Assembly (NCBI GenBank): GCA_025201845.1
Contig: MU603929.1
Span: 63,981-127,980, forward strand
Source of the DNA: Martensiomyces pterosporus
Lineage: Eukaryota > Kickxellomycota > Kickxellomycetes > Kickxellales > Kickxellaceae
DNA: 64,000 nucleotides
Direction: 5' to 3'
The translations under genes and the position numbers were made by a program. The notes below the pieces were generated by a model. The model saw only the letters and a list, made by a program, of their open reading frames with translations, was not told where the DNA came from and made no database searches. How positions within the stretch are numbered: the stretch's first letter is position 1; every line of letters begins with the position of its first letter. Below are positions 1 to 64,000 of the stretch, piece by piece.

Positions 1-3000
1 GTAGGCTCGTTCAGCGGCACTCTTGGCAAGCACACTTCGTCGCACATTGCCCGGCTGTTCAGTGCCAAGATGCCTGGTGGGTTCACCCAGTCAGCAGCAC
101 GCAGCCTTCTCCAGACGGCGTATGGGCTTGGACCACACCGCCAGGATGCACTGCTGCTGTCTGCACTGACTATGGAACCTGCCAGTCGTCTCCCCAGCGA
201 AGCAGAGGCCAAGGCATGGCTGGACTCTGTTGCCCAGGCATATGCCAAGAGCTCTGGGATTGCTTACACTGCTGCCAGTGCCTCTGGTGGTGGTGGGAGT
301 GTGGGTGGAGCAGTCATCAACAGCACCGAGTTCGACAAGGCGCAGCGCGAGCAGCGTGAGCATGTGCTGCAGCAGATGCAGGTGCTGGCAAGGTATGCTG
401 GTATCGATCTCCGGGAAGGCGCACGCTCATCTGAGAGCACCGAGACAGAGAAACAGATCCTGCAGAGTGAGCTGGATCGTATTGGGGCAGAGTTTGGTGC
501 AGATCTAGTCGAGGGCACCAAGCCACTTTTCGACCAACGCAAGGCCCGTCGCTACGACTCGAGCTGGAACTGGGCTCGGCAGGAGGCAGTTGAGTGGGTG
601 TACGGCATCTTGGCTGGCAGGGAGCAGCCGTGGCACGACCAAGCAAGCGACAGTGCTCACCTCCACGCCCTGGCGAACCGCTCCAATCCTGCACTTGTCA
701 GCCTTGTTGCGGCGACCATCTCGGCCATGGAGAAGAGCAGTGGCGAATTGTCTTGGCAGGCTGTCGCTGTGGCAAAGCGAATCTATGCTGCATGCAAGGA
801 GGCACTCAACTTGGCACCTGTCTACAAGGAGCTGTCAGTGCCTACTTGTCCAAACACGCGGGTCACCAACAAAGGCGACATTGAGTACTCAGAGACCCCG
901 CGTGAGAACGAGCCGTCGTTTGTCGAATACGTCCAGCACATGAAATCGCCAGCTTTCGGAGACAAGCCACCCTTCCTACATCTCAGGAGTCGCTTGGAGG
1001 AAAGCAGGTGGTCATACAACGCGCAGCTATCGCAAACATATTTTAATGCCCTGGAGCAGATATGCGTCACTGGTGTGAGCTTTGCCGGGAAAACAGCCCT
1101 GGTTACAGGGTGTGGCAGAGGCTCGATTGGCGCGGACATTCTGCGTGGGCTGCTTGCTGGCGGTGCCAGAGTGATAGCAACAACGTCCAGCTACAGCCGC
1201 AAGACCACACTGTTCTACGAGGAGATGTACAGGGAAAACGGTGCGCGTGGCTCGGAACTCATCGTTGTTCCGTTCAACCAGGGGTCGACAGCTGACATCA
1301 TGGCGCTGGTTGAGTATATCTACAGCGACACCAGTGGCAGCAAGGGACTCGAGTGGGATCTGGACTTTGTCATTCCATTTGCAGCGATCTCGGAAATTGG
1401 CAAAGACATCACTGGTATCAACTCGCGCTCTGAGCTGGCACACCGTGTTATGCTCACAAACATTCACCGGCTGCTGGGTGAAATCAAAGAATCCAAGGCG
1501 GCCCTTGGGTATGTCACGCATCCATCCCTCGTGGTCCTGCCGCTCTCGCCCAACCACGGTGACCTGGGTGGCGATGGGCTGTATGGTGAGAGCAAAGCGG
1601 GACTGGAGACCATTCTCAACCGCTGGAAATCAGAGTCGTGGGCAGAGTACCTGTCCATCGCTGGAGCGGTGATTGGGTGGACACGGGGCACTGGGCTGAT
1701 GGGCGGCAACAATGCCATAGCGCACGAGATGGAGAAACTTGGTGCTCGCACGTTCTCGACCAGGGAGATGGCGTTCAACATTCTGGGGCTGTTGCATCCC
1801 ACCATCGGCGTTTTGGCTGAAGCAGGCCCTGTTTGGGCAGACCTCAATGGCGGACTCCAGTGCATTTCTCAGCTCGATGAAGCAGCAGCAAATGCACGTT
1901 CTTCTCTGCTTATCACCAGCAGCATCAAGAAGGCAGCATTCATCGAGCATGCTAACCACATTGATGTTATGACAGGAGGTCATACGCGTCGTTTGTACTC
2001 TGCACCTACTTATAACCCGCTCGCTAACCACAAGAATCTCTTCCCAGCCATCAAGTCGTACGAACAGCTCAAGCACCTTCACCACCTCCAAGGCATGGTC
2101 AACCTGGACAAAGTCGTTGTAGTAACTGGGTACGGTGAATTTGGGCCATTTGGCAATGCTGAGCATCGCTGGGAGATGGAGGCGTTTGGCGAGTTCTCGC
2201 TTGAGGGCTGCATCGAACTTGCATGGATAATGGGGATGATCAAGCACCACAACGGCCTTCTCAAGAGTGCAGGCACTGCCTACACAGGCTGGGTCGATGC
2301 CAAGAGTGGTGAACCTGTCAAGGACATTGATGTCAAGACGAAGTACGAGGCATATATCCTTGAGCACACTGGTGTCCGCCCCCTCGAACCCGAGATGATG
2401 GATGGGTATGACCCAAACAAAAAGCTATTCTTGAGGGAATTGCAGATCGAGCACGACATGGAGCCGTTCGAGGCGACTGCCGACGAAGCTGCTGCGTTCA
2501 AGCACCAGAATGGCGATAGAGTCGACGTGTGGGAGAACAAGGATGGGTCATGGTCAGTCCGCTTCCTCAAGGGCGCCATCATCCATGTTCCCAAGGCACT
2601 GAGGTTCGACCGCCTAGTATGTGCGCAGCCTCCTACGGGGTGGGACCCAGTTCGCTACGGCATACCCGATGACATCGCCAAGCAGGTTGACTTTGTCACA
2701 TGCTATGCTATAATCGCAACTGTTGAAGCACTGGTGAGGTCGGGTATCACTGACCCATACGAGCTCTACCGCTACTTCCACGTCTCGGAAGTTGGAAACA
2801 CGATTGGCTCGAGTATCGGTGGAGGAAGAAAAATGCAGGATGCCTTTAAAAAGCGCCTCCTTGATAGGGAGATTCAAAGCGACGTGCTTCAGGAGACGTT
2901 CATCAACACAACCGCAGCCTGGATCAACATGCTGTTGATGTCGTCGTCGGGTCCCATCAAGCCTACGGTTGGCGCTTGCGGCACCTCAGTTCTCTCTATC

Positions 3001-4281
3001 GAGGCTGCTGTGGAGACGATTCAGACTGGAAAAGCCAAGGTGATGCTCGCTGGCGGATTGGAAACGTTCACAGAAGAGTCAAGCTACGAGTTTGCTCAGA
3101 TGGGAGCGACTAGCAACTCGCTAGAGGAGTTTGCCAGTGGCCGCACCCCAAAGGAGATGTGCCGGCCATGCACATCGACGCGTAACGGGTTCATGGAAGG
3201 CGAGGGTGCGGGGATTGTCACGCTGATGTCTGCATCGGCGGCAATCGAGTTTGGCGCACCGATCTATGGAATTGTAGCCATGAGTGGCACTGCAACAGAC
3301 AAGCAAGGGAGCTCGGTGCCAGCGCCAGGACAGGGTATCCTTACTTCTGCTCGCGAGCTGACAAGTGCAGTTCCAGACCCGCGTCTGGATTTCAGCTACC
3401 GTCGCGACCAGTTGAACTACCAGATCTCAGTGATCAATTGCTGGGCAGAGCGCGAACGCAGCAGCATCACGCAGCAGATGGACACTCTAAAGCAGTCGCA
3501 AGCTGGCCTTCCTTGCGACGAACACCAGTTTGTCCAGGAGCGAATGAAATACATCCAGCTGGAATCAGAGAGACAAACTCGCGCGATGCTCGATACCTGG
3601 GGCAATGACTTTTGGAAGCAGAACCCACAAATCTCACCATTGCGCGGCTGTCTGTCTGTCTGGGGTCTGAGTGTCGATGACATTGGCGTTGCATCGTTCC
3701 ACGGAACATCGACTGATGCCAACGACAGAAACGAGTCCGATGTTCTCAATCGCCAGATGGAGCACCTTGGCCGCACTCCTGGACTCGCTGTTCCCGCAGT
3801 GTGCCAAAAGTGGCTCACTGGGCACCCAAAGGGCCCTGCGGCTGCATGGATGCTCGACGGTGTGCTGCAGTCACTCAGAACAGGCATCATTCCAGGCAAC
3901 CGCAACGCCGACAACATCGACCCAGAGTTTGAAAAGTTCGAGTACATTGTGTACCCATCGCGCTCTATCCAGACGCCTGGAATCAAGGCAGGGCTAGTCA
4001 AATCGTTTGGCTTTGGCCAGGTGGGCGGCGAACTGCTGGCTGTTCACCCGGACTACTTGCTTGCTGTCTTGACCCGCGAGCAGCTGGAGGAGTACGCTGA
4101 GAAGCTAGAGCAGCGAGAGGCAAAGTCATATCGCTACTGGCAGGACACACTCGTTGGCAACCACCCATTCGTCCAAGTCAAGAGTGCGCCGCCTTACACT
4201 CGCAAGCAGGAGCAGCAGGTGTACCTTGACCCACTTGCTAGAGCCAAGTATGACGCAGGGTCCAGGCAGTACAAGTTCTAA
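1..4281 (+). CDS. FAS2: Fatty-acid synthase alpha subunit (5' partial), ending after ketosynthase
   Basis: The frame is open from base 1, so the true start and the acyl-carrier region lie upstream. The first visible residues match the stretch following the carrier domain of fungal Fas2. Then come a ketoreductase (glycine-rich NADP site TGCGRGSIG near codon 346 counted from the Met at base 70; catalytic YGESK, Tyr about 505) and a ketosynthase with Cys about 970 in GACGTS, His about 1211 in FHGTSTD and His about 1252 in TGHPKGP. Together these elongate and reduce cytosolic fatty acids with the beta chain. The protein stops at the DPLAR segment that in yeast Fas2 leads into the C-terminal phosphopantetheinyl-transferase domain, which is absent. 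Only 109 bp separate the stop from a convergent gene, so the domain is not hidden in a downstream exon. The family call is secure. Confidence 0.95.
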   Translation, partial: VGSFSGTLGKHTSSHIARLFSAKMPGGFTQSAARSLLQTAYGLGPHRQDALLLSALTMEPASRLPSEAEAKAWLDSVAQAYAKSSGIAYTAASASGGGGSVGGAVINSTEFDKAQREQREHVLQQMQVLARYAGIDLREGARSSESTETEKQILQSELDRIGAEFGADLVEGTKPLFDQRKARRYDSSWNWARQEAVEWVYGILAGREQPWHDQASDSAHLHALANRSNPALVSLVAATISAMEKSSGELSWQAVAVAKRIYAACKEALNLAPVYKELSVPTCPNTRVTNKGDIEYSETPRENEPSFVEYVQHMKSPAFGDKPPFLHLRSRLEESRWSYNAQLSQTYFNALEQICVTGVSFAGKTALVTGCGRGSIGADILRGLLAGGARVIATTSSYSRKTTLFYEEMYRENGARGSELIVVPFNQGSTADIMALVEYIYSDTSGSKGLEWDLDFVIPFAAISEIGKDITGINSRSELAHRVMLTNIHRLLGEIKESKAALGYVTHPSLVVLPLSPNHGDLGGDGLYGESKAGLETILNRWKSESWAEYLSIAGAVIGWTRGTGLMGGNNAIAHEMEKLGARTFSTREMAFNILGLLHPTIGVLAEAGPVWADLNGGLQCISQLDEAAANARSSLLITSSIKKAAFIEHANHIDVMTGGHTRRLYSAPTYNPLANHKNLFPAIKSYEQLKHLHHLQGMVNLDKVVVVTGYGEFGPFGNAEHRWEMEAFGEFSLEGCIELAWIMGMIKHHNGLLKSAGTAYTGWVDAKSGEPVKDIDVKTKYEAYILEHTGVRPLEPEMMDGYDPNKKLFLRELQIEHDMEPFEATADEAAAFKHQNGDRVDVWENKDGSWSVRFLKGAIIHVPKALRFDRLVCAQPPTGWDPVRYGIPDDIAKQVDFVTCYAIIATVEALVRSGITDPYELYRYFHVSEVGNTIGSSIGGGRKMQDAFKKRLLDREIQSDVLQETFINTTAAWINMLLMSSSGPIKPTVGACGTSVLSIEAAVETIQTGKAKVMLAGGLETFTEESSYEFAQMGATSNSLEEFASGRTPKEMCRPCTSTRNGFMEGEGAGIVTLMSASAAIEFGAPIYGIVAMSGTATDKQGSSVPAPGQGILTSARELTSAVPDPRLDFSYRRDQLNYQISVINCWAERERSSITQQMDTLKQSQAGLPCDEHQFVQERMKYIQLESERQTRAMLDTWGNDFWKQNPQISPLRGCLSVWGLSVDDIGVASFHGTSTDANDRNESDVLNRQMEHLGRTPGLAVPAVCQKWLTGHPKGPAAAWMLDGVLQSLRTGIIPGNRNADNIDPEFEKFEYIVYPSRSIQTPGIKAGLVKSFGFGQVGGELLAVHPDYLLAVLTREQLEEYAEKLEQREAKSYRYWQDTLVGNHPFVQVKSAPPYTRKQEQQVYLDPLARAKYDAGSRQYKF

Positions 4282-4390
4282 GCATGTGCTTCCTTGCTCC
4301 AGTTAACTGTTATTTAGCAATATATATGCCTGATAGGAATCTCAAAGCAACGGTAAACATGCTACAAAAAACAGTCGCTTCCCAAATACG

Positions 4391-5080
4391 CTACTCGACT
4401 GATTTCGCTGCCTCGATGATGAGCGCGGAAACTTCATTTGCATGCGAAACAAGCGAGGCATGGCTGCTCTTCAACGAGACGATATTCCGAGCACCGAGCT
4501 TTGACGCCATGTTCTTCTGAGCAGCAGGTGGGATCATGTTGTCGTCCTCCGAGACCTGGTACCACGATGGCCTGGACTTCCACGCGGGGTGGCTGATCTT
4601 GTCGTCAAAGCACCCGCCGTGTATTGGCTTCTGCGTTGCCGCCAGAACCCTTGTCTTGGATGGGTCGATGTCGGCGGCAAACGACTCGTGGAAGTAGGGA
4701 GGGTCAATCCACAGGTACCCGTCTTGGTCGGGCTTTAAGTGCGTTGCACCAGAAGGCGGTGCCTGCTGGCTGAAGACAAAGTTCAGCGACTCCCCCGAAT
4801 CGGGAGCAAACGCAGCAATGTAGACCAGGCCAACGACGTTGGGTGCATTGCCTGCCCCGGTGATTATCGCGCCGCCGTAGGAGTGGCCGACTAGAAGAAC
4901 GGGTCCCTCGGTGTTCTTGCACAGACGCGCAACCTTGTCGACGTCATCCTTGAGCGATGTGAGTGGGCACTGTGCTGCAATGGCCGTGTATCCAGCGTCG
5001 ATGAGATGGGGGATAACCTGCCCCCAGTGCCCGCCTTCGCCCCAGGCACCGTGCACGAGAACTATGACAGGCTTAGTCAT
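4391..5080 (-). CDS. Small alpha/beta-hydrolase (esterase-like)
   Basis: About 229 residues with an alpha/beta-hydrolase fold. An N-terminal beta strand and oxyanion HGAWG motif follow the start; the nucleophile elbow GHSYGG places Ser at about 67; a C-terminal SSHASL supplies the likely catalytic His. Length and motifs resemble the soluble esterase group that includes plant and bacterial methylesterase-like proteins; the substrate is unknown. The frame continues upstream to an ATG at 5143, which would add a hydrophobic 21-residue leader. I prefer 5080 because the fold begins directly with MTKPVIVLVHG, but a secreted long form is possible. It converges on FAS2 with 109 bp between stop codons and lies downstream of the isoleucyl-tRNA synthetase on the same strand. 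Confidence 0.8.
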   Translation of the reverse strand: MTKPVIVLVHGAWGEGGHWGQVIPHLIDAGYTAIAAQCPLTSLKDDVDKVARLCKNTEGPVLLVGHSYGGAIITGAGNAPNVVGLVYIAAFAPDSGESLNFVFSQQAPPSGATHLKPDQDGYLWIDPPYFHESFAADIDPSKTRVLAATQKPIHGGCFDDKISHPAWKSRPSWYQVSEDDNMIPPAAQKNMASKLGARNIVSLKSSHASLVSHANEVSALIIEAAKSVE

Positions 5081-5363
5081 GATTTCAAAAGTAGACAGAC
5101 AGTAAGGGGTGAGAATAACGAAACAAAGCAAGGGGAGAGACACCAGAAGTGCGCATTTAATGAGAAATGCCTACCACATCTACCAGCACCGACAAAAAAA
5201 AAACCCCCTCATCCACGGAGATATTGTGCCACGAGTACAAAGCATAGCCGCCAGAACAGCGCTTTTTGTCATGTTTATATTTGAACATGCTGCCAAATCA
5301 ACCAACCATGCGCTAGCGCTTCTCTCTCCACACCGCCCATGTGATAGCCATATTGTCCACCGC

Positions 5364-8300
5364 TCAGCGAACAAAGGCCAGGACAAACTTGGAGCCGTTA
5401 ATATCCTGCTCCTCCTCAGCAAATGCCTCGGCCTTCTTCTCCGAGAACAGCTGGAGGTCCTGCTTGAGGCTGCGGCGGAGGAACTCGGCCTGCGCGCTGA
5501 GCACCGTGGCCAGAACGTCCTCGGGGTCCTCGGTGATCTGGTAGTAGTAGCTGACATCGTCAACAGCAAGCAGACCAGCCTTCTTGCGCAGGCGCTGCAC
5601 GCGGTTGATGACCTCGCGTGCGAGTCCCTCCTGCATGAGGTCGTCGTGCACCTCGGTGTCCAAAAGAACGACAACGTCCTTGTCCGTGGCCTCCTCGTAC
5701 TTCTTCGTGCTCTCGCCAGACAGCGACAGGGCGTCAAAGTAGCGCACAATGTTGACGTCGTCGGCGCCAAGGGTGATTCCGTCGACAACGAGGCTGCCCG
5801 AGGCCTGCGCAGCCTTGATCTCGGACGAGGGCACGTCCGGCAGGGCCTTCTTGACGCGGGGCATGTCCTTGCGCAGCTTGGTGCCAAGCTTCTTGAAGTC
5901 GGCCTCGGCGCGGTACTTGATGCCGTACGCCTCCTCGTCAGAGGTCAGGACGAGGTTGCGCAGGTTGAGCTCCTCGGTGACGTAGCTCGAAAGGCTGCGC
6001 ACGTCATCAAGATACTCGGCGCTCGGGTGGATGACAACGAGCTCCAGGAGAGGGGTCTTGAGCGAGATGTTGTTCCTCTCGCGCACCGCACGGCCAAGCT
6101 CGATGACGGCCTGCATGCGCGACATGGCGCGCTCGATGGCGGTGTCAAAGTACTCGGCACGAACCTCGGGGAAGGGGACAAAGTGCAGCGAGCGCGAGTC
6201 GCCCTCGCCAAAGAACCCGGCAGGCAAAAACTCCTTCAGCGTCTGGTACATGTTCTCGGTGATGAACGGGGTGAACGGCGCCATCAGGCGGCAGATGGTC
6301 AGCAAGACCTCGTACAGGGTGTTGAGCGCGTGCACGGCATCCTCCGTTCCGTTCTCGCCCTTCAGGCGCCTGCGGTTGAAGCGAATGTACCAGTTGGTCA
6401 GCTGGTCGATCATCTGCAGCAGACGGGGCACGACGGTGTACAGGCGGTAGGTGGCCATCTCGTCGCGCACAAACTGGATCAGGCTCTGCACCGAGGCCAG
6501 CATCCAGCGGTCCATCGTGTTGTCGCTGGTGCTGGAGGGGTCAAACTGGAAGTCAAGGTCGTGGTCCTTCTTCAGAACAAGCACCTGGGTTCCAAAGAAG
6601 CGGAAGGCGTTGTACCAGGGAAGCAGCACGCGCGAGATGATGTCCTTGACGCCCTCCTCCTTGAACTTGAGGGTCTCTGCGCGCACAACGGGCGAGTTGA
6701 TCAGGTACAGACGCAGGGGGTCGGCGCCGTACTTGTCGAGGATGAGGGTGGGGTCGGGGTAGTTCTTCAGGCGCTTGCTCATCTTCTTGCCGTCCGAAGC
6801 AAGGACAAGGCCGCTGGCAATCAGGTTCTTCCATGCGGGCTTGTCGAACAGCAGCGTCGACAGGACAAGCAGCGTGTAGAACCAGCCACGGGTCTGGTCG
6901 ATGCCCTCCGAGATAAAGTCGGCAGGGAAGGTCTGGTCAAACAGATCCTTGTTCTCGAACGGATAGTGCTTCTGGGCGTAGGGCATGCTGCCAGACTCAA
7001 ACCAGCAGTCAAAGACCTCCTCCACGCGGCGAAGCACGCCCTTGCCCATGCGCGAGGGGATGGTCAGGTGGTCGATCTTGTCGCGGTGGAGGTCGCTGAC
7101 GCCAGTAGCGCCAGTCAGCTCCTCGAGCTCAGCGACGGATCCGACGCAGACAATCTCCTCGAGGTCGTCGCTGACCCACAGGGGGATGGGGGTGCCCCAG
7201 TAGCGGTTGCGCGAGACGTTCCAGTCGCGTGCGTTGGCCAGCCAGTTGGCAAACCGCTTCTCCTGCACAAACTCGGGCACCCAGTGCGTCTGCGCGTTGT
7301 TGGCGAGCAGCCTGTCGGTGGCATCGGTGACGCGCACAAACCACGAGGGGACCGCGCGGTAGAGCAGCGGGGTGTCCGAGCGCCAGCAGAACGGGTAGCT
7401 GTGCACAAGGGTGCCCTGGCGGATGAGTCTGCCGCGGTTCTTGATGTCCTTCGCAATGTCCTTGTCGGCGTCCTTGACGTACATGCCCTTGAACGCGCCG
7501 ACAGAGTCGTCAAACTCGCCGTTGTCCTTGACTGGCATGGGCACAAAGCCGCCAGGCGTGATGATCTTGTAGTCGACGCAGACGCGGTAATCGTCCTCAC
7601 CAAACGCAGGTGCGTTGTGGACAATGCCCGTGCCGTCGCTGTCCGTGACGTACTTGTCAGCCACAACGCGCCAAGCGGTCTCCTTGAGCTCGGACACAAA
7701 AAAGTCAAACACGGGCTCGTACTCGAGGCCAACCAGATCCTGCGCCTTGATCTTCTCCAGGATCTCAAACTTGGCCTTCTTGACGTTCTTGTACAGGACG
7801 CCAAGGCAGCTCTCGAGCAGGATGTACACGTGCCCGGTCTCTCCGTCCTTGATCTTGACGTACTCAAAGTCGGGGTTGACGCACAGCGCGCAGTTGCTGG
7901 GCAGCGTCCACGGGGTCGTGGTCCACGCAAGCAGGCTGACCTCGGGGTCCTTCTTCAGCGGGAAGGCAACGACAACGGCGGGATCAACAACGTCCTTGTA
8001 GTTCTGCGTGGCCTCAAAGTTGGACAGAGGAGTGCCCAGCCCGGTCGAGTATGGCATGACGCGGAGGCCCTGGTAGACGAGGCCCTTGTCAAACAGCTGC
8101 TTAAACACCCACCACTCGGACTCCATAAAGGGCGTGTTGAGCGTCTTGTAGTCGTTGTCAAAGTCAATCCAGCGGCCAAGGCGCTCCACGGTCTGGCGCC
8201 ACTCGCTCGAGTACCTCATCACAATGGCACGGCACTCGTCGTTGTACTTGTCAATGCCCATGGCCATGACGTCGTCCTTGCCCTTGATGCCGAGCTTTTT

Positions 8301-8744
8301 GTCAATCTCGTACTCGATGGGGAGGCCGTGCGTGTCCCAGCCCGCTCTCCTCTCGACGTAGTGGCCGGTGTTGTGCGCGTAGCGAGTGACAATGTCCTTG
8401 ATGGTGCCGGCAAGCAGATGGCCGTAGTGGGGGAGGCCAGTGGCAAACGGCGGTCCGTCGTAGAACGAGAAGGGCTTGCGGCCCTCAGAGAGCTTCACCG
8501 AGGTCTTGAATGCATCGATCTCGCGCCAGAACGCGAGCACCTTCTCCTCCTCCTTTGGGAACGATAACTGATGGCTTGCTAGAAAAAGAAGACATTGGCC
8601 ACAAGAGCATCATGCGGAGCAACCCAGTTAGTAACCACAGCGACCCGTTGCTTCGCCCAGCGCTTTGGTACAGCCATGCTGTGCTGTGCTGTGCCTGGTG
8701 CTCGATTGTTTCTCTTGCCTGCACTTACATTCAGGAGCCGACAT
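5364..8744 (-). CDS. ILS1: Cytosolic isoleucyl-tRNA synthetase, two exons
   Basis: Class I aminoacyl-tRNA synthetase charging tRNA-Ile, about 1076 residues and close to the usual eukaryotic length. The HIGH signature appears as HYGH at residues 56-59 and the KMSKR loop as KKMSKR near 604; the CP1 editing domain lies between, with anticodon-binding and C-terminal domains after. The long open frame has no usable ATG near its 5' end. Splicing fixes this: a 16-nt first exon (8729-8744) encodes MSAPE plus one base, a 150-bp intron has a GTAAGT donor, a TACTAAC branch site and a pyrimidine-rich CTAG acceptor, and exon 2 resumes at 8578. The joined N-terminus runs directly into SFPKEEEKVLAFW, the conserved start of eukaryotic IleRS. 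Exons: 8744-8729 and 8578-5364. Confidence 0.96.
8579..8728 (-). other. Spliceosomal intron in the isoleucyl-tRNA synthetase gene
   Basis: Donor GTAAGT at 8728-8723, perfect TACTAAC branch heptamer at 8633-8627, acceptor TTTTTCTAG ending at 8579, all read on the minus strand. The intron is 150 bp and falls after codon 5 plus one base. It restores a conserved N-terminus and an ATG, so the model is well supported although no transcript evidence is available. Confidence 0.9.
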
Positions 8745-9189
8745 TTCTCTGTTTTCCTGTTTTCCTGTTTTTCCTGGTTAGCTAATGGTTAAACTGCCAA
8801 ATGGAATCGACAAGAGCTGATTAAACAACACGAATGGGGGAGAATAATAAGAGCGAGCAAAGCTGGCAAAAAAAATTTTTTTAGCTGGATCCTCTGTGAG
8901 CGGCAGCTGGGAGAGGCTTAAATACCTGGGCAGCGTGCTACCACCAGGCTGTTGCGTGGTGATTCATAATTCGGTCCGGCCAATTGGCAGCAAGCAATCT
9001 CACTTTCACATGGTCACGTGTGCATGATATATGGCAGGCGATTTCATGTATGCGGCTGCGGCGCTTTTGCTGACTCATTGCAGGGGGTGTATATTTGGCG
9101 CCTCTGTACTGAAAGGCAATAATATATTTAGAGTAGAGAAAGAGGAGCGCGATGCTGCTGCGGCTGGCTGGAGAGGCGGATCCCTCGCG
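8745..9189. other. Intergenic: promoter of IleRS gene and 3' flank of MFS gene
   Basis: No convincing gene. It holds an A/T run (8871-8881) and a CACGTG E-box at 9015-9020 that could bind a bHLH regulator. Confidence 0.5.
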
Positions 9190-10827
9190 CTATATCATGA
9201 CCATGTTCATGTCGGTGGAGAGCGGAATGTGCTTGACAAACAGAGCCACAGGGACCGTGACGGCAGTCAAGGCCAGGTTGGCGACGAAAGCAGACTTGAG
9301 GCTCTTCACGTTCGCATTGATCACAGCCTCCCTGACAACCTGCGGCACCACTGGCAGGCGGATGATGTCCTGGTTGTTGACCGAGTCAAGTATATACTTG
9401 GCGTACAGCGGGTGCTCCAGAACCACCTTGGTCAGCTTTGTCGTCAGCGAGGTCTGCATGATGGTGTTCAGGATGGCAATGATCACCGCAGCGCCCAGCA
9501 TGCGGAAGAAGAACACCGTCGTCGTCGCCATAGCCATGTCGTCGCCCTGGCAGGTTGCCTGCATGCCGACGATGTGCGACTGCATGGCCAAGCCGATGCC
9601 AATGCCCACGATGATCAGGAACCCAATCTGCTTGCTGTTGCTGATGGTTTCGTCGTAGAGAACCAGCATGCCGCCCCCGATGGTTAGAATGATCGTCGAG
9701 AGGATGATGTGGGAGCGGTACTCTCCGGTCTTGGTGATGACTGCACCCGAAACCATCGAAATCAAGGCCGCAGTAAGCACGCTGGGAATCAGATGCAGGC
9801 CCGAGCTCTCAGGAGACGCGCCCTTGACAACGCTGTACCAGAGCATCAGGTAGAATGTAGGGACGTATGTTGCGCCGCCAATGAATGGCTGGATGAAGAT
9901 AAGGGCGACGGCGTTGCGCGACTTGAACAGCTGGAGCGGCATAATCGGGTCAATGGCAACCTTGGTTTCAATGAAGACAAACACGGCAAAGAAGACACCG
10001 GAGAGCACAAACAGCAGAATCACGACGCCAGACGACCACGAATAGAGGTTGCCGCCATAGTTCAGCGCCAGCAGCAGGGTCAGCGCAGCGCCAGCAACCA
10101 CAAGTATTCCAAGGTAGTCGATGCGCTTGAGCTTCTCCCATGCAGACCCTGGCGGTATGGGGAACCTCATGAAAAAGTAGAGGATTGGTATAGTAACGCC
10201 CATGATAGGCGCATTCATGTAGAACAGCCACCGCCACGACGAGTGCTCGCCAAGTGTGCCACCTATCACAGGACCAACAACCGAGCTGATGGCCCAGACG
10301 GCTGCCAGGATCCCCAGGTTCAATGCGCGCTGCCGCTCGGTGCCCATGTCCGAGACAATAACCATCGGAAGCATCATCTGGCCCCCAGCGCCGATTCCAG
10401 CAAGGGAGCGCCCAGCAAGCAGTGGCTTCATGCTCTTTGCTGCTCCGCAGATGACCGAGCCGATGATGAAGACCAGGATGAACAGAATGAAAACGTTGCG
10501 CCGGCCCCAGATGTCGGACATTCTGCCCACTGCTGGAATCGTGCACGTCATGCCAAGCAAGTAGGTTGTCGCAATCCAGTTGATTGACGACAAGTCGTCG
10601 AACTGAGCGCCGATGACGGGCATCACGGTGGCAACCGCAGTGATGTCCAGGCTCCCCATGAACGTGGCGACGGACAGCGCAAAAAGGACAAGCCCATTCT
10701 CAAGCTGGGAGAGCTGGAGCGGCTCGGCTGGCTTGGTCTCCCCAGCAGCAGTGTTGAGTCTGGCAGTCTCGATTTTGTGGATCTCCACAGACTCGGAGGC
10801 TTTTAGCGTTGGCTGGTCAATGTCCAT
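9190..10827 (-). CDS. MFS transporter of the DHA2 (14-helix) drug:H+ antiporter type
   Basis: About 545 residues, a polytopic membrane protein of the major facilitator superfamily. A hydrophilic N-terminus of about 45 residues precedes the first helix. Motif A is GRMSDIWGRR at about 101-110. The antiporter motif C region GPVIGGTLGEHSSWRW follows in helix 5, which with about 14 hydrophobic segments fits the DHA2 family (fungal multidrug, siderophore or basic-amino-acid exporters). The substrate cannot be read from sequence. The start at 10827 is the first ATG; the frame extends five codons further only with a non-ATG start. It diverges from URB2 across about 1 kb. Confidence 0.9.
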   Translation of the reverse strand: MDIDQPTLKASESVEIHKIETARLNTAAGETKPAEPLQLSQLENGLVLFALSVATFMGSLDITAVATVMPVIGAQFDDLSSINWIATTYLLGMTCTIPAVGRMSDIWGRRNVFILFILVFIIGSVICGAAKSMKPLLAGRSLAGIGAGGQMMLPMVIVSDMGTERQRALNLGILAAVWAISSVVGPVIGGTLGEHSSWRWLFYMNAPIMGVTIPILYFFMRFPIPPGSAWEKLKRIDYLGILVVAGAALTLLLALNYGGNLYSWSSGVVILLFVLSGVFFAVFVFIETKVAIDPIMPLQLFKSRNAVALIFIQPFIGGATYVPTFYLMLWYSVVKGASPESSGLHLIPSVLTAALISMVSGAVITKTGEYRSHIILSTIILTIGGGMLVLYDETISNSKQIGFLIIVGIGIGLAMQSHIVGMQATCQGDDMAMATTTVFFFRMLGAAVIIAILNTIMQTSLTTKLTKVVLEHPLYAKYILDSVNNQDIIRLPVVPQVVREAVINANVKSLKSAFVANLALTAVTVPVALFVKHIPLSTDMNMVMI

Positions 10828-11838
10828 CGGCAGATGAAGCAAAACGAAGAGCTGCTAGGATTCTATGTGAGCCAAGGTAGGTATGCAAATGTGTGTGTCT
10901 TCTCCAGATGTCAAAGTAATGATGATTTGTCGTCAGCGCATGTGGATGGAGGAAAAAACGGAAGGAAAGAGAAAGGAAAGGTAGCAAGGCAGCTGACGAT
11001 GGCTTTAACAGTAAACAGGGAGGAGTGCTCTTTCCGCCCTCGGTTTATAGCTACTTTGCACCTCACACATCCCTTGCCAGCAGAGAATCTGGGTGGAACG
11101 GAGCCAGACAGCAGCAGCAGCAGCAGAAGTGGGGGGAGAGGCATGAACCCGAAAGCCACATACTCCTAGAATGCAGCTTGTTGACGCTTTAGCGCATTCG
11201 CAGCCTCCATCACCCTCTTCCACCCTTTGCCCACCTCGACAACAAAAGCAGCGCCAAAAGCGACAAAAACTCACCTCATTGTCCCTCCAGCTGCCCTCGT
11301 TCGCTATATGACAGCCAAATGCACACCTGCTCATTCTGCTACAAGCTGCTAATATGTGGAATCGATGCAGCCACGCGCCAAAAGCCTCGCAGCGGAGCAA
11401 CTTCGCTCCCTGGCAACAATGGCCACATCCGTCGTAGAATGCGCTCCCATTTGCAGCGGCTCCCATTGTCCACGTCCAATCTGCCACGCGCTAGCGTACA
11501 AGGAACTGCAGCAGCCTGACGCAGCTGGGCTGTGGAGGGAAGAATGGCTCACACGCCACCTTGTTAGCTAACTGGCGCAGTAGCGTTGGCAGTAGATGTT
11601 GTCGTGCAAGCCAGATAGCAAATACGCGCACAATCCAGCTCGGCCAGTTCCAGCTCGGCTCGATTGCTGCAAATTTCCGATCGCGATTTCGGGAAAGGGC
11701 TGCTGAATGAAAAAAAAATAATTTTCGTCACCGCACAGCTCTCTTTGCTGCTACTGCTACTGCTACCACCATTATTCTCTATACTGTCGGCACTGCTGCT
11801 GCCTCTCGCGCTTCTTTCATACCAAAGGCTTCTGGAAC
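10828..11838. other. Divergent promoter region between MFS and URB2 genes
   Basis: About 1 kb. It contains a short AGC-triplet run (11111-11126) and A/T-rich patches (11710-11725), but no reading frame with recognisable features; the short frames here look like chance. Confidence 0.5.
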
Positions 11839-14800
11839 ATGGCGGAGGCGCTATTGCTGCTGCCAAGCTTGGCGGCTGTGCTGTCGCACGTCGAAATTGG
11901 CTCTACCGCAGACCTGACTCGGGCGCTAAAGTCCAATTCGCTTACTTTGCAGCAACGTCTTGCGCTCGCATGGGCCATATTCGACAGCAGCAACGCTGGC
12001 GAGAAGGGCGGCGTTGTTCGGCGTTTGAGCGCAATTCTAGTGCGCAAAAATGAGCTCCTGGCAGACTGGCTGTTCTCCACGATGGTGCGCGAGCTGAAAA
12101 CAGCCAAGCCCGATCAGTACGCTTTACACAGAGACATAGCTGCAATCAAGCTCCTCATTTGCATTCTCGAGGCAATCAACAGCGACATGAGCGGCTCTGG
12201 ATCACTGGTGGAAGTGCGCACTGTTTTCCAAAAGCCAGTCATGCCCCTGTTTATGGCCGCATTGGAGCGTCAGCTGGCCAGCAGCGACACAGAGTACATC
12301 GCAGCTATGACAAGCCTCTGGCAGTTCATTGCCCAGTCGACCTCCGACGGTGCAGAGATGCTCTCCGAGCAACCGGACCAGCTCGCTCGGCTGCTTGGAT
12401 CGCTCGCCGCAAACTACCTCGCGGTTGGTGGGGACGAACCCGACAAGGCGCTAGGGGAGTCGCTGTCGCATGCGGTGTCATCTGTAGCATCAGTCGCGCG
12501 CACAGCCTGCGAGACAACCCACAACGCACCCAAGCTATTCACCCTCTTCGCCAAGGAGCTCCTGCTGCCGCTCTTGCGGATCGCCAGCCTTGCTCCGCAG
12601 GCAGCCACTCGCTCAAGCGTCTTGGATCTGCTTCACGTGTGCTTGTTCCATCCAGACTGCATGAACGAATTCGCTACAGTGCTACAGGAGCGCTCGGGGA
12701 CGGCCCAGTATGAGCCGTCGCAGAAATACATCAACCAGTTCTTTGACATAACCACATCTGCCCTCAAGGCGCAGGATAGGGATACGGTAGCCCAGTACTC
12801 TTCGGCGCTGCCCGATCTGTTCGCTCGCTATCTCCAGTCGTCGACCCTGATCTGCCCTGCCACACGCAGCCACGCCACAAGCACACTTGGGCTCTCTGCA
12901 CTGACGGCCAACCCGCTTAACGTGGCTCAGGCGGCAGTAAGCAACTCGTGCTTCCAGATGTTCACGTACCTGTATGGCCTGCTGCTTCCAAAGTGCGCTG
13001 CCGATGAGCGTGTCTTGGGCGCGATCAACAGGCTGGTTAAGGAGTACTTTACCGATCCGTGCTTTGGAACCACAAACAACGCCAGCATTGTCAGCAGCGA
13101 CATCTACCAGTCGCAGATCGAGTCGCTCAATTCTTGGCTCTCCACAGTCATCGGCCCTGTTCTGGCCTCCAAAACGGCGTCGACCGAGTCCGTTGTTCTT
13201 GCCTTGGGTGGAATCGACCTCGCACTCGACGCAGCACCCGACTCGGTGCAGGATCACAGCGCAGTACTGCTGGACGCATTCTCGCATGTCGCCCGTGCTG
13301 CTCAAGAGCCAGCCACCCAGGTTCTGACCCACTTGATTGCCACTCTCAAAAAGGCACGGCAGCTGGATTCGATGGTCGCAAAGCTAACCAAGGTTCAGTT
13401 TGCGGCTATTGTGCCAGACTCGGGAAATGCCAACCTTCTCGTTTCGGCGCTGTTCATCCGCGAGCTCAACGCGGCAGTGTCGCAGTCAATGCCATTTGCC
13501 CAAACAAGCAGCTGTCTGGCTGCACTTGTCGATGCTATTGTTGCGGAGGCCGCTGCCACGGAAGAAGGCAGTGCCAGCAGCAAGCGGCGGCGCCTTAGCC
13601 GCCAGCACCACGCAAGCGCTAGCTTGCACACCGACACGTACAGGGTCAATGTTTTGGCTACCCTGGCTGCAAACTTTGTGCTGTCCAGCGCGTCTGCAGT
13701 CAATACGGAGCACCAGCGCATCCTCTACCGCAAGGCGCTTTCTCAGAGCTACGAGTCGCTGCTGAGCGCCCTTTCAGCGGAGAGCTTTGCCTGGGAGAGG
13801 CTGCTCCTGCACTACACGTTTATGGAGGTGGCTTCGCGGATTGACGGTACTGAGCGGTGGATGGAGGCATGCATGCATCCCGAGCGCGTGCAACAGGCTG
13901 TCCTGCCCTCGGGTCTTGCAAGCAAAAAGCCCAGCAATGCCGTCTCGCCGCGCACCCAGGCAATCTCCATGCTGGTCGCGTTCCAAACTGCCGCACATTG
14001 GTCCGTGTTTGTCTCGTCGCTCAGCGCTGGAATCATCCCAGAGTCTGCTGCTGGCTCCGCTGACAGCGATCGCGTCACTAGGGCCGTGGAGAAGATGGTG
14101 TCCGATGCGTGCACGGGTCTACACGCATGCATGGCGCATGAGCACGAGGGCGTGCCGGGCAGCGAGGGCGGATGGGGACCGTGGGATGGGCACGCACACA
14201 GCATCTGCGACGCCAACTGCAACACTGCGCAGTGGAGGCTGCTGACTGACTGGCTTGAGCTGGTTTGCGAGTGCGCAAGCACGGACGTTGTCGAGTCCAT
14301 CGCCTCCCGAATTGTTGCCGAAATTGCCGCCCCGTCGGCTGGATCGCACAGATACTCGCTCTGCATGCTCGAGTCCGCCAGCTTTTTTGAGATGGGCAAA
14401 ATCCGCGAGGCATTCTTGCCTGGGTTGACTAGATTTGCTGCCGCCACGTGGAGGGCTCAGGTGGGAACGGGAAAGCGCTCCTCGCCCTCGCCCTCTTCAA
14501 AGAAACTGCCACAGCGCATTGCGCATGCGCTTGAACGACTGGCGGATGGCGTATCTGGAAGCAAGGGGCCATCCAAATCGCACTCCGCTCAGAGCACCAT
14601 CAGCGACATCATCGCTGCTCTGGAGCTCGCCGGCTCAAAGCAGAAAACGCTGCTAGCTGCAGACCAGGCAGCCACCTGGATCCAGCTTTTGCGCTCACTG
14701 CTTCGCTTCCCCACTGCCTACTGGACCGCTGATGGAGCACACACCGTGTTTGCTCTGGCTCTTTTGGTCGATTCTGGGATGGCGAGCATGTGCGAGTCTC

Positions 14801-16977
14801 AGGACGATGCTGTCTGCATGCGCATCCTCTGCCGCGAGCTACTCGAACGCCTGGTCAAGTCGCTGCCCAATCTGTCGGTACATCTTGTGCAGCACGCTGG
14901 CGCAGTGGTGGACCTTTGGATCGCAACCGCTGGAGCCTCAGCCAGCCTGGTTCGCCACTCCCGCCGTCTGCTGTACCTTACAATGGGCGCACTCGCGCAG
15001 TCGGCATTTGGACAGGAGGTCAAGGCAGCAGATGCGGCATGCCGAAAGCTAGCTGAGCATCTCTACAACAAGATCTGCGGCCACGCCTCCGCCGATTCGC
15101 TTGTCAGCGCGCTGGCTCTCGAGGCATTCAGCTCTATTTGCAAGGTCGCCAAGCAGTACTCGAAGAAGGTCCAGCAGTCCAGCGTCATCAAGCCCAAGAA
15201 ATGGATGTCTCTGATCGCTCCATGGGCGGAGCATGTGTCGGTGGTTGTCGCAAATGCTGCCAAGTGCTCTGATCTAAATGGCGCCCTGACTGACGAGCAG
15301 GCGACGTGCTCGTTGGGCATCCTTATCGCCTTGGAAAGCCTGAAGGTCTCGTTCGCTGCAGTGGGCGGTGGCGAGACAAGCAGCAGCAGCAGCAGCAGCG
15401 CCCAGCTTGCCAAGCAGACGATCGGTTCTGTGAAGGAGCTCTCTCGCAGCTCTAGCAGCTTTGCGCTTGGGCTCGTGCTGCACGCCATCCACCAGGCGTC
15501 AGAGCTTGATTCTGGTGCGACAGGCTTGCTTGCCTTCTTGGCCCACCGCCTGTCGCTGGCCAGCACAAATGGCTCTGTCCAAGACCGCATCTGCCCGTCG
15601 CTTCAGTCGCTTGTTGCACTCGCTGCGGATATTGAAAGCGAAGTAACTGAGAACAAGCCGCTCGCCGATGTCATTGCTCACCACGCGATCGAGCCCCTGC
15701 TGCGCAAGGTGGGTGCATCGACGTTTGAGCAGACATTTGTGGCCTTTCTCAAGCTCGCCGCGCAGCCTTGCCGCTTCAACGTGCCGTCAATCAACAGGGT
15801 TGTTGCCGCCTATGTTCGCGTCGCGTACAGACACGACGGCAAGATGGCTGTTGAGAAACGCAAGGCCGTGCAGCGCCGACTGGGCTGCATCCTTACCACG
15901 GTCCACTCTGCCATGACCGCCACCAGCAAGCCGGCTGATCTCGAGGCGGTCACCAGCGCGCTGACCATGGTCAACGACCTGGTCCTCGAGCCATTCATGC
16001 GGTTCACAGTGTTTGACGTCAGCGAGTCCCTGTCTATAGTCTCGTCTGCAGTCTCGCTGTCGCTCGCACTGGAACGCACCGGCTCTGCGGAAAACGCAGC
16101 CCAGCAGCTGTCCGCGCTCTACAAACTGGTGTGCAAGACGCTTAGCGGCATCGTTCGTCACCACACCAACGATGCACTGGACGCCATTTCCCTGCTGGTC
16201 GATGTTATGAGGCTTCTGGTGCACGCGTTTGTTGCGCCAGCAATCCCCAGGGTCTCCGGTGAGACGGGCGCCGTTGGCGTCAGTGCTGCCAGCACGCCCT
16301 GGATCGTCGCCTACGCCCCGTTCCCTGCCGAGTGCGCCGAGGCCTATGCCAGAGTAATCAGCGAGCTTGTCAGAGCGCGCCGCTTCACAGCATCGCCCTC
16401 CGCTGCAGGCGACAAAAGGGAGAAGAAGGGGGCAAGGGCAGCCGCTGGCGACGAAGAAGAGGGAGCGTTTGTCAAGCTTACTCGCGGCACCAACGCTGCA
16501 GGCGCGGCGTCTGTGCTCAGCCTGTTTGCGCCGTACATCCTTGCAGAGTACTGCGTCATCCAGGGCGGCGGCAAGCTGTCGACAGGGTTCTCAAGGCCAG
16601 CGCAGCCAAGCGAGCCTGCAAGCGGATACAGGTTCCAGGGCCTCTGCTGGCAGCCCGTGCCCGTGCTATCAGCCGCCAGCGCTGCTGGTCTGCCCACACG
16701 CTCCGACGGCGGCATTCGCGGAATCATCTCGAGCCCTGCGCTTCGGGAGGCGCTGCTGCCTGGATGGCATGCTCTGCTGGATGTGATGGCTGGCAGCAAC
16801 CGCAACTCGCTGCTGACGTTGCTCGCCGGGTCCTCCAGCGACACCATGCGCCACGCGTTCGGGGGCCCTGGGTGGGTGTCCATCTTTGGACCCGGCCGGT
16901 ACGGCGGAGCCAACGAGGTCCTCAAGTCGCTCTACCAGAGCTACCTCAGCTTCTACAAGTACAAGGGACAGGTTTAG
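11839..16977 (+). CDS. URB2: Urb2/Npa2-like nucleolar pre-rRNA processing protein
   Basis: 1712-residue helical-repeat protein without transmembrane segments. Its length, leucine/alanine-rich alpha-solenoid character and C-terminus agree with the Urb2/Npa2 family: the last 200 residues contain a block with EYC, LLPGWHALLDVM and a final SLYQSYLSFYKYKG, as in the conserved Urb2 C-terminal domain. Yeast Urb2 works with Urb1 in early 60S pre-ribosomes during 27S rRNA processing. Low-complexity insertions include a Ser run near 15388-15402 and a basic KREKKGARAAAGDEEE stretch near 16420. The start at 11839 is the first in-frame ATG before the conserved N-terminal helices. The stop is only 73 bp from the stop of the convergent TOG gene. 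The family is moderately sure, as Urb2 evolves quickly. Confidence 0.75.
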   Translation: MAEALLLLPSLAAVLSHVEIGSTADLTRALKSNSLTLQQRLALAWAIFDSSNAGEKGGVVRRLSAILVRKNELLADWLFSTMVRELKTAKPDQYALHRDIAAIKLLICILEAINSDMSGSGSLVEVRTVFQKPVMPLFMAALERQLASSDTEYIAAMTSLWQFIAQSTSDGAEMLSEQPDQLARLLGSLAANYLAVGGDEPDKALGESLSHAVSSVASVARTACETTHNAPKLFTLFAKELLLPLLRIASLAPQAATRSSVLDLLHVCLFHPDCMNEFATVLQERSGTAQYEPSQKYINQFFDITTSALKAQDRDTVAQYSSALPDLFARYLQSSTLICPATRSHATSTLGLSALTANPLNVAQAAVSNSCFQMFTYLYGLLLPKCAADERVLGAINRLVKEYFTDPCFGTTNNASIVSSDIYQSQIESLNSWLSTVIGPVLASKTASTESVVLALGGIDLALDAAPDSVQDHSAVLLDAFSHVARAAQEPATQVLTHLIATLKKARQLDSMVAKLTKVQFAAIVPDSGNANLLVSALFIRELNAAVSQSMPFAQTSSCLAALVDAIVAEAAATEEGSASSKRRRLSRQHHASASLHTDTYRVNVLATLAANFVLSSASAVNTEHQRILYRKALSQSYESLLSALSAESFAWERLLLHYTFMEVASRIDGTERWMEACMHPERVQQAVLPSGLASKKPSNAVSPRTQAISMLVAFQTAAHWSVFVSSLSAGIIPESAAGSADSDRVTRAVEKMVSDACTGLHACMAHEHEGVPGSEGGWGPWDGHAHSICDANCNTAQWRLLTDWLELVCECASTDVVESIASRIVAEIAAPSAGSHRYSLCMLESASFFEMGKIREAFLPGLTRFAAATWRAQVGTGKRSSPSPSSKKLPQRIAHALERLADGVSGSKGPSKSHSAQSTISDIIAALELAGSKQKTLLAADQAATWIQLLRSLLRFPTAYWTADGAHTVFALALLVDSGMASMCESQDDAVCMRILCRELLERLVKSLPNLSVHLVQHAGAVVDLWIATAGASASLVRHSRRLLYLTMGALAQSAFGQEVKAADAACRKLAEHLYNKICGHASADSLVSALALEAFSSICKVAKQYSKKVQQSSVIKPKKWMSLIAPWAEHVSVVVANAAKCSDLNGALTDEQATCSLGILIALESLKVSFAAVGGGETSSSSSSSAQLAKQTIGSVKELSRSSSSFALGLVLHAIHQASELDSGATGLLAFLAHRLSLASTNGSVQDRICPSLQSLVALAADIESEVTENKPLADVIAHHAIEPLLRKVGASTFEQTFVAFLKLAAQPCRFNVPSINRVVAAYVRVAYRHDGKMAVEKRKAVQRRLGCILTTVHSAMTATSKPADLEAVTSALTMVNDLVLEPFMRFTVFDVSESLSIVSSAVSLSLALERTGSAENAAQQLSALYKLVCKTLSGIVRHHTNDALDAISLLVDVMRLLVHAFVAPAIPRVSGETGAVGVSAASTPWIVAYAPFPAECAEAYARVISELVRARRFTASPSAAGDKREKKGARAAAGDEEEGAFVKLTRGTNAAGAASVLSLFAPYILAEYCVIQGGGKLSTGFSRPAQPSEPASGYRFQGLCWQPVPVLSAASAAGLPTRSDGGIRGIISSPALREALLPGWHALLDVMAGSNRNSLLTLLAGSSSDTMRHAFGGPGWVSIFGPGRYGGANEVLKSLYQSYLSFYKYKGQV

Positions 16978-17050
16978 ATGTGCAGTGCTTTTGTAGCCTT
17001 TATTTTGGAAACTATTTTACTACTCGCTTTTTGGAAACGGCTAGCCCTGG

Positions 17051-20000
17051 CTACTTTTGGCTGCGCAGTGAGCTACGCATCCGAGCAATTTTGGCCCTGA
17101 TGTCGTCCATGTTGGGTGCGCTGTCCGAAGGATTGCTGGCCATGCGCGACAGGAACGCCGACGACGGTGACGACGACGACGATTGCAAAGCTGGCTGCAA
17201 AGCGGTGTGCTGCTGCTGCTGCTGCTGCTGCTGCTGCGGGGCACGGCGTTGGCCTTGGCTGGCTGCCGACTGGCTGCCCAGGATCCGCTCGCGCAGAGCA
17301 TTGAGCCGGTCCTGGCTGCTCCTGTCATCTGCCCCAGAAGCGGCCGTACCAGTACTGGCACCCACCGCAGCGGATGGGCCAAACATCGAGCGAGGCTGCG
17401 CAATCGGAGACGTCAAGGACGGGCTGGCGGAGCTCGCAGCATTGCCAAAGCGCGGCGAGGATGCAGCCGAGGTTGCAGAATTGGTGTACAGCTGCGACAT
17501 GCGGTTGCTGGCATGTCCAGGGCTGCTGGCAAATTCCCTGCCGGGCTGCTGGTACGGAGACGTCGACACCATGCTCGCTGGCCGAGACACGCGTGGCCGA
17601 GCAACTGCTTGGTACGGGTCCTCATGCGGGCTGCCAGCCATGGCGGCGTCCTCGCCATCGTCGCTGCCGTCCTGAGCCGTCTGCGCAACATGCATGGCAG
17701 CCATGAGTTGCGTCACCGACGGCTTTGCAAGCGCAGGGTGAATCATGTCCAGAGTGGTGTGCAGATAGGCCCATGTCTCCGAAGCGCGCAGCAGCTTGGC
17801 ATGGGCGTCATCCACCCAGCCCACAAGAGCAGGGTCAGCATCCTGCGCTGCGCTGCTATCCAGCGCGTGCGTGGAAGAGGGCGGCGGCGGCGAGAATATC
17901 AAGCCCGGGTGCTCCTCCATCACGTCGCGGATGACCATGCCGGTGAACTGCCAGATCAGCCCACGCAGCACGGTGATAAACGAGTGATTGATGGTCTTTA
18001 CCGTGCGCTTGGGCAGGTCGCCAAACATCCACTTGTCCCTGTCCTCGCGCTTGCGCCATTCGCGGTCAGGGACATGCGCGAAGAAGCGGTGCGACATGCG
18101 CAGGATCGGATCAATGCGGATTCCGGGATGGCTGCGCGGGTCGCCAAACGCCGGGTTCGCAATACCAGCTGGAACGCTGGAGGCGCCAGACTCGACCACA
18201 CCCCCAAACTGCGTCTGAAGCTCCGCAGGGAGCGGCTTTGTCATCCGCCACAAGCACCTCATCACCATGTCGCCAAAGTCCATGCGCACAATGTCGCTGT
18301 CGGTCTGCGGCGGGTTGGGTGCTGGCTCGGCCAGCGACGATTCCAGCATTTGCAGCAGCGCAACATACACTGTGGTTCGGTCTGCCTTGTCGAGTATCTT
18401 GACCACAATTGTGTTGATCGCCTTCGACAGCTGGTCGGCGTTCGCAATCATGCCGCCAGCGCCGCTGCCACGCGAGCGGCTGTTTGGCTTGAGCATCGGG
18501 TCCACCAGCCTCCTGATGAGCTCCTCCAGCAGCGTCTGCATGGCGTCCTGCGACACCCACAGCGCCAGTCTTGGGTCGCTGAAGATGTCAATCAGCAGGC
18601 CCAGTGTCGTCTTACGGATGCGGCCCAGTGTCACCTGGAACGGCGATGGCATCGACGGATCGGTGGATGTGGTCGTGTATGCCCACCGCAGCTGCATGGA
18701 GATGGCGGAGATGATGTTGCCAATGTTCTTGCGAATGTGCGCCAGCGCACGGCTGAAGTGCGGGGGCGCCGAGTAGTTGGCCTCGGCGGGCCTTTCAATC
18801 GAATCGAGCATGGTCTGCAGTCTCTCGATCGCCTTCTCAGCAGCCTTCGAGTCGTCGCCGCTGAGGTCGGCAACGATGCCCTCCATCCACTGCTCGCGCT
18901 CGGGCTCGCTCATCGTCGAAAAGTCAACTGGCCCGCGCATGCTGCCCCCGTACACCATGGACGCAGGGCGTCCGATTCCAGAGGACCTGGCCATCGGGAT
19001 GCCGCTGCTGCTGCCGCCGTTCGTGCCGATATTGCCGCTGCTGCTGGTGCCCAAGCTGATGTGCAGGCCAGCAAGCGCGCTTTTCAGCGAATCGCTCCTG
19101 CCTGCGCCATACCCAATAGCCGAGCTCTCGCTCTCGTGGTAGCTGGTGCGGGGCTGGTACTCAGCAGGAGCCTGTGTCGGGGCACCGCTGCTGCCGGGCA
19201 TTCTTCCGCTGGCAGCACCACGGCTAGCAGCACTGCTGCCAATCTGGTCGGTCGTGGCCGAAGAGTAGGAGGGCAGGTTAAGCTTGTCAAAGTCCAGGCT
19301 GAACATGGGCCTTGCATCGCTGGTCGTGCTGCCAGAGCCCCTTGTGCCCATTTGCGACGACAGAGAGTGCTGCAGCTGGTTCTGCGAGGAATACGAGCCG
19401 TAGTCCGAACCCCCGCCGTTTCCTTCGCCAGAATGCGCCGCAGGCGGGGCGGACGATGAATGAGCAGCGGGGCGAGCCAAGCGACTGCCAATCCCAGCGC
19501 CACCCACAGCACTGCCGCGAAGTATGCCGCTCCCACCAGCGGCAGCAGCACCTGCGGTGCCAGGCCTTCCAATTCCCGACCCCGTGCGCGAACTAATGCC
19601 CGAGTTCGAGCCAGACGGCGCGCCGTACTGCGACAAGCGCGAGCGAATGCCCGGCTGGTGCGAGATCCCAGCGCGCGACCCAGGCCTAGCACCAAGCGCA
19701 TCGCCATTCGACTGGGACGAGACAGCCGACCCAGCACCTATAGCCGACCGCTTCAGCTTCTCCTCAAGCATCGTGCGCTCCTTCTCGGCCATGCGCCCAC
19801 ACAGCCTCCACAGCTCGTCTGCTCCGCCAGGCAGCTGCTCGCCAACTGCAACAAGGACGTTCAGCGTGGCCGTGCGCACGTTGCTGTCGCGGTCAGCAAC
19901 TCCCTGCGCAACGATGGGCACCGCCCTAGCAGGCTGCGCACACACTGCGCTGAGGCCAAGACCCGCTGTGCGCTCGCGGATAAGGAAGCAGATCGACTCC

Positions 20001-23000
20001 AGCGACTCTTGGCGGATGCGTGCATTGGACTTGTTCGTCACTCCGTGCTCGAGCAGCATGGTGAATATCTTTGTCGTCGGGTACAGGTGCGTGACCGTCT
20101 GCGTGAGCAAGCGACGGGACCTCGCGCGCACCACCTCCTTGGCATCTCCCAGCCGACTGATCAACGCTGGCAAGACTGCCTGCACGTCATAGTCGGACCA
20201 AGACGGCGCCTGCTGCGACTGCTGCTGCTGCTGCGACTGCTCGGTCATCTGTATCAGCCGCTCCAGCAGGTCAAAGCTCTTGAGCAACGTGTGCGTCGAC
20301 CCGTCAAACATGCGGATGCTGATGTATTTGAGCAGCATGTCAATGTTCGCCATGTACCTGTTGGCCAGCGAATCCTCGTCGGCCGAGTCAGCAAACAGAG
20401 GCAGCCTGAATCTCTGCTGCGAAAGAGCGTTGATGCTGATGACCTCCTCAATCGAAGTGAGCCCGCCAAGGTAGTCGCGGTCCTTGTAGTGGCCCGTAGA
20501 GAACAGCTGGCGGTGGATGAGCGGGTTGACGTGGAGGGACATCTGCTCGCTCAGCTGCGCCTCCAGGTCCCCACGCACACGCGCGTCGCCCAGCTGCATC
20601 CAGCGCGGCATGCCGTGCGGGTTGGCAGCCATATCGCGACGCGCACGCATCTCCTTTGCGCGATGGTCGCTGTCAAGGATAGGAGGGATGGCCTCGAGCT
20701 CCTCGTTGCTCAGCCGCGCTAGCTGGCTCACGGAAGACTGCTGCTGCTGCGTTGGCGTGGCTGACCGCAGAGACGAGCCCGGGCGGCTGCCCTCAGCGCT
20801 GCCAGGTGGCCCACGCACAGGCCGCGCTGGACGCATGCCCGAAATGCTAGTTGACGATGTCGACGCCGATCCAGCTGAACGGCGAACAGCCATTGGCCGA
20901 CGCAGCACCCCAGGACCCCCAGCTGCAGATCCGGCGCCAGGCCCTGCCCCTGGCCCTGCAGATCCGGCCACAGACGACGATGCCGGTCCTGGCCGTGCAT
21001 GGCCGGCAACAGGACGACCAATCAGCTCTGACGCTGTCATTACAGGCTCCACAGCAGGAGAGGGCGCACGGTCGTTCGCACCTGGTCTTCCACGCAGCCC
21101 CGCCACAGCCCCCGAGGATGCGCCGCCTGCTCTGCGCTGGTGTCCTGCGTCTACACCCGCAACACCAGCGGTATGGCGAAGCTCTTCGATCATCGGAGCC
21201 ACAGTGGTCTTTGACGCCCCCCTGAGCTGGCTGTTGCACGCGTCATATACAGTCTCGAATCCGCATCCAGCAACAGTGAGCTCCAGCACGCGGTGAGCCT
21301 GCTTCCGCACATCGGAATTGCGGTCCTGCAAGCACGAAAACAGCGGAGTGATAAGAGTCGACAGGTCGGGCAGCCTCATGCCCTTTGCGTGGCGTGGCCC
21401 GAGCGTGTCCGCAGTCCACTGCAGGAGCGACGAGCGCAGCTCCGGCGAAGTGTCCGCCAGCGCACCAGGCACCACTGGCAAAACCGCCTGATCAACGCAC
21501 GCAGGTGTTGCTTCGGCCCAAGCAACCAGTGCCGAGACAGCAGCAGCCCTTAGCTGGGGCTTCTTGTCTGCCATGCACTGGATTGCGGGCAGCGCAACGA
21601 TGCGGATGTTGTGTATTTGTGCAGCACCGCTGTCTGCCGAGAGTGCGCTCAAAAGGCCCAGCGCCACGGTGATCAGGTTCTTGTTCGGGTCCTGCAGCCT
21701 TTGCTTCAGAGCTGTGTACAGATCAGCCGAGACATTCGGCAAGATCCGATGGTTCGTTGAGTCGAGAGCAGCCTGGATAGCGTCCATTGCCGCCTTGCGC
21801 TCCTTCCAGTTGCTGTCGCCCAGCTGGCGGTAGATGGGTGGACCAACAAGGGTGCTGAGATCCTGGCGAGGGAAGAGGTCATCCATCGCGTCTTCCTGCG
21901 CTGCTGCACCACCAGCAGCGTTGGCAGATGGAGCGCCGCCGCTGCCGGCACCACCACCGAGTGACAAACTGCCCTGCGCGCGTATTGGTTCGGGCATGGG
22001 CTGATCAGCCACCTTTTCAAACTCTGCTTCGAGCAGCTGCATCAGCTGTGGGTTCAGGTCGTCCATGAGGTCCATCACCGCCGGCCCTAGTGCACGGCGC
22101 AGCGTTCCCATGAACGAAACGGCCTTTGTGCGCGTCTGTGCATTGCTGCTATGCAAGCCAACCTCCTTCACCATCTCAACAATCGGGCGCATCGCCAGCC
22201 CCTTGATTCCAAACTCGAGCAGCTGCGTGTCAAGCCACGCCAGACAGTCCGCCACCACCTTGGGGCTCTTTTGGCTCTTGATGGGCTCCAGTGCCAAGCT
22301 CACCAAGAGCTTGAGCGAGAATCTCTCGGCAATCGCCGTCAGTGCGCCCCCAGCAGGGCCCTTGAGCTTGATATCACCCAGCTTGTCCACCAGCGCCGGT
22401 GTGCACAGCGCGGCAGCACCAGTATTGAACTCTAGCGACTCCTCGCCTGCCATCCACTCGATGATCTGGAACGCCCGGGCATTGACCTGGAAGTTGCTCT
22501 CCTTCCATCCAGGCTTACGCGAAAGCTGCCGAACAACCAGCTCGGGGTGCACCCCAGAGCCACTGGCTGCCTTGTCGCCCAAATACTCCTTCAGCGCGTC
22601 CATAGCTTCGACTCGGTCCTTCCACTTGGCGCTCTCAAAGCTTGCCAGCACATCCGCCGGCAGCGCTTCGGCGATCTTTTCGTCCAAGCTCTCGTCATTG
22701 GCGAACCGCATCTTGACAGCCTCTCCTGCGTCCTTGCTTGCGCCTCCTCCTGCCTTGGGTCTTGCCGCTGTTTTTGCCGGCGCTGCAGCGCTTGCTGCTG
22801 CTGCTAGTCTCATTGGAGGTGCCCGCGCAGGTGCCCGTGCTGGTGGCGCGGGAGCTGCAGCGGGAGCGGGAGCTGCAGCGGGAGCGGGAGCTGCAGCTGG
22901 AGTTGGCTCGTCAAGGGTTCTGCCTTCACGCTGTGCTTTCTTCAATGCTGCGGCTCTGGCTGATGCCTCGAGCTTCTTGCGAATGTGGGGTGGGAGATTT

Positions 23001-24824
23001 GCACTGATGCCAGCAGGCTTGCTCTCTTCGGCATCGTCCCCAGCTGGTGGTGCTGGTGCTGGTGCTGGTGCTGCAGGGCGTGGCCGTGGTGGCGGCTTAG
23101 CAGCAGCAGGTCTAGGTCTCCCGCCTGCCGCTGCCGATGGGGCAGCCCTAGGAATGGGTTTCGGTGCAGCCTTTGCCTTTACAGTCGCCTTCTCCGCATA
23201 CTCGGTGACCTTATCGAGCTTAATCTTGTCGACGCCCTCAATAAATGGCTCAAGCACCTTTGCTGTAACGAGCTTGGAGAGCGTTCCCATACACTCGGCA
23301 GCGGCCTCGCGCACGCCAGCGTCGCCATCGTCCAGCCCAGCCTTCAGCTGATCCGCGTACCGCTTAATATCGCCCTTGCCCGGCTTCGTCGGGACCTGCG
23401 ACAAGCACCGCCTTAAAAGGTGAGACGCCTCAGCGCGCACCTGCGGGTTCTTGTGCATGGCGCCAGTGAAGTAATGGTCTCCGATCGCCGTAAGCTCCAT
23501 CTTGAGCGCCACAAAATAGAAATCCATGGTTTGCCGAATAGCATCAACAACAGTCTGCTTGCGCTCCTTGGACTTTTCCACCAGCGCGGGCATTGTCCCC
23601 TGCGCATAGGGCGCAAACGCTGTACGCAGCCCCGACGCAAACAGGCCTAGGCACTGGATAGCCAGCGTGGCAACAATGATATTTGTATCTGCGATTTTCC
23701 TGGCAAGCTCTTGGATAATGTCGCCAGTGGCTGAACTCAGCTGCAGGCGAATAGACTTTTTCAGCGTTCCATGCAGCTCCTCGATGACCTCCTTGCGCTC
23801 CTTCCACTTCTTCGACGCAACGAGGGAGTAGAAATCCTCTGGCAGGTTCTTCATAATGTCCACGGGGTCAGCAATGTCCCATGGATCGATTCCTGGCTGC
23901 TCCTCTGCCTCCTCAGCGCCATCCACGTCATCGCTAGCACCAGCGCCTCCTGTAGCAGGCGGCGCCTCCTCGGCTGCCTCCTGCTGCGACCGCAGCAGCC
24001 TCGCTTGCTTTGGCGGCGGGTCGTTAGCAACTTTGGCAAACTGCGCCTCGAGCTCCTTCAGCAGAACCGGCGGCAGGTCCTGCAGCGACGGCATCAGCGC
24101 CTGCCCCATCCATCTATACAGCTCGACGGCCAGGTGCTGCGTCTCCGTGCGTACTGTGTTGTCCCTGTGCCCGAACGGCTTTGCCATGGCCTTCAGCAGC
24201 GGCTTCAGCGCAATATGCTTGATGCCATACGCATGCACAATATCCCTCACGGCGACCACAGAGGCAGCCACTGCTTTGGGCTGCTTGGCATCGAAACCCT
24301 CCAGCACCCCAGTAACCACGGGTCCCGGGGTGTCCACCTCGCTGAGCAGCAAAAGAAGCTCCAGGCTCTGTGTGCGCGTTCCGGCTCTAGTCGACGACAG
24401 ACACTTGGCCACGACGCCAGAGACAATCTCCTCGCGGCGCCGCGTAGGGCTGGGTGCGTTATCGACAAAGGCTATGGCTGTGCTGACTCCGGCCTCCTGT
24501 GCAGCCATGTTGGTGTCCAACACCATTTTGGCCAGGTAGCTCTCGTACACATTGAACTTTGCTGCCTGGCTGTCCGGGTCGAGCTGCTTGAGCTCTGCGG
24601 TCAGTTCGTTGTAGGCACCCATGCGGACCTTCCAGACCTACAGTCGCATTAGCACAAAGGAGTGGCGCGTGAGCCGGGATTTAGCTGCACCTGCACAGCG
24701 CCTCTTGCATTTCATGCATATATGGCGGAGAGACTGTGCCAGATTGCCTTGAATTTCGGCTTACCTTGTGTGTGAGGCGCTGCTCAAGCGGCAGGGCCGA
24801 GTAATCCTCTGCGTCGTCGGCCAT
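17051..24824 (-). CDS. XMAP215/Dis1-family multi-TOG microtubule polymerase, two exons
   Basis: About 2548 residues. Exon 1 (24824-24765) encodes 20 residues ending LPLEQRLTHK; exon 2 resumes at 24637 with VWKVRMGAYNEL, rebuilding the canonical first TOG helix. HEAT-type TOG domains open near residues 1-225, 290-510, 680-920, 980-1220 and 1370-1640, each with a W-K-x-R/E-R signature (for example KKWKERKEV and SNWKERKAAM). A Pro/Ala-rich linker lies between TOG2 and TOG3. A Ser/Gly/Arg-rich basic stretch and a helical C-terminal domain precede a Q-rich tail. These proteins bind tubulin, track plus ends and speed microtubule growth at spindle poles and kinetochores. Five TOG domains match animal chTOG and Dictyostelium proteins, not the two-TOG Stu2/Alp14 of ascomycetes. 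Domain borders are approximate. Confidence 0.93.
24638..24764 (-). other. Spliceosomal intron in the TOG-protein gene
   Basis: 127-bp phase-0 intron: donor GTAAGC directly after the lysine codon at 24765, branch-like GCTAATG about 18 nt before the acceptor, acceptor CTGTAG ending at 24638. Joining the flanks produces the family-conserved N-terminus. Confidence 0.88.
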
Positions 24825-25655
24825 TATCTGTCAGGAAGAGGAACAAGGGCTGCTTTGCTTGGTGAAAAATTTTGCAGTGCTCAGAGTACCAGTAGCCAGA
24901 GAGCTGAAGCAATAATAAGAAAAGCGGTGTTTTTGGCGAAATGCACTCCTCTTCGTTTGGCGCAGGAGCGAAGCGGATTAGTATGAGAAAACCAATAATA
25001 GTAGCATCAATGTGCAATACAGACAGGGCAAGCAAGAGGGAAAGAATGTGCGTCTCAGAACCCTCCTCCCCCTGAAAGCAGCAGGGCCAGCCTTATATCG
25101 TAAACACACCCGCTGCGGCTCGCACAAACACCAGCAAACAAAAACAGCAGCCAGGAGCCGGCTTGGAGGAGCCGAGCTGGGGGAGAGGCAAAAATAGGGT
25201 GTGAGAGTCTGGGAGACACTCTGTGAAGTCACGCCCGCCCCCCTTTTTGGCAATGCCTCCCTCGACGCATGGCTGAGCAAAATAGACTTGGGCGTAGAAA
25301 GAAGGAGCGGCCGGAGTATCTTTGCAGCAGCACTCGCCTGCTTTTTTTCAAGCTCAGGCGGCAGCGGCAGCGACGGGGGATATCATGCGTTTCTGCCTCT
25401 GCCGCTTCTGCGCTTTTTTTCCTCCTTCTGCGTCCGTCTGCTCGCCCTCATTTTTATTTATTCGTGTACCTAGTTTTGGCTTGGCACCAGACACCCCGCT
25501 TTCTCGTTCTCTGGCGACAGGCCCTGCCCGCCTCCTACCCAACACCCCCATTATTCGCCAAGAAACAAACGCTGAGCGGCTGGGCGGAGCAAGCTAGCAG
25601 CAGTAGCACACTACCGGGAGCAGAAAGCCGCATTTTTCTGCCTGAACAAGCAACA
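24825..25655. other. Divergent promoter region between TOG-protein and DBF2-like genes
   Basis: 831 bp with no supported gene. The kinase frame is open from 25269 upstream of its likely ATG, but the encoded residues are low-complexity and unlike any kinase N-terminus, so it is treated as leader. Confidence 0.5.
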
Positions 25656-27620
25656 ATGGCTGAACAAGCAGCCAATGACTCGTCTGCCGAGCGGCCCTGG
25701 CTGGCCTACGCCGAGCCCGACGGCATGATGCACACATTCGAGACTTTTGGGCGGAGCATCTCCTTGCACGCCGCCACGACGCAGCTGCCGCCCTCCACAT
25801 ACTTTTCTGCCTACCAGAACGCTAGCGCTCTGAGCGACGCCTACTACGAGGAGCAGGAGCAGGAGCAGCAAGCAGGAGCAAACGCCATGCTCAACACCAG
25901 CGAGCCCATGCTCTACGGCGCCAACCGTGCGGAGGGAGTGGGCAGCCGCCCAATAAGCGCATTTGGCTCCAGCCACAGCGGGCTAAGCTTCTACGACAGC
26001 AACAGAAGCACCAACAGCAACGAGGTAGAGGGCGGCTCGCTAACCCAGCGCAGCGCGTTCCTCAGCACCGTGGACCCGGCAACACGGCGCAAAATCGAGG
26101 TGGCCCAGGTGTATTTCCTCGAGTACTACGTCGACCACCTGGCCTACATTGCCAACCGGCGCCACAGGCTGCGCGACTTCAAACGCGCTCTGCTCAGCGT
26201 GCCCACGTCGTCGCAGGAAGTGCAGGTGTCCTGGGACAACCACAAGACCAACGAAACCAACATTCTGCGGCGCCGACGAAACCGCACGCGCGAGCACGAG
26301 TTTGACGTCCTGGCCCAAATCGGCCAGGGAGGCTTTGGCCAGGTGTTTCTGGCGCGAAAGCGGGACACGGGCGAGGTGTGTGCGCTGAAGAAGATGGAGA
26401 AGCAGCTGCTGGTGAGGCTGAACGAGGTGCAGCACATCTTGACTGAGCGGGACATCCTTAGGACGTCGCAGTCGCCCTGGCTGGTGAAGCTCCTGTACTC
26501 GTTTCAGGACCCGCAGTATCTATACCTGGCCATGGAGTTTGTGCCTGGCGGGGACATCCGCTCGCTGCTGATCCAGAACGAGATTCTGCGGCACCCGGTC
26601 GCTCGCTTCTACATCGCCGAGTCTATTGCTGCGGTGTCGGCTCTGCACTCCTTTGGGTACTTCCACCGCGACCTCAAGCCGGAAAACTTCCTCGTGGATG
26701 CCACTGGCCACGTCAAGCTGACCGACTTTGGGCTCTCCTACGGCCACCTCAGCCGGCACACGCTGGAGGCCATGCGCGAAAAGCTGGACCGAGTCAAGGA
26801 CCAGGAGCTGGTGCAGCACACGTCGAGCGAGAAACGCAGCTTCTCCAAGATGTCGGCCATTGCCAGGCTCAAGCAAGAGTCCTCGCGCGCCTTCTCCATC
26901 GTCGGGTCGCCCGACTACATGGCGCCCGAGATCCTCTACACCTCGCTGGCGCTGGACCGGCGCAAGGAAAAGGGGAGTGGCGATGGGAACACGAGCGACA
27001 CGAGCAGCGTGGACAACGATGGCATGGGCAGGAGAGGCAGCAGGAGGATGAGCGAGTACACGGATGACTCGTACGACCCGCTCTCGGGAGCCCACCTCGG
27101 GTACGACTTCCGTGTCGACTACTGGTCGCTTGGGTGCATCATGTTTGAGTTCTACGCCAGCTACGCGCCGTTCGCGGGGCCCACCCCGGATGACGTGTGG
27201 CGAAACGTGTATCACTGGAACGACGTGCTCAGGAGGCCGGACTTTGCAACGCAGGAGGCAGAGGAGAACCTGCCGCCCGAGGCGTGGGACCTCATTACGT
27301 CGCTCGTGTGCCACAGAGATATACGGCAGTGCTCCGTCAGCGAGCTGGCGAAGCACCCGTACTTCCGCGGCATGGACATGTCCAACTTGAGGGAAACGCT
27401 GATACCGCCGTTTATCCCCGAGCTGCAGTCTGATGTGGACAACACGCACTTTGATGACTTTTCGGATCCGGCAGCCATGGTGCACTACAGAGACGTCAAC
27501 AACAAGTGGAAGGAGCTGGGGCACATTGCTGGGCCGCAGGCGGCGGCAGCAGCAGCAGTGGATCCCGCAGCATTTGTTGGCTTTACGTACAAGCACAACC
27601 GCCAGCACCGCTTCATATAG
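25656..27620 (+). CDS. DBF2: NDR/LATS-family AGC kinase, Dbf2/Sid2-like
   Basis: 654-residue serine/threonine kinase. An N-terminal disordered segment leads to the Mob1-binding helical region (VYFLEYYVDHLAYIANRR), then the kinase domain from Phe216: GQGGFGQV loop, Lys245, HRDLKPEN with Asp339, DFG at 357-359, then the long basic insert typical of NDR kinases, activation-loop AFSIVGSPDYMAPE, and a C-terminal hydrophobic motif FVGFTYKH carrying the expected regulatory Thr. Dbf2 (budding yeast) and Sid2 (fission yeast) with Mob1 drive mitotic exit and septation. An extra charged Ser/Gly insert follows APE (about residues 435-480). The start at 25656 is the ATG in a good context (AACAATGG); an upstream in-frame ATG at 25269 would add an implausible leader. 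Confidence 0.92.
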   Translation: MAEQAANDSSAERPWLAYAEPDGMMHTFETFGRSISLHAATTQLPPSTYFSAYQNASALSDAYYEEQEQEQQAGANAMLNTSEPMLYGANRAEGVGSRPISAFGSSHSGLSFYDSNRSTNSNEVEGGSLTQRSAFLSTVDPATRRKIEVAQVYFLEYYVDHLAYIANRRHRLRDFKRALLSVPTSSQEVQVSWDNHKTNETNILRRRRNRTREHEFDVLAQIGQGGFGQVFLARKRDTGEVCALKKMEKQLLVRLNEVQHILTERDILRTSQSPWLVKLLYSFQDPQYLYLAMEFVPGGDIRSLLIQNEILRHPVARFYIAESIAAVSALHSFGYFHRDLKPENFLVDATGHVKLTDFGLSYGHLSRHTLEAMREKLDRVKDQELVQHTSSEKRSFSKMSAIARLKQESSRAFSIVGSPDYMAPEILYTSLALDRRKEKGSGDGNTSDTSSVDNDGMGRRGSRRMSEYTDDSYDPLSGAHLGYDFRVDYWSLGCIMFEFYASYAPFAGPTPDDVWRNVYHWNDVLRRPDFATQEAEENLPPEAWDLITSLVCHRDIRQCSVSELAKHPYFRGMDMSNLRETLIPPFIPELQSDVDNTHFDDFSDPAAMVHYRDVNNKWKELGHIAGPQAAAAAAVDPAAFVGFTYKHNRQHRFI

Positions 27621-27843
27621 GCTCGGCAGCCCATTCACACATATAGATACACGCACACATCCCCCTTCTAGCTTCTATCCACCATCGTTGCTTCATGTAG
27701 TTTATCCCTATCACTTAGTACCCACCCCACCTCGTTTTCTATCATTTTGCGACTTTTGCCCGCATTTCCAAATACACAGCACGCTCGCCTCGCACATGCG
27801 AAGCGCGCGGAAGCAGCAGACAGATGTGCGTTCTATTATCTTT

Positions 27844-30444
27844 TTACGGGCCGCTGGCGCAAATGTCTAGCGGAGGATCGGATGTGCCCCATGTGGCGAT
27901 CGAGATGTAGGTGACGTAGACCAGGGCCACAAGCCCCACGGCAATCAGAGCGCCGTCCTTGGCACACGTCCACCTGGACCTGGCCACAGCCTTGAGGTGC
28001 ATGCTCGCCGGGTAGATAAAGCTCAGCGGCACGAGACAGAAGGACCCAACGAGCGACACGACGTTGTCCAGCTGGTCAGCGCCAAATATAGCAATCAGGG
28101 CGATGAGCATAACAGTTAGCGTGCGGAACAGGTTCTTCTGCCACTTGATGCTCTTGTGTTCTCTGCCCGACCTTGTGAACGCCATTGCCTCGACGATCTT
28201 GACTGCAGGGAACAGCTGCAGAGGCATGGAGAACAGGATGGCCACCGAGTAGAAAAGCTGCACCAGAATTGTCCACGACGACTCGTTGGGCAGGTTCAGC
28301 AGCACGACGGCCTCGACGCGGTCTCCAAACGTCAAGTACGACAGCGAGCCGACGCAGAGGAACAGCGCAAGACACAGAGTGATTGCAAGCGTAAGCACCT
28401 TGCCAAAGTCTCTCTTCTCCTTCAGGCTGTCCAGGATAGGGATGACCAGCGTTACTCCCTCGAACGAGTACACGGCTGTGCCGACTAGCAGGGGGAAGCG
28501 CAGCGGGTTGTAGTTCACAAACGGCGCAGGCCCCCTCGACGCAATCGACCACGTGTCGAATCCAAGCAGGTACGCAAGGCTGGTGATGATCAGTGCGTTG
28601 GCAACAAGCGCGACGGGAGCAAAGTACCGGATCTGTCGAATCAGCGCCAGTGGGATGAGCACGAGCAGCTGGATGAGCACCCAAAAGTCGGTCGGCAGGT
28701 TCATCTGGCACCCGGTCAGCGTGTTGAAGACGTTGCGCCAGTTCTGCGCAACGAATATCGTGTATGCACAGCAGCCGCCAATCTGAGCCAGCACAATGGA
28801 GCCAGTCACCGCGTACTGCATCCACCGGCCATACAGCCTCAGCCCAATGTCGCTGTAGCTGCCGCCCACCTTCAGATACACCTCGGCTAGCAGCAGGATG
28901 CAGTGCCAGGCGTACCAGGCGACAGCCACCATCATCACGCACGACGTGAGCAGTCCGCCGTTGTAAAAGGCTCGCGGAAGCACCAAGACACCAGTCCCCA
29001 CAAACGCCTTGATGATAAGGAAGAACGCCTTTCTGTTCGACGCCGTTGCGTGCAGGGAGCTCGCTGAGCGTCTGAGCGGCGTTCTTTCGTCGGCAGGGCC
29101 TTCATCCCTGTCCCCGTCTGTGCTACCCGCATCAGCTGCCGCTGCCGCCGCCTGCTGCCCTTGCTGCTCGTCCTGGTGCTGGATGCTCTCAAAGAACTCC
29201 TCGTCTTCGTCGCTCAGATAGTTCCCGCCAGCAAAGTGGCCGTACAGCGCGATAAAGTCAACAAAGCTGTCGGCCATGAACCCAGGATACTGCCTGCCCT
29301 CGCGCACCGCACGCTCCTGCACAAACTGCCTGCGAAACCCGCCAGGCGCGTTGATCTGGCCGTGAGTGAACCCAAGGCCCCACTCCGAGTCCGAGTCCCA
29401 GCCCGAAAACGACCGCCTCCGACCGCCACCTCTTCCTCCTCCTCCCATCACCATGCTCAGCGCAGCCGAGTTTCGCCTGTCACTGGCAGCGCTGTCCGGG
29501 CCGGGGAGCCCCACGACCATGGCTGCCTTTGCAGTATCGCAGCCGACACTATGTGCAGCCATCAGCGACGCCTGGTCGTTTTTCCCCTGCCAGCGGTATA
29601 TCTGGTGTGTGATGTCCCCTGATGGCAGCGTCAGCGGGTCAACAGTTTCATCGTGGGCGGAGGGATCGCCCGGCATCACCAGGGAATTTGAGTCGTAATC
29701 TTCGTTATCGTCTCCAGCATATCCGCCATCATCCGCCATCACTCCGATGGACTGGCGGTGCTGAATTCCTGCGAGCGCAGGGGCCACGCTATTGAACGAG
29801 CGCGACAGCAAGCCGTGGTTGTCGCCATTGGCATCGCTCTCGCCAATGCTGCCGTCATGCCCAAGTCCGCTGGCGGGTCGCGTGACGAGGTGCCTCTTCA
29901 GCCTCCTTGCGACCTCCGAGCGCTCCAGCACGCGGCGCTGTTTGTATGACGAGGTCGTGGTAGAGTCGCTGTCCTCTGCATTATCCTTTGCCGGCAGCCA
30001 CCCGGAGCGCTGCTGCTGCTGCTGCTGCTGCTGCGTTTGCTGTCTGCTTCCGGAAAGCGGGGATGCTGAACGGGCGTGGCGAGGCAGCTCATTGCCCTGA
30101 ATTGAAAGCCCGGTCGCCCGTGCCAGGCTACTGCCACCACTGGCAGTAGTGCTGCCGATGCTCTTTCTGCTGTTGAAGCTGAGGGCGCCGGCGTCTCCAG
30201 GTGGTGCTAGCAAGGCTGCCCCTGTCTGAGATGCACTGGTGCATGAAGGGCTGCTGTTCTGCATATGCATGTGCTGCCGTCCTCTCAGCTGGAGACCGCC
30301 ACTACCTTCTTGGATGGCCAGGGGCGAAGAAGGCGCTGCAGCACTGGCGGCTTGCTGAGGCACCAGCGGCCGCTTTGCGTTCTGGGGAAGCTTGGGGGTT
30401 GACTGCGGTTGCTGAGCAGGCGGTTTATTATCATGTTCAGACAT
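27844..30444 (-). CDS. Avt3/Avt4-like vacuolar amino-acid transporter (AAAP family)
   Basis: 866 residues. The first about 460 are hydrophilic and disordered, with a Q-rich run, basic patches and, just before the membrane domain, a conserved segment containing FIALYGHFAGG and an acidic SDEDEEF, as in fungal Avt3/Avt4. From about residue 470 (KAFFLIIKAFVGTGVLVLP) there are about 11 membrane helices of the amino acid/auxin permease family. Yeast Avt3/4 export neutral amino acids from the vacuole; the same job and location are likely here. The start at 30444 is the first ATG (MSEHDNK). The gene converges on the DBF2-like gene with 223 bp between stops and diverges from an unknown polyQ protein. 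Confidence 0.9.
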   Translation of the reverse strand: MSEHDNKPPAQQPQSTPKLPQNAKRPLVPQQAASAAAPSSPLAIQEGSGGLQLRGRQHMHMQNSSPSCTSASQTGAALLAPPGDAGALSFNSRKSIGSTTASGGSSLARATGLSIQGNELPRHARSASPLSGSRQQTQQQQQQQQRSGWLPAKDNAEDSDSTTTSSYKQRRVLERSEVARRLKRHLVTRPASGLGHDGSIGESDANGDNHGLLSRSFNSVAPALAGIQHRQSIGVMADDGGYAGDDNEDYDSNSLVMPGDPSAHDETVDPLTLPSGDITHQIYRWQGKNDQASLMAAHSVGCDTAKAAMVVGLPGPDSAASDRRNSAALSMVMGGGGRGGGRRRSFSGWDSDSEWGLGFTHGQINAPGGFRRQFVQERAVREGRQYPGFMADSFVDFIALYGHFAGGNYLSDEDEEFFESIQHQDEQQGQQAAAAAADAGSTDGDRDEGPADERTPLRRSASSLHATASNRKAFFLIIKAFVGTGVLVLPRAFYNGGLLTSCVMMVAVAWYAWHCILLLAEVYLKVGGSYSDIGLRLYGRWMQYAVTGSIVLAQIGGCCAYTIFVAQNWRNVFNTLTGCQMNLPTDFWVLIQLLVLIPLALIRQIRYFAPVALVANALIITSLAYLLGFDTWSIASRGPAPFVNYNPLRFPLLVGTAVYSFEGVTLVIPILDSLKEKRDFGKVLTLAITLCLALFLCVGSLSYLTFGDRVEAVVLLNLPNESSWTILVQLFYSVAILFSMPLQLFPAVKIVEAMAFTRSGREHKSIKWQKNLFRTLTVMLIALIAIFGADQLDNVVSLVGSFCLVPLSFIYPASMHLKAVARSRWTCAKDGALIAVGLVALVYVTYISIATWGTSDPPLDICASGP

Positions 30445-31540
30445 AGCACCCTGTGGGGGGGGGAAAGTAGGCGCAGTAGGCGTGCTAAAAGTACAAGAGC
30501 TGTATGGATAGCAAAACTGTACGAGAGAGTAAGGAAAAAAAAGTCAGAGATAGGGAGAGAATAGTCGAGCAGAGGAGAAAGGCGCATGTATGAACTCGAT
30601 GGCCAGAGAGCGGCAGGGCGCTGCCTGTCTGCTCTCGCTCACACGCGTAGAACTTTCGCAACCACAGCAAACAAAAAAGCGCTGCCACCTGACCAGGGGA
30701 AGGCGCCTTCTATATATGGCAAGCGCACTCCCCCTTAACGCGGGCACGAGTGTGCAGCCATAGCGGTGGGTATGTGTGTGAGAAAAAAAAAAAGCTAGAG
30801 CGCGCTGCTTCGCGCATTTGAGGTAGAGCCGGAGTAGAGGAGAACTGTGGCTGTCAGGGGAATGGCACATCTATGGGCATGCACAGACTATCGGCACTCA
30901 TGTATGCACATTTAATTCCAGCACTGAAGGACGGCGGCAGGGGAAGGAGAGCCAGGAGGGCAAGCTGCGCATCCATTAATTCTTGGCGTCATATACTGGA
31001 GAAGGAAACGCACAGGCCTAGTGCTTTTACGCTATAATTGCACAGCGCGCAGCATATCGCCACAGGGCGTGGTGACGACATGCCCGCCGTATCTACGGGG
31101 GCAGCGAATTGCAGAGCGCGGGCTTATCTCTGCCAGATAAGATACCTGGCGGTATTATACGCACAAATGAATGAGGGCGGTGCAATCGCAGCCTTTTCTC
31201 TAAGAGGAAGTGCTGCGCACGTGCCGCGGCCCAGACACGCCGCTCCTTTCCAGCTGGGCACACTGCGCTACCGATCATGCAAATCGCATTGTTGGCCGCA
31301 AGGAGAGTGTTTCGGAGCAAAGAAACGGGGGCCATGAGCAGCACTGCCTGTTTGATTAAAAGATAGGAGCAGCGAGTATATAGAGAAGGCGTATGCGCTC
31401 TCTCCTTGCCCGCTATTCTTTTGCCCTTTCCCAAACAACACCTCTTTACTACCACCACTACTACCCTTTTTGCCAAGGTCTCATCCACTACACGCTGCTT
31501 TCTGTTCCGCTCTGCCTTTATTTTAGAACAATTATTTCTT
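30445..31540. other. Divergent intergenic region, AVT-like / polyQ protein
   Basis: About 1.1 kb with an A12 run at 30783-30794 and a long pyrimidine tract (31432-31520) just upstream of the plus-strand gene, typical of a fungal core promoter. No gene recognised. Confidence 0.5.
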
Positions 31541-31638
31541 ATGATGTTGGACGCCGAGGGCTCGTATTGGGACCTGTACGACGGTAGCAGCGACGACGAT
31601 TCCGCAGGCTACTTTCCCGCAGCCATATGCTTCGGGCA

Positions 31639-31669
<31 letters not shown>

Positions 31670-32344
31670 CAAATAGACGACTGCTGCTACCGAGACATGG
31701 TACAGCGCTTGCCGCCCACAGTGGATTTGAGCAACTCTTCTCGGGACAGCTACTGGTCGCGGTACATAAGCACTCGGACAACGGCGTCTGACCAGTGCAC
31801 GCCAAAGGAGCAGACAGAGCAGCACTGGTCCATAGGGGACAGCAAAGCAGACGCCGCATTGGCAGCAGACGTGCAGAGGCTGCTGCTGGTGCCGAACAGG
31901 CTGGCGGCGCTGCGCATAAGCAGCAACAGCAGACACGGCAGAGACACGACACCCGGAAGCGCCACGAGCTCAGAACCGCAGGTGATGCCATCAGAGGCCA
32001 CCTGCGAGGGGGAATGCCTCCAGCTGGTGAAGGTCGGAGAATTGATGATGGCAGCTGCTGTGCCAGCCAAAGCAGCTGAGCCAGATGGGGCAATCACAGC
32101 CGTCCCGCAGACAAAAGGGGAGGACAGTAATCACGCGGAGGGGCAGATGCAGCAAGCGAAGCAGAAGCAGGTCCAGGCGCATGTCGACAAGGCAGACAAT
32201 GGCGATGATGGCCCAGCGGATTCGCCATCTGGCCCAGGCTTCGGAGGCGGAGTAAACCCAATGGCCCTGATAACAAGGCTGAACTTCCTCAAGGACCAGA
32301 TGGACCAGGACGAGCGCCTGGTGCTCAGCACCGCCACTGTGTAG
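31541..32344 (+). CDS. Hypothetical polyQ protein
   Basis: Predicted 267 residues starting at MMLDAEGSYWDLYDG; the frame is open upstream but only from a low-complexity leader. An acidic N-terminus (DGSSDDD) is followed by a run of 12 Gln, a Tyr/Arg/Ser-rich part, a disordered middle and a C-terminus with NPMALITRLNFLKDQMDQ, a plausible amphipathic helix. No signal peptide, membrane helix or family motif is seen. The coherent ends and codon use suggest a real gene, but function is unknown. It lies between divergent AVT-like and convergent GATA genes. Confidence 0.6.
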
Positions 32345-32683
32345 GGGCTGTCTCCAGCACGCTGTTTGCTAGCAAATGCCGCATTGCCGAGCATGCAGTT
32401 TATGTATATATTGATGATACACTACTACCATGTCTGGAGGTGTTGCTTGAAAGAAAGAGGGAAAGACAGGGGGCTGGTGGTGTACGGGCTGGGGATTTCG
32501 AGAAAGAGAAGCACAGAAAGGAAAAGCATCTACAGAAGCGAGCAGAAGGAAATGAAATAAAAAGAGGGAGATTGGTTTTGAAAGTACAGTAATAGTGTCA
32601 CAGAATGGAGGTGGATGGATGAATAAACACATTGGCGTGGGTCTAGCGAGCTGCCCAATGAAGCAGTAGCAGCGCGCTGCCTC
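32345..32683. other. Convergent intergenic region (3' flanks)
   Basis: 339 bp between the stops of the polyQ protein and the GATA gene. AATAAA-type sequence occurs on the plus strand at 32554-32559 and 32621-32626; nothing else seen. Confidence 0.45.
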
Positions 32684-33757
32684 TCATTGCTTTCCCCCGT
32701 CGCCCAGGGACCGCAGCATGGCAGTGGAGAGGTCCAGCTGAGTTCTCAGTCTCTCGCACTCCCTCTGCAGCTCCTCGCGATACGCGCCCACGCGCTCGCT
32801 GCCGCCAAGCACGCCATATCCCCTGCCCTCAATGGCCTGTCGTTTGGCCAACGAAATCTCTGCGGTGGCCACAGTCGCCAAAGAGTCCAGCAGGGTGTCG
32901 TTTGATGACTGGCTAAAGCTCCGCTTCTTGGGCAGAGCGCTTTTGAGGAGGGGCTCCAGCGGGGGGCTCAGTTCGGCTGCCTTCATCAGCGACTCCAGGC
33001 CGAACAGCATGTGTCCACGCTCGCCACTGCCGCTCGCACGCCAAATGCCGCTGCTTTTGGTTGTCTTGCCCACGCCGTCGACGACATCCACCATGTCCTG
33101 GCCTCGGATGGCCACGCCAGCCAAGTGCCTGGCGCTGCTGGGGCCCACGGCAGAGGCAGGGAGCATCTGCGGCGACGAGGGAATAGACGACGACGACGAC
33201 CACCCGCCGTTGCTGGGCACCTGGTACGCGGGGATAAGCGCGGGCATCGGCAGCGCGCTTGCAGAGCGCTCTGGAGACTGGGCCAGGGGCATGGACAGGC
33301 TCCTGCCTACAAGGCACTCCTCGGCGACCTCCTTCGCACCCTCGTTCTTTTTTGTGGTGGTGGTGGTGGTGGTGCTGTTGTTTGTGCGGCGTCGACGGCG
33401 CTTAATCACGGTGCGCTTCATGGAGATGGGGCGGGCGACGTTGTGCAGCTTGAAATACAGACCGCACGCATTGCAGATCACATGACCCTCTGCGTCGCGG
33501 CGCCAGAGAGGTGTGTTGTCAACACCACAGTTGAAGCACACTGTGTGCTGCCCGCTGCTGCTGCTGCTGCTGCTGCTCGCGGCAGAGGGCTCGGATGTCT
33601 TGGACACCGTGGTTGCTGTGCTGCTCACTGCTATGGAGGAGAGCTGCTTTGTGTTTGTGGCACTGGAGTGTGAGCGCTGCAGCTGCGCCTGAGGTCTTGG
33701 CATGGAGGCCGAGGTGCTCGCCGCGGCAGCAGGCGTAGACAGTGTGAGAGACTGCAT
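32684..33757 (-). CDS. GATA-type zinc-finger transcription factor (single finger)
   Basis: 357 residues from ATG 33757; the frame is open further upstream but encodes a non-conserved hydrophobic leader. One type IVa GATA finger, C-x2-C-x17-C-x2-C with Cys at about 74, 77, 95 and 98 ([15 protein letters not shown]), followed by a basic [11 protein letters not shown] tail, would bind (A/T)GATA(A/G). A Thr run follows the finger. The C-terminal half carries [13 protein letters not shown], a [12 protein letters not shown] block and an [10 protein letters not shown] coiled-coil-like end, all closely matched in the neighbouring two-finger gene. The two genes are tandem on the minus strand, so they are probably duplicates. 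Target pathway (nitrogen, iron, light) cannot be assigned. Confidence 0.9.
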
Positions 33758-34682
33758 AATATGGAATAGCAATAATAATAATAATGGCAAGAGTACAAAT
33801 AAACGCCGTGCTGTCCTGGAAGAGATAATAGATAAAGGCGGGAGAGATAAAAAAGATAAAGCGAAAGCGAAAGCGAGAGCGAGATGAGAGGGAGGGCCGG
33901 ACGTTCGTGTGCCTTTAAAGCAAAGCGGAAAGAGAAAAAGCGTGGTGGTTGTGGTGTCATCTGAGTACATGCGCCCACCGGCCAAGAGATTTTTCTTGTT
34001 TGGAAATAGAACAAAACCAGCGTTGTTTTCTGTGTGAATGGAGAGCAGATGCCCTCACAATGGCATGTTTTGGCTGTGGGTGGGGAGCGGGACGAGTGCC
34101 CATTCTGCTGCACGCTTCCTTTCTCTCTCTCGTGCACATCGTACGTGCATAACAGGTGCAAACTGCTCCTTTCCCTGCCAAGCTCTGGAAAATCCATCTC
34201 TTTGCGCTTTGCGTTAATCGGAGGAAAAGGATGCTGCTCGGTGATAATAGATGTGTGCTGCGTCCTGGGCAGCACCGCCCAAAGTCTCCGACCAGAGCTA
34301 ATCCCCGCACACGTTTGCAAGCCCTTCGCCCCCAGCCAGGGTCCACACAGACAGCGCGCTTTTGGTGCATGACGCCGCCGCTCGTTCTGCGGTAACCGAA
34401 TCCTATTCGCCAGAGCGAGGCAGCGCTGTGTTCTTGCCGGATCTAAGCCGTTCCAATCCGCAGGCCCCTGCGAAAGGAAAAACCTTGCCCTCGCGCACGC
34501 CCCAAAGATAGCCATCATTATCTCCTGACTCCCCTCTCATCTCACTTGCACAGCCGCTGTCCGGCCAGTAGCGCTCCTTTTGGTCGTGTCGCTCTCATTA
34601 TGAAATCATCGTCATAATCAGCACTCGGTCGGCATCTGCTTGCCGCTTTGGGCAGAAACACGTTAGAGGGCCAAATGCTATT
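33758..34682. other. Intergenic region between the two GATA genes
   Basis: 925 bp: promoter of the single-finger gene and 3' flank of the two-finger gene. An AATAAT/purine-rich tract (33766-33895) lies directly upstream of the single-finger ATG. No supported gene; the antisense frames here look like chance. Confidence 0.5.
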
Positions 34683-35990
34683 CTACTCTAGCGAATGCAA
34701 AATTGCGGTTGACCGCGCCAGCAGCTCCTCGAGTCGCTGACACTCGCGCTGCAGCTGCACCCTGTACTCGGCAACCTCCACGCTGGGCTTGGCAGTGCTC
34801 GCCTTATCGCCAGGTGGCAGAATCTCGTCGTCGTCCACAGACACCGATGGCGAGAGATGCCGCAGCGACAGCGCTGTATGCGGCTGCTGCATGTAGCCGC
34901 CATCTTTGCTTGCAGAAATCTGCGCAGTTGCCACCGTTGCCAAGGACTCAAGCATGCTATAATTAGGCCCATGCCTCTGTTCTGCTGCACCCTTCGGCGA
35001 GGCCATGAGCGGCTGCTGTGGACTCAGCTCAGCCGCCCTCATCAGAGCCTCCAGCCCATCGACCGCCATCTTATCAGATGCCGCCAAGCAGAACCCATCA
35101 ACGCCAGCCATCTCGCAGTCGGCGACCGGCGACGACCGCACCAGCGTAGCACTCGACGACAACGACGACACCGACGACGAGCTGACCTGGTGGTGGTGCT
35201 GCACGGCCGTTCTGTTGCGTCGCTTAATAACCGCCCGCTTCATCGACACCGGCCGCACCTTCTCGTGCAGCTTGTAGTACAGCCCGCAGGCGTTACAGAT
35301 GACATTGCCCTCCGTGTCGCGTCTCCACAGAGGCGTGTGCTCCACACCGCAGTTGAAGCACTTGGGTGTTATCCCTTGGCTTATCTGCTGCTTGGGCGTG
35401 ACGCGCCTCCTCACCACCTGCTTGAGCTGGGGCGGGTGGCAGTTAGCCGGCCGCGGGATCATCTCGACGTCGTCCATCTCGATGTCGCCTCCAGTGGCTG
35501 CTGCAGGGGCTGGCTCCTGCTTCTTTTTGGCGGCGGCGGTTGTATTCATGGGCCGGCGCTTTGTTTTGGTCAGCGGGTGCATTACGTTGTACGTTTTGAG
35601 GTACAGTCCGCACCGGTTGCACAAGTGGGCTCCCGACGTCGGGTCGCGGCGCCAGAGCGGTGTGCTCGTTGTCTTGCAGTTCATGCACGACACCGTCCGC
35701 ACTGGCTGCCGCTGCTGCTGTGAATTATTGGCGGCGCTAACAGGTGCCGCTGCTCGAGCTTGCTGTGTGCTGGTGTCGCCGCTCCGTGTGGTCTGGGTAG
35801 CACTGCGACCAGCAGCGCCAGCAGTGCCCGGGCCTGGTGCCACCATCACTGGCTGCTGCCCCTGCTGTGGCCTAGGCTGTGGATGCTGTGTGGGTGGGAG
35901 AGGCGACTGGAGCAGCGACGCTATGGAAATCGGGCTGCTGATAGCGCGGGAGGCAGCAACACCGCCTGTGGCGCGAGGGCTATTGTCCAT
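34683..35990 (-). CDS. GATA-type transcription factor with two zinc fingers
   Basis: 435 residues. Finger 1 (Cys 102, 105, 124, 127) has an 18-residue loop, CMNCKTTSTPLWRRD; finger 2 (Cys 211, 214, 232, 235) has the standard 17-residue loop, CFNCGVEHTPLWRRD, plus a KRAVIKRRNR basic tail. Two fingers recall the iron regulators Sre1/Fep1/Urbs1, but the cysteine-rich cluster those proteins carry between the fingers is missing (only Cys184 is present), so iron sensing is doubtful. The C-terminal half holds GLEALMRAAELSP (312-324), [12 protein letters not shown] (348-359) and QLQRECQRLEELL (412-424), shared with the single-finger gene next door. The start at 35990 is a clear ATG with a disordered N-terminus. 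Confidence 0.9.
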   Translation of the reverse strand: MDNSPRATGGVAASRAISSPISIASLLQSPLPPTQHPQPRPQQGQQPVMVAPGPGTAGAAGRSATQTTRSGDTSTQQARAAAPVSAANNSQQQRQPVRTVSCMNCKTTSTPLWRRDPTSGAHLCNRCGLYLKTYNVMHPLTKTKRRPMNTTAAAKKKQEPAPAAATGGDIEMDDVEMIPRPANCHPPQLKQVVRRRVTPKQQISQGITPKCFNCGVEHTPLWRRDTEGNVICNACGLYYKLHEKVRPVSMKRAVIKRRNRTAVQHHHQVSSSSVSSLSSSATLVRSSPVADCEMAGVDGFCLAASDKMAVDGLEALMRAAELSPQQPLMASPKGAAEQRHGPNYSMLESLATVATAQISASKDGGYMQQPHTALSLRHLSPSVSVDDDEILPPGDKASTAKPSVEVAEYRVQLQRECQRLEELLARSTAILHSLE

Positions 35991-36541
35991 TGTCTTTGTG
36001 GATTATGTATTATATAGAAAGCTAATAGAGTGGGCAGAATAAATGGGCTGGGAGCGGGGGAAAGAGAGGAGAAAAAGGCGCAGTGAGTCAGGATGGGTTG
36101 GGAGGAGGGTGCGGGCGGCATATCTGATGCTCCTGTCTGATTGCAGCGTGGGGGGAGGGGCGCAAATTCGATAAGCCGAGGCTGGGTGGGGCAACAGTGC
36201 TGATGCGAGGGAAGAATCTTGGCAGAAAATAGCCAGGCTGCAGCTAGCGTCCTCGGATTTTCCACAAGCGCACTTTCCTCGCTTGCACGCACTCAGACGC
36301 CACCGCTGGTCGCACACAGCGCAGCTGCCACAGCAGGCCGGATCAGATTCTAGCCGCATTTGCTCATGCTGGAAAGTCCATGCCGTAGAGCCCCCAGCCG
36401 GCAGAATGCCCATTGGCGCCGAGACTGAACACTAATGTACTTTGCGATTAGAAACGACGGGGGTTGAGCTGTATGGAAGAGGAGAGGCCAGAAAAACGAA
36501 ATAAACATGTACGGGCCTCGTCTAAGTATAACTAACTGTAT
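35991..36541. other. Intergenic: GATA promoter and NDH2 3' flank
   Basis: 551 bp. TATTATATAG-like A/T-rich sequence on the minus strand just upstream of the GATA start; no gene seen. Confidence 0.4.
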
Positions 36542-38128
36542 TTACTCGCGCGAGATGTCGCGGCCAAAGAAGAACCGCTTGACCCAGTCGGATGCCACCA
36601 GGGTGGTGTTGCGGATGGAGAAGAGCTCATTGAGGTACGCAGACTTCCAGAACCAGAAGGTGGCAATGCCGCCAGCCGTGATGTTGCGGTTGAAGAACGG
36701 CAGGTCGGCAATGGCCTTCTCGCTGCCAATGTACGCCAGCGATCCCTGGGACGAGTACTTGAACGGCCTGCTGATCTCCTCGAGCTTGGCAAAGATGTCC
36801 ACCTTCTCCTGGCCGCTGCTCTCCGCAGCCTCGCCCATGGCTCCCAGCTGGTTCAGTCTGCGAGCGAGCCACTTGCCCTGCTGCGACGCGACCTGCGCCA
36901 GCGGAGCATATCCCGAAAGAGCGCAGTCGCCCAGGGCCCAGATGTCCTTGGCGCCCTTCACACGCAGGTACTCGTCGACGAGGAGGCCGCGGCGGTTGGC
37001 CTGGACATCGGGGAACTGCGCCCTAATCCTGTCGATGACTGGCTGGGCCTTGATGCCAGTCGCCCAGACAAGCAGGCCGTAGGGGATCTCCGACCGCGAT
37101 CCGTCGGGGTTCTGCACGACAAACGACTTCTCGGCGACCTCCTTGACCATGGTGCGCGTCAAAATGGTGATCCTGTTCTCCTTGAACGTGGACTGGGTGT
37201 AATCGATCAGCTTCTTGTCGAACGCCGGCAGGACATTGGGCAGCGCCTCAACAAGCGTGATCCTGACGCGGTTCGCCAGCTCGGGGTACCACTGGGACAG
37301 GTCGTCCTCGAGGAAGTCATGCAGCTCGCCGGCATACTCAATGCCCGTGGGTCCGCCACCGACGACGACCATGTGGAGCAGGCGGTCGCGCTCCTCCTCC
37401 GAGATGTCGCTGAACGAGGCGTTCTCGATCGAGTCCATCAGGCGGCGGCGAATCTTGCGCGCATCGCCCATCTCCTTCAGGAAGCATGCGTGCTCCTCCA
37501 CGCCCGGGGTGCCAAAGGTATTGACTGTGCCGCCGACGCCCACAACCAGGTAGTCGTAGTTGATCCTTACTGGGTCCTCGTCCTGCTTGGTGCCGCTGAT
37601 CAGGGCATCCGAGTCGGTGCGGCGCTCCAGAACAAGCTCCTTCTTCTCCACATCAATGTCTGTGCACTCGGCCTCGTAGAACTTGACCTCCCTGCGCTTG
37701 TGCCGCATCAGCAGCCGGACCGGCTCCATGATGGAGCGGTTCTCGATGGTTCCCACGGTGCAGCTGGGCAGCAGCGGGGTGAAGAGGAAGTAGTTGCGCG
37801 GAGACACCACGACGACGTTGAAGTTCGTCGTGTCGAGGTTCTTCAGAATCGTGGTGGATCCCCAGCCGGTGCCCAAAAGCACAAGAGTCTTCTTCGAGGG
37901 ATCAAAGGGCTCCTGCTCGTCGGGGTTGCGGTTCTTGTACATCAGCCACCCGGTATACGTGAGGGCGCCCAGCGCAGTGCCGTACACGACGCGCTTGAAC
38001 TTGCGCAGACGCGAGGTGCGTGGCTTCTGCTTGCCCGCGGCGTCCTTGAGCGTCGACATGGCCATGCGCTGCGCAGTAGCGCCTGCAGCGCGGGAGAATC
38101 TAACGCTGGCTCTTGTGGCTGCAAACAT
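36542..38128 (-). CDS. Type II (rotenone-insensitive) NADH:ubiquinone oxidoreductase, copy 1
   Basis: 528 residues. Basic presequence-like N-terminus (MFAATRASVRFSRAAG), a short hydrophobic segment near 47-64, then the two-dinucleotide fold: FAD-binding LLGTGWGS at about 85-91 and NAD(P)H-binding VVGGGPTGIEYAGE at about 256-268, a LWALGDCA FAD motif in the C-terminal half, and the membrane-associated C-terminal region (GGIATFWFWKS). Such NDE/NDI enzymes pass electrons from NADH to ubiquinone without pumping protons. The N-terminal helix after the presequence suggests an external-facing (NDE-like) enzyme in the inner mitochondrial membrane. No EF hand is present. A diverged paralogue lies at 51170-52636 on the same strand. 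Confidence 0.94.
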   Translation of the reverse strand: MFAATRASVRFSRAAGATAQRMAMSTLKDAAGKQKPRTSRLRKFKRVVYGTALGALTYTGWLMYKNRNPDEQEPFDPSKKTLVLLGTGWGSTTILKNLDTTNFNVVVVSPRNYFLFTPLLPSCTVGTIENRSIMEPVRLLMRHKRREVKFYEAECTDIDVEKKELVLERRTDSDALISGTKQDEDPVRINYDYLVVGVGGTVNTFGTPGVEEHACFLKEMGDARKIRRRLMDSIENASFSDISEEERDRLLHMVVVGGGPTGIEYAGELHDFLEDDLSQWYPELANRVRITLVEALPNVLPAFDKKLIDYTQSTFKENRITILTRTMVKEVAEKSFVVQNPDGSRSEIPYGLLVWATGIKAQPVIDRIRAQFPDVQANRRGLLVDEYLRVKGAKDIWALGDCALSGYAPLAQVASQQGKWLARRLNQLGAMGEAAESSGQEKVDIFAKLEEISRPFKYSSQGSLAYIGSEKAIADLPFFNRNITAGGIATFWFWKSAYLNELFSIRNTTLVASDWVKRFFFGRDISRE

Positions 38129-39130
38129 TGTGGAAAGATGTATATACTAGACTGCTCTGTGCGCAAAGCAAAGGAAAATCTACCCCCAGACAGCAGAAGG
38201 AGAATGTAGAAAAGGAAAGAAGGCAAAGTGTGAGAAAGATAAGGAAAGAAAAAGAGACAATGATAGCGGAATCAGAGTTGGGGAAAGCGATGCAATGGGA
38301 TCTTGGGCGCGCCGTGGCGAACGGAGAAAATGCAGCCTCTTATAATCCGCGAGTCCCAGTGGACCCTCCCGCCCGTTTGCCTAGACCCCACCGCTCCGCC
38401 TGCCACAGAACCCAGCCCTATGCTCCCCAACGCTGGCCTTGTGCGTTTCTTGTTTTTGCCAGAATCGAGTCACCAGCGCTGCCATTCCCATTCTGTTGGG
38501 ACTTGTGTGCCCTCTCCCCGCACCTGCCCTTTCGCAGCTGCACCTTGCCTTCCCCTCCACTCTGCGCTGCCTCTCACGCACAGTCACTTGGAAGGAGCAC
38601 TGCTGCCTGCATATATGAATCCGCCTCCGCTGCCCCTGGCTCTGCTGCCGTAGAGCATGAAAGCACAAACGCCAGGCTGCAAGGCAGAGTCGCAGAGTCG
38701 CAGGGCTCGCAGCCTCGCCGCTTTGGATCGCAAACTTTTGGCATTCACATGCCGTGGAGAGATAGTGGGGTCGCCCACTGCTGTGTGCCGGGCGGAGCAA
38801 TTCGGAGTTCAAGCTCTTGTTTATTCTCACAAATCGTGATGAGGGATCGGCGCGCCTTCGCCTTCACAAAGAGCTGCAGCGGCCATAAACCAGCCAATCG
38901 CCTTTGCCCGCTTTGCCACTCTCGCCTGTTTGGCCTCAAATTCCCCACCCGCCCCCAACGGTGCGCTGCAGCTTTCCAAAAAGGCTCGTAGGCTGGACTG
39001 GCAGCAGCGCTCCCTTTTTCGCTGCCCGGCGGCTAGTCGCACCAGTCTCTGGCGGACATGGCGCCCTCATTGCATCTACGGCAGCAAGCCGCCAGTGGCG
39101 CGTGCTCTGGCCGACTGGCTGCTTCTGGCC
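38129..39130. other. Intergenic: NDH2 copy 1 promoter and 3' flank of small secreted protein
   Basis: About 1 kb. A long plus-strand frame crosses it (38113-38991) but starts inside the NDH2 gene, is rich in Arg, Ser and Pro and has no recognisable features, so I do not call it. Confidence 0.5.
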
Positions 39131-39454
39131 TCAGCAGCACTTGAGCTTGGTGACGTGGTTGTTGTCATCCAAGTAGACTGACAGGCGGTAGTGCTGGCGG
39201 TGGTTGTACTCGTCCTGCTCCTCCGAGTGAACCAGGCGGTAAGGCGTCGGCAGATTCTGCTCGCGGTAAATGCGCGTCTGCGGGATCGCCTCTTCCCGCG
39301 TGTTCAAAACCCCGTTCTCATGCAGATACTTGTTCATCAGCCGAGGCGCCCAGTAAAACCTGCGGCACTCGTCCTTGTACACTTGCCCCACAGCGCTGAA
39401 TCCAGCACAGACAAGCAGAGCGAGGACTGGCATGAGGCTCTTAATCGCTAGCAT
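39131..39454 (-). CDS. Small secreted protein, peptidase-inhibitor I78-like
   Basis: 107 residues: signal peptide 1-23 (cleavage likely after AVG), then a compact domain with Cys30 and a terminal Cys-Cys pair. The end of the domain, HYRLSVYLDDNNHVTKLKC, resembles the I78 inhibitor pattern of a D-Y...R-L-N-V-x-x-D-x-x-x-x-V-x-x-x-x-C strand pair after a TRIYRE-like strand. I78 inhibitors are small secreted blockers of serine proteases such as elastase-like enzymes. The match is by eye and partial; the typical terminal C-G is replaced by C-C. An alternative is an unrelated small secreted protein. A TATA-like element lies about 155 bp upstream. Confidence 0.65.
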   Translation of the reverse strand: MLAIKSLMPVLALLVCAGFSAVGQVYKDECRRFYWAPRLMNKYLHENGVLNTREEAIPQTRIYREQNLPTPYRLVHSEEQDEYNHRQHYRLSVYLDDNNHVTKLKCC

Positions 39455-39607
39455 TTTGTGTGTCGCGCAAAGTGCTTTTGTGTGAATGGAAGGGGGATGC
39501 CGACTTGGGTAATGGCAAAAGGCCTGTGCTGTCCTTTGCGGGAAGCAAGAGATTTATGCGTCCTTCCCGTGTACAGCCTCGTAAGCGAGTGGCCGAGACA
39601 CTGGTAG

Positions 39608-39615
39608 TATAAATA
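39608..39615 (-). promoter_or_regulatory. TATA-like element of the I78-like gene
   Basis: TATTTATA on the minus strand, about 155 bp upstream of the ATG at 39454. Confidence 0.45.
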
Positions 39616-40487
39616 GGCATTGCATTCTCCTAAAAACACACACGGCGAGGCTATTCCTGCGACACATGCGTATATTTAGCCAGCCCCTTTTGCCAATGGT
39701 GCACTAATGGCTCGAGCAGTAGCAGCACCCATGATAATGTGGCTGGTGTGTCTCCAGTAAGCTCAAACTAAAGCGGCCCCTGCAGCGAGATAAGTCAATG
39801 GTGCACAAGACGCCATGTCGCCGGAGCGGCAGGAAACAAAGCAGACGTATGCTGTCTCGTACAGGTGTCCAGAGGACGTCCACGAGGGATAGCCATTGCA
39901 CATGAAATCCTATGCCAGCCACATGTAGTAAAGGGGAATGGCACCATGCCATGTCACAGCAGAGAACGCGGCTTTCAGCTTGTCTTTGGCGCGGCGAATA
40001 GGGAGGGCAGGGACAGGTTGCAGCTTGCAAGACAAAGAAAAACGTGGGCGACGGAGCGTCGCTCTTTCTTTGCAAACGAGCGAGCAGCCATGCAAACAGA
40101 AATGTGGCATCGCCGGCTGCATTGTTCTCCTAAACACTTTCATTTGCATGCGCAAGAGAAGCATCCCTCGTTCTTCTGCTCTTGCGCAGTTCGCCATCTC
40201 TTGTTTGGCTCTTTTGTTGTCCTGGTAGCCACATTAATCACGGCGCTTCTGCATTGTCCTACACAAACAACAAGCAAGTCGCAGCCGCGTCATAGAAATG
40301 CGTCTATATTAACCAGCACGCATACCCGGTCGCGGGTTTGTTCGCGATACTGCTCCTTGCCACATCGAGTAACTGAGGATGCCTCCTTGTTCTGGCACAG
40401 CATAGCCACCACGCGCTGATCAAGGCATGCTTGACTGCGCTTCCAGCCGAGATACACGCTCCCAGTGCCAACAAACGGCAGATCTGG

Positions 40488-40495
40488 TATAAAAG
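40488..40495 (+). promoter_or_regulatory. TATA box of the secreted repeat precursor gene
   Basis: TATAAAAG, 127 bp before the ATG at 40622, followed by a pyrimidine-rich leader. This spacing suggests a strongly expressed, regulated gene. Confidence 0.65.
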
Positions 40496-40621
40496 AACCC
40501 AGGGATCCCGTGCACTCGGCGGTTGGGTTCTTCAGCAAACTACATCTGCCGCACTGGCTTTTGATACTCACACACTCGCTCAACAGACGCCCGCACCCAT
40601 CCTTCCTGTCTTTAACCCACA

Positions 40622-41371
40622 ATGCGTACCTTTGCTGCTCTTCTCGTTGCCGCCTCTGCCACCGCCCTTGCGCAGGAGATCGGGTTCTCCGGTGGATCCA
40701 ACGCCGTCACTGGATCCAACGCCATCTCGAACCCCAACGTCAACAACGGCTGGCAATCCGACTCCTCGCTCTTCGCCAGCGGATCTGGTGAGAGCGGCAG
40801 CCTGTTCAACAATGTCGTCGGCTCGTCCTTCTCCACTGTCAACAGCAACTCTGCTGTCAAGGACAACATCATCAACAACCCAACCCAGAGCCACGTTCAG
40901 GGCAACGAGGGCTGGACCGCCAACGGCGACTCAAACAACCTCGGACCTGTCCAAAACCTCTTTGGAGGTGCTGCTGGTGCTGTGCCGTTCTTCAAGCGTG
41001 GCGGTGATGTTGTATTTGCCGACAACCACCACCAAGCCAGTGCCCAGCTCGCTGCGACTGGTGTCCCTGTTGGGCAGTTTGTCCAGCCTGGCTTTGTCAG
41101 CCCCGGGTTTATCCAGCCTGGTGTCTTCAGGAGCGCTGTCTTGAAGCGCAGCGGCGACGTTGTCTTTGCAGACAACCACCACCAGTTAGATGCCGCTGCT
41201 GGGTTCGTTGGGACCGCTGCACCCGTCACTGTTGGATGGTCCGCTCCTGCTGCCCTTCAGTTCGTTGTGCCTGCATTCCAGCCTGTCCTTCAGCAGCCCA
41301 TCGTTTCTCAGCCTCTTGTCGCTGCTCAGCAGCCTGGGCAGAAGGCCACCATCGTCCAGAACCAGGCGTAA
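40622..41371 (+). CDS. Secreted repeat precursor A with Lys-Arg-preceded units (Kex2-type layout)
   Basis: 249 residues: signal peptide MRTFAALLVAASATALA, then a conserved pro-region (NPNVNNGWQSDSS; KDNIINNP; GNEGWTANG), then two units KRGGDVVFADNHHQ (125-138) and KRSGDVVFADNHHQ (175-188), 50 residues apart, each followed by a variable Val/Pro/Gly-rich spacer. The C-terminus is QKATIVQNQA. Lys-Arg before each repeat is the cleavage signal of the Golgi protease Kex2, so the product may be cut into peptides beginning with the D-V-V-F-A core, as in fungal Kex2-processed repeat proteins and pheromone precursors. I do not recognise the peptide. Paralogues are at 54016-54918 and, in short form, 53543-53731. 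There is no GPI or membrane anchor. Confidence 0.85.
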   Translation: MRTFAALLVAASATALAQEIGFSGGSNAVTGSNAISNPNVNNGWQSDSSLFASGSGESGSLFNNVVGSSFSTVNSNSAVKDNIINNPTQSHVQGNEGWTANGDSNNLGPVQNLFGGAAGAVPFFKRGGDVVFADNHHQASAQLAATGVPVGQFVQPGFVSPGFIQPGVFRSAVLKRSGDVVFADNHHQLDAAAGFVGTAAPVTVGWSAPAALQFVVPAFQPVLQQPIVSQPLVAAQQPGQKATIVQNQA

Positions 41372-41732
41372 GCCCAATCCACACCTCTCGTTGAATTCTT
41401 TTTTCACGTTTTTCTTTCTCGAGTGCCGTGCGTTCTGCATACTGGCACCGCCTTTCGGATGCTGCAAGGCCATTTTCTAACTACGTGTCATGGCTACTGA
41501 ATAAACACCACTGCTCATACACTCAAAGCACATACAGTATACCAAAACATCCAGATAGTATTTGGAGCCAGCTCCAAGGTGCATGCCGCTGAGCCTCTTG
41601 GTTTCTTGCTTGGGTTGGCCTGATTTTCACGCTGCTTCTTCTGCTCTTTTCACCGCTGTTTATTTACACTTTCTGCTTGTTTATTTGTATTCCATTTCCC
41701 GCCTTTTGGTTTCTTGGGTGCATTCAAAGGAA
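41372..41732. other. Intergenic: 3' flank of precursor A and TEL1 promoter
   Basis: 361 bp. A poly(A) signal lies at 41500-41505. The TEL1 frame is open upstream of its likely start from 41562, but those codons give a hydrophobic stretch unlike Tel1 and are treated as leader. Confidence 0.5.
41500..41505 (+). terminator. AATAAA poly(A) signal of precursor A
   Basis: Canonical hexamer 129 bp after the stop codon of the secreted precursor. Confidence 0.55.
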
Positions 41733-44700
41733 ATGTCTGGCTCGAGGCATCGTGTGCGCGTTGTTGACAGCGATACCTTGGCAAGCACGACTGGCGCAAG
41801 GTCTGGCGGTGCTGGTGGCGACAATAGTGGCAGCAGCAGTGTAGTCGACAGCCAGCTGGCGCTGTTGGAATCCACAAAGGCAACGGAGAGAGTCCGCGGA
41901 ATCCAGCAATTAGCAGACATTCTCGCCGAAGACACACGTAGTGGAAGAAGCACCAGCATTGTGCAGTCGTTGAGCGAAGCTACTTGGGAACACATAATCT
42001 CATGGACCGCGCGCATTATGATCAAGGAGTCGCAGTCCTTTGTCAACAAATACGGCGAAGAATGGCCCGAAATCTCTGCTTCGGGAAGCAGGCTGAGCAG
42101 TAGGATCCAGACGCAGTACTCCAGCCATGTGCGGCATATTTGGGTGGCCGCCATGCCGTTTCTCTCGGCGAGGCTGGCAAGGTTCTTGGTAAAGCATATC
42201 ACAGAGGCGCTGGCCAACGACCCGTGCCTGTCGCATGTCGTTGGGCTTGATTATGCCAAAACACTGCGTGCCTGGGCGTCGCACTCGCCGCACTTGATGA
42301 ACTGCAAGGATAGCCGTGCTGAGGCTGTTGCTGCCGTGTGCATCCAATATCTCTCGCGATTCAACGCGGTGCCAGAGTCGCAGGCCTCGACAGAGTCCTC
42401 GGCCAACCAGACGATCTTGCCAGGCGATGTGGAGTGTGCAGCCACGCTTCTAGCAGTCGTCAAGGCAGCCAACCCCTCGCGAATGGCTCAGCTGGGCGAC
42501 AGGGTGCTTGATTTCTGCGCCGAGTTTTGCGGCTTCTACGCGAGAGAGAATGCCTGCCACTCGATTGTCTTGGACACCATCAATGCCATCCTGCTTGAAT
42601 TGGCCGAGGAGCAGATGCTTGCAAACTTTGCGCGCACCAAATCCATACTTTCCTGCTGCCTACGGCTGTGGTCAACGCGCTCGATTCACGTCAAGCACTC
42701 GGTGCTCCACAGCATTAGGATCATTACGCGAATTGTCAGCAGCCACATGCTATCAGAGAGGGGCGGAGACCGGGAGGCACTGGAACTTTTGGAGCTCGCT
42801 CTGAAGCACATGACTGCTGGGTCGTGGGACAAATTCAGGTTCATGTCCCTGCCGCGCAGCCTTTTGAGTCTCTGGCCCCTAGTGCGTGGTAGTAATAGCA
42901 CGAGCACGAGCACCAGCAGCCAGGGGTACAACACATGCAGCGGTATTCTTGATTTGGGTGAGTTCTTGCTGCTGCAGTCAATTATTGATCCGTTCCAGAT
43001 GGCGTTTTTCGACACCGTTACCTTCCTTGTCGTCAATCTGCTCAACGTGGATTCACAGCGAGAGGACACGGCTTCGACACACCGGAGAAAGCGCGCACGC
43101 AGGAATGCGCCCACATCGCTCTCACGGCTGCTGGCGACGATGGAGTCGCAAGACGCGGCAGATAAGGCGCGGGGCTCCGCGCAGGTCATCTGGTACGTGC
43201 TGAACTTTTACCCAGATCAAGCGCCGCTCCTCGAGTGCTTCAACTCGGTCGTTTCCCTGCTGAGCCATGGCAGCACGAGTGAGCACGGAGAGCTGGCTGA
43301 GTGGGCGCTTGGTATTCTCCACACCTTGCTTGCTGCAAGCACAGGCAACTGGGAATCGTCTGCGCATTTTCCGCTAGATGCGACAGCTAAGGCTCGCGTT
43401 TGGCAGCATGCAGTAGCCGCTGTGGAAGCTGGGCTTTCTGGATCAGCCAACCTTGCATTTGCTTTGCTCAACAGCACCGACCCTGTTGGATCCAATGATG
43501 ATGTGCACGCGCTGTGTCGTCGGGCTGCCGGTGCGCTGCTCAGGTGCACAAAGAAAAGTGACCCGGATTTCGTGCGGCTTTCGCTCCTCCTAGCCCAGTA
43601 CATGTCGGCCGCTGGGAAACCAAGCGCCGATGCAGCGTCTGTGCCTGGGGTCGCTGCCCAAGCGGTTGCCACGCTCTGCCAGCGGGCTGCTAGTAGGCAG
43701 TGGCCCCTGTCGCTGTTCTCGACTATTGTGAGCCACGTACTTGGATTCGCCAACCAGGAAGGCGTTTTGAACGGAGCCTCCGGTGCGCCCGTGCCTGGCC
43801 CTCACTGGGACTTTGAGCTGAGGTTTGCTCGTGTACTGCAGATGCTGGATGCATTCTCTGTCGATCCAAGAGCATGCCAGAGGCTTGTAGACCGCTCTAT
43901 TGGCAGCCATGCTGAGAAGCGGAATGGCTCTGTGTCTGGCTCCAGTACCATTAGCACCGATTCACCTGTGCTATCCCAGCTATCTATCACCCAGTGGTAC
44001 AGCACGTCGAAGCTTTTGCTAGGATGGATCAAGGGCCAAGTGGAAAGCAAGCATACCCAGAATGGCAGCCAGGATGAAGACCACGACTCCTGGCAGGCAG
44101 TCCCATTCGTGTGCCACACGCTATGGCAAATTGCAGCACATATGAGGTTCGCAGATGCCAGCAGCGACGACACTATTTCGGAGGCCGATCAGCTCACCAA
44201 GGCGTTCTCGCGGCAGCTGGATGCCCTTGTTGCCGATTCTCAGAGCCCTGGCCTGGTCTGCCAGACACTGTCGTTTATTTGCGGGTGGTCAGAGAGCTAC
44301 ACACCGCTGGGAGGACTCGTCGACATTATGCACAGCCTGATATCCATGCTGTTCAATGCCGAGGAGCACGGGTTCGTGTATGAGCTCGCTATGGGCGGTC
44401 TTGGCCAGAGCCCACCCAGCCTTTCTTACTCGGAAAACAGCTACCGCGAGTCGTCAGCACAAGGAGCTATCGAGACGAACCAGAGGTCGCTGGATTGGAG
44501 AGGCAAGGTGGGCTACAGACAGGTGCTGGAATCGCAAATGCTGAGCTCGGCTCATGGCATACATCCAGAGCCCTGGAAGCCATTCTTCAAGGTTCTTGCT
44601 ACGGCAGCACACGCTCACAACGAGCTGCGTCTATATCTTTCCAACAAGCTCGCGGATCTTATCGACTGTCTGGACGATGCACATTTCCTCCCTGCGTGCG

Positions 44701-47700
44701 ATTTTATTGCGCAGTGTGTGCTGCTTTCTTCAGAACCCGCCGACAGCGCGTTACAGACGAGCCTGAAGCAGCGCGCTCTTTCGCTGCTGGACAGCTACAG
44801 CCATTCAGGCCATATGCCAACGCTCTACTGCGTGTTCCGGGTCGTTTCAGCTCTTATCCACACCATTACGCCTGACGAAGAGGCTGCTGACGAGGATTTG
44901 CCGCGGTTCGTTGCGTGGCTAATTTCGGAGAGCAAGAAGAACCGGGTGGATCCGTGCATCGAAATTGATCTTATCAGAACGATGATTGGTCCCTGGGGTT
45001 GCCAAGAAGAAAGCTGCCTGGCCAGATCGCTGGTTGCAAATGGTCTTTCGGCCACACACGTACTCGCTCATCTCACACAAACATCAAGTAGCTTTGCGGT
45101 CAGGCTGGTTGCTGAGGAGCAGCTCGCAATGTGCCAGCTGGCATCGCCGCACCTCCTGCCGAACGGCGGGTTTGGCTACCTAGTGGGGGAAAATCCAGCG
45201 GCTAACGACACGCTTGTGCTGATGACGCGCTATATTGGCTTGGCTGTGCTCATTGCTAGGTCCAAGACCGCTGTGCCTGGTGCAATTGCGATCCTGCTCA
45301 ATCAGATATCACCTAAAGCAGATTGCTCTCCAGAGGCTGCACGTCTATGCCAGGGGCTGCTTTCATGCATCGCGCTGCTGAGCGGGTTCGATGGCATTCG
45401 CCAAATGGTCGCTGAATGTAGGCCGGATATCCTGAACAGCGACGTTGGTGTGGTGAGTCTTGGCATTGAAAGCGCACTGGCTGGAGGCGGGTCGCCAGCC
45501 GATCTGTCTGCGTATCACACGGATGTCGCACTGGAGTGGATGCTACAAGGCGATATCAGCAAGGCAACAGATGCACTTTCTGAGGTCGACCCTCAACACA
45601 AAGATGCGAGTGCCATCAAGCTGCTTTCGCATGCGCTGGTTCAGCAAACCGACGATAACGACCGATATGCCCTAATTCGCGAGGAGCTTCTTGTGCCTTG
45701 CCTCACCACCGCTCGCTTGGAGGATATGATTGCAGAGAAGCCCGAGGAGCTTATCCTTCAGCTCCTTGCTCTCTATCGTCCAGAGCCTGTGTTGGCGGCC
45801 GAGATTGACACGAGCATATCGGCCCCTATAGACGGCGACAAGCCAACGAACATTTTACTGGCGTACTCTCGTCTCAACGCAGCACAGCTCTCGGCAAAGC
45901 TCGTGCAGTGGGGCAGGCGCTACGGACGAGTCTCTATCCAGCAGACGATGGAGTACATCGCGCAAACAAGCGCCGGCACCGCCCTTGACGAATTCCTTAG
46001 CGGCCCGCGCGTTGCGTGGGTTGTGCTTCACATGCAGTCACAGCTGCAGTCAGCACATTTCGACAGCGAGCGGCAGAGGATTCTGTGTGCACTTGGATTC
46101 TTCCTCAGTGTCACAGCGTCGGATGTGGTCAATAGCCCACTGGTGCAAGCGGTGCTGACGCGCATGCTGGTCGACTGCTGGCTATGCAGCGATGGCAGCA
46201 CTGGCGCAATAGCTTGCTACATCATTGCCCTGTTGCTTGACCGCCGATCCGCACCAGCGTCGCCCATCAATGAGATGGTTTCTAGCGTGTGTGTGGGCAT
46301 GCTCGACAAGCTCATTGGAAAGTTTACAGGCAAGGCTGCGACGGATGCTAAACTTCCGCTGCAGTCGCTGGCTTGCCTGCTAAAGGCCGTGCTAGAGATC
46401 CATGGAGATCGGGCTGGATTCGATTCCTGCCAGATATTTATCGGCAGCGAGCTTGAGGACCTGCTCGATTGGAGCACGCTTTCACCTCTCGTCAGGACCA
46501 AAGAAGCGATTCGAGGGTTGGATGATCGGATGGGGCTTGCCGCTGTTGCTGACCAAGCCGCACCATTGCTGTATCTCGAGTACTACTCGGCGACATGCGC
46601 AGAGTTTTTGCTCGAGGCTGCTGAACGGCTGATGCGCCTCGCTTTGCGTCTGACCCCGCAGGATGACGTGGCCACACCGCCCAGTATGAACCCAAAGGAT
46701 GCCCCTGTACAAGTTGATCTGGCGGTAGGCGTAATCAATGTCCTGTCACGGGTCAGGGGCATTGTAGTGAGGCATGTGTGCAAGCTGTCTAGCAAAGGGT
46801 ACGCAAAGAGCCGTGTCACCACAACTCTGCTACGCGTGATCTCGCTACTTTCGGCACTTGAGAAGCCTGTGGGAGACAAGAGCAGCTCGATTGTGGATCA
46901 AGGCGCTGAGTCAGAGGTAAACAGCATGCATTGGCTCATATGCGACGTTGTGTCTAAATCGCAGAGCCAGCAGGCAGTCATGGCGGCTATCAATGTGGCC
47001 ATTAGTGCGCACAAAAGCCCACAGACTCCAGACGCCCACTCGCTGGAAGAGCTGGATGACAAGCAAAAGCAGATACTCCAAGACGTTTCGCTGATGCCGC
47101 CTGTTCATGTCTACGCTCAAAGCAGCCCTGCCCTGACGTGCTTTACAGTGCAGGATCACGAACCACAGGCGCTGAACGATGATCTCTTAGCAGACGTGTG
47201 CCCGCCCAATCTGCCTGCTGGAGAGGCCTTCTCGCGTGTGGTCTGCGCGCTGGCTACCTGGCTCAAGCCCACATCCAGTCTGAGACATGCGATGCCGCTG
47301 ATATTTGCCGACTCGCGTGTTGCCAGCTGTCTAATGCCGCGAATCCTCTGCGAAGTTCTGTGCATGGCGCAGACCGAGACGTGCGCCGAGATATCGGCAT
47401 TTATACTCGATTTCGCATATAACTGGCGACACCAGGCACCTGAAATGGCTCGCGATGTGATTGCCAGGGCCCTGCAAGCGCGCCAGCTTGATTCGCAGTT
47501 TACAGATATTCGTGAGTTTTTCAGCGTGCTTCCACTCGCCCTATTTGAGACGGCTGCGTTGGCCGCTGAACTTGGGATGCCCGAGACTGCGGCGCTCCTG
47601 CTCGAGTACGACTTGTTCTGCGCTGGAGGGGTGCAGCCTGCTGGCGTTAGCGATATCAGCAAGGATGCCAAGGAGCTGCTGCAATCAGTCTACCAAAAGC

Positions 47701-50700
47701 TGGGCAACCAGCCAGCCGCCCAGCTACTTGGCTCTGTGAGCTCCATTGGCGATGTACTGCGCAGATGCCACGATACCTCGAACTGGCAGACGCTTCTGCT
47801 TTACCAGGAGGCAGTGCCCGATGCTGGCCGACCGCAAGTGCTGGGAGCCGAGAACGAGCTGGATATCGGGGACACACTGGTTAGCCTTGGTCTGCTCAAC
47901 GCAGTGCTGCCTGGATCAGCATGGAGCGACCACCAATCAACTGGGACCGGTGCTTCGCAGGCGATGTTTGCTGCATCGTGGCGACTGGCCAGGTGGGATG
48001 TCCCGGCAATGCCACTAGCGCAGCCCAGCGCGCCCTCGGTGTTTTTGGTTCCCGAGCAGAAGCCGGAGGAATCGCTCTACAGCATATTTAAGCTGCGGTC
48101 TCTGGGCCAGCTGTCAGCAGCTAGTGTAGCTGTGCAAGAGTACATGGTCAGCTCAGATGCCGTGAGTGCACTGGCCATCTCCAGCGACCACTTGCGGGAG
48201 GCATGGCCGTGCCAAGCAATAGCGCTTCTTCTCCCGCTAATCACCAGCGACACTAGAGACACCCCAGGCAGCGCCAGGTTTGTGGACGTCAGTCAGATCT
48301 CCGAGTTCATGCTTTCGCAAGCCTGTGGCCACATGCAGGCCGAGAGTTTGGAACCCGTGCACTTGGCGAACCTGACTCTACACGAGATCGCTGTTCGCGA
48401 GGTGATTGCAAAGAAGCGCCAGCCGATGCTCAGCGAGGTGTTTGGGCGGTACAAGGAGGCTGTGCGCTCGGCATGTGCTGTCTCGCGTCTGGCGCGCAAC
48501 TGGCAGAACTCGATGAACCACATATTCCGCCTGCGTTCGATGTCGCAGGCCGCTGGCATCAAAGACGGCAACTTGGAGCCCGAGCTGAAGCTCTGGGAGG
48601 CAGAAACGCTGTGGGATTCGGGGAACCGCACTCTGGCCATAGAGATGCTGCAGTCTCACAAGAACGAGATGGAACGACAGCTGCAGAGTGCCACAGCGCA
48701 AATGAAAGACCGGAGTGGCCATGCGGCGTCCCTTGCGGAGACTGCAGAGATGGAGGCGAGAACAATCCTGGTATCGAGAATCATCCTGACTGTGGGGGAG
48801 TGGTCCGATAAGCAGCGCAAGGAGCGACCGGCGGTTCTGTGGGAAGAGTACTTCAACAAGTCGGCCCAGCTGCTGCAGGGCAGCAGGACGCCCACGACGT
48901 GGACAGGCCGGGCGCTGCATGCCCTGGCAGAATTTTCCGAGCGGCAGTGCGAGGAGCTGACGAGCACCAGGGACAACGAGGCGACTGCTGGGGTGCGCAG
49001 GCAGAAGACCAAGGAGCTCGAAGCCTGCCAGCAAGAGATTGCGCGGGCAACGAATGGCAGCGAGGCGAACAGACTCAAGGGCATTCTTCGTAGGCTTGAG
49101 ATCCAGGTAACAAATGACCAGAAGGAGCTGGCCGAGCTCCGATCGAGTATCGGGGGGTTCCTGCGGTTGGCGATATGGTCGTTTGTGCGGTGTCTGGAGT
49201 GCTCAAACACGTTCGACAACAGCGTGTACTCTTTGGTGTCTCTGATCATGACCCATGCCCATGCGCCCGAGCTAGCGAGCGTTCTGTCGTCGGATTTGAT
49301 GGACGGAGTAGCGAGCCACAAGTTCCTCCCACTTGTACACCAGCTGTGCGCACGGCTGAGCACCGAGGACGACGCCTTCCACCAGACGGTCACTAGGCTG
49401 GTAAGCCGAATGGCAGTGGACTACCCGTACCACACCATGTACCACTTGTTTGCCCTGCGCAACGCCAACCGCACCTCGCCGTCGGCTAGCAGCAGGTCGG
49501 GCGGGCGCAGGAGCGGGCTGGATGCGCTGCAAATTCCAGAGAGCGAAAGGATGGAGCAGAGGCGCAGCGATGCAGCCACTAAGATCCTTGTGGATGTGTC
49601 AGGCCAGAACTCGGATCTGAAGAGCATCGTGCAGGTGGTTGATGAGCTGTGCAACGTGTACATTGAGTTGGCAGTCCATCCGGTTCCTGAGAAGTTTAAG
49701 AGTGGCAAGCTCGAGGGCAGGCTCATCGCTTTTGGAAGCCGCTTGCGCATCGCCAGGCTGATAAAGAACCTGCCGCCAAACATCCCGGTGCTCACAGCCA
49801 TGCCCCAGGCGGATGCGCCGCGCGACTACATGTGCGTCCCGTTTATCAGCTCGCTCTCCGAGGGATACTCGCTTGCAGGCGGCATCAACTTGCCCAAGAT
49901 CGTGCGTGTCCTGGGCACTAATGGGAGGCGGTACAAGCAGCTTGTCAAGGGCAAGGATGACATGCGGCAGGATGCGATCATCGAGCAGCTCTTCCGCGTA
50001 ATCAACCGCTTTATGAGCGCGACTAGGGGAGGCAGCAGTGGTGGCAGTAGTAGTAGTGGCGGCGGTGGTGGTGCATCGCCAACTGCGGGGCTTTCTATCC
50101 GCACATACCAGGTGGTTCCTATGACCAAGCGATGCGGCGTGCTCCAGTGGGTGGACAACACCATGCCCTTTGGCAGCTGGTTCCGCGACAGGGAGACCAG
50201 GTACCGGGGCCACGCCCCTACTGCCAACCAGCTGCGCAGCATCGTGCACAACGTGCACAAGGAGAAAACTGTGACGGCGCAGCAAAAGCTCGATGTCTTC
50301 GACCGCGTGTGTGCACTGGCGCCACCCGTGTTTAGGTTCTTCTTCTACGAGCAGTTCTACAACGCTCAGAGCTGGTTTGAGCACCGCGAGATTTATATCC
50401 GCTCGGCTGCTGTATCGTCGATTGCGGGATGGGTGCTGGGAATTGGCGACCGGCACATGCAGAACATTCTGGTCGACCTGACGACAGCTGAGCTGGTGCA
50501 TATCGATCTGGGCATCGCCTTTGACTTGGGCAAGCTGCTGCCTATCCCTGAGCTGGTGCCATTTAGACTGACGCGCGAGATGGTCGATGGCATGGGCATT
50601 CTGGGGCGCGATGGGACGTTCCGCCACTTCTGCGAGGTGGCACTGAGGGCAATGCGAGAGAATGCGCGCGTTGTCATCACGATTCTCAATGTCCTCAAGG

Positions 50701-51032
50701 TTGACCCGCTGTATATGTGGTCGCTGATCCCGCTGCGGCTGGACAAGATTGATCGCAGCGCCAGCTTGTACATCGATGGGCTGGGGGAGGGCGGATCGCG
50801 CGCTGGCGCACCACCTGGTGGCGACTCGAGTCGCCAGGGCATGCTGCTGGACGGCGCCACGGCGGCAGCGGCTGCTGAAGAGAACAAGGAGGCAGAGCGG
50901 TCTATTCTACACGTTGGCCAGCGACTAGGTGCATCCATCAGTGTTGAGGGCCAGGTTAACGAGCTGATCCAGCAGGCGACCGACCGCAGGTACCTGTCGC
51001 GCATGTTTGAGGGCTGGTGCGCGTGGTGCTAG
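41733..51032 (+). CDS. TEL1: Tel1/ATM checkpoint kinase
   Basis: About 3099 residues in a single 9.3-kb exon. Near the N-terminus lies a TAN-like motif (QLALLESTKATERVRGIQQ, about 41-59), then a long HEAT solenoid, the FAT domain (about 1950-2500) and a PI3K-like kinase domain from about 2690. Key residues: GDRHMQN with Asp2906 and His2908 and HIDLGIAFD with Asp2925. The last 30 residues form a FATC (VNELIQQATDRRYLSRMFEG), closest to ATM rather than ATR, TOR or DNA-PK. Tel1 is recruited to double-strand breaks and telomeres by the Mre11 complex and starts damage signalling. A Gly/Ser run (about 50030-50080) interrupts the kinase N-lobe after INRFM. The start at 41733 (MSGSRHR) is preferred over an upstream ATG at 41562. 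Confidence 0.93.
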   Translation: MSGSRHRVRVVDSDTLASTTGARSGGAGGDNSGSSSVVDSQLALLESTKATERVRGIQQLADILAEDTRSGRSTSIVQSLSEATWEHIISWTARIMIKESQSFVNKYGEEWPEISASGSRLSSRIQTQYSSHVRHIWVAAMPFLSARLARFLVKHITEALANDPCLSHVVGLDYAKTLRAWASHSPHLMNCKDSRAEAVAAVCIQYLSRFNAVPESQASTESSANQTILPGDVECAATLLAVVKAANPSRMAQLGDRVLDFCAEFCGFYARENACHSIVLDTINAILLELAEEQMLANFARTKSILSCCLRLWSTRSIHVKHSVLHSIRIITRIVSSHMLSERGGDREALELLELALKHMTAGSWDKFRFMSLPRSLLSLWPLVRGSNSTSTSTSSQGYNTCSGILDLGEFLLLQSIIDPFQMAFFDTVTFLVVNLLNVDSQREDTASTHRRKRARRNAPTSLSRLLATMESQDAADKARGSAQVIWYVLNFYPDQAPLLECFNSVVSLLSHGSTSEHGELAEWALGILHTLLAASTGNWESSAHFPLDATAKARVWQHAVAAVEAGLSGSANLAFALLNSTDPVGSNDDVHALCRRAAGALLRCTKKSDPDFVRLSLLLAQYMSAAGKPSADAASVPGVAAQAVATLCQRAASRQWPLSLFSTIVSHVLGFANQEGVLNGASGAPVPGPHWDFELRFARVLQMLDAFSVDPRACQRLVDRSIGSHAEKRNGSVSGSSTISTDSPVLSQLSITQWYSTSKLLLGWIKGQVESKHTQNGSQDEDHDSWQAVPFVCHTLWQIAAHMRFADASSDDTISEADQLTKAFSRQLDALVADSQSPGLVCQTLSFICGWSESYTPLGGLVDIMHSLISMLFNAEEHGFVYELAMGGLGQSPPSLSYSENSYRESSAQGAIETNQRSLDWRGKVGYRQVLESQMLSSAHGIHPEPWKPFFKVLATAAHAHNELRLYLSNKLADLIDCLDDAHFLPACDFIAQCVLLSSEPADSALQTSLKQRALSLLDSYSHSGHMPTLYCVFRVVSALIHTITPDEEAADEDLPRFVAWLISESKKNRVDPCIEIDLIRTMIGPWGCQEESCLARSLVANGLSATHVLAHLTQTSSSFAVRLVAEEQLAMCQLASPHLLPNGGFGYLVGENPAANDTLVLMTRYIGLAVLIARSKTAVPGAIAILLNQISPKADCSPEAARLCQGLLSCIALLSGFDGIRQMVAECRPDILNSDVGVVSLGIESALAGGGSPADLSAYHTDVALEWMLQGDISKATDALSEVDPQHKDASAIKLLSHALVQQTDDNDRYALIREELLVPCLTTARLEDMIAEKPEELILQLLALYRPEPVLAAEIDTSISAPIDGDKPTNILLAYSRLNAAQLSAKLVQWGRRYGRVSIQQTMEYIAQTSAGTALDEFLSGPRVAWVVLHMQSQLQSAHFDSERQRILCALGFFLSVTASDVVNSPLVQAVLTRMLVDCWLCSDGSTGAIACYIIALLLDRRSAPASPINEMVSSVCVGMLDKLIGKFTGKAATDAKLPLQSLACLLKAVLEIHGDRAGFDSCQIFIGSELEDLLDWSTLSPLVRTKEAIRGLDDRMGLAAVADQAAPLLYLEYYSATCAEFLLEAAERLMRLALRLTPQDDVATPPSMNPKDAPVQVDLAVGVINVLSRVRGIVVRHVCKLSSKGYAKSRVTTTLLRVISLLSALEKPVGDKSSSIVDQGAESEVNSMHWLICDVVSKSQSQQAVMAAINVAISAHKSPQTPDAHSLEELDDKQKQILQDVSLMPPVHVYAQSSPALTCFTVQDHEPQALNDDLLADVCPPNLPAGEAFSRVVCALATWLKPTSSLRHAMPLIFADSRVASCLMPRILCEVLCMAQTETCAEISAFILDFAYNWRHQAPEMARDVIARALQARQLDSQFTDIREFFSVLPLALFETAALAAELGMPETAALLLEYDLFCAGGVQPAGVSDISKDAKELLQSVYQKLGNQPAAQLLGSVSSIGDVLRRCHDTSNWQTLLLYQEAVPDAGRPQVLGAENELDIGDTLVSLGLLNAVLPGSAWSDHQSTGTGASQAMFAASWRLARWDVPAMPLAQPSAPSVFLVPEQKPEESLYSIFKLRSLGQLSAASVAVQEYMVSSDAVSALAISSDHLREAWPCQAIALLLPLITSDTRDTPGSARFVDVSQISEFMLSQACGHMQAESLEPVHLANLTLHEIAVREVIAKKRQPMLSEVFGRYKEAVRSACAVSRLARNWQNSMNHIFRLRSMSQAAGIKDGNLEPELKLWEAETLWDSGNRTLAIEMLQSHKNEMERQLQSATAQMKDRSGHAASLAETAEMEARTILVSRIILTVGEWSDKQRKERPAVLWEEYFNKSAQLLQGSRTPTTWTGRALHALAEFSERQCEELTSTRDNEATAGVRRQKTKELEACQQEIARATNGSEANRLKGILRRLEIQVTNDQKELAELRSSIGGFLRLAIWSFVRCLECSNTFDNSVYSLVSLIMTHAHAPELASVLSSDLMDGVASHKFLPLVHQLCARLSTEDDAFHQTVTRLVSRMAVDYPYHTMYHLFALRNANRTSPSASSRSGGRRSGLDALQIPESERMEQRRSDAATKILVDVSGQNSDLKSIVQVVDELCNVYIELAVHPVPEKFKSGKLEGRLIAFGSRLRIARLIKNLPPNIPVLTAMPQADAPRDYMCVPFISSLSEGYSLAGGINLPKIVRVLGTNGRRYKQLVKGKDDMRQDAIIEQLFRVINRFMSATRGGSSGGSSSSGGGGGASPTAGLSIRTYQVVPMTKRCGVLQWVDNTMPFGSWFRDRETRYRGHAPTANQLRSIVHNVHKEKTVTAQQKLDVFDRVCALAPPVFRFFFYEQFYNAQSWFEHREIYIRSAAVSSIAGWVLGIGDRHMQNILVDLTTAELVHIDLGIAFDLGKLLPIPELVPFRLTREMVDGMGILGRDGTFRHFCEVALRAMRENARVVITILNVLKVDPLYMWSLIPLRLDKIDRSASLYIDGLGEGGSRAGAPPGGDSSRQGMLLDGATAAAAAEENKEAERSILHVGQRLGASISVEGQVNELIQQATDRRYLSRMFEGWCAWC

Positions 51033-51169
51033 TCAAATGAAGCAGACATGGATAGCGAGGTGTTTTTGCATGAAATCCATGGAAAGAGCTCCGACGAAAT
51101 ATACTCAAAAAAATGCATGTGGGCGAAGCAATGAGAAGAAAAGAGAAATGTCTAGTCGGCCAGCGCATG

Positions 51170-52636
51170 CTAGTCGACGCTGATGGTGCGGCCAAACAGC
51201 GCGCGCCTGAACCAGTCGGTGGCAACCGATGCGCTGCTACGAATGGAGAAGAGCTCCCACAGGCAGTATGACTTCCAGAATAGCGAGGTGAGCGGGCCAC
51301 CAGCAGTGATGTGGTGGCAGAAGAACGGCAGCTCGGCAATGGCCTTTTCGCCGCCGATATAGGCCATGGACCCGTTGGATGAGTACACAAACGGCTTGAC
51401 CCTCTTGTCGACCTGCAAGTAGACGTCTGCCACACTTGCGTCGCTGGGCATTCTGTTCAGAGTCTTGGCGAGCCACTTGCCTTGCTGCGAGGCGACCTGC
51501 GCCAAAGGGGCGTTCTTGGACACGGTGCAGTCACCCAATGCCCAGACGTCCCGAGCGCCCTTGACACGCAGGTAGTCGTCAATGATCAGGCCGCGGCTGT
51601 TTGTCTGTTCCTCGGGCACCTTGGACCGCAGTGTGTGTGCGAACTGGCGAGCGCGGACTCCAGCGGCCCACACAAGCGTTCCGTAGGGGAGCTCTGTCTC
51701 CGTGCCATCGGGGTTGCAGATAACGACGCTGTTCTCCCTTACTTCCTTGACCGTAGTGGCCGTGCGCAGATCAATGCTGTTCTTCCTGAACATATCTTGC
51801 GTGTAGTCCACGAGCCTCTTGTCGAACGAGGGGAGGACGCGGGGCAGGGCCTCGATGAGTGTGATTTTGACCTTGCTCGCCAACTCGGGCATCCACCTCT
51901 TCAGATCCTCGTTGAGAAAGTCATGCAACTCTCCAGCGAACTCGACACCCGTAGGACCACCACCAACAACGACCATGTGAAGCAAGCGGTCGCGCTCAGC
52001 ATCAGACACACTGTCGAAGGACGCCCGCTCGATGGCGTCCTTGAGCCGGCGGCGGATCTTGCTGGCATCACCCATCTCCTTCAAGAAACACGCGTATTTC
52101 TCAACACCCGGAGTGCCAAAGGTATTGTATGTGCCGCCAACGCCTACCACAAGGTAGTCGTAGTTGATACGGGTGGCAGCTGGCGCTTGGCAAGCACCGT
52201 CATCGGTCTGGTCCACGCAGCGCTCGAGGACCAGCTCTTTCTTGCCGACGTCGATGTCGGTGCATTGCGCCTCGTAGAAACGAGCGTCCTTGCCGTGTCT
52301 GCCGACAATGTGGCGAATGGGCTCCATGATAGACCGGCTCTCGGTGGTGCCTACGGTGCAGCTCGGCAAAAGGGGTGTGAACAGGAAGTAGTTGCGTGGA
52401 GACACCACGACGACCTTGTAGTGCCTTGTATCGATATTCTTTAGAATCGTCGTGGAGCCCCAGCCAGTGCCCAGGAGCACCAGCGTCTTCTTCTTGTCGG
52501 TGTGAATGGATTCCCTTGCTGGCATTGCGTATGCGGCCACTTGCTGGTGAATACAGGTGGATACTGGCAGTGTACGCCGAGTTGCGAGGGGCGTGAGTCT
52601 GGCAAGCATTGATTTAACTATATGTGTGAGAGACAT
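51170..52636 (-). CDS. Type II NADH:ubiquinone oxidoreductase, copy 2
   Basis: About 488 residues, strongly similar to the enzyme at 36542-38128 through both nucleotide-binding motifs (LLGTGWGS and VVGGGPTGVEFAGE) and the LWALGDCT motif, so again NADH oxidation feeding ubiquinone. The N-terminus differs: a short basic presequence (MLARLTPLATRRTLPVST) with no obvious following membrane helix, which could mean another side of the inner membrane (NDI-like) or another organelle. The start is 52636, or the ATG at 52609, which gives a more classical presequence; 52810 is unlikely because the TATA box lies inside that extension. The C-terminus ends in Ser-Val-Asp rather than the Ser-Arg-Glu of copy 1. 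Confidence 0.92.
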   Translation of the reverse strand: MSLTHIVKSMLARLTPLATRRTLPVSTCIHQQVAAYAMPARESIHTDKKKTLVLLGTGWGSTTILKNIDTRHYKVVVVSPRNYFLFTPLLPSCTVGTTESRSIMEPIRHIVGRHGKDARFYEAQCTDIDVGKKELVLERCVDQTDDGACQAPAATRINYDYLVVGVGGTYNTFGTPGVEKYACFLKEMGDASKIRRRLKDAIERASFDSVSDAERDRLLHMVVVGGGPTGVEFAGELHDFLNEDLKRWMPELASKVKITLIEALPRVLPSFDKRLVDYTQDMFRKNSIDLRTATTVKEVRENSVVICNPDGTETELPYGTLVWAAGVRARQFAHTLRSKVPEEQTNSRGLIIDDYLRVKGARDVWALGDCTVSKNAPLAQVASQQGKWLAKTLNRMPSDASVADVYLQVDKRVKPFVYSSNGSMAYIGGEKAIAELPFFCHHITAGGPLTSLFWKSYCLWELFSIRSSASVATDWFRRALFGRTISVD

Positions 52637-52732
52637 ATGCTGAATAGTAGTATGAAATCGCGGCTGTGGCTGGTGTGGTAAAGAACGGTGGATGTAGCGA
52701 GTCCAGCTCCGGAAAGGAGACTCAAATGCCCA

Positions 52733-52741
52733 CTTTATATA
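52733..52741 (-). promoter_or_regulatory. TATA box of NDH2 copy 2
   Basis: TATATAAAG on the minus strand, about 100 bp before the ATG at 52636. Confidence 0.6.
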
Positions 52742-53491
52742 CCCACCGCTTGGCCATATATGTGGGGGATATTTAGCCACTGCTTCCTTCTTTTGACTGC
52801 CAGCACGCAACGGTGCTCAACATTACCTTAAGCCTTGACATAATGGATTGGGGCAAACGGCTACAAGGCGGAAAAATGCACTCGGAAATATTCGGAGCGA
52901 CTGCACCCCGCGCATAATTCCGCTTACCAAAAGGAAGAGCCACAAGAGCAGCAGCTTCCTGGGAGCACAAAAGTTACGCGTTAGAGGGCCGGACATCCTA
53001 AATTATCCTGCTCCGCTCAGATGACCAAGTGTGGGGTAAAGGGCATGGGTGCAAATGGAGCATTGGTTCGCGCAGTCCAAGAGCCTGTTGACCGTGGATA
53101 ATTGTATGCAATGGCACTCGTGCGTGCGCATTAGCACACGCAGGTGCGCTCACCATCGGCGCTGGCAATATCCTGCTGCCATCCCTTTCTTCCGCCGGCA
53201 TATGCGCACAATTGCAATGTACGGGACGGTTTTACTGGTGCAAATTAGCGCTCCTCGCATGAGTTTGCAGCTGCTCTGCGTGGAACAGCATAGTACCCGC
53301 TATTGCACCACCCTAGCCGGTATGGCCACTTAATTGGCAGTGTTCACCGAGTCCATTCAGCATGCACTGCTTGGAAATTGCCCGTCCCTTCCACATGCAG
53401 CGTTGTTCCTTCAAGCCTCTCCATTACCTAGGTGCTTTGAGTGTGCTGCACATCCAACGCAGCATATTCTGTGACTTTGGGTATGGATATT

Positions 53492-53497
53492 TTTATT
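53492..53497 (-). terminator. AATAAA poly(A) signal of the short secreted gene
   Basis: Canonical hexamer on the minus strand, about 46 bp after the stop at 53543. Confidence 0.5.
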
Positions 53498-53542
53498 TAG
53501 CACTTGGCAAAAAGGGCCAATGGCAAAGCAACATGTTGGCGA

Positions 53543-53731
53543 TTACCTGGCAGCTGCTGGTCTCACTTTTTCGGCACGGACGATGAGCGAAGAGTCGACT
53601 TGGAACCCGTTGTTGATGTTTAGCGCAGTGATGTCGCTCAATCCGCCGGCCACAAGAGCTCCCCCTACATTGCTGATACGCTGGCCAAAGACTGCTGAAG
53701 CGAAGACGAGAATGGGAGCGAGGATATGCAT
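53543..53731 (-). CDS. Short secreted paralogue (62 residues) of the repeat-precursor family
   Basis: 62 residues with a signal peptide (MHILAPILVFASAVFG) and then a segment aligning with the start of the mature part of precursors A and B: here LNINNGFQVDSSLIV, there HPNVNNGWQSDSSFFV. It ends soon after, before any Lys-Arg unit. It has its own TATA element about 72 bp upstream and an AATAAA 46 bp downstream, so it may be a functional mini-gene and not simple debris. A GTGAGA or GTAATC near its end could be a splice donor, which would make this a first exon; I found no convincing acceptor exon carrying repeat units. It lies 284 bp downstream of precursor B on the same strand. Confidence 0.6.
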   Translation of the reverse strand: MHILAPILVFASAVFGQRISNVGGALVAGGLSDITALNINNGFQVDSSLIVRAEKVRPAAAR

Positions 53732-53802
53732 GGGTTAAGAAGCAGCCTGTCAAGATGAGTAGCTAGTAGATGTCCAAGTGGTTCACTGAGCGCACAGCCG
53801 CC

Positions 53803-53808
53803 TTATAA
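53803..53808 (-). promoter_or_regulatory. TATA-like element of the short secreted gene
   Basis: TTATAA, about 72 bp upstream of the ATG at 53731. Confidence 0.45.
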
Positions 53809-53927
53809 ACGCGTTTGGCCAAGTAGCGGCGGCGTGCACCATCAGCTCCTTTTGGACAGATACACTGCATTTTTGTATGTGGCGCTGCTGAAGCAGAACA
53901 ATGTGCTGCTGCATACCGAAGCATGCA

Positions 53928-53933
53928 TTTATT
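53928..53933 (-). terminator. AATAAA poly(A) signal of precursor B
   Basis: Canonical hexamer on the minus strand about 83 bp after the stop at 54016. Confidence 0.5.
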
Positions 53934-54015
53934 AACCAGGACAAGAAAGGACGCGAATCAACGCCCTCCATCCAAGCCAGCTGCGAATAAAAATAATAAG
54001 CAAAACAAGAACCAT

Positions 54016-54918
54016 TTAAGCCTGGTTCTGGATGATGGTGGCCTTCTGTGCAGCCTCCTGTGCTTGGGCAGCGGGAGCACCAGCAACAGGCTCCACGATA
54101 GGCTGAGCCACAACGGGCTGGACGAGCTGGAGAGGAGAAACAAAAGGCTGCACAACAGACCACCCAAACAAAAACGGAGCAGCAGCATCCGAAACAAATC
54201 CAGCAGCGGCATCAACCTGGTGGTGGTTGTTCGCAAAGACGATGTCACCAGCACGCTTGAACAATCCAGGGTAAGCGAAAGGGGCGACAGGAACTCCACC
54301 AGCACCCGAAAGACGCGCGCTGGTCTGGTGGTGGCTGTCAGCAAAGACAACATCGCCGCTGCGCTTCAGTACAGCGCCGCCAATGACACCAGGATGGACA
54401 AATCCAGGCTGGACAAACGAAGGACCGACGAACTGAGTCACGGGAACCGCGCCTGCTGCCGAAAACTGGGCGCTAGCTTGGTGGTGGTTGTCGGCGAAAA
54501 CAACATCGCCGCCGCGCTTGAACACAGGAATGGCCGAAGCAGCGCGACGGACACCAAAGGTGTTCTCGGCAGGACCCATGTTGTTGCCGTTGCCATTGGC
54601 AGTCCACCCATCATTGCCCGAAACTGAGGCCAGCGATGGGTTGTTGATGATGTTGTCCTTGGAAGCGCTGTTGGAGTTGACCGAAGTGAACGATGAGCCA
54701 AAGACATTGTTGAACAGACTGCCTCCGGAATCTACACTGCTGCCCTGGCCGTCGCCAGAGTTGCCGACAAAGAAAGATGAGTCGCTTTGCCAGCCGTTGT
54801 TGACATTGGGGTGCGAGATCGCGCTGGGCCCGCTGGCAACATTGGCACCTGCAGTAAATCCAATTTCCTGGGCAAAGGCGACCGAGGTGAGGACGAGAAG
54901 AATGGCAGCAGTGTGCAT
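54016..54918 (-). CDS. Secreted repeat precursor B with three Lys-Arg units
   Basis: 300 residues, clear paralogue of the precursor at 40622-41371: signal peptide (MHTAAILLVLTSVAFA), the same pro-region (HPNVNNGWQSDSS; KDNIINNP; GNDGWTANG), then KRGGDVVFADNHHQ (134-147), KRSGDVVFADSHHQ (185-198) and KRAGDIVFANNHHQ (221-234). The tail is QKATIIQNQA. Spacers between units vary while the unit itself is nearly fixed, as expected if the unit is the functional peptide and Lys-Arg the processing site. One more unit than precursor A implies gain or loss of a block. The His-His pair could bind metal; a mating or signalling peptide is the other obvious idea. Function unknown. Confidence 0.85.
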   Translation of the reverse strand: MHTAAILLVLTSVAFAQEIGFTAGANVASGPSAISHPNVNNGWQSDSSFFVGNSGDGQGSSVDSGGSLFNNVFGSSFTSVNSNSASKDNIINNPSLASVSGNDGWTANGNGNNMGPAENTFGVRRAASAIPVFKRGGDVVFADNHHQASAQFSAAGAVPVTQFVGPSFVQPGFVHPGVIGGAVLKRSGDVVFADSHHQTSARLSGAGGVPVAPFAYPGLFKRAGDIVFANNHHQVDAAAGFVSDAAAPFLFGWSVVQPFVSPLQLVQPVVAQPIVEPVAGAPAAQAQEAAQKATIIQNQA

Positions 54919-55057
54919 GGTTACTTCAAGAGATAGGCTGGGTGACGCGGAGTGGGGTGGGATGAGGTTGACGCTGCAGAACGGTTATGAAAACGGCTGT
55001 GCTGTGGGCTGTTTCGCTTGCTGAGGAAGCTGAAGTGATGTGCTGGCTGCCTGTCCA

Positions 55058-55064
55058 CTTTATA
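55058..55064 (-). promoter_or_regulatory. TATA box of precursor B
   Basis: TATAAAG in a CATATAAAGTGG context, about 140 bp upstream of the ATG at 54918. The ATATAAAGTG core also occurs in the NDH2 copy 2 promoter. Confidence 0.6.
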
Positions 55065-55786
55065 TGCATACTTTATCGTCAACACTATCCTTAGGGTTAC
55101 ACGCTTCTCATGATTTCAAGAGCTTTGAGCAGCTAGATAGAATGCCAACTCCTGAACCGGTCCCCCACTCCCTGCCGCTGTGCATGATCCTGCGCATATC
55201 CGTTATATATCCGGAAATTTTGTCGATTGGGTGCCATGGCCAGGCAAGGAGGGAGCTTTTGGCATGAATCAAGGAAACAATACTGTTAGAGGTGACCCAG
55301 AACAATGTCAACCTAACCTTCATTCCTTGCACGAAGTGCTTCGTTTTGAAAAGGCATAGTCTGCGAGATCTCATGCTTTCTGCTTTTGCAAGCCGGTAAC
55401 TCGAGGGTGCAGGGTGTATTGCAGATGGATATGCCCCATAGCGGATACTGCATGGGAAGCACGTGGGTCTAAAACCAGCAGGACCACAGAGCCTGGTTCT
55501 GGGAGGCTGCCATGCACAAGCATTGCCCGTGTATTCATTTTCATTTATTCTATGGTTTGAAGTGCAGGGCAGCAGTCGCCGCCACCCCATCCCAAAAAAT
55601 GGCGGACCACACACAGAACTGCACAGAATTGCACAATTAAACGGGGAGGGGACTGATGTCACTACTAGCATGTTTACACATCCAGAGCAATAAAATTGTA
55701 TACTGGCTGGTCCATTCCTGCTGCAAACAATCTGGTGCTGGGGCATTGTTCGTGTTTCGTTTAGTGACGCTTTTCTGCTTGTTTTT

Positions 55787-55787
<1 letters not shown>

Positions 55788-55820
<33 letters not shown>
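55788..55820. repeat. (TG)n dinucleotide microsatellite
   Basis: About 16 uninterrupted TG units in the intergenic region. It can form Z-DNA and is likely length-variable. Confidence 0.9.
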
Positions 55821-55821
<1 letters not shown>

Positions 55822-56243
55822 ACCGCCATGCCACATTCGACATCCCAGCACCTGCTGGTGCTGGCACTGGTGCTGTGAGAACGCCACATTATAGGAGCTC
55901 ACAACTCCATTGTTTTCTTGGAGTGCTAGCACCCTCGTTCTTCCCAAACAAGCAGCAATATGGCAGTAGCGCAACAATAGCAGCGACGTCAATGGAAACA
56001 AAGAGCTGTGAAGTGGTAAACATGTACTTGAGCGCCTCTCACTTCACAAGAGCCATGGAGCCTATCCAGCTCCCTTTCTTCTTTCTAGCCCATTAGCCTA
56101 GTATTAAAAGTTATCGCTCTTTTCTTCACGCATCTTCAGATTTCCCACTACCTGCCACCTTCCTGCCCGCATCCCAACCCCTCAACATCCTCGCTTACGA
56201 CCCGCACTATTACTGAATTTCCCCTTCGCACAAACTACTAACG

Positions 56244-57266
56244 ATGCGTGCTACTTGTGTTATTGTTGCTCTGGCTGTCGCTGCTGTGTCTGCAGCTCCG
56301 GCCCACCAAATTGCAAGGCGTGGGTCGCAGCTTGGCCAACTAGCTGAGCAATCGTCTGGCCCCCTTCTGGCCAGAACCATATCAGCTTTTGGACTGACAT
56401 CTCACCGTAAGCGCGATGGCCCGCCACACAATGATGCACCCAATGGCGACCACCGTCCAGACAACCTTAACGAGAACAGCCAAAGCCGTGACCAGCATCA
56501 GTACCCAGAAAATGACAACAGCAATAATGAGGAGAATCGCGATCGTCGCCCAGAGAATGATAGCCGTGATCGTCGTCCAGATAACGATGGTCTTCCGGAG
56601 AATGACCGCCGTCCAGACAGTGACCGTCGTCAAGATAGTGACCGCCATCCAGACAGTGACCGTCGTCAAGATAGTGACCGCCGTCAAGATAGTGACCGCC
56701 GTCAAGATAGTGACCGACGTCAAGATAGTGACCGTCGTCAAGATAGTGACCGCCGTCCAGATAGTGACCGCCGTCCAGATAGTGACCGCCGTCCAGATAG
56801 CGATCACCGTCCAGATGGTGGCCGTGATGAGCACCGCCCAGAGGACGACAACCGCAACCCACATCCCAACTCTGATTCCGATCGTGGTGATGGTCCACCA
56901 GTTCATGAGCACATTGAACATGTTGAGCACCCTGGCGGCAATCCAAACAACATCGATCGCGTGAGCCAAGATATCATCAACGACAACAGGAACAAGGTTC
57001 ACTCCAACACTATTCAGCATGTTGCGGTATCTGGAAATGTAGTCAACGGACACCCCGCTGATAGAGTTGTTCAGGGCAACAACGGCGTATCGCTGAACGG
57101 CAAGGACAACGTCGTTCTTCCTGCTGCATTTTGGACCCAGGTCGGGCCAGAAAACAACGAGGCGCTCAGCAGGCTCAAGGAGCTCATCCCTGGGGCCGAG
57201 TTTGCTCCTCCTCACATCCCAAATGGCCCTCCCGGCAATGCTCACCGCCGTGGTCTGAGAAAGTAG
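56244..57266 (+). CDS. Secreted polyampholyte with DSDRR(Q/P) hexapeptide repeats
   Basis: 340 residues: signal peptide MRATCVIVALAVAAVSA, dibasic sites soon after (ARRGSQ, HRKRDGP), then an Asn/Asp/Arg-rich segment leading into about 12 tandem hexapeptides of DSDRRQ or DSDRRP type (about residues 120-190). After a His/Glu-rich stretch (HEHIEHVEHP) comes a more ordinary C-terminal domain of about 110 residues (DIINDN, VVNGHPADRVVQGNNG, FWTQVGPENN, LKELIPGAEF) ending in RRGLRK. The Arg-Arg in each repeat could be a Kex2 site, making a shower of hexapeptides, or the region may act as a charged, flexible wall or metal-binding segment. It resembles precursors A/B in architecture, with slight similarity around DIINDN. 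No known family. Confidence 0.8.
   Translation: MRATCVIVALAVAAVSAAPAHQIARRGSQLGQLAEQSSGPLLARTISAFGLTSHRKRDGPPHNDAPNGDHRPDNLNENSQSRDQHQYPENDNSNNEENRDRRPENDSRDRRPDNDGLPENDRRPDSDRRQDSDRHPDSDRRQDSDRRQDSDRRQDSDRRQDSDRRQDSDRRPDSDRRPDSDRRPDSDHRPDGGRDEHRPEDDNRNPHPNSDSDRGDGPPVHEHIEHVEHPGGNPNNIDRVSQDIINDNRNKVHSNTIQHVAVSGNVVNGHPADRVVQGNNGVSLNGKDNVVLPAAFWTQVGPENNEALSRLKELIPGAEFAPPHIPNGPPGNAHRRGLRK
56601..56813 (+). repeat. 18-bp coding tandem repeat (about 12 units)
   Basis: Near-identical 18-bp units, consensus GATAGTGACCGCCGTCAA with CAA/CCA alternation. They encode the hexapeptide array and keep all antisense frames open, producing a spurious minus-strand frame. Confidence 0.9.
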
Positions 57267-58056
57267 ACTTGGTGCCCTTGCCTCAATATGAATTTCTAAT
57301 CCCTATCCCCCTTTCATTCAGCAACAGCATTCCTTCACTTCCAACAAACGACATATATTGCTGCAGAACACGCTACCATTCTTTTGCGATGCACCGCCTG
57401 GTGCCCACAGCAACCTCGCTGCTTTTTATATGGGGCATGACGATATGTTGACGATCGATGCTGGCGGACCACTTAGCTTGCATTTCCCGGTCTATTAATA
57501 ATGGGCGGTCCGACCAATCGCCAGTGCATACGCCTAATGCTGCTCACAAAAGAGAGAAAATAAGCCTGCAAGCCGGTTTGCAGACAGATTGCTGATCCCT
57601 TGCTCACTTCTCACACAAACACGGTTGCCTGCAAAAGAGAAATTGCGGCTCCTTTATGTGCACTGTGCAAATCGCGGTGCCTCTCGCGTACATATTTTGA
57701 TGTGCTGCTGGCAGATGCGCACCCGTCTGCTGAGCGGCTCTCCTGCACAGTCTCTACACCGATGGCACGGAGGGGCGGTGGAACGCTGTGTGCGCAGGCG
57801 ACCCCTTCATCCTCCTCTTCGCTCCATTTTGCTTCCTACCTTATCGCTCACTCGCTCTCTATGACTAGACTGCTGGCACAGTAAACGCGTAAACCCCTTC
57901 ATATACATTGTTCTCCTATTCCTTGCTACTCACCCCTTTTGGCGAATACGGGCTTCGTTCGACACGAGCCACCCTCTTGCTTTTCCTCCTGTTTTCCTGC
58001 CGCGCACAGCACTTACCTAAAGAGCACGTACCTTCGTTACCACAGCCTATTCAGCA
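57267..58056. other. Intergenic: 3' flank and promoter of the Pro-rich membrane protein
   Basis: 790 bp. C/T-rich just upstream of the ATG at 58057, as in other promoters here; no gene seen. Confidence 0.5.
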
Positions 58057-59730
58057 ATGAGCGCCGCTCGCCGTGTAAAGCACGATGATGATTATGACAT
58101 CGATGACTGGTATGCAGCATCTCGAGAGAGCAGGGCTTTGTCGATGCTTCCAGAAAATCCGCGTCTTGTTGCCTACCAGAATGCCTACAAGGAAAACCCG
58201 CTGCCGCCGCTATCTTCTGAATACCAACAGCAACAATATCAACAACCACGACAGCCACAGAAACCACAGCCACAACCACAGCCACGACTACAACCGCAAC
58301 CACAACCACGACTACAACCGCAACCACAACCACAGCCACAGCCACAACCACAACCACAACAGCGACAGGCATATCAAGAATATGGCTCAGAGCCACGCTA
58401 TTATAATGCAAATAATGGCAACACTGGGCAATACTCTTCGCGCAATGCTAATGAGCCTTCAGCTGGGTACTATGGCGGGTATGGCGATTACGACAGCCAC
58501 GGTACGAATGCATACAGTTCGGGTGCTGCATTTGCCGGTGCTGCCAGTGTCAGCGCGGCCTACACTCAAGGTCCTGTGCACTATCCTGGCAGCCATACAG
58601 GCCCTCAGCAAACATATCCGCAGAACCAATACCAGCCACGGAATAACTACCATACACAGGGACAGGGACAGGGACAAGGGCAGTACGGATTGCGTCCAAC
58701 TACTGCCCATTCAAGCATCAGCAACCCTACCACCGATTCCAACACTGTGACCCTAGCCAACCTGCCCAAGGGAGTCCAGGCATCAGTCGATATGGAGCAC
58801 CAAAATCGGCCATTTACGGCATCCAGCGCGCACTCGAGTGGCCAGCCAGAAAACGACCACGCGATGGGCGTACCTTTGCAGAGGCAGCAGAGCCACCAGA
58901 GCCTCCTGCCCAAACACAGTAACACACCGATGGGCAGAAGCAACATGACCACTGTAGAGCTCGGCAGCGTTCCTGCGGGTGGATATGTTCCGCCAGCGCG
59001 GCCTGCCACGGCAGCCACACAGTATCCAGCGACATCCGACCTGGCAAGAGGGAAAACGATCAACGATCGGTACTCGGGACGCAGGGCAGGCGGCGACTCG
59101 GGGATGGGCGAGTGCTGCGAGTCGTGCTGTGGTGGCTGCTTACGGTGTGCCTGCTGTGCTGCCTGCTGCTGCTTGAGCCCGATTCTCATGTGGATCCTGG
59201 GCCTGCTTGTCGCGGTCGGTATTGCATTGGCTCTGTACTTCAACTGGTCGAAAATCGTCGGCGCAGTGAATAAAAGTCCGTCTGCTGCAGCCACCTCCTC
59301 CCATTCCCCCAATACTGGTGTGCTGGCCACATCTAGCCCTGGAGGCATCATTGCTACTGCCACATCGGCACTAGCATCTGCAATTGCAGGTGGTATACCA
59401 ACTCCACCTCCACCTCCACCTCCGCCTCCAGCTCCAGCTCCACCTCCTGCTCCTGCCACTGCCCCTTCCCCAGCTCCAGCTCCAGCTCCTGATCCAGCAC
59501 CTTCCCCTGCCCCTGCTGCCCCTGCTGTTCCAGCTGTTCCAGCTCCAGCTCCAGCCCCTGCTCCAGCTCCAGCCCCTGCTCCAGCTCCAGCCCCTGCTCC
59601 TGCCCCTGCTCCTGCTCCTGCTCCTGCTCCTGCGCCTGCGCCTGCGCCTGCTGCTCCTGCTGCTCCTGCTGCTCCTGCTCCTGCTCCTGCTCCTCCTGCT
59701 CCTGCTCCTGCTCCAGCCCCGGCACACTAA
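58057..59730 (+). CDS. Single-pass membrane protein with Cys-rich juxtamembrane and Pro-Ala tail
   Basis: 557 residues. The N-terminal half is hydrophilic: an acidic start (KHDDDYDIDDWY), a Gln/Pro repeat (about 57-104), then Tyr/Gly/Ser/Asn-rich disorder. Near residue 351 an 11-cysteine cluster (ECCESCCGGCLRCACC) abuts one hydrophobic helix (about 373-397, LMWILGLLVAVGIALALYF); such clusters are often palmitoylated. After the helix come a Ser/Thr-rich stretch and a Pro-Ala tail (about 448-557), probably outside the cell and O-glycosylated, spanning the wall. With no signal peptide, an N-in/C-out arrangement is likely, similar in plan to wall-stress sensors or mucin-like surface proteins, but no homologue is recognised. 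Confidence 0.75.
   Translation: MSAARRVKHDDDYDIDDWYAASRESRALSMLPENPRLVAYQNAYKENPLPPLSSEYQQQQYQQPRQPQKPQPQPQPRLQPQPQPRLQPQPQPQPQPQPQPQQRQAYQEYGSEPRYYNANNGNTGQYSSRNANEPSAGYYGGYGDYDSHGTNAYSSGAAFAGAASVSAAYTQGPVHYPGSHTGPQQTYPQNQYQPRNNYHTQGQGQGQGQYGLRPTTAHSSISNPTTDSNTVTLANLPKGVQASVDMEHQNRPFTASSAHSSGQPENDHAMGVPLQRQQSHQSLLPKHSNTPMGRSNMTTVELGSVPAGGYVPPARPATAATQYPATSDLARGKTINDRYSGRRAGGDSGMGECCESCCGGCLRCACCAACCCLSPILMWILGLLVAVGIALALYFNWSKIVGAVNKSPSAAATSSHSPNTGVLATSSPGGIIATATSALASAIAGGIPTPPPPPPPPPAPAPPPAPATAPSPAPAPAPDPAPSPAPAAPAVPAVPAPAPAPAPAPAPAPAPAPAPAPAPAPAPAPAPAPAPAAPAAPAAPAPAPAPPAPAPAPAPAH
58225..58368 (+). repeat. CAR-rich Gln-Pro coding repeat
   Basis: Imperfect CAGCCA/CAACCA repeats, including two PRLQPQPQ units, encoding a Gln-Pro array. 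Confidence 0.75.
59398..59724 (+). repeat. Pro-Ala coding low-complexity repeat
   Basis: About 109 codons of almost only Pro and Ala (CCTGCTCCTGCT-type hexamers and CCAGCTCCA variants), forming the C-terminal tail of the membrane protein. Confidence 0.9.
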
Positions 59731-59888
59731 CCCCATTTACGTCCCCCAGCCTTCGTACCTTTTACCCTCTACCTGCAGACAGCCACATGCACGACTTCTC
59801 TTAAACAGTTACCTAACACTTGCGCTCTATTTCTCCACAATGTAACAATCTCAAACTCCTAGCAACATCACAGTTTTGTCAACGCTGC

Positions 59889-61640
59889 TTAATAGTCCTT
59901 CCATCCTGTGGTATCCAGGCGCTCAATTTTCTTCTCGACGCCCACGCGCATGTCGTCCATATACTGCTGCATTGCATCGAGGTAAGTCGGGCACGAGGCG
60001 CCGATGATACGTACAGCCAGAAGCGCAGCGTTGTCCGAGTTGTTGATCGCAACTGTGGCAACTGGAACACCGCGGGGCATCTGAACGATCGAGTGCAGAG
60101 AATCGACACCATCCAGGCAGCGGCCCTTGACAGGAACACCGACAACAGGCAGTGGGGTGAGGGCAGCGACCATGCCAGGCAGATGAGCGGCGCCGCCAGC
60201 ACCAGCAATGATGACCTTCAACCCGCGCTTATGCGCAGCACGGGCATACTCAAACATGCGATCAGGAGTGCGATGCGCCGATACAATGGTGAGCTCGAAA
60301 GGAACACCAAACTGCTCGAGGATCTGTGCAGCGGGGCGCATGGTGGGGAGGTCCGAGTCCGACCCCATGATAATCCCGACCAAAGGCGACATATCACGGA
60401 CATCCTTCTTCTCTTCATCGCTTACCGACCCGTTAGTCGCCAGAGTGGCTGACTGGCGGTACTCAAGCCTCTGGCGCTCCTCCTCCGACGCATTTGCCAG
60501 CTTACCGACGATCATATCTGTGCGGCGACGCAGCTGCAGTGCCGAATCAGCAACAACAGTGATGTGGCCCATCTTGCGGCCGACCTTGGCCTCGGCCTTG
60601 CCATAAAGATGCACGGTGGCGCCGGGCACCTCCAGACTGGCCAAGCAAGGGTCCAGTACACTGTCAAAGCCATTGGCGCCACCAAGCACGTTGATCATCG
60701 CTGCAGCAGGCACCTTGAGATCGGTGCTGCCGAGAGGCAGATCAAGGACAGCGCGCAAGTGGTTTTCAAACTGCGACGTGTTGCACGCCTCGATGGTGTA
60801 GTGGCCCGAGTTGTGAGGGCGCGGCGCAATCTCGTTGACAAGCACGGTACGCCCATCCTCGTGCAGGAACATCTCCACGCCAAAGATGCCTGCGCTGCCA
60901 TCAGGCAGGCACGACACGGTGTCAGTGGCCACCTTCATCGCGATCTCCCTGACCTGCCCGTCGATCTGCGCCGGAGCATACACGAGCTCGCAGATGTTGT
61001 CGCGCTGCACTGTCTCAACCACCGGGTAGGTGGCGACCTCGCCTCCGGGGCGACGCACAACCATGACAGCGAGCTCCTTTGCAAAGGGAACAAATTTCTC
61101 CGCATAAAGCATGCTACCACCTAGAGTCTTAAATCCAGCCTCAGCGTCGTCCTCCCCCTTGACCACATAGTTTCCACGCCCATCGTACGCGCCCAGCCGG
61201 CACTTGAGCACGAACGGGTATCCAAACTGCCTGCCAGCTTGCCTGACCTCCTCCAGGCTGTCGCATTTGACATACTCGGGCAGAGAGAGGTTGCGCTCGC
61301 TCAGGTACACCTTTTGCAGGTACTTGTCCTGGATCAGGCGCACAGTGCTCGACGACGGATGGACCTTTGCCAGGTTGAGCTGCTCGATCTTTGCGAGCTC
61401 GTCGCAGTTGACGTGCTCAATCTCCACAGTAAGCACGTCGCTTTCCTCGGCAAGTCTCTTGATCGCCTCCGAGGATGTGAACGGCTCGTCGATGTGCTTG
61501 GTGGAGTTGCTGATCTGCTTGGCAGGAGACTCCTTGGTTGGGTCAAGCACGCGCACCTCGACGTTCATACGACTGGCTGCTTCAATAAACATACGGCCGA
61601 GCTGCCCGCCGCCAAGGATTCCAACAACCCGCTTGTCCAT
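59889..61640 (-). CDS. ADE2: Phosphoribosylaminoimidazole carboxylase (fused PurK-PurE)
   Basis: 583 residues, the usual fungal Ade2 length. The N-terminal PurK-type ATP-grasp part starts with [11 protein letters not shown] (about 7-17) and contains the ATP-grasp signatures [17 protein letters not shown] and [14 protein letters not shown]. The C-terminal PurE part begins near residue 420 with [13 protein letters not shown] and carries SAHRTPDRM and [11 protein letters not shown]. Together they carboxylate aminoimidazole ribonucleotide in de novo purine synthesis; loss gives red colonies in many fungi. The start at 61640 ([12 protein letters not shown]) is fixed by the conserved N-terminus; the frame is open further upstream without similarity. 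A charged linker separates the two catalytic parts. Confidence 0.97.
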
Positions 61641-62580
61641 TTTCTTTCGATTAGCTTTGTTTGCTGTAAAGGCAGAAGGCAGGTGGGGAATTCGCTCACG
61701 TAGAAAGAGGCAAAAGTTGGAAGGTAAAATTTGAGCGCCAAAGTGGTAACAAGAGTGAGTTTGCAGGAGCGTGTGGGAACGCGGCGATAAGCAGCGGCCT
61801 GTGGTTGGTGAACGGCGTCTTCTGCCCTGTGTCAAAATAACGAGCCGAGCCGAGCCTGCTACTCGGTCCCGCCAAACCGCAATAGTACCATGACAAATGG
61901 GGCACTGGGCTTCTCCATTTGGCTGGTGTGTGTACCCAGCAAGCGACAAAGTAGGCGAGCCCAACGCGCCAAAGCCGCGACGGGGATAAGAGACAGGCAT
62001 CCACTCAGAGTACCCTGGCGGCAGCTAATCAGACTAGGCTGCACAAATGCATGATCCGTCTCTCCTCGCCCTGCGGTAGCCCCAGTGGCATCCATGAAGA
62101 GAAGCTGTCTGCATTACGCCCTTCCTGCAGCATGATCTCTATGGCAGACTTCTCCATCGCCATATCCATGGTCTAGAACATGGCGACGACTCGCTTGCGA
62201 ATGGCCACGATTTATGCAGCAGCCTGCACACCAGGGCTTCCCGCACTCACAAAAAACGCATCGCCCTCTGTGTTCCATTCACACGTGGATTCCTGGCCAG
62301 ATCAGTGTAACACACGTTCACCCAGCTGTCATTCTGCAGCACTGCACAGTTTCAGCGGCGCGGAAGGAGGGCATGTATGTGCGGCTTCTCCAGCAATTCG
62401 CTCGGGTTTGCGCTTTTTCTAACGCGCTTGTGAACCTCTTTTCTGCCGTGAAGAGCCAGCTTTGCCCTTTTTTGTACGCCCAGCCTTATGTTTTCTGCGC
62501 ACTCAATTATAATATTGCTAATAATGGCTACTTGCAGTAGAATATAGGCTTTCGACACAAAGCGGCTGCGTTTTGCTAAT
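61641..62580. other. Divergent promoter region between ADE2 and the receptor-like gene
   Basis: 940 bp with no supported gene; A/T-rich toward 62500-62550. An in-frame TAG at 62545 bounds the receptor gene. Confidence 0.5.
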
Positions 62581-63373
62581 ATGAGCTGCTTTCCACTTAT
62601 ATCCTCCACGCACATCCTTTGCACACCCGATATGAGACTAAGCCGCAAAAACTCAGTGGAGGCTATCTCCTCAAACAACGGCTACTTGGAGCACTCCTCG
62701 AAAATATTCAAGATTGTGCTATATCCTATCATGGGCGTGTATCTCCTATACACGCTTATCACATTCGCCATATTTCTTCACAGGGCTGTCCGTTTGCGGG
62801 ACAAGGCGCTGCTGGAGCGCTCGGTGTTTCTTGTATCCTTACAAGCCATCTGCGGTGTCGTGTACGGAATAAACGCCATACTGCACGGGACAGTCACCAA
62901 CTACCCTTGCTTTATCGATATTTGGCTGAGCCACCTCAGCTACATAACATGGATGCTATTCCTCATCCTCTATATGCTGCGGTTTTATTTGCAGGCGCAT
63001 TCTCACCGGGCTATTGCTGCAGAAACTCGCGAGAATCCAGTGACACTGAAAACCCTCAGCGCGCATCTGGCACGTCTTCAGTCGATAAGCTATCAGGGAT
63101 ACTGGCAAAATGAATGGGCTCAAGGCGAGACACAACGGCGTTCTCCAGATCAAACGCTACCGCAGCGAAAATCATCTCTATCTACACTCGTGAACAAGCT
63201 CCAGGTATTCAATCGGAATTCCAGGTCTAGCACTAGAGTCAGTGGCGAACCAGATGGCAGTTGCATGGATCGCCAACAGCTGCCTGTGCACGATAAAGCG
63301 GTTATTGCTCCATTCGCTGAACCAGTAGACTCTACTAGCTGTCAAGAACAGCAGCAACAGCAACAGCAACAGC

Positions 63374-63425
<52 letters not shown>

Positions 63426-64000
63426 GATGTTCAATCAGCCACGCCGCCTCAGCTCGCCTATCCAACTCAGCGGGAAAGCGCTATGGTGCACACGTGTCAT
63501 GTCAACTCGTTTCTGCATGTATGTGCTCTGTGGTGTCATTGCTGGAGAGGTGGTCCTGCTGCTATTCCTGAACATCTTTTCTCCACACATGTCGCTCAAG
63601 CCGATGTATTACAACTGCGTTTCGGGATGGGAGATTTACCCTATCATGATCATGACAGGCGTGTTCAACGCGATAGTTTGCCCCGCATACGTATTCATAA
63701 TTTGGTCGTACCGCGACGCCTACGGGATCCGCACTTCGCTATGCATCAGCTCTGCTCTGGGAGTCATGTTCTGGGCGGCAGGCCTTACGTGGGGAATAGT
63801 CAAACCGTACAACAATACGAAGGTTGCAGTGTCTCTGCTGTACCTCCTGCAGCTCTTGTTTACCTACACCTACTTTGTGGTCCCTCCGCTGTTCACATCT
63901 ATAAGGTTTGGACAAAAGCAGAAGAGAGGCACATTGGATACGGAGCGCGCCCAAGAGCACGGCAGCACATCCATGTCTGGCGACCAGCCAGGCCTCAAGA
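62581..64000 (+). CDS. Seven-helix receptor-like protein with polyQ loop (3' partial)
   Basis: An open frame from ATG 62581 (stop TAG upstream at 62545) runs off the window with no stop, giving 473 residues so far. Seven hydrophobic helices are visible: three N-terminal (from KIVLYPIMGVYLLYTLITF, SVFLVSLQAICGVVYGINA, WLSHLSYITWMLFLILYML), then a cytoplasmic-type loop of about 170 residues holding a run of 26 Gln, then four more (FCMYVLCGVIAGEVVLLLF, IYPIMIMTGVFNAIVCPAY, ALGVMFWAAGLTWGIV, VSLLYLLQLLFTYTYFVV). The tail beginning SIRFGQKQKRG continues outside. This layout fits fungal G-protein-coupled receptors; the family with a C-terminal RGS domain (GprK type) is one candidate, testable only beyond this window. 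Confidence 0.8.
63349..63426 (+). repeat. CAA/CAG triplet repeat encoding Gln26
   Basis: 26 consecutive CAR codons, mostly CAA, within the third-loop region of the receptor-like gene; likely length-variable between strains. Confidence 0.92.

Follow-up and report, generated by a model that had tools for sequence, protein, structure and literature searches.

Rep1 of Ustilago maydis is described as a protein whose Kex2 sites yield amphipathic peptides of 35-53 residues (PMC4617103). KEPs are defined in Umemura 2020 by a signal peptide and at least three tandem repeats of at least 8 amino acids, none over 100 amino acids, between KR, KK, RK or RR, and 185 KEPs are reported there from 16 Zoopagomycota strains (PMC7329392). 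In Le Marquer 2019 the definition asks for at least four fragments after cutting at KR or RR, with a motif in at least three of them and with motifs making up at least 15% of the length (PMC6339444).

Here we describe genes A and B, which lie in the window, a stretch of 64,000 nucleotides from Martensiomyces pterosporus (Kickxellales, Kickxellomycotina), whose genome assembly comprises 17.4 Mb in 216 contigs. Judged from their sequences, the two genes belong to an undescribed family of secreted-type proteins found so far in Kickxellales only, which is compared here with the published descriptions of KEPs and Rep1. The family resembles Rep1 in being of the secreted type and in having predicted Kex2 sites between repeats, and its predicted peptides are 30-60 residues long against 35-53, the amphipathicity of the family being judged by composition only. 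Unlike the family, Rep1 has twelve repeats, and the passages that describe it mention no conserved N-terminal domain, the comparison being one of descriptions and not of sequences. With KEPs the family shares a signal-peptide-like start, repeats preceded by KR or RR and predicted secreted peptides, but here a large conserved N-terminal domain and a C-terminal tail frame the repeats, and three or more core units are present in only 8 of the 68 non-fragment members. Applied by hand, the definition of Umemura leaves out both genes, as gene A has two units and gene B has three with no site past the last. By that of Le Marquer gene A, with three fragments, is left out, and gene B, with five fragments of which three bear units, would probably pass, as judged from the definition.

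Results

The original prediction of two secreted-type genes with a common layout was borne out. Each frame runs uninterrupted from ATG to stop, both proteins begin with what looks by eye like a signal peptide, continue through a region of about 100 residues and end in QKATI(V/I)QNQA, and the units, of the pattern KR-x-GD(V/I)VFA(D/N)(N/S)HHQ, number two in gene A and three in gene B (Table 1). In full, the units read KRGGDVVFADNHHQ and KRSGDVVFADNHHQ in gene A and KRGGDVVFADNHHQ, KRSGDVVFADSHHQ and KRAGDIVFANNHHQ in gene B, and the two proteins match each other with an E value of 3.6e-72. The truncated third member downstream of gene B shows no continuation in the three downstream frames of the same strand. 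Between genes A and B the window holds a TEL1-like PIKK (41562-51032, plus strand) and an NDH2-type dehydrogenase (51170-52810, minus strand), one of two such dehydrogenase genes near the family genes, the other being at 36542-38128 (minus strand). A TATA-box-like sequence is also seen upstream of the ATG of gene B (55058-55064, minus strand), and the distances in the two genes are 130-145 bases. The database protein P0073 (113 amino acids) is identical to residues 1-113 of gene A (window positions 40622-40960) and ends before the units; truncated gene models of this kind may conceal repeats from surveys.

Table 1. Features of the two genes and their surroundings, in window positions
Feature	Position	Strand	Basis
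Gene A, secreted-type precursor, 249 aa, two units	40622..41371	+	Open frame from ATG to stop; homologues
Gene A, signal-peptide-like start, residues 1-17, ALA before Gln18	40622..40672	+	By eye from sequence
Gene A, conserved N-terminal domain, about residues 18-116, Asn/Gly/Ser-rich, without Cys	40673..40969	+	56-sequence alignment; composition of 43 relatives
Gene A, unit 1, KR + GGDVVFADNHHQ, residues 125-138	40994..41035	+	Sequence
Gene A, unit 2, KR + SGDVVFADNHHQ, residues 175-188	41144..41185	+	Sequence
Gene A, conserved tail QKATIVQNQA, residues 240-249	41339..41368	+	Family tail type
Gene B, secreted-type precursor, 300 aa, three units	54016..54918	-	Open frame; homologues
Gene B, unit 1, KRGGDVVFADNHHQ, residues 134-147	54478..54519	-	Sequence
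Gene B, unit 2, KRSGDVVFADSHHQ, residues 185-198	54325..54366	-	Sequence
Gene B, unit 3, KRAGDIVFANNHHQ, residues 221-234	54217..54258	-	Sequence
Gene B, conserved tail QKATIIQNQA, residues 291-300	54019..54048	-	Sequence; family tail type
Third, truncated family member, 63-aa frame just downstream of gene B	53543..53734	-	51 residues (53579-53731) match the first 51 of B, E 5.8e-5
TATA-box-like TATAAAAG, about 130 bases upstream of the gene A ATG	40488..40495	+	By eye from sequence

At E up to 0.001, the genome yielded ten matches to protein A, which correspond to nine genes on contigs C1 (A and B), C70, C106 (two), C79 (two), C129 and C37; with B at E up to 10 twelve matches were obtained, including the 51-residue relic in the window. 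Three protein searches, which detect relatives through common short exact words and one of which scored the best 7997 candidates, returned 57, 40 and 45 proteins in overlapping sets that include the window's own. Among the matches found, named homologues come only from the four Kickxellales genera Coemansia, Linderina, Dipsacomyces and Martensiomyces, and the homologues shown are called hypothetical or uncharacterized protein. The first count of units used 58 proteins and later counts used P0001-P0072; counts of 68 leave out the fragments P0043, P0052, P0068 and P0071 and keep P0070, which is partial according to its source. Throughout, the family sequences are related and not independent.

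Fifteen of the 68 non-fragment members have the N-terminal domain and no core unit. A related subfamily (hhalign against the family, 98.8%, E 6e-17) consists of two N-terminal domains with a basic pair between them, and the members read have neither units nor a QNQA tail. Such two-domain relatives lie at L012:2324-3073 (plus strand) and L013:2275-2991 (minus strand), with kin in Coemansia and Dipsacomyces. P0033, on contig C70 (L009:3010-3657, minus strand), has a single unit and, in place of the QNQA tail, the C-terminal end IQAHWY. One paralogue on C106 (L010:118-774, minus strand) carries KR-EPxx(L/F) repeats (KREPGILKREPNVFKREPVVFKR) ahead of the N-terminal domain, with the X-P starts of the STE13 signature, and one on C79 (L011:2049-3011, minus strand) carries SAHRR/RRSAH repeats with X-A starts after the domain, followed by a long RPEPAP-type proline-rich repeat. 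These two paralogues, with their X-P or X-A starts, point to more than one origin of dibasic-flanked repeats within the family.

The locus tags of two family genes differ by three in each of three Coemansia genomes (GGI07_001760/1763, LPJ53_000303/306 and GGF46_000129/132), as if two genes stood between them. A tree of 68 N-terminal domains, in which columns are few and many forks are unresolved, clusters B with GGI07_001760 and LPJ53_000303 (support 81/74), places GGF46_000132 outside this group and sets A apart from GGI07_001763 and LPJ53_000306. As the tree groups B, but not A or GGF46_000132, with the Coemansia pair members, an old A/B gene pair conserved across genera is only suggested.

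Conservation was scored on an alignment of 56 proteins as information per column, over the columns filled in at least half of the rows. The order of parts is a signal-like start, the N-terminal domain, a dibasic pair, a unit, a spacer, further units and the tail. Gln18 is invariant (56/56) and the N-terminal domain has many invariant Asn and Gly residues. The means are 3.24 bits per column for the N-terminal domain, 3.25 for the first dibasic pair with its unit, 2.98 for the second and 3.52 for the tail; for the spacers they are 2.15 and 2.09. As its per-column conservation equals that of the N-terminal domain, the unit is, on this alignment, more than a spacer. The tail, Q(N/S)(Q/K/H)(A/V), forms the C-terminal end in 59 of the 68 non-fragment proteins.

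Nucleotide changes agreed with the earlier view that the unit is almost invariant and the spacers drift. Six units of three Martensiomyces genes (15 pairs) gave a pS of 0.61 against a pN of 0.056, the nonsynonymous count being bounded by the choice of units by motif, and no further degenerate copies of the unit were seen in those three proteins. Between A and B, pN was 0.23 in the spacer and 0.40 in the C-spacer, at a pS of about 0.6. MAFFT placed unit 2 of A across units 2 and 3 of B, which does not affect the all-pairs unit count. In the Coemansia proteins P0019, P0026, P0032 and P0036 both units read ADVHRQ; the copies within one protein therefore changed together, and gene conversion or a shared partner could be the cause.

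The equal conservation of unit and domain bears on the proposal that the N-terminal domain is the working part, and that the unit region is an extension, processed off or tethering, which aids its secretion or assembly. This reading draws on the members that have no core unit, on the fact that the N-terminal domain defines the family and on the two-domain subfamily, which has a basic pair between its domains and, in the members read, lacks units. It leaves the unit conserved per column as closely as the domain itself, and we consider it unlikely.

Still less can be said for His-His metal binding by the peptides. The His pair, earlier suggested as a metal binder, is kept in unit 1 in 41 (first His) and 48 (second His) of the 56 aligned proteins, but Asp (51) and Phe (49) are better kept; Val stands at 49 and Gln at 42. 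In the four Coemansia proteins DVHRQ occupies both units and another group reads NGYHG, so that the His pair is lost while the Asp and Phe of the head stay. Metal-binding peptides are therefore very improbable products of the family.

The basic pair ahead of the unit was found throughout. With units chosen by GD(V/I)xF alone, KR or RR precedes all 92 units of 58 proteins, at a spacing of one residue in 88 (41 KR, 47 RR) and of zero in 4, and all 96 units of 72 proteins. With units chosen by their xHHQ end the pair is in register in 66 of 67, the exception being P0035 with KR one place later. A basic pair also closes the N-terminal domain in every one of the 56 aligned proteins, 53 having it in register and 3 one place away. 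In 1000 permutations of the residues after position 20 that left the units in place, a dibasic pair preceded a mean of 0.33 and a maximum of 4 of the 92 units, which excludes chance. Of the claim that Lys-Arg stands before the units, the basic pair is thus kept in the homologues, whereas KR itself is not invariant and may be RR. Altogether the 58 proteins have 125 dibasic sites after residue 20, of which 92 precede a core unit; the remaining 33 include, by eye, nine ahead of clear variants of the unit and six KK pairs close to the tail.

Residues around the pair are also restricted. P4 is V, F, L, I or Y at all 96 units of the 72 proteins. In a wider set of 106 sites, chosen by a pattern that requires the basic pair and a loose head and so cannot show conservation of those places, P4 is hydrophobic in 106 against a background of 30% (V/L/I in 68, F/Y in 38), and in 90 the pair is followed by Ser, Gly, Asp or Asn. 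P3, with which kexin is said to make no contact, is rich in hydrophobic residues as well (73/106), so some of the P4 signal may have a different cause. Kexin is reported to favour aliphatic residues such as Leu at P4 (PMC6258133, PMC8528282), and cut sites are reported to have an excess of acidic or small residues at P1', P2' and P4' (PMC2515848). The family sites have Arg at P1, Lys or Arg at P2, a hydrophobic P4 (aromatic in 38/106) and a small or acidic P1'. A single S8 protease in the genome carries a P domain in its reading frame, and its best match is Kexin 2id4 (E 4.2e-150). The genome also encodes S10 carboxypeptidases and DPPIV-type proteins, which we take to be the classes of Kex1 and Ste13. 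On the strength of the sites, the family precursors are very probably cut by Kex2 at KR/RR.

An intact structural wall protein, with dibasic pairs kept for reasons other than cutting, would suit the Asn/Gly/Ser- and Val/Ala/Pro-rich composition; it would not account for the way in which conserved P4, P2 and P1 and small P1'/P2' residues jointly resemble kexin sites. PIR wall proteins, which have the motif Q-[IV]-x-D-G-Q-[IVP]-Q and a Cys-rich C-terminus, are likewise secreted, with repeats and a Kex2 site. Unlike them, none of 72 family proteins has the PIR motif and none has a Cys after residue 20, hence no Cys-rich C-terminus. Pfam gave no family for A and a single match for B (E 0.058) below its cut-off. 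The expectation that the genes belong to no known structural wall-protein family is upheld by these searches, and we find an uncut wall protein distinctly unlikely. Hydrophobins have eight conserved Cys, and the lack of Cys after residue 20 in all 72 proteins rules out hydrophobin identity. A hydrophobin search of the genome gave no matches and was uninformative, as control genomes were equally silent; the search for UstYa/DUF3328, a mark of dikaritin-type RiPPs, gave no matches in the genome and the same silence in controls.

Cutting at KR/RR would leave pieces of 107, 48 and 73 residues from gene A and of 107, 8, 49, 34 and 78 residues from gene B, and the 48 internal peptides measured across the family have 30-60 residues. 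No basic pair directly follows HHQ in the family proteins, so Kex2 alone would release these internal peptides and a long C-terminal peptide, and not a 14-mer. Thus the prediction of Kex2-released peptides stands as to its repeated and conserved Kex2-like sites and falls as to the 14-mer: on the predicted cuts, the 14-residue unit is the conserved head of longer peptides. In 43 proteins the fragments past the N-terminal domain cut contain 17.8% Val, 17.0% Ala and 10.1% Pro, with a mean GRAVY of +0.24. On an AGGRESCAN-like scale, aggregation hot spots cover 27% of residues in the 48 internal peptides against 31% in their own shuffles; as there is no excess, residue order shows no sign of selection for aggregation.

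With the same cutting the products might be secreted signals that are recognised by their head, such as a peptide for density sensing or development. x-GDVVFADNHHQ would be the free N-terminus of every unit-bearing product and is conserved per column like the N-terminal domain, and some fungal Kex2-processed repeat proteins, for example alpha-pheromone precursors, are described as signals (PMC6339444). Ascomycete alpha-pheromone precursors are, like the family, secreted, with dibasic sites ahead of repeated peptides, but the likeness to them that had been proposed lacks further support. Of the 133 KR/RR sites of 68 proteins, 92 are followed by Gly at position 2, 12 by Ala and 3 by Pro, so that STE13-type starts are exceptional; position 2 is Gly at all units of A and B, and the extra RR site of B has one Ala-Ala start. 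The family's predicted products are longer, since with no dibasic site to close the head they would extend over 30-60 residues into a drifting tail, and the head hardly differs from genus to genus. Such sameness between genera is not typical of mating pheromones. A genome search for STE2 gave no matches and, control genomes being equally silent, was uninformative. We regard a signalling role as doubtful, and a pheromone role as less likely than a coat.

Searches for known folds and for literature gave little. Profiles of the family and of the two-domain subfamily had no PDB matches at E up to 1. NCBIfam searches over 56 members gave seven one-member matches (best E 0.0011), which were taken as chance, and Pfam over 42 two-domain members gave seven weak families (best E 0.031). 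AlphaFold models of A (56 sequences; mean pLDDT 51, pTM 0.21) and of the two-domain relative P0074 (42 sequences; mean pLDDT 37, pTM 0.21) were unusable; our impression is that the N-terminal domain has a beta-solenoid look. The head sequence was absent from a full-text literature search, and Kickxellales literature on secretome, hydrophobin, pheromone and Kex2 had no title on the family among the matches listed.

Discussion

We propose that genes A and B encode secreted polyproteins that would be cut by Kex2 and whose products would assemble on a surface. After removal of the signal peptide from both precursors, as we infer, the resident kexin would cut behind each KR or RR in the secretory pathway, a strongly supported step. 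Three kinds of product are predicted: a Cys-free, Asn/Gly/Ser-rich N-terminal domain of about 105 residues; internal peptides of 30-60 residues, with the x-GDVVFADNHHQ head and a tail rich in Val, Ala, Pro, Gln and Phe; and a C-terminal peptide that begins with this head and finishes in ATIVQNQA. The trailing basic pair would probably be trimmed by a carboxypeptidase. The N-terminal domain and the peptides may then assemble on the hyphal or spore surface, as do the Rep1 repellents of Ustilago maydis, with the fixed head and tail as putative assembly contacts and the drifting spacers as the surface-active part. Taken as a whole, this scheme seems to us plausible, if somewhat short of probable.

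The coat on the fungal surface, as the function that we prefer, is put forward more tentatively still. It is suggested by the size of the peptides, their Val/Ala/Pro-rich tails, the lack of Cys and the precedent of Rep1; the low number of repeats, 1-3 against the twelve of Rep1, is a point against it. A coat specific to Kickxellales and unrelated to hydrophobins or repellents, in which an Asn/Gly/Ser-rich scaffold domain and Kex2-released hydrophobic peptides from one precursor, their head almost constant across the order, would co-assemble on hyphae or spores, appears to us rather unlikely.

For the role of the peptides, which share a conserved front end, a surface coat is a reasonable guess. 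If our reading is true, strong selection acts on unnamed peptides that fungi of at least four Kickxellales genera secrete, with several such genes per genome in Martensiomyces, where nine were found. Sixty of the 68 precursors fall below the three-repeat cut-off of the published KEP surveys, and the x-GDVVFADNHHQ head offers a direct handle for finding the peptides. The family would thereby give access to the biology of peptides or surfaces in a lineage with little molecular work of this kind among the matches listed.
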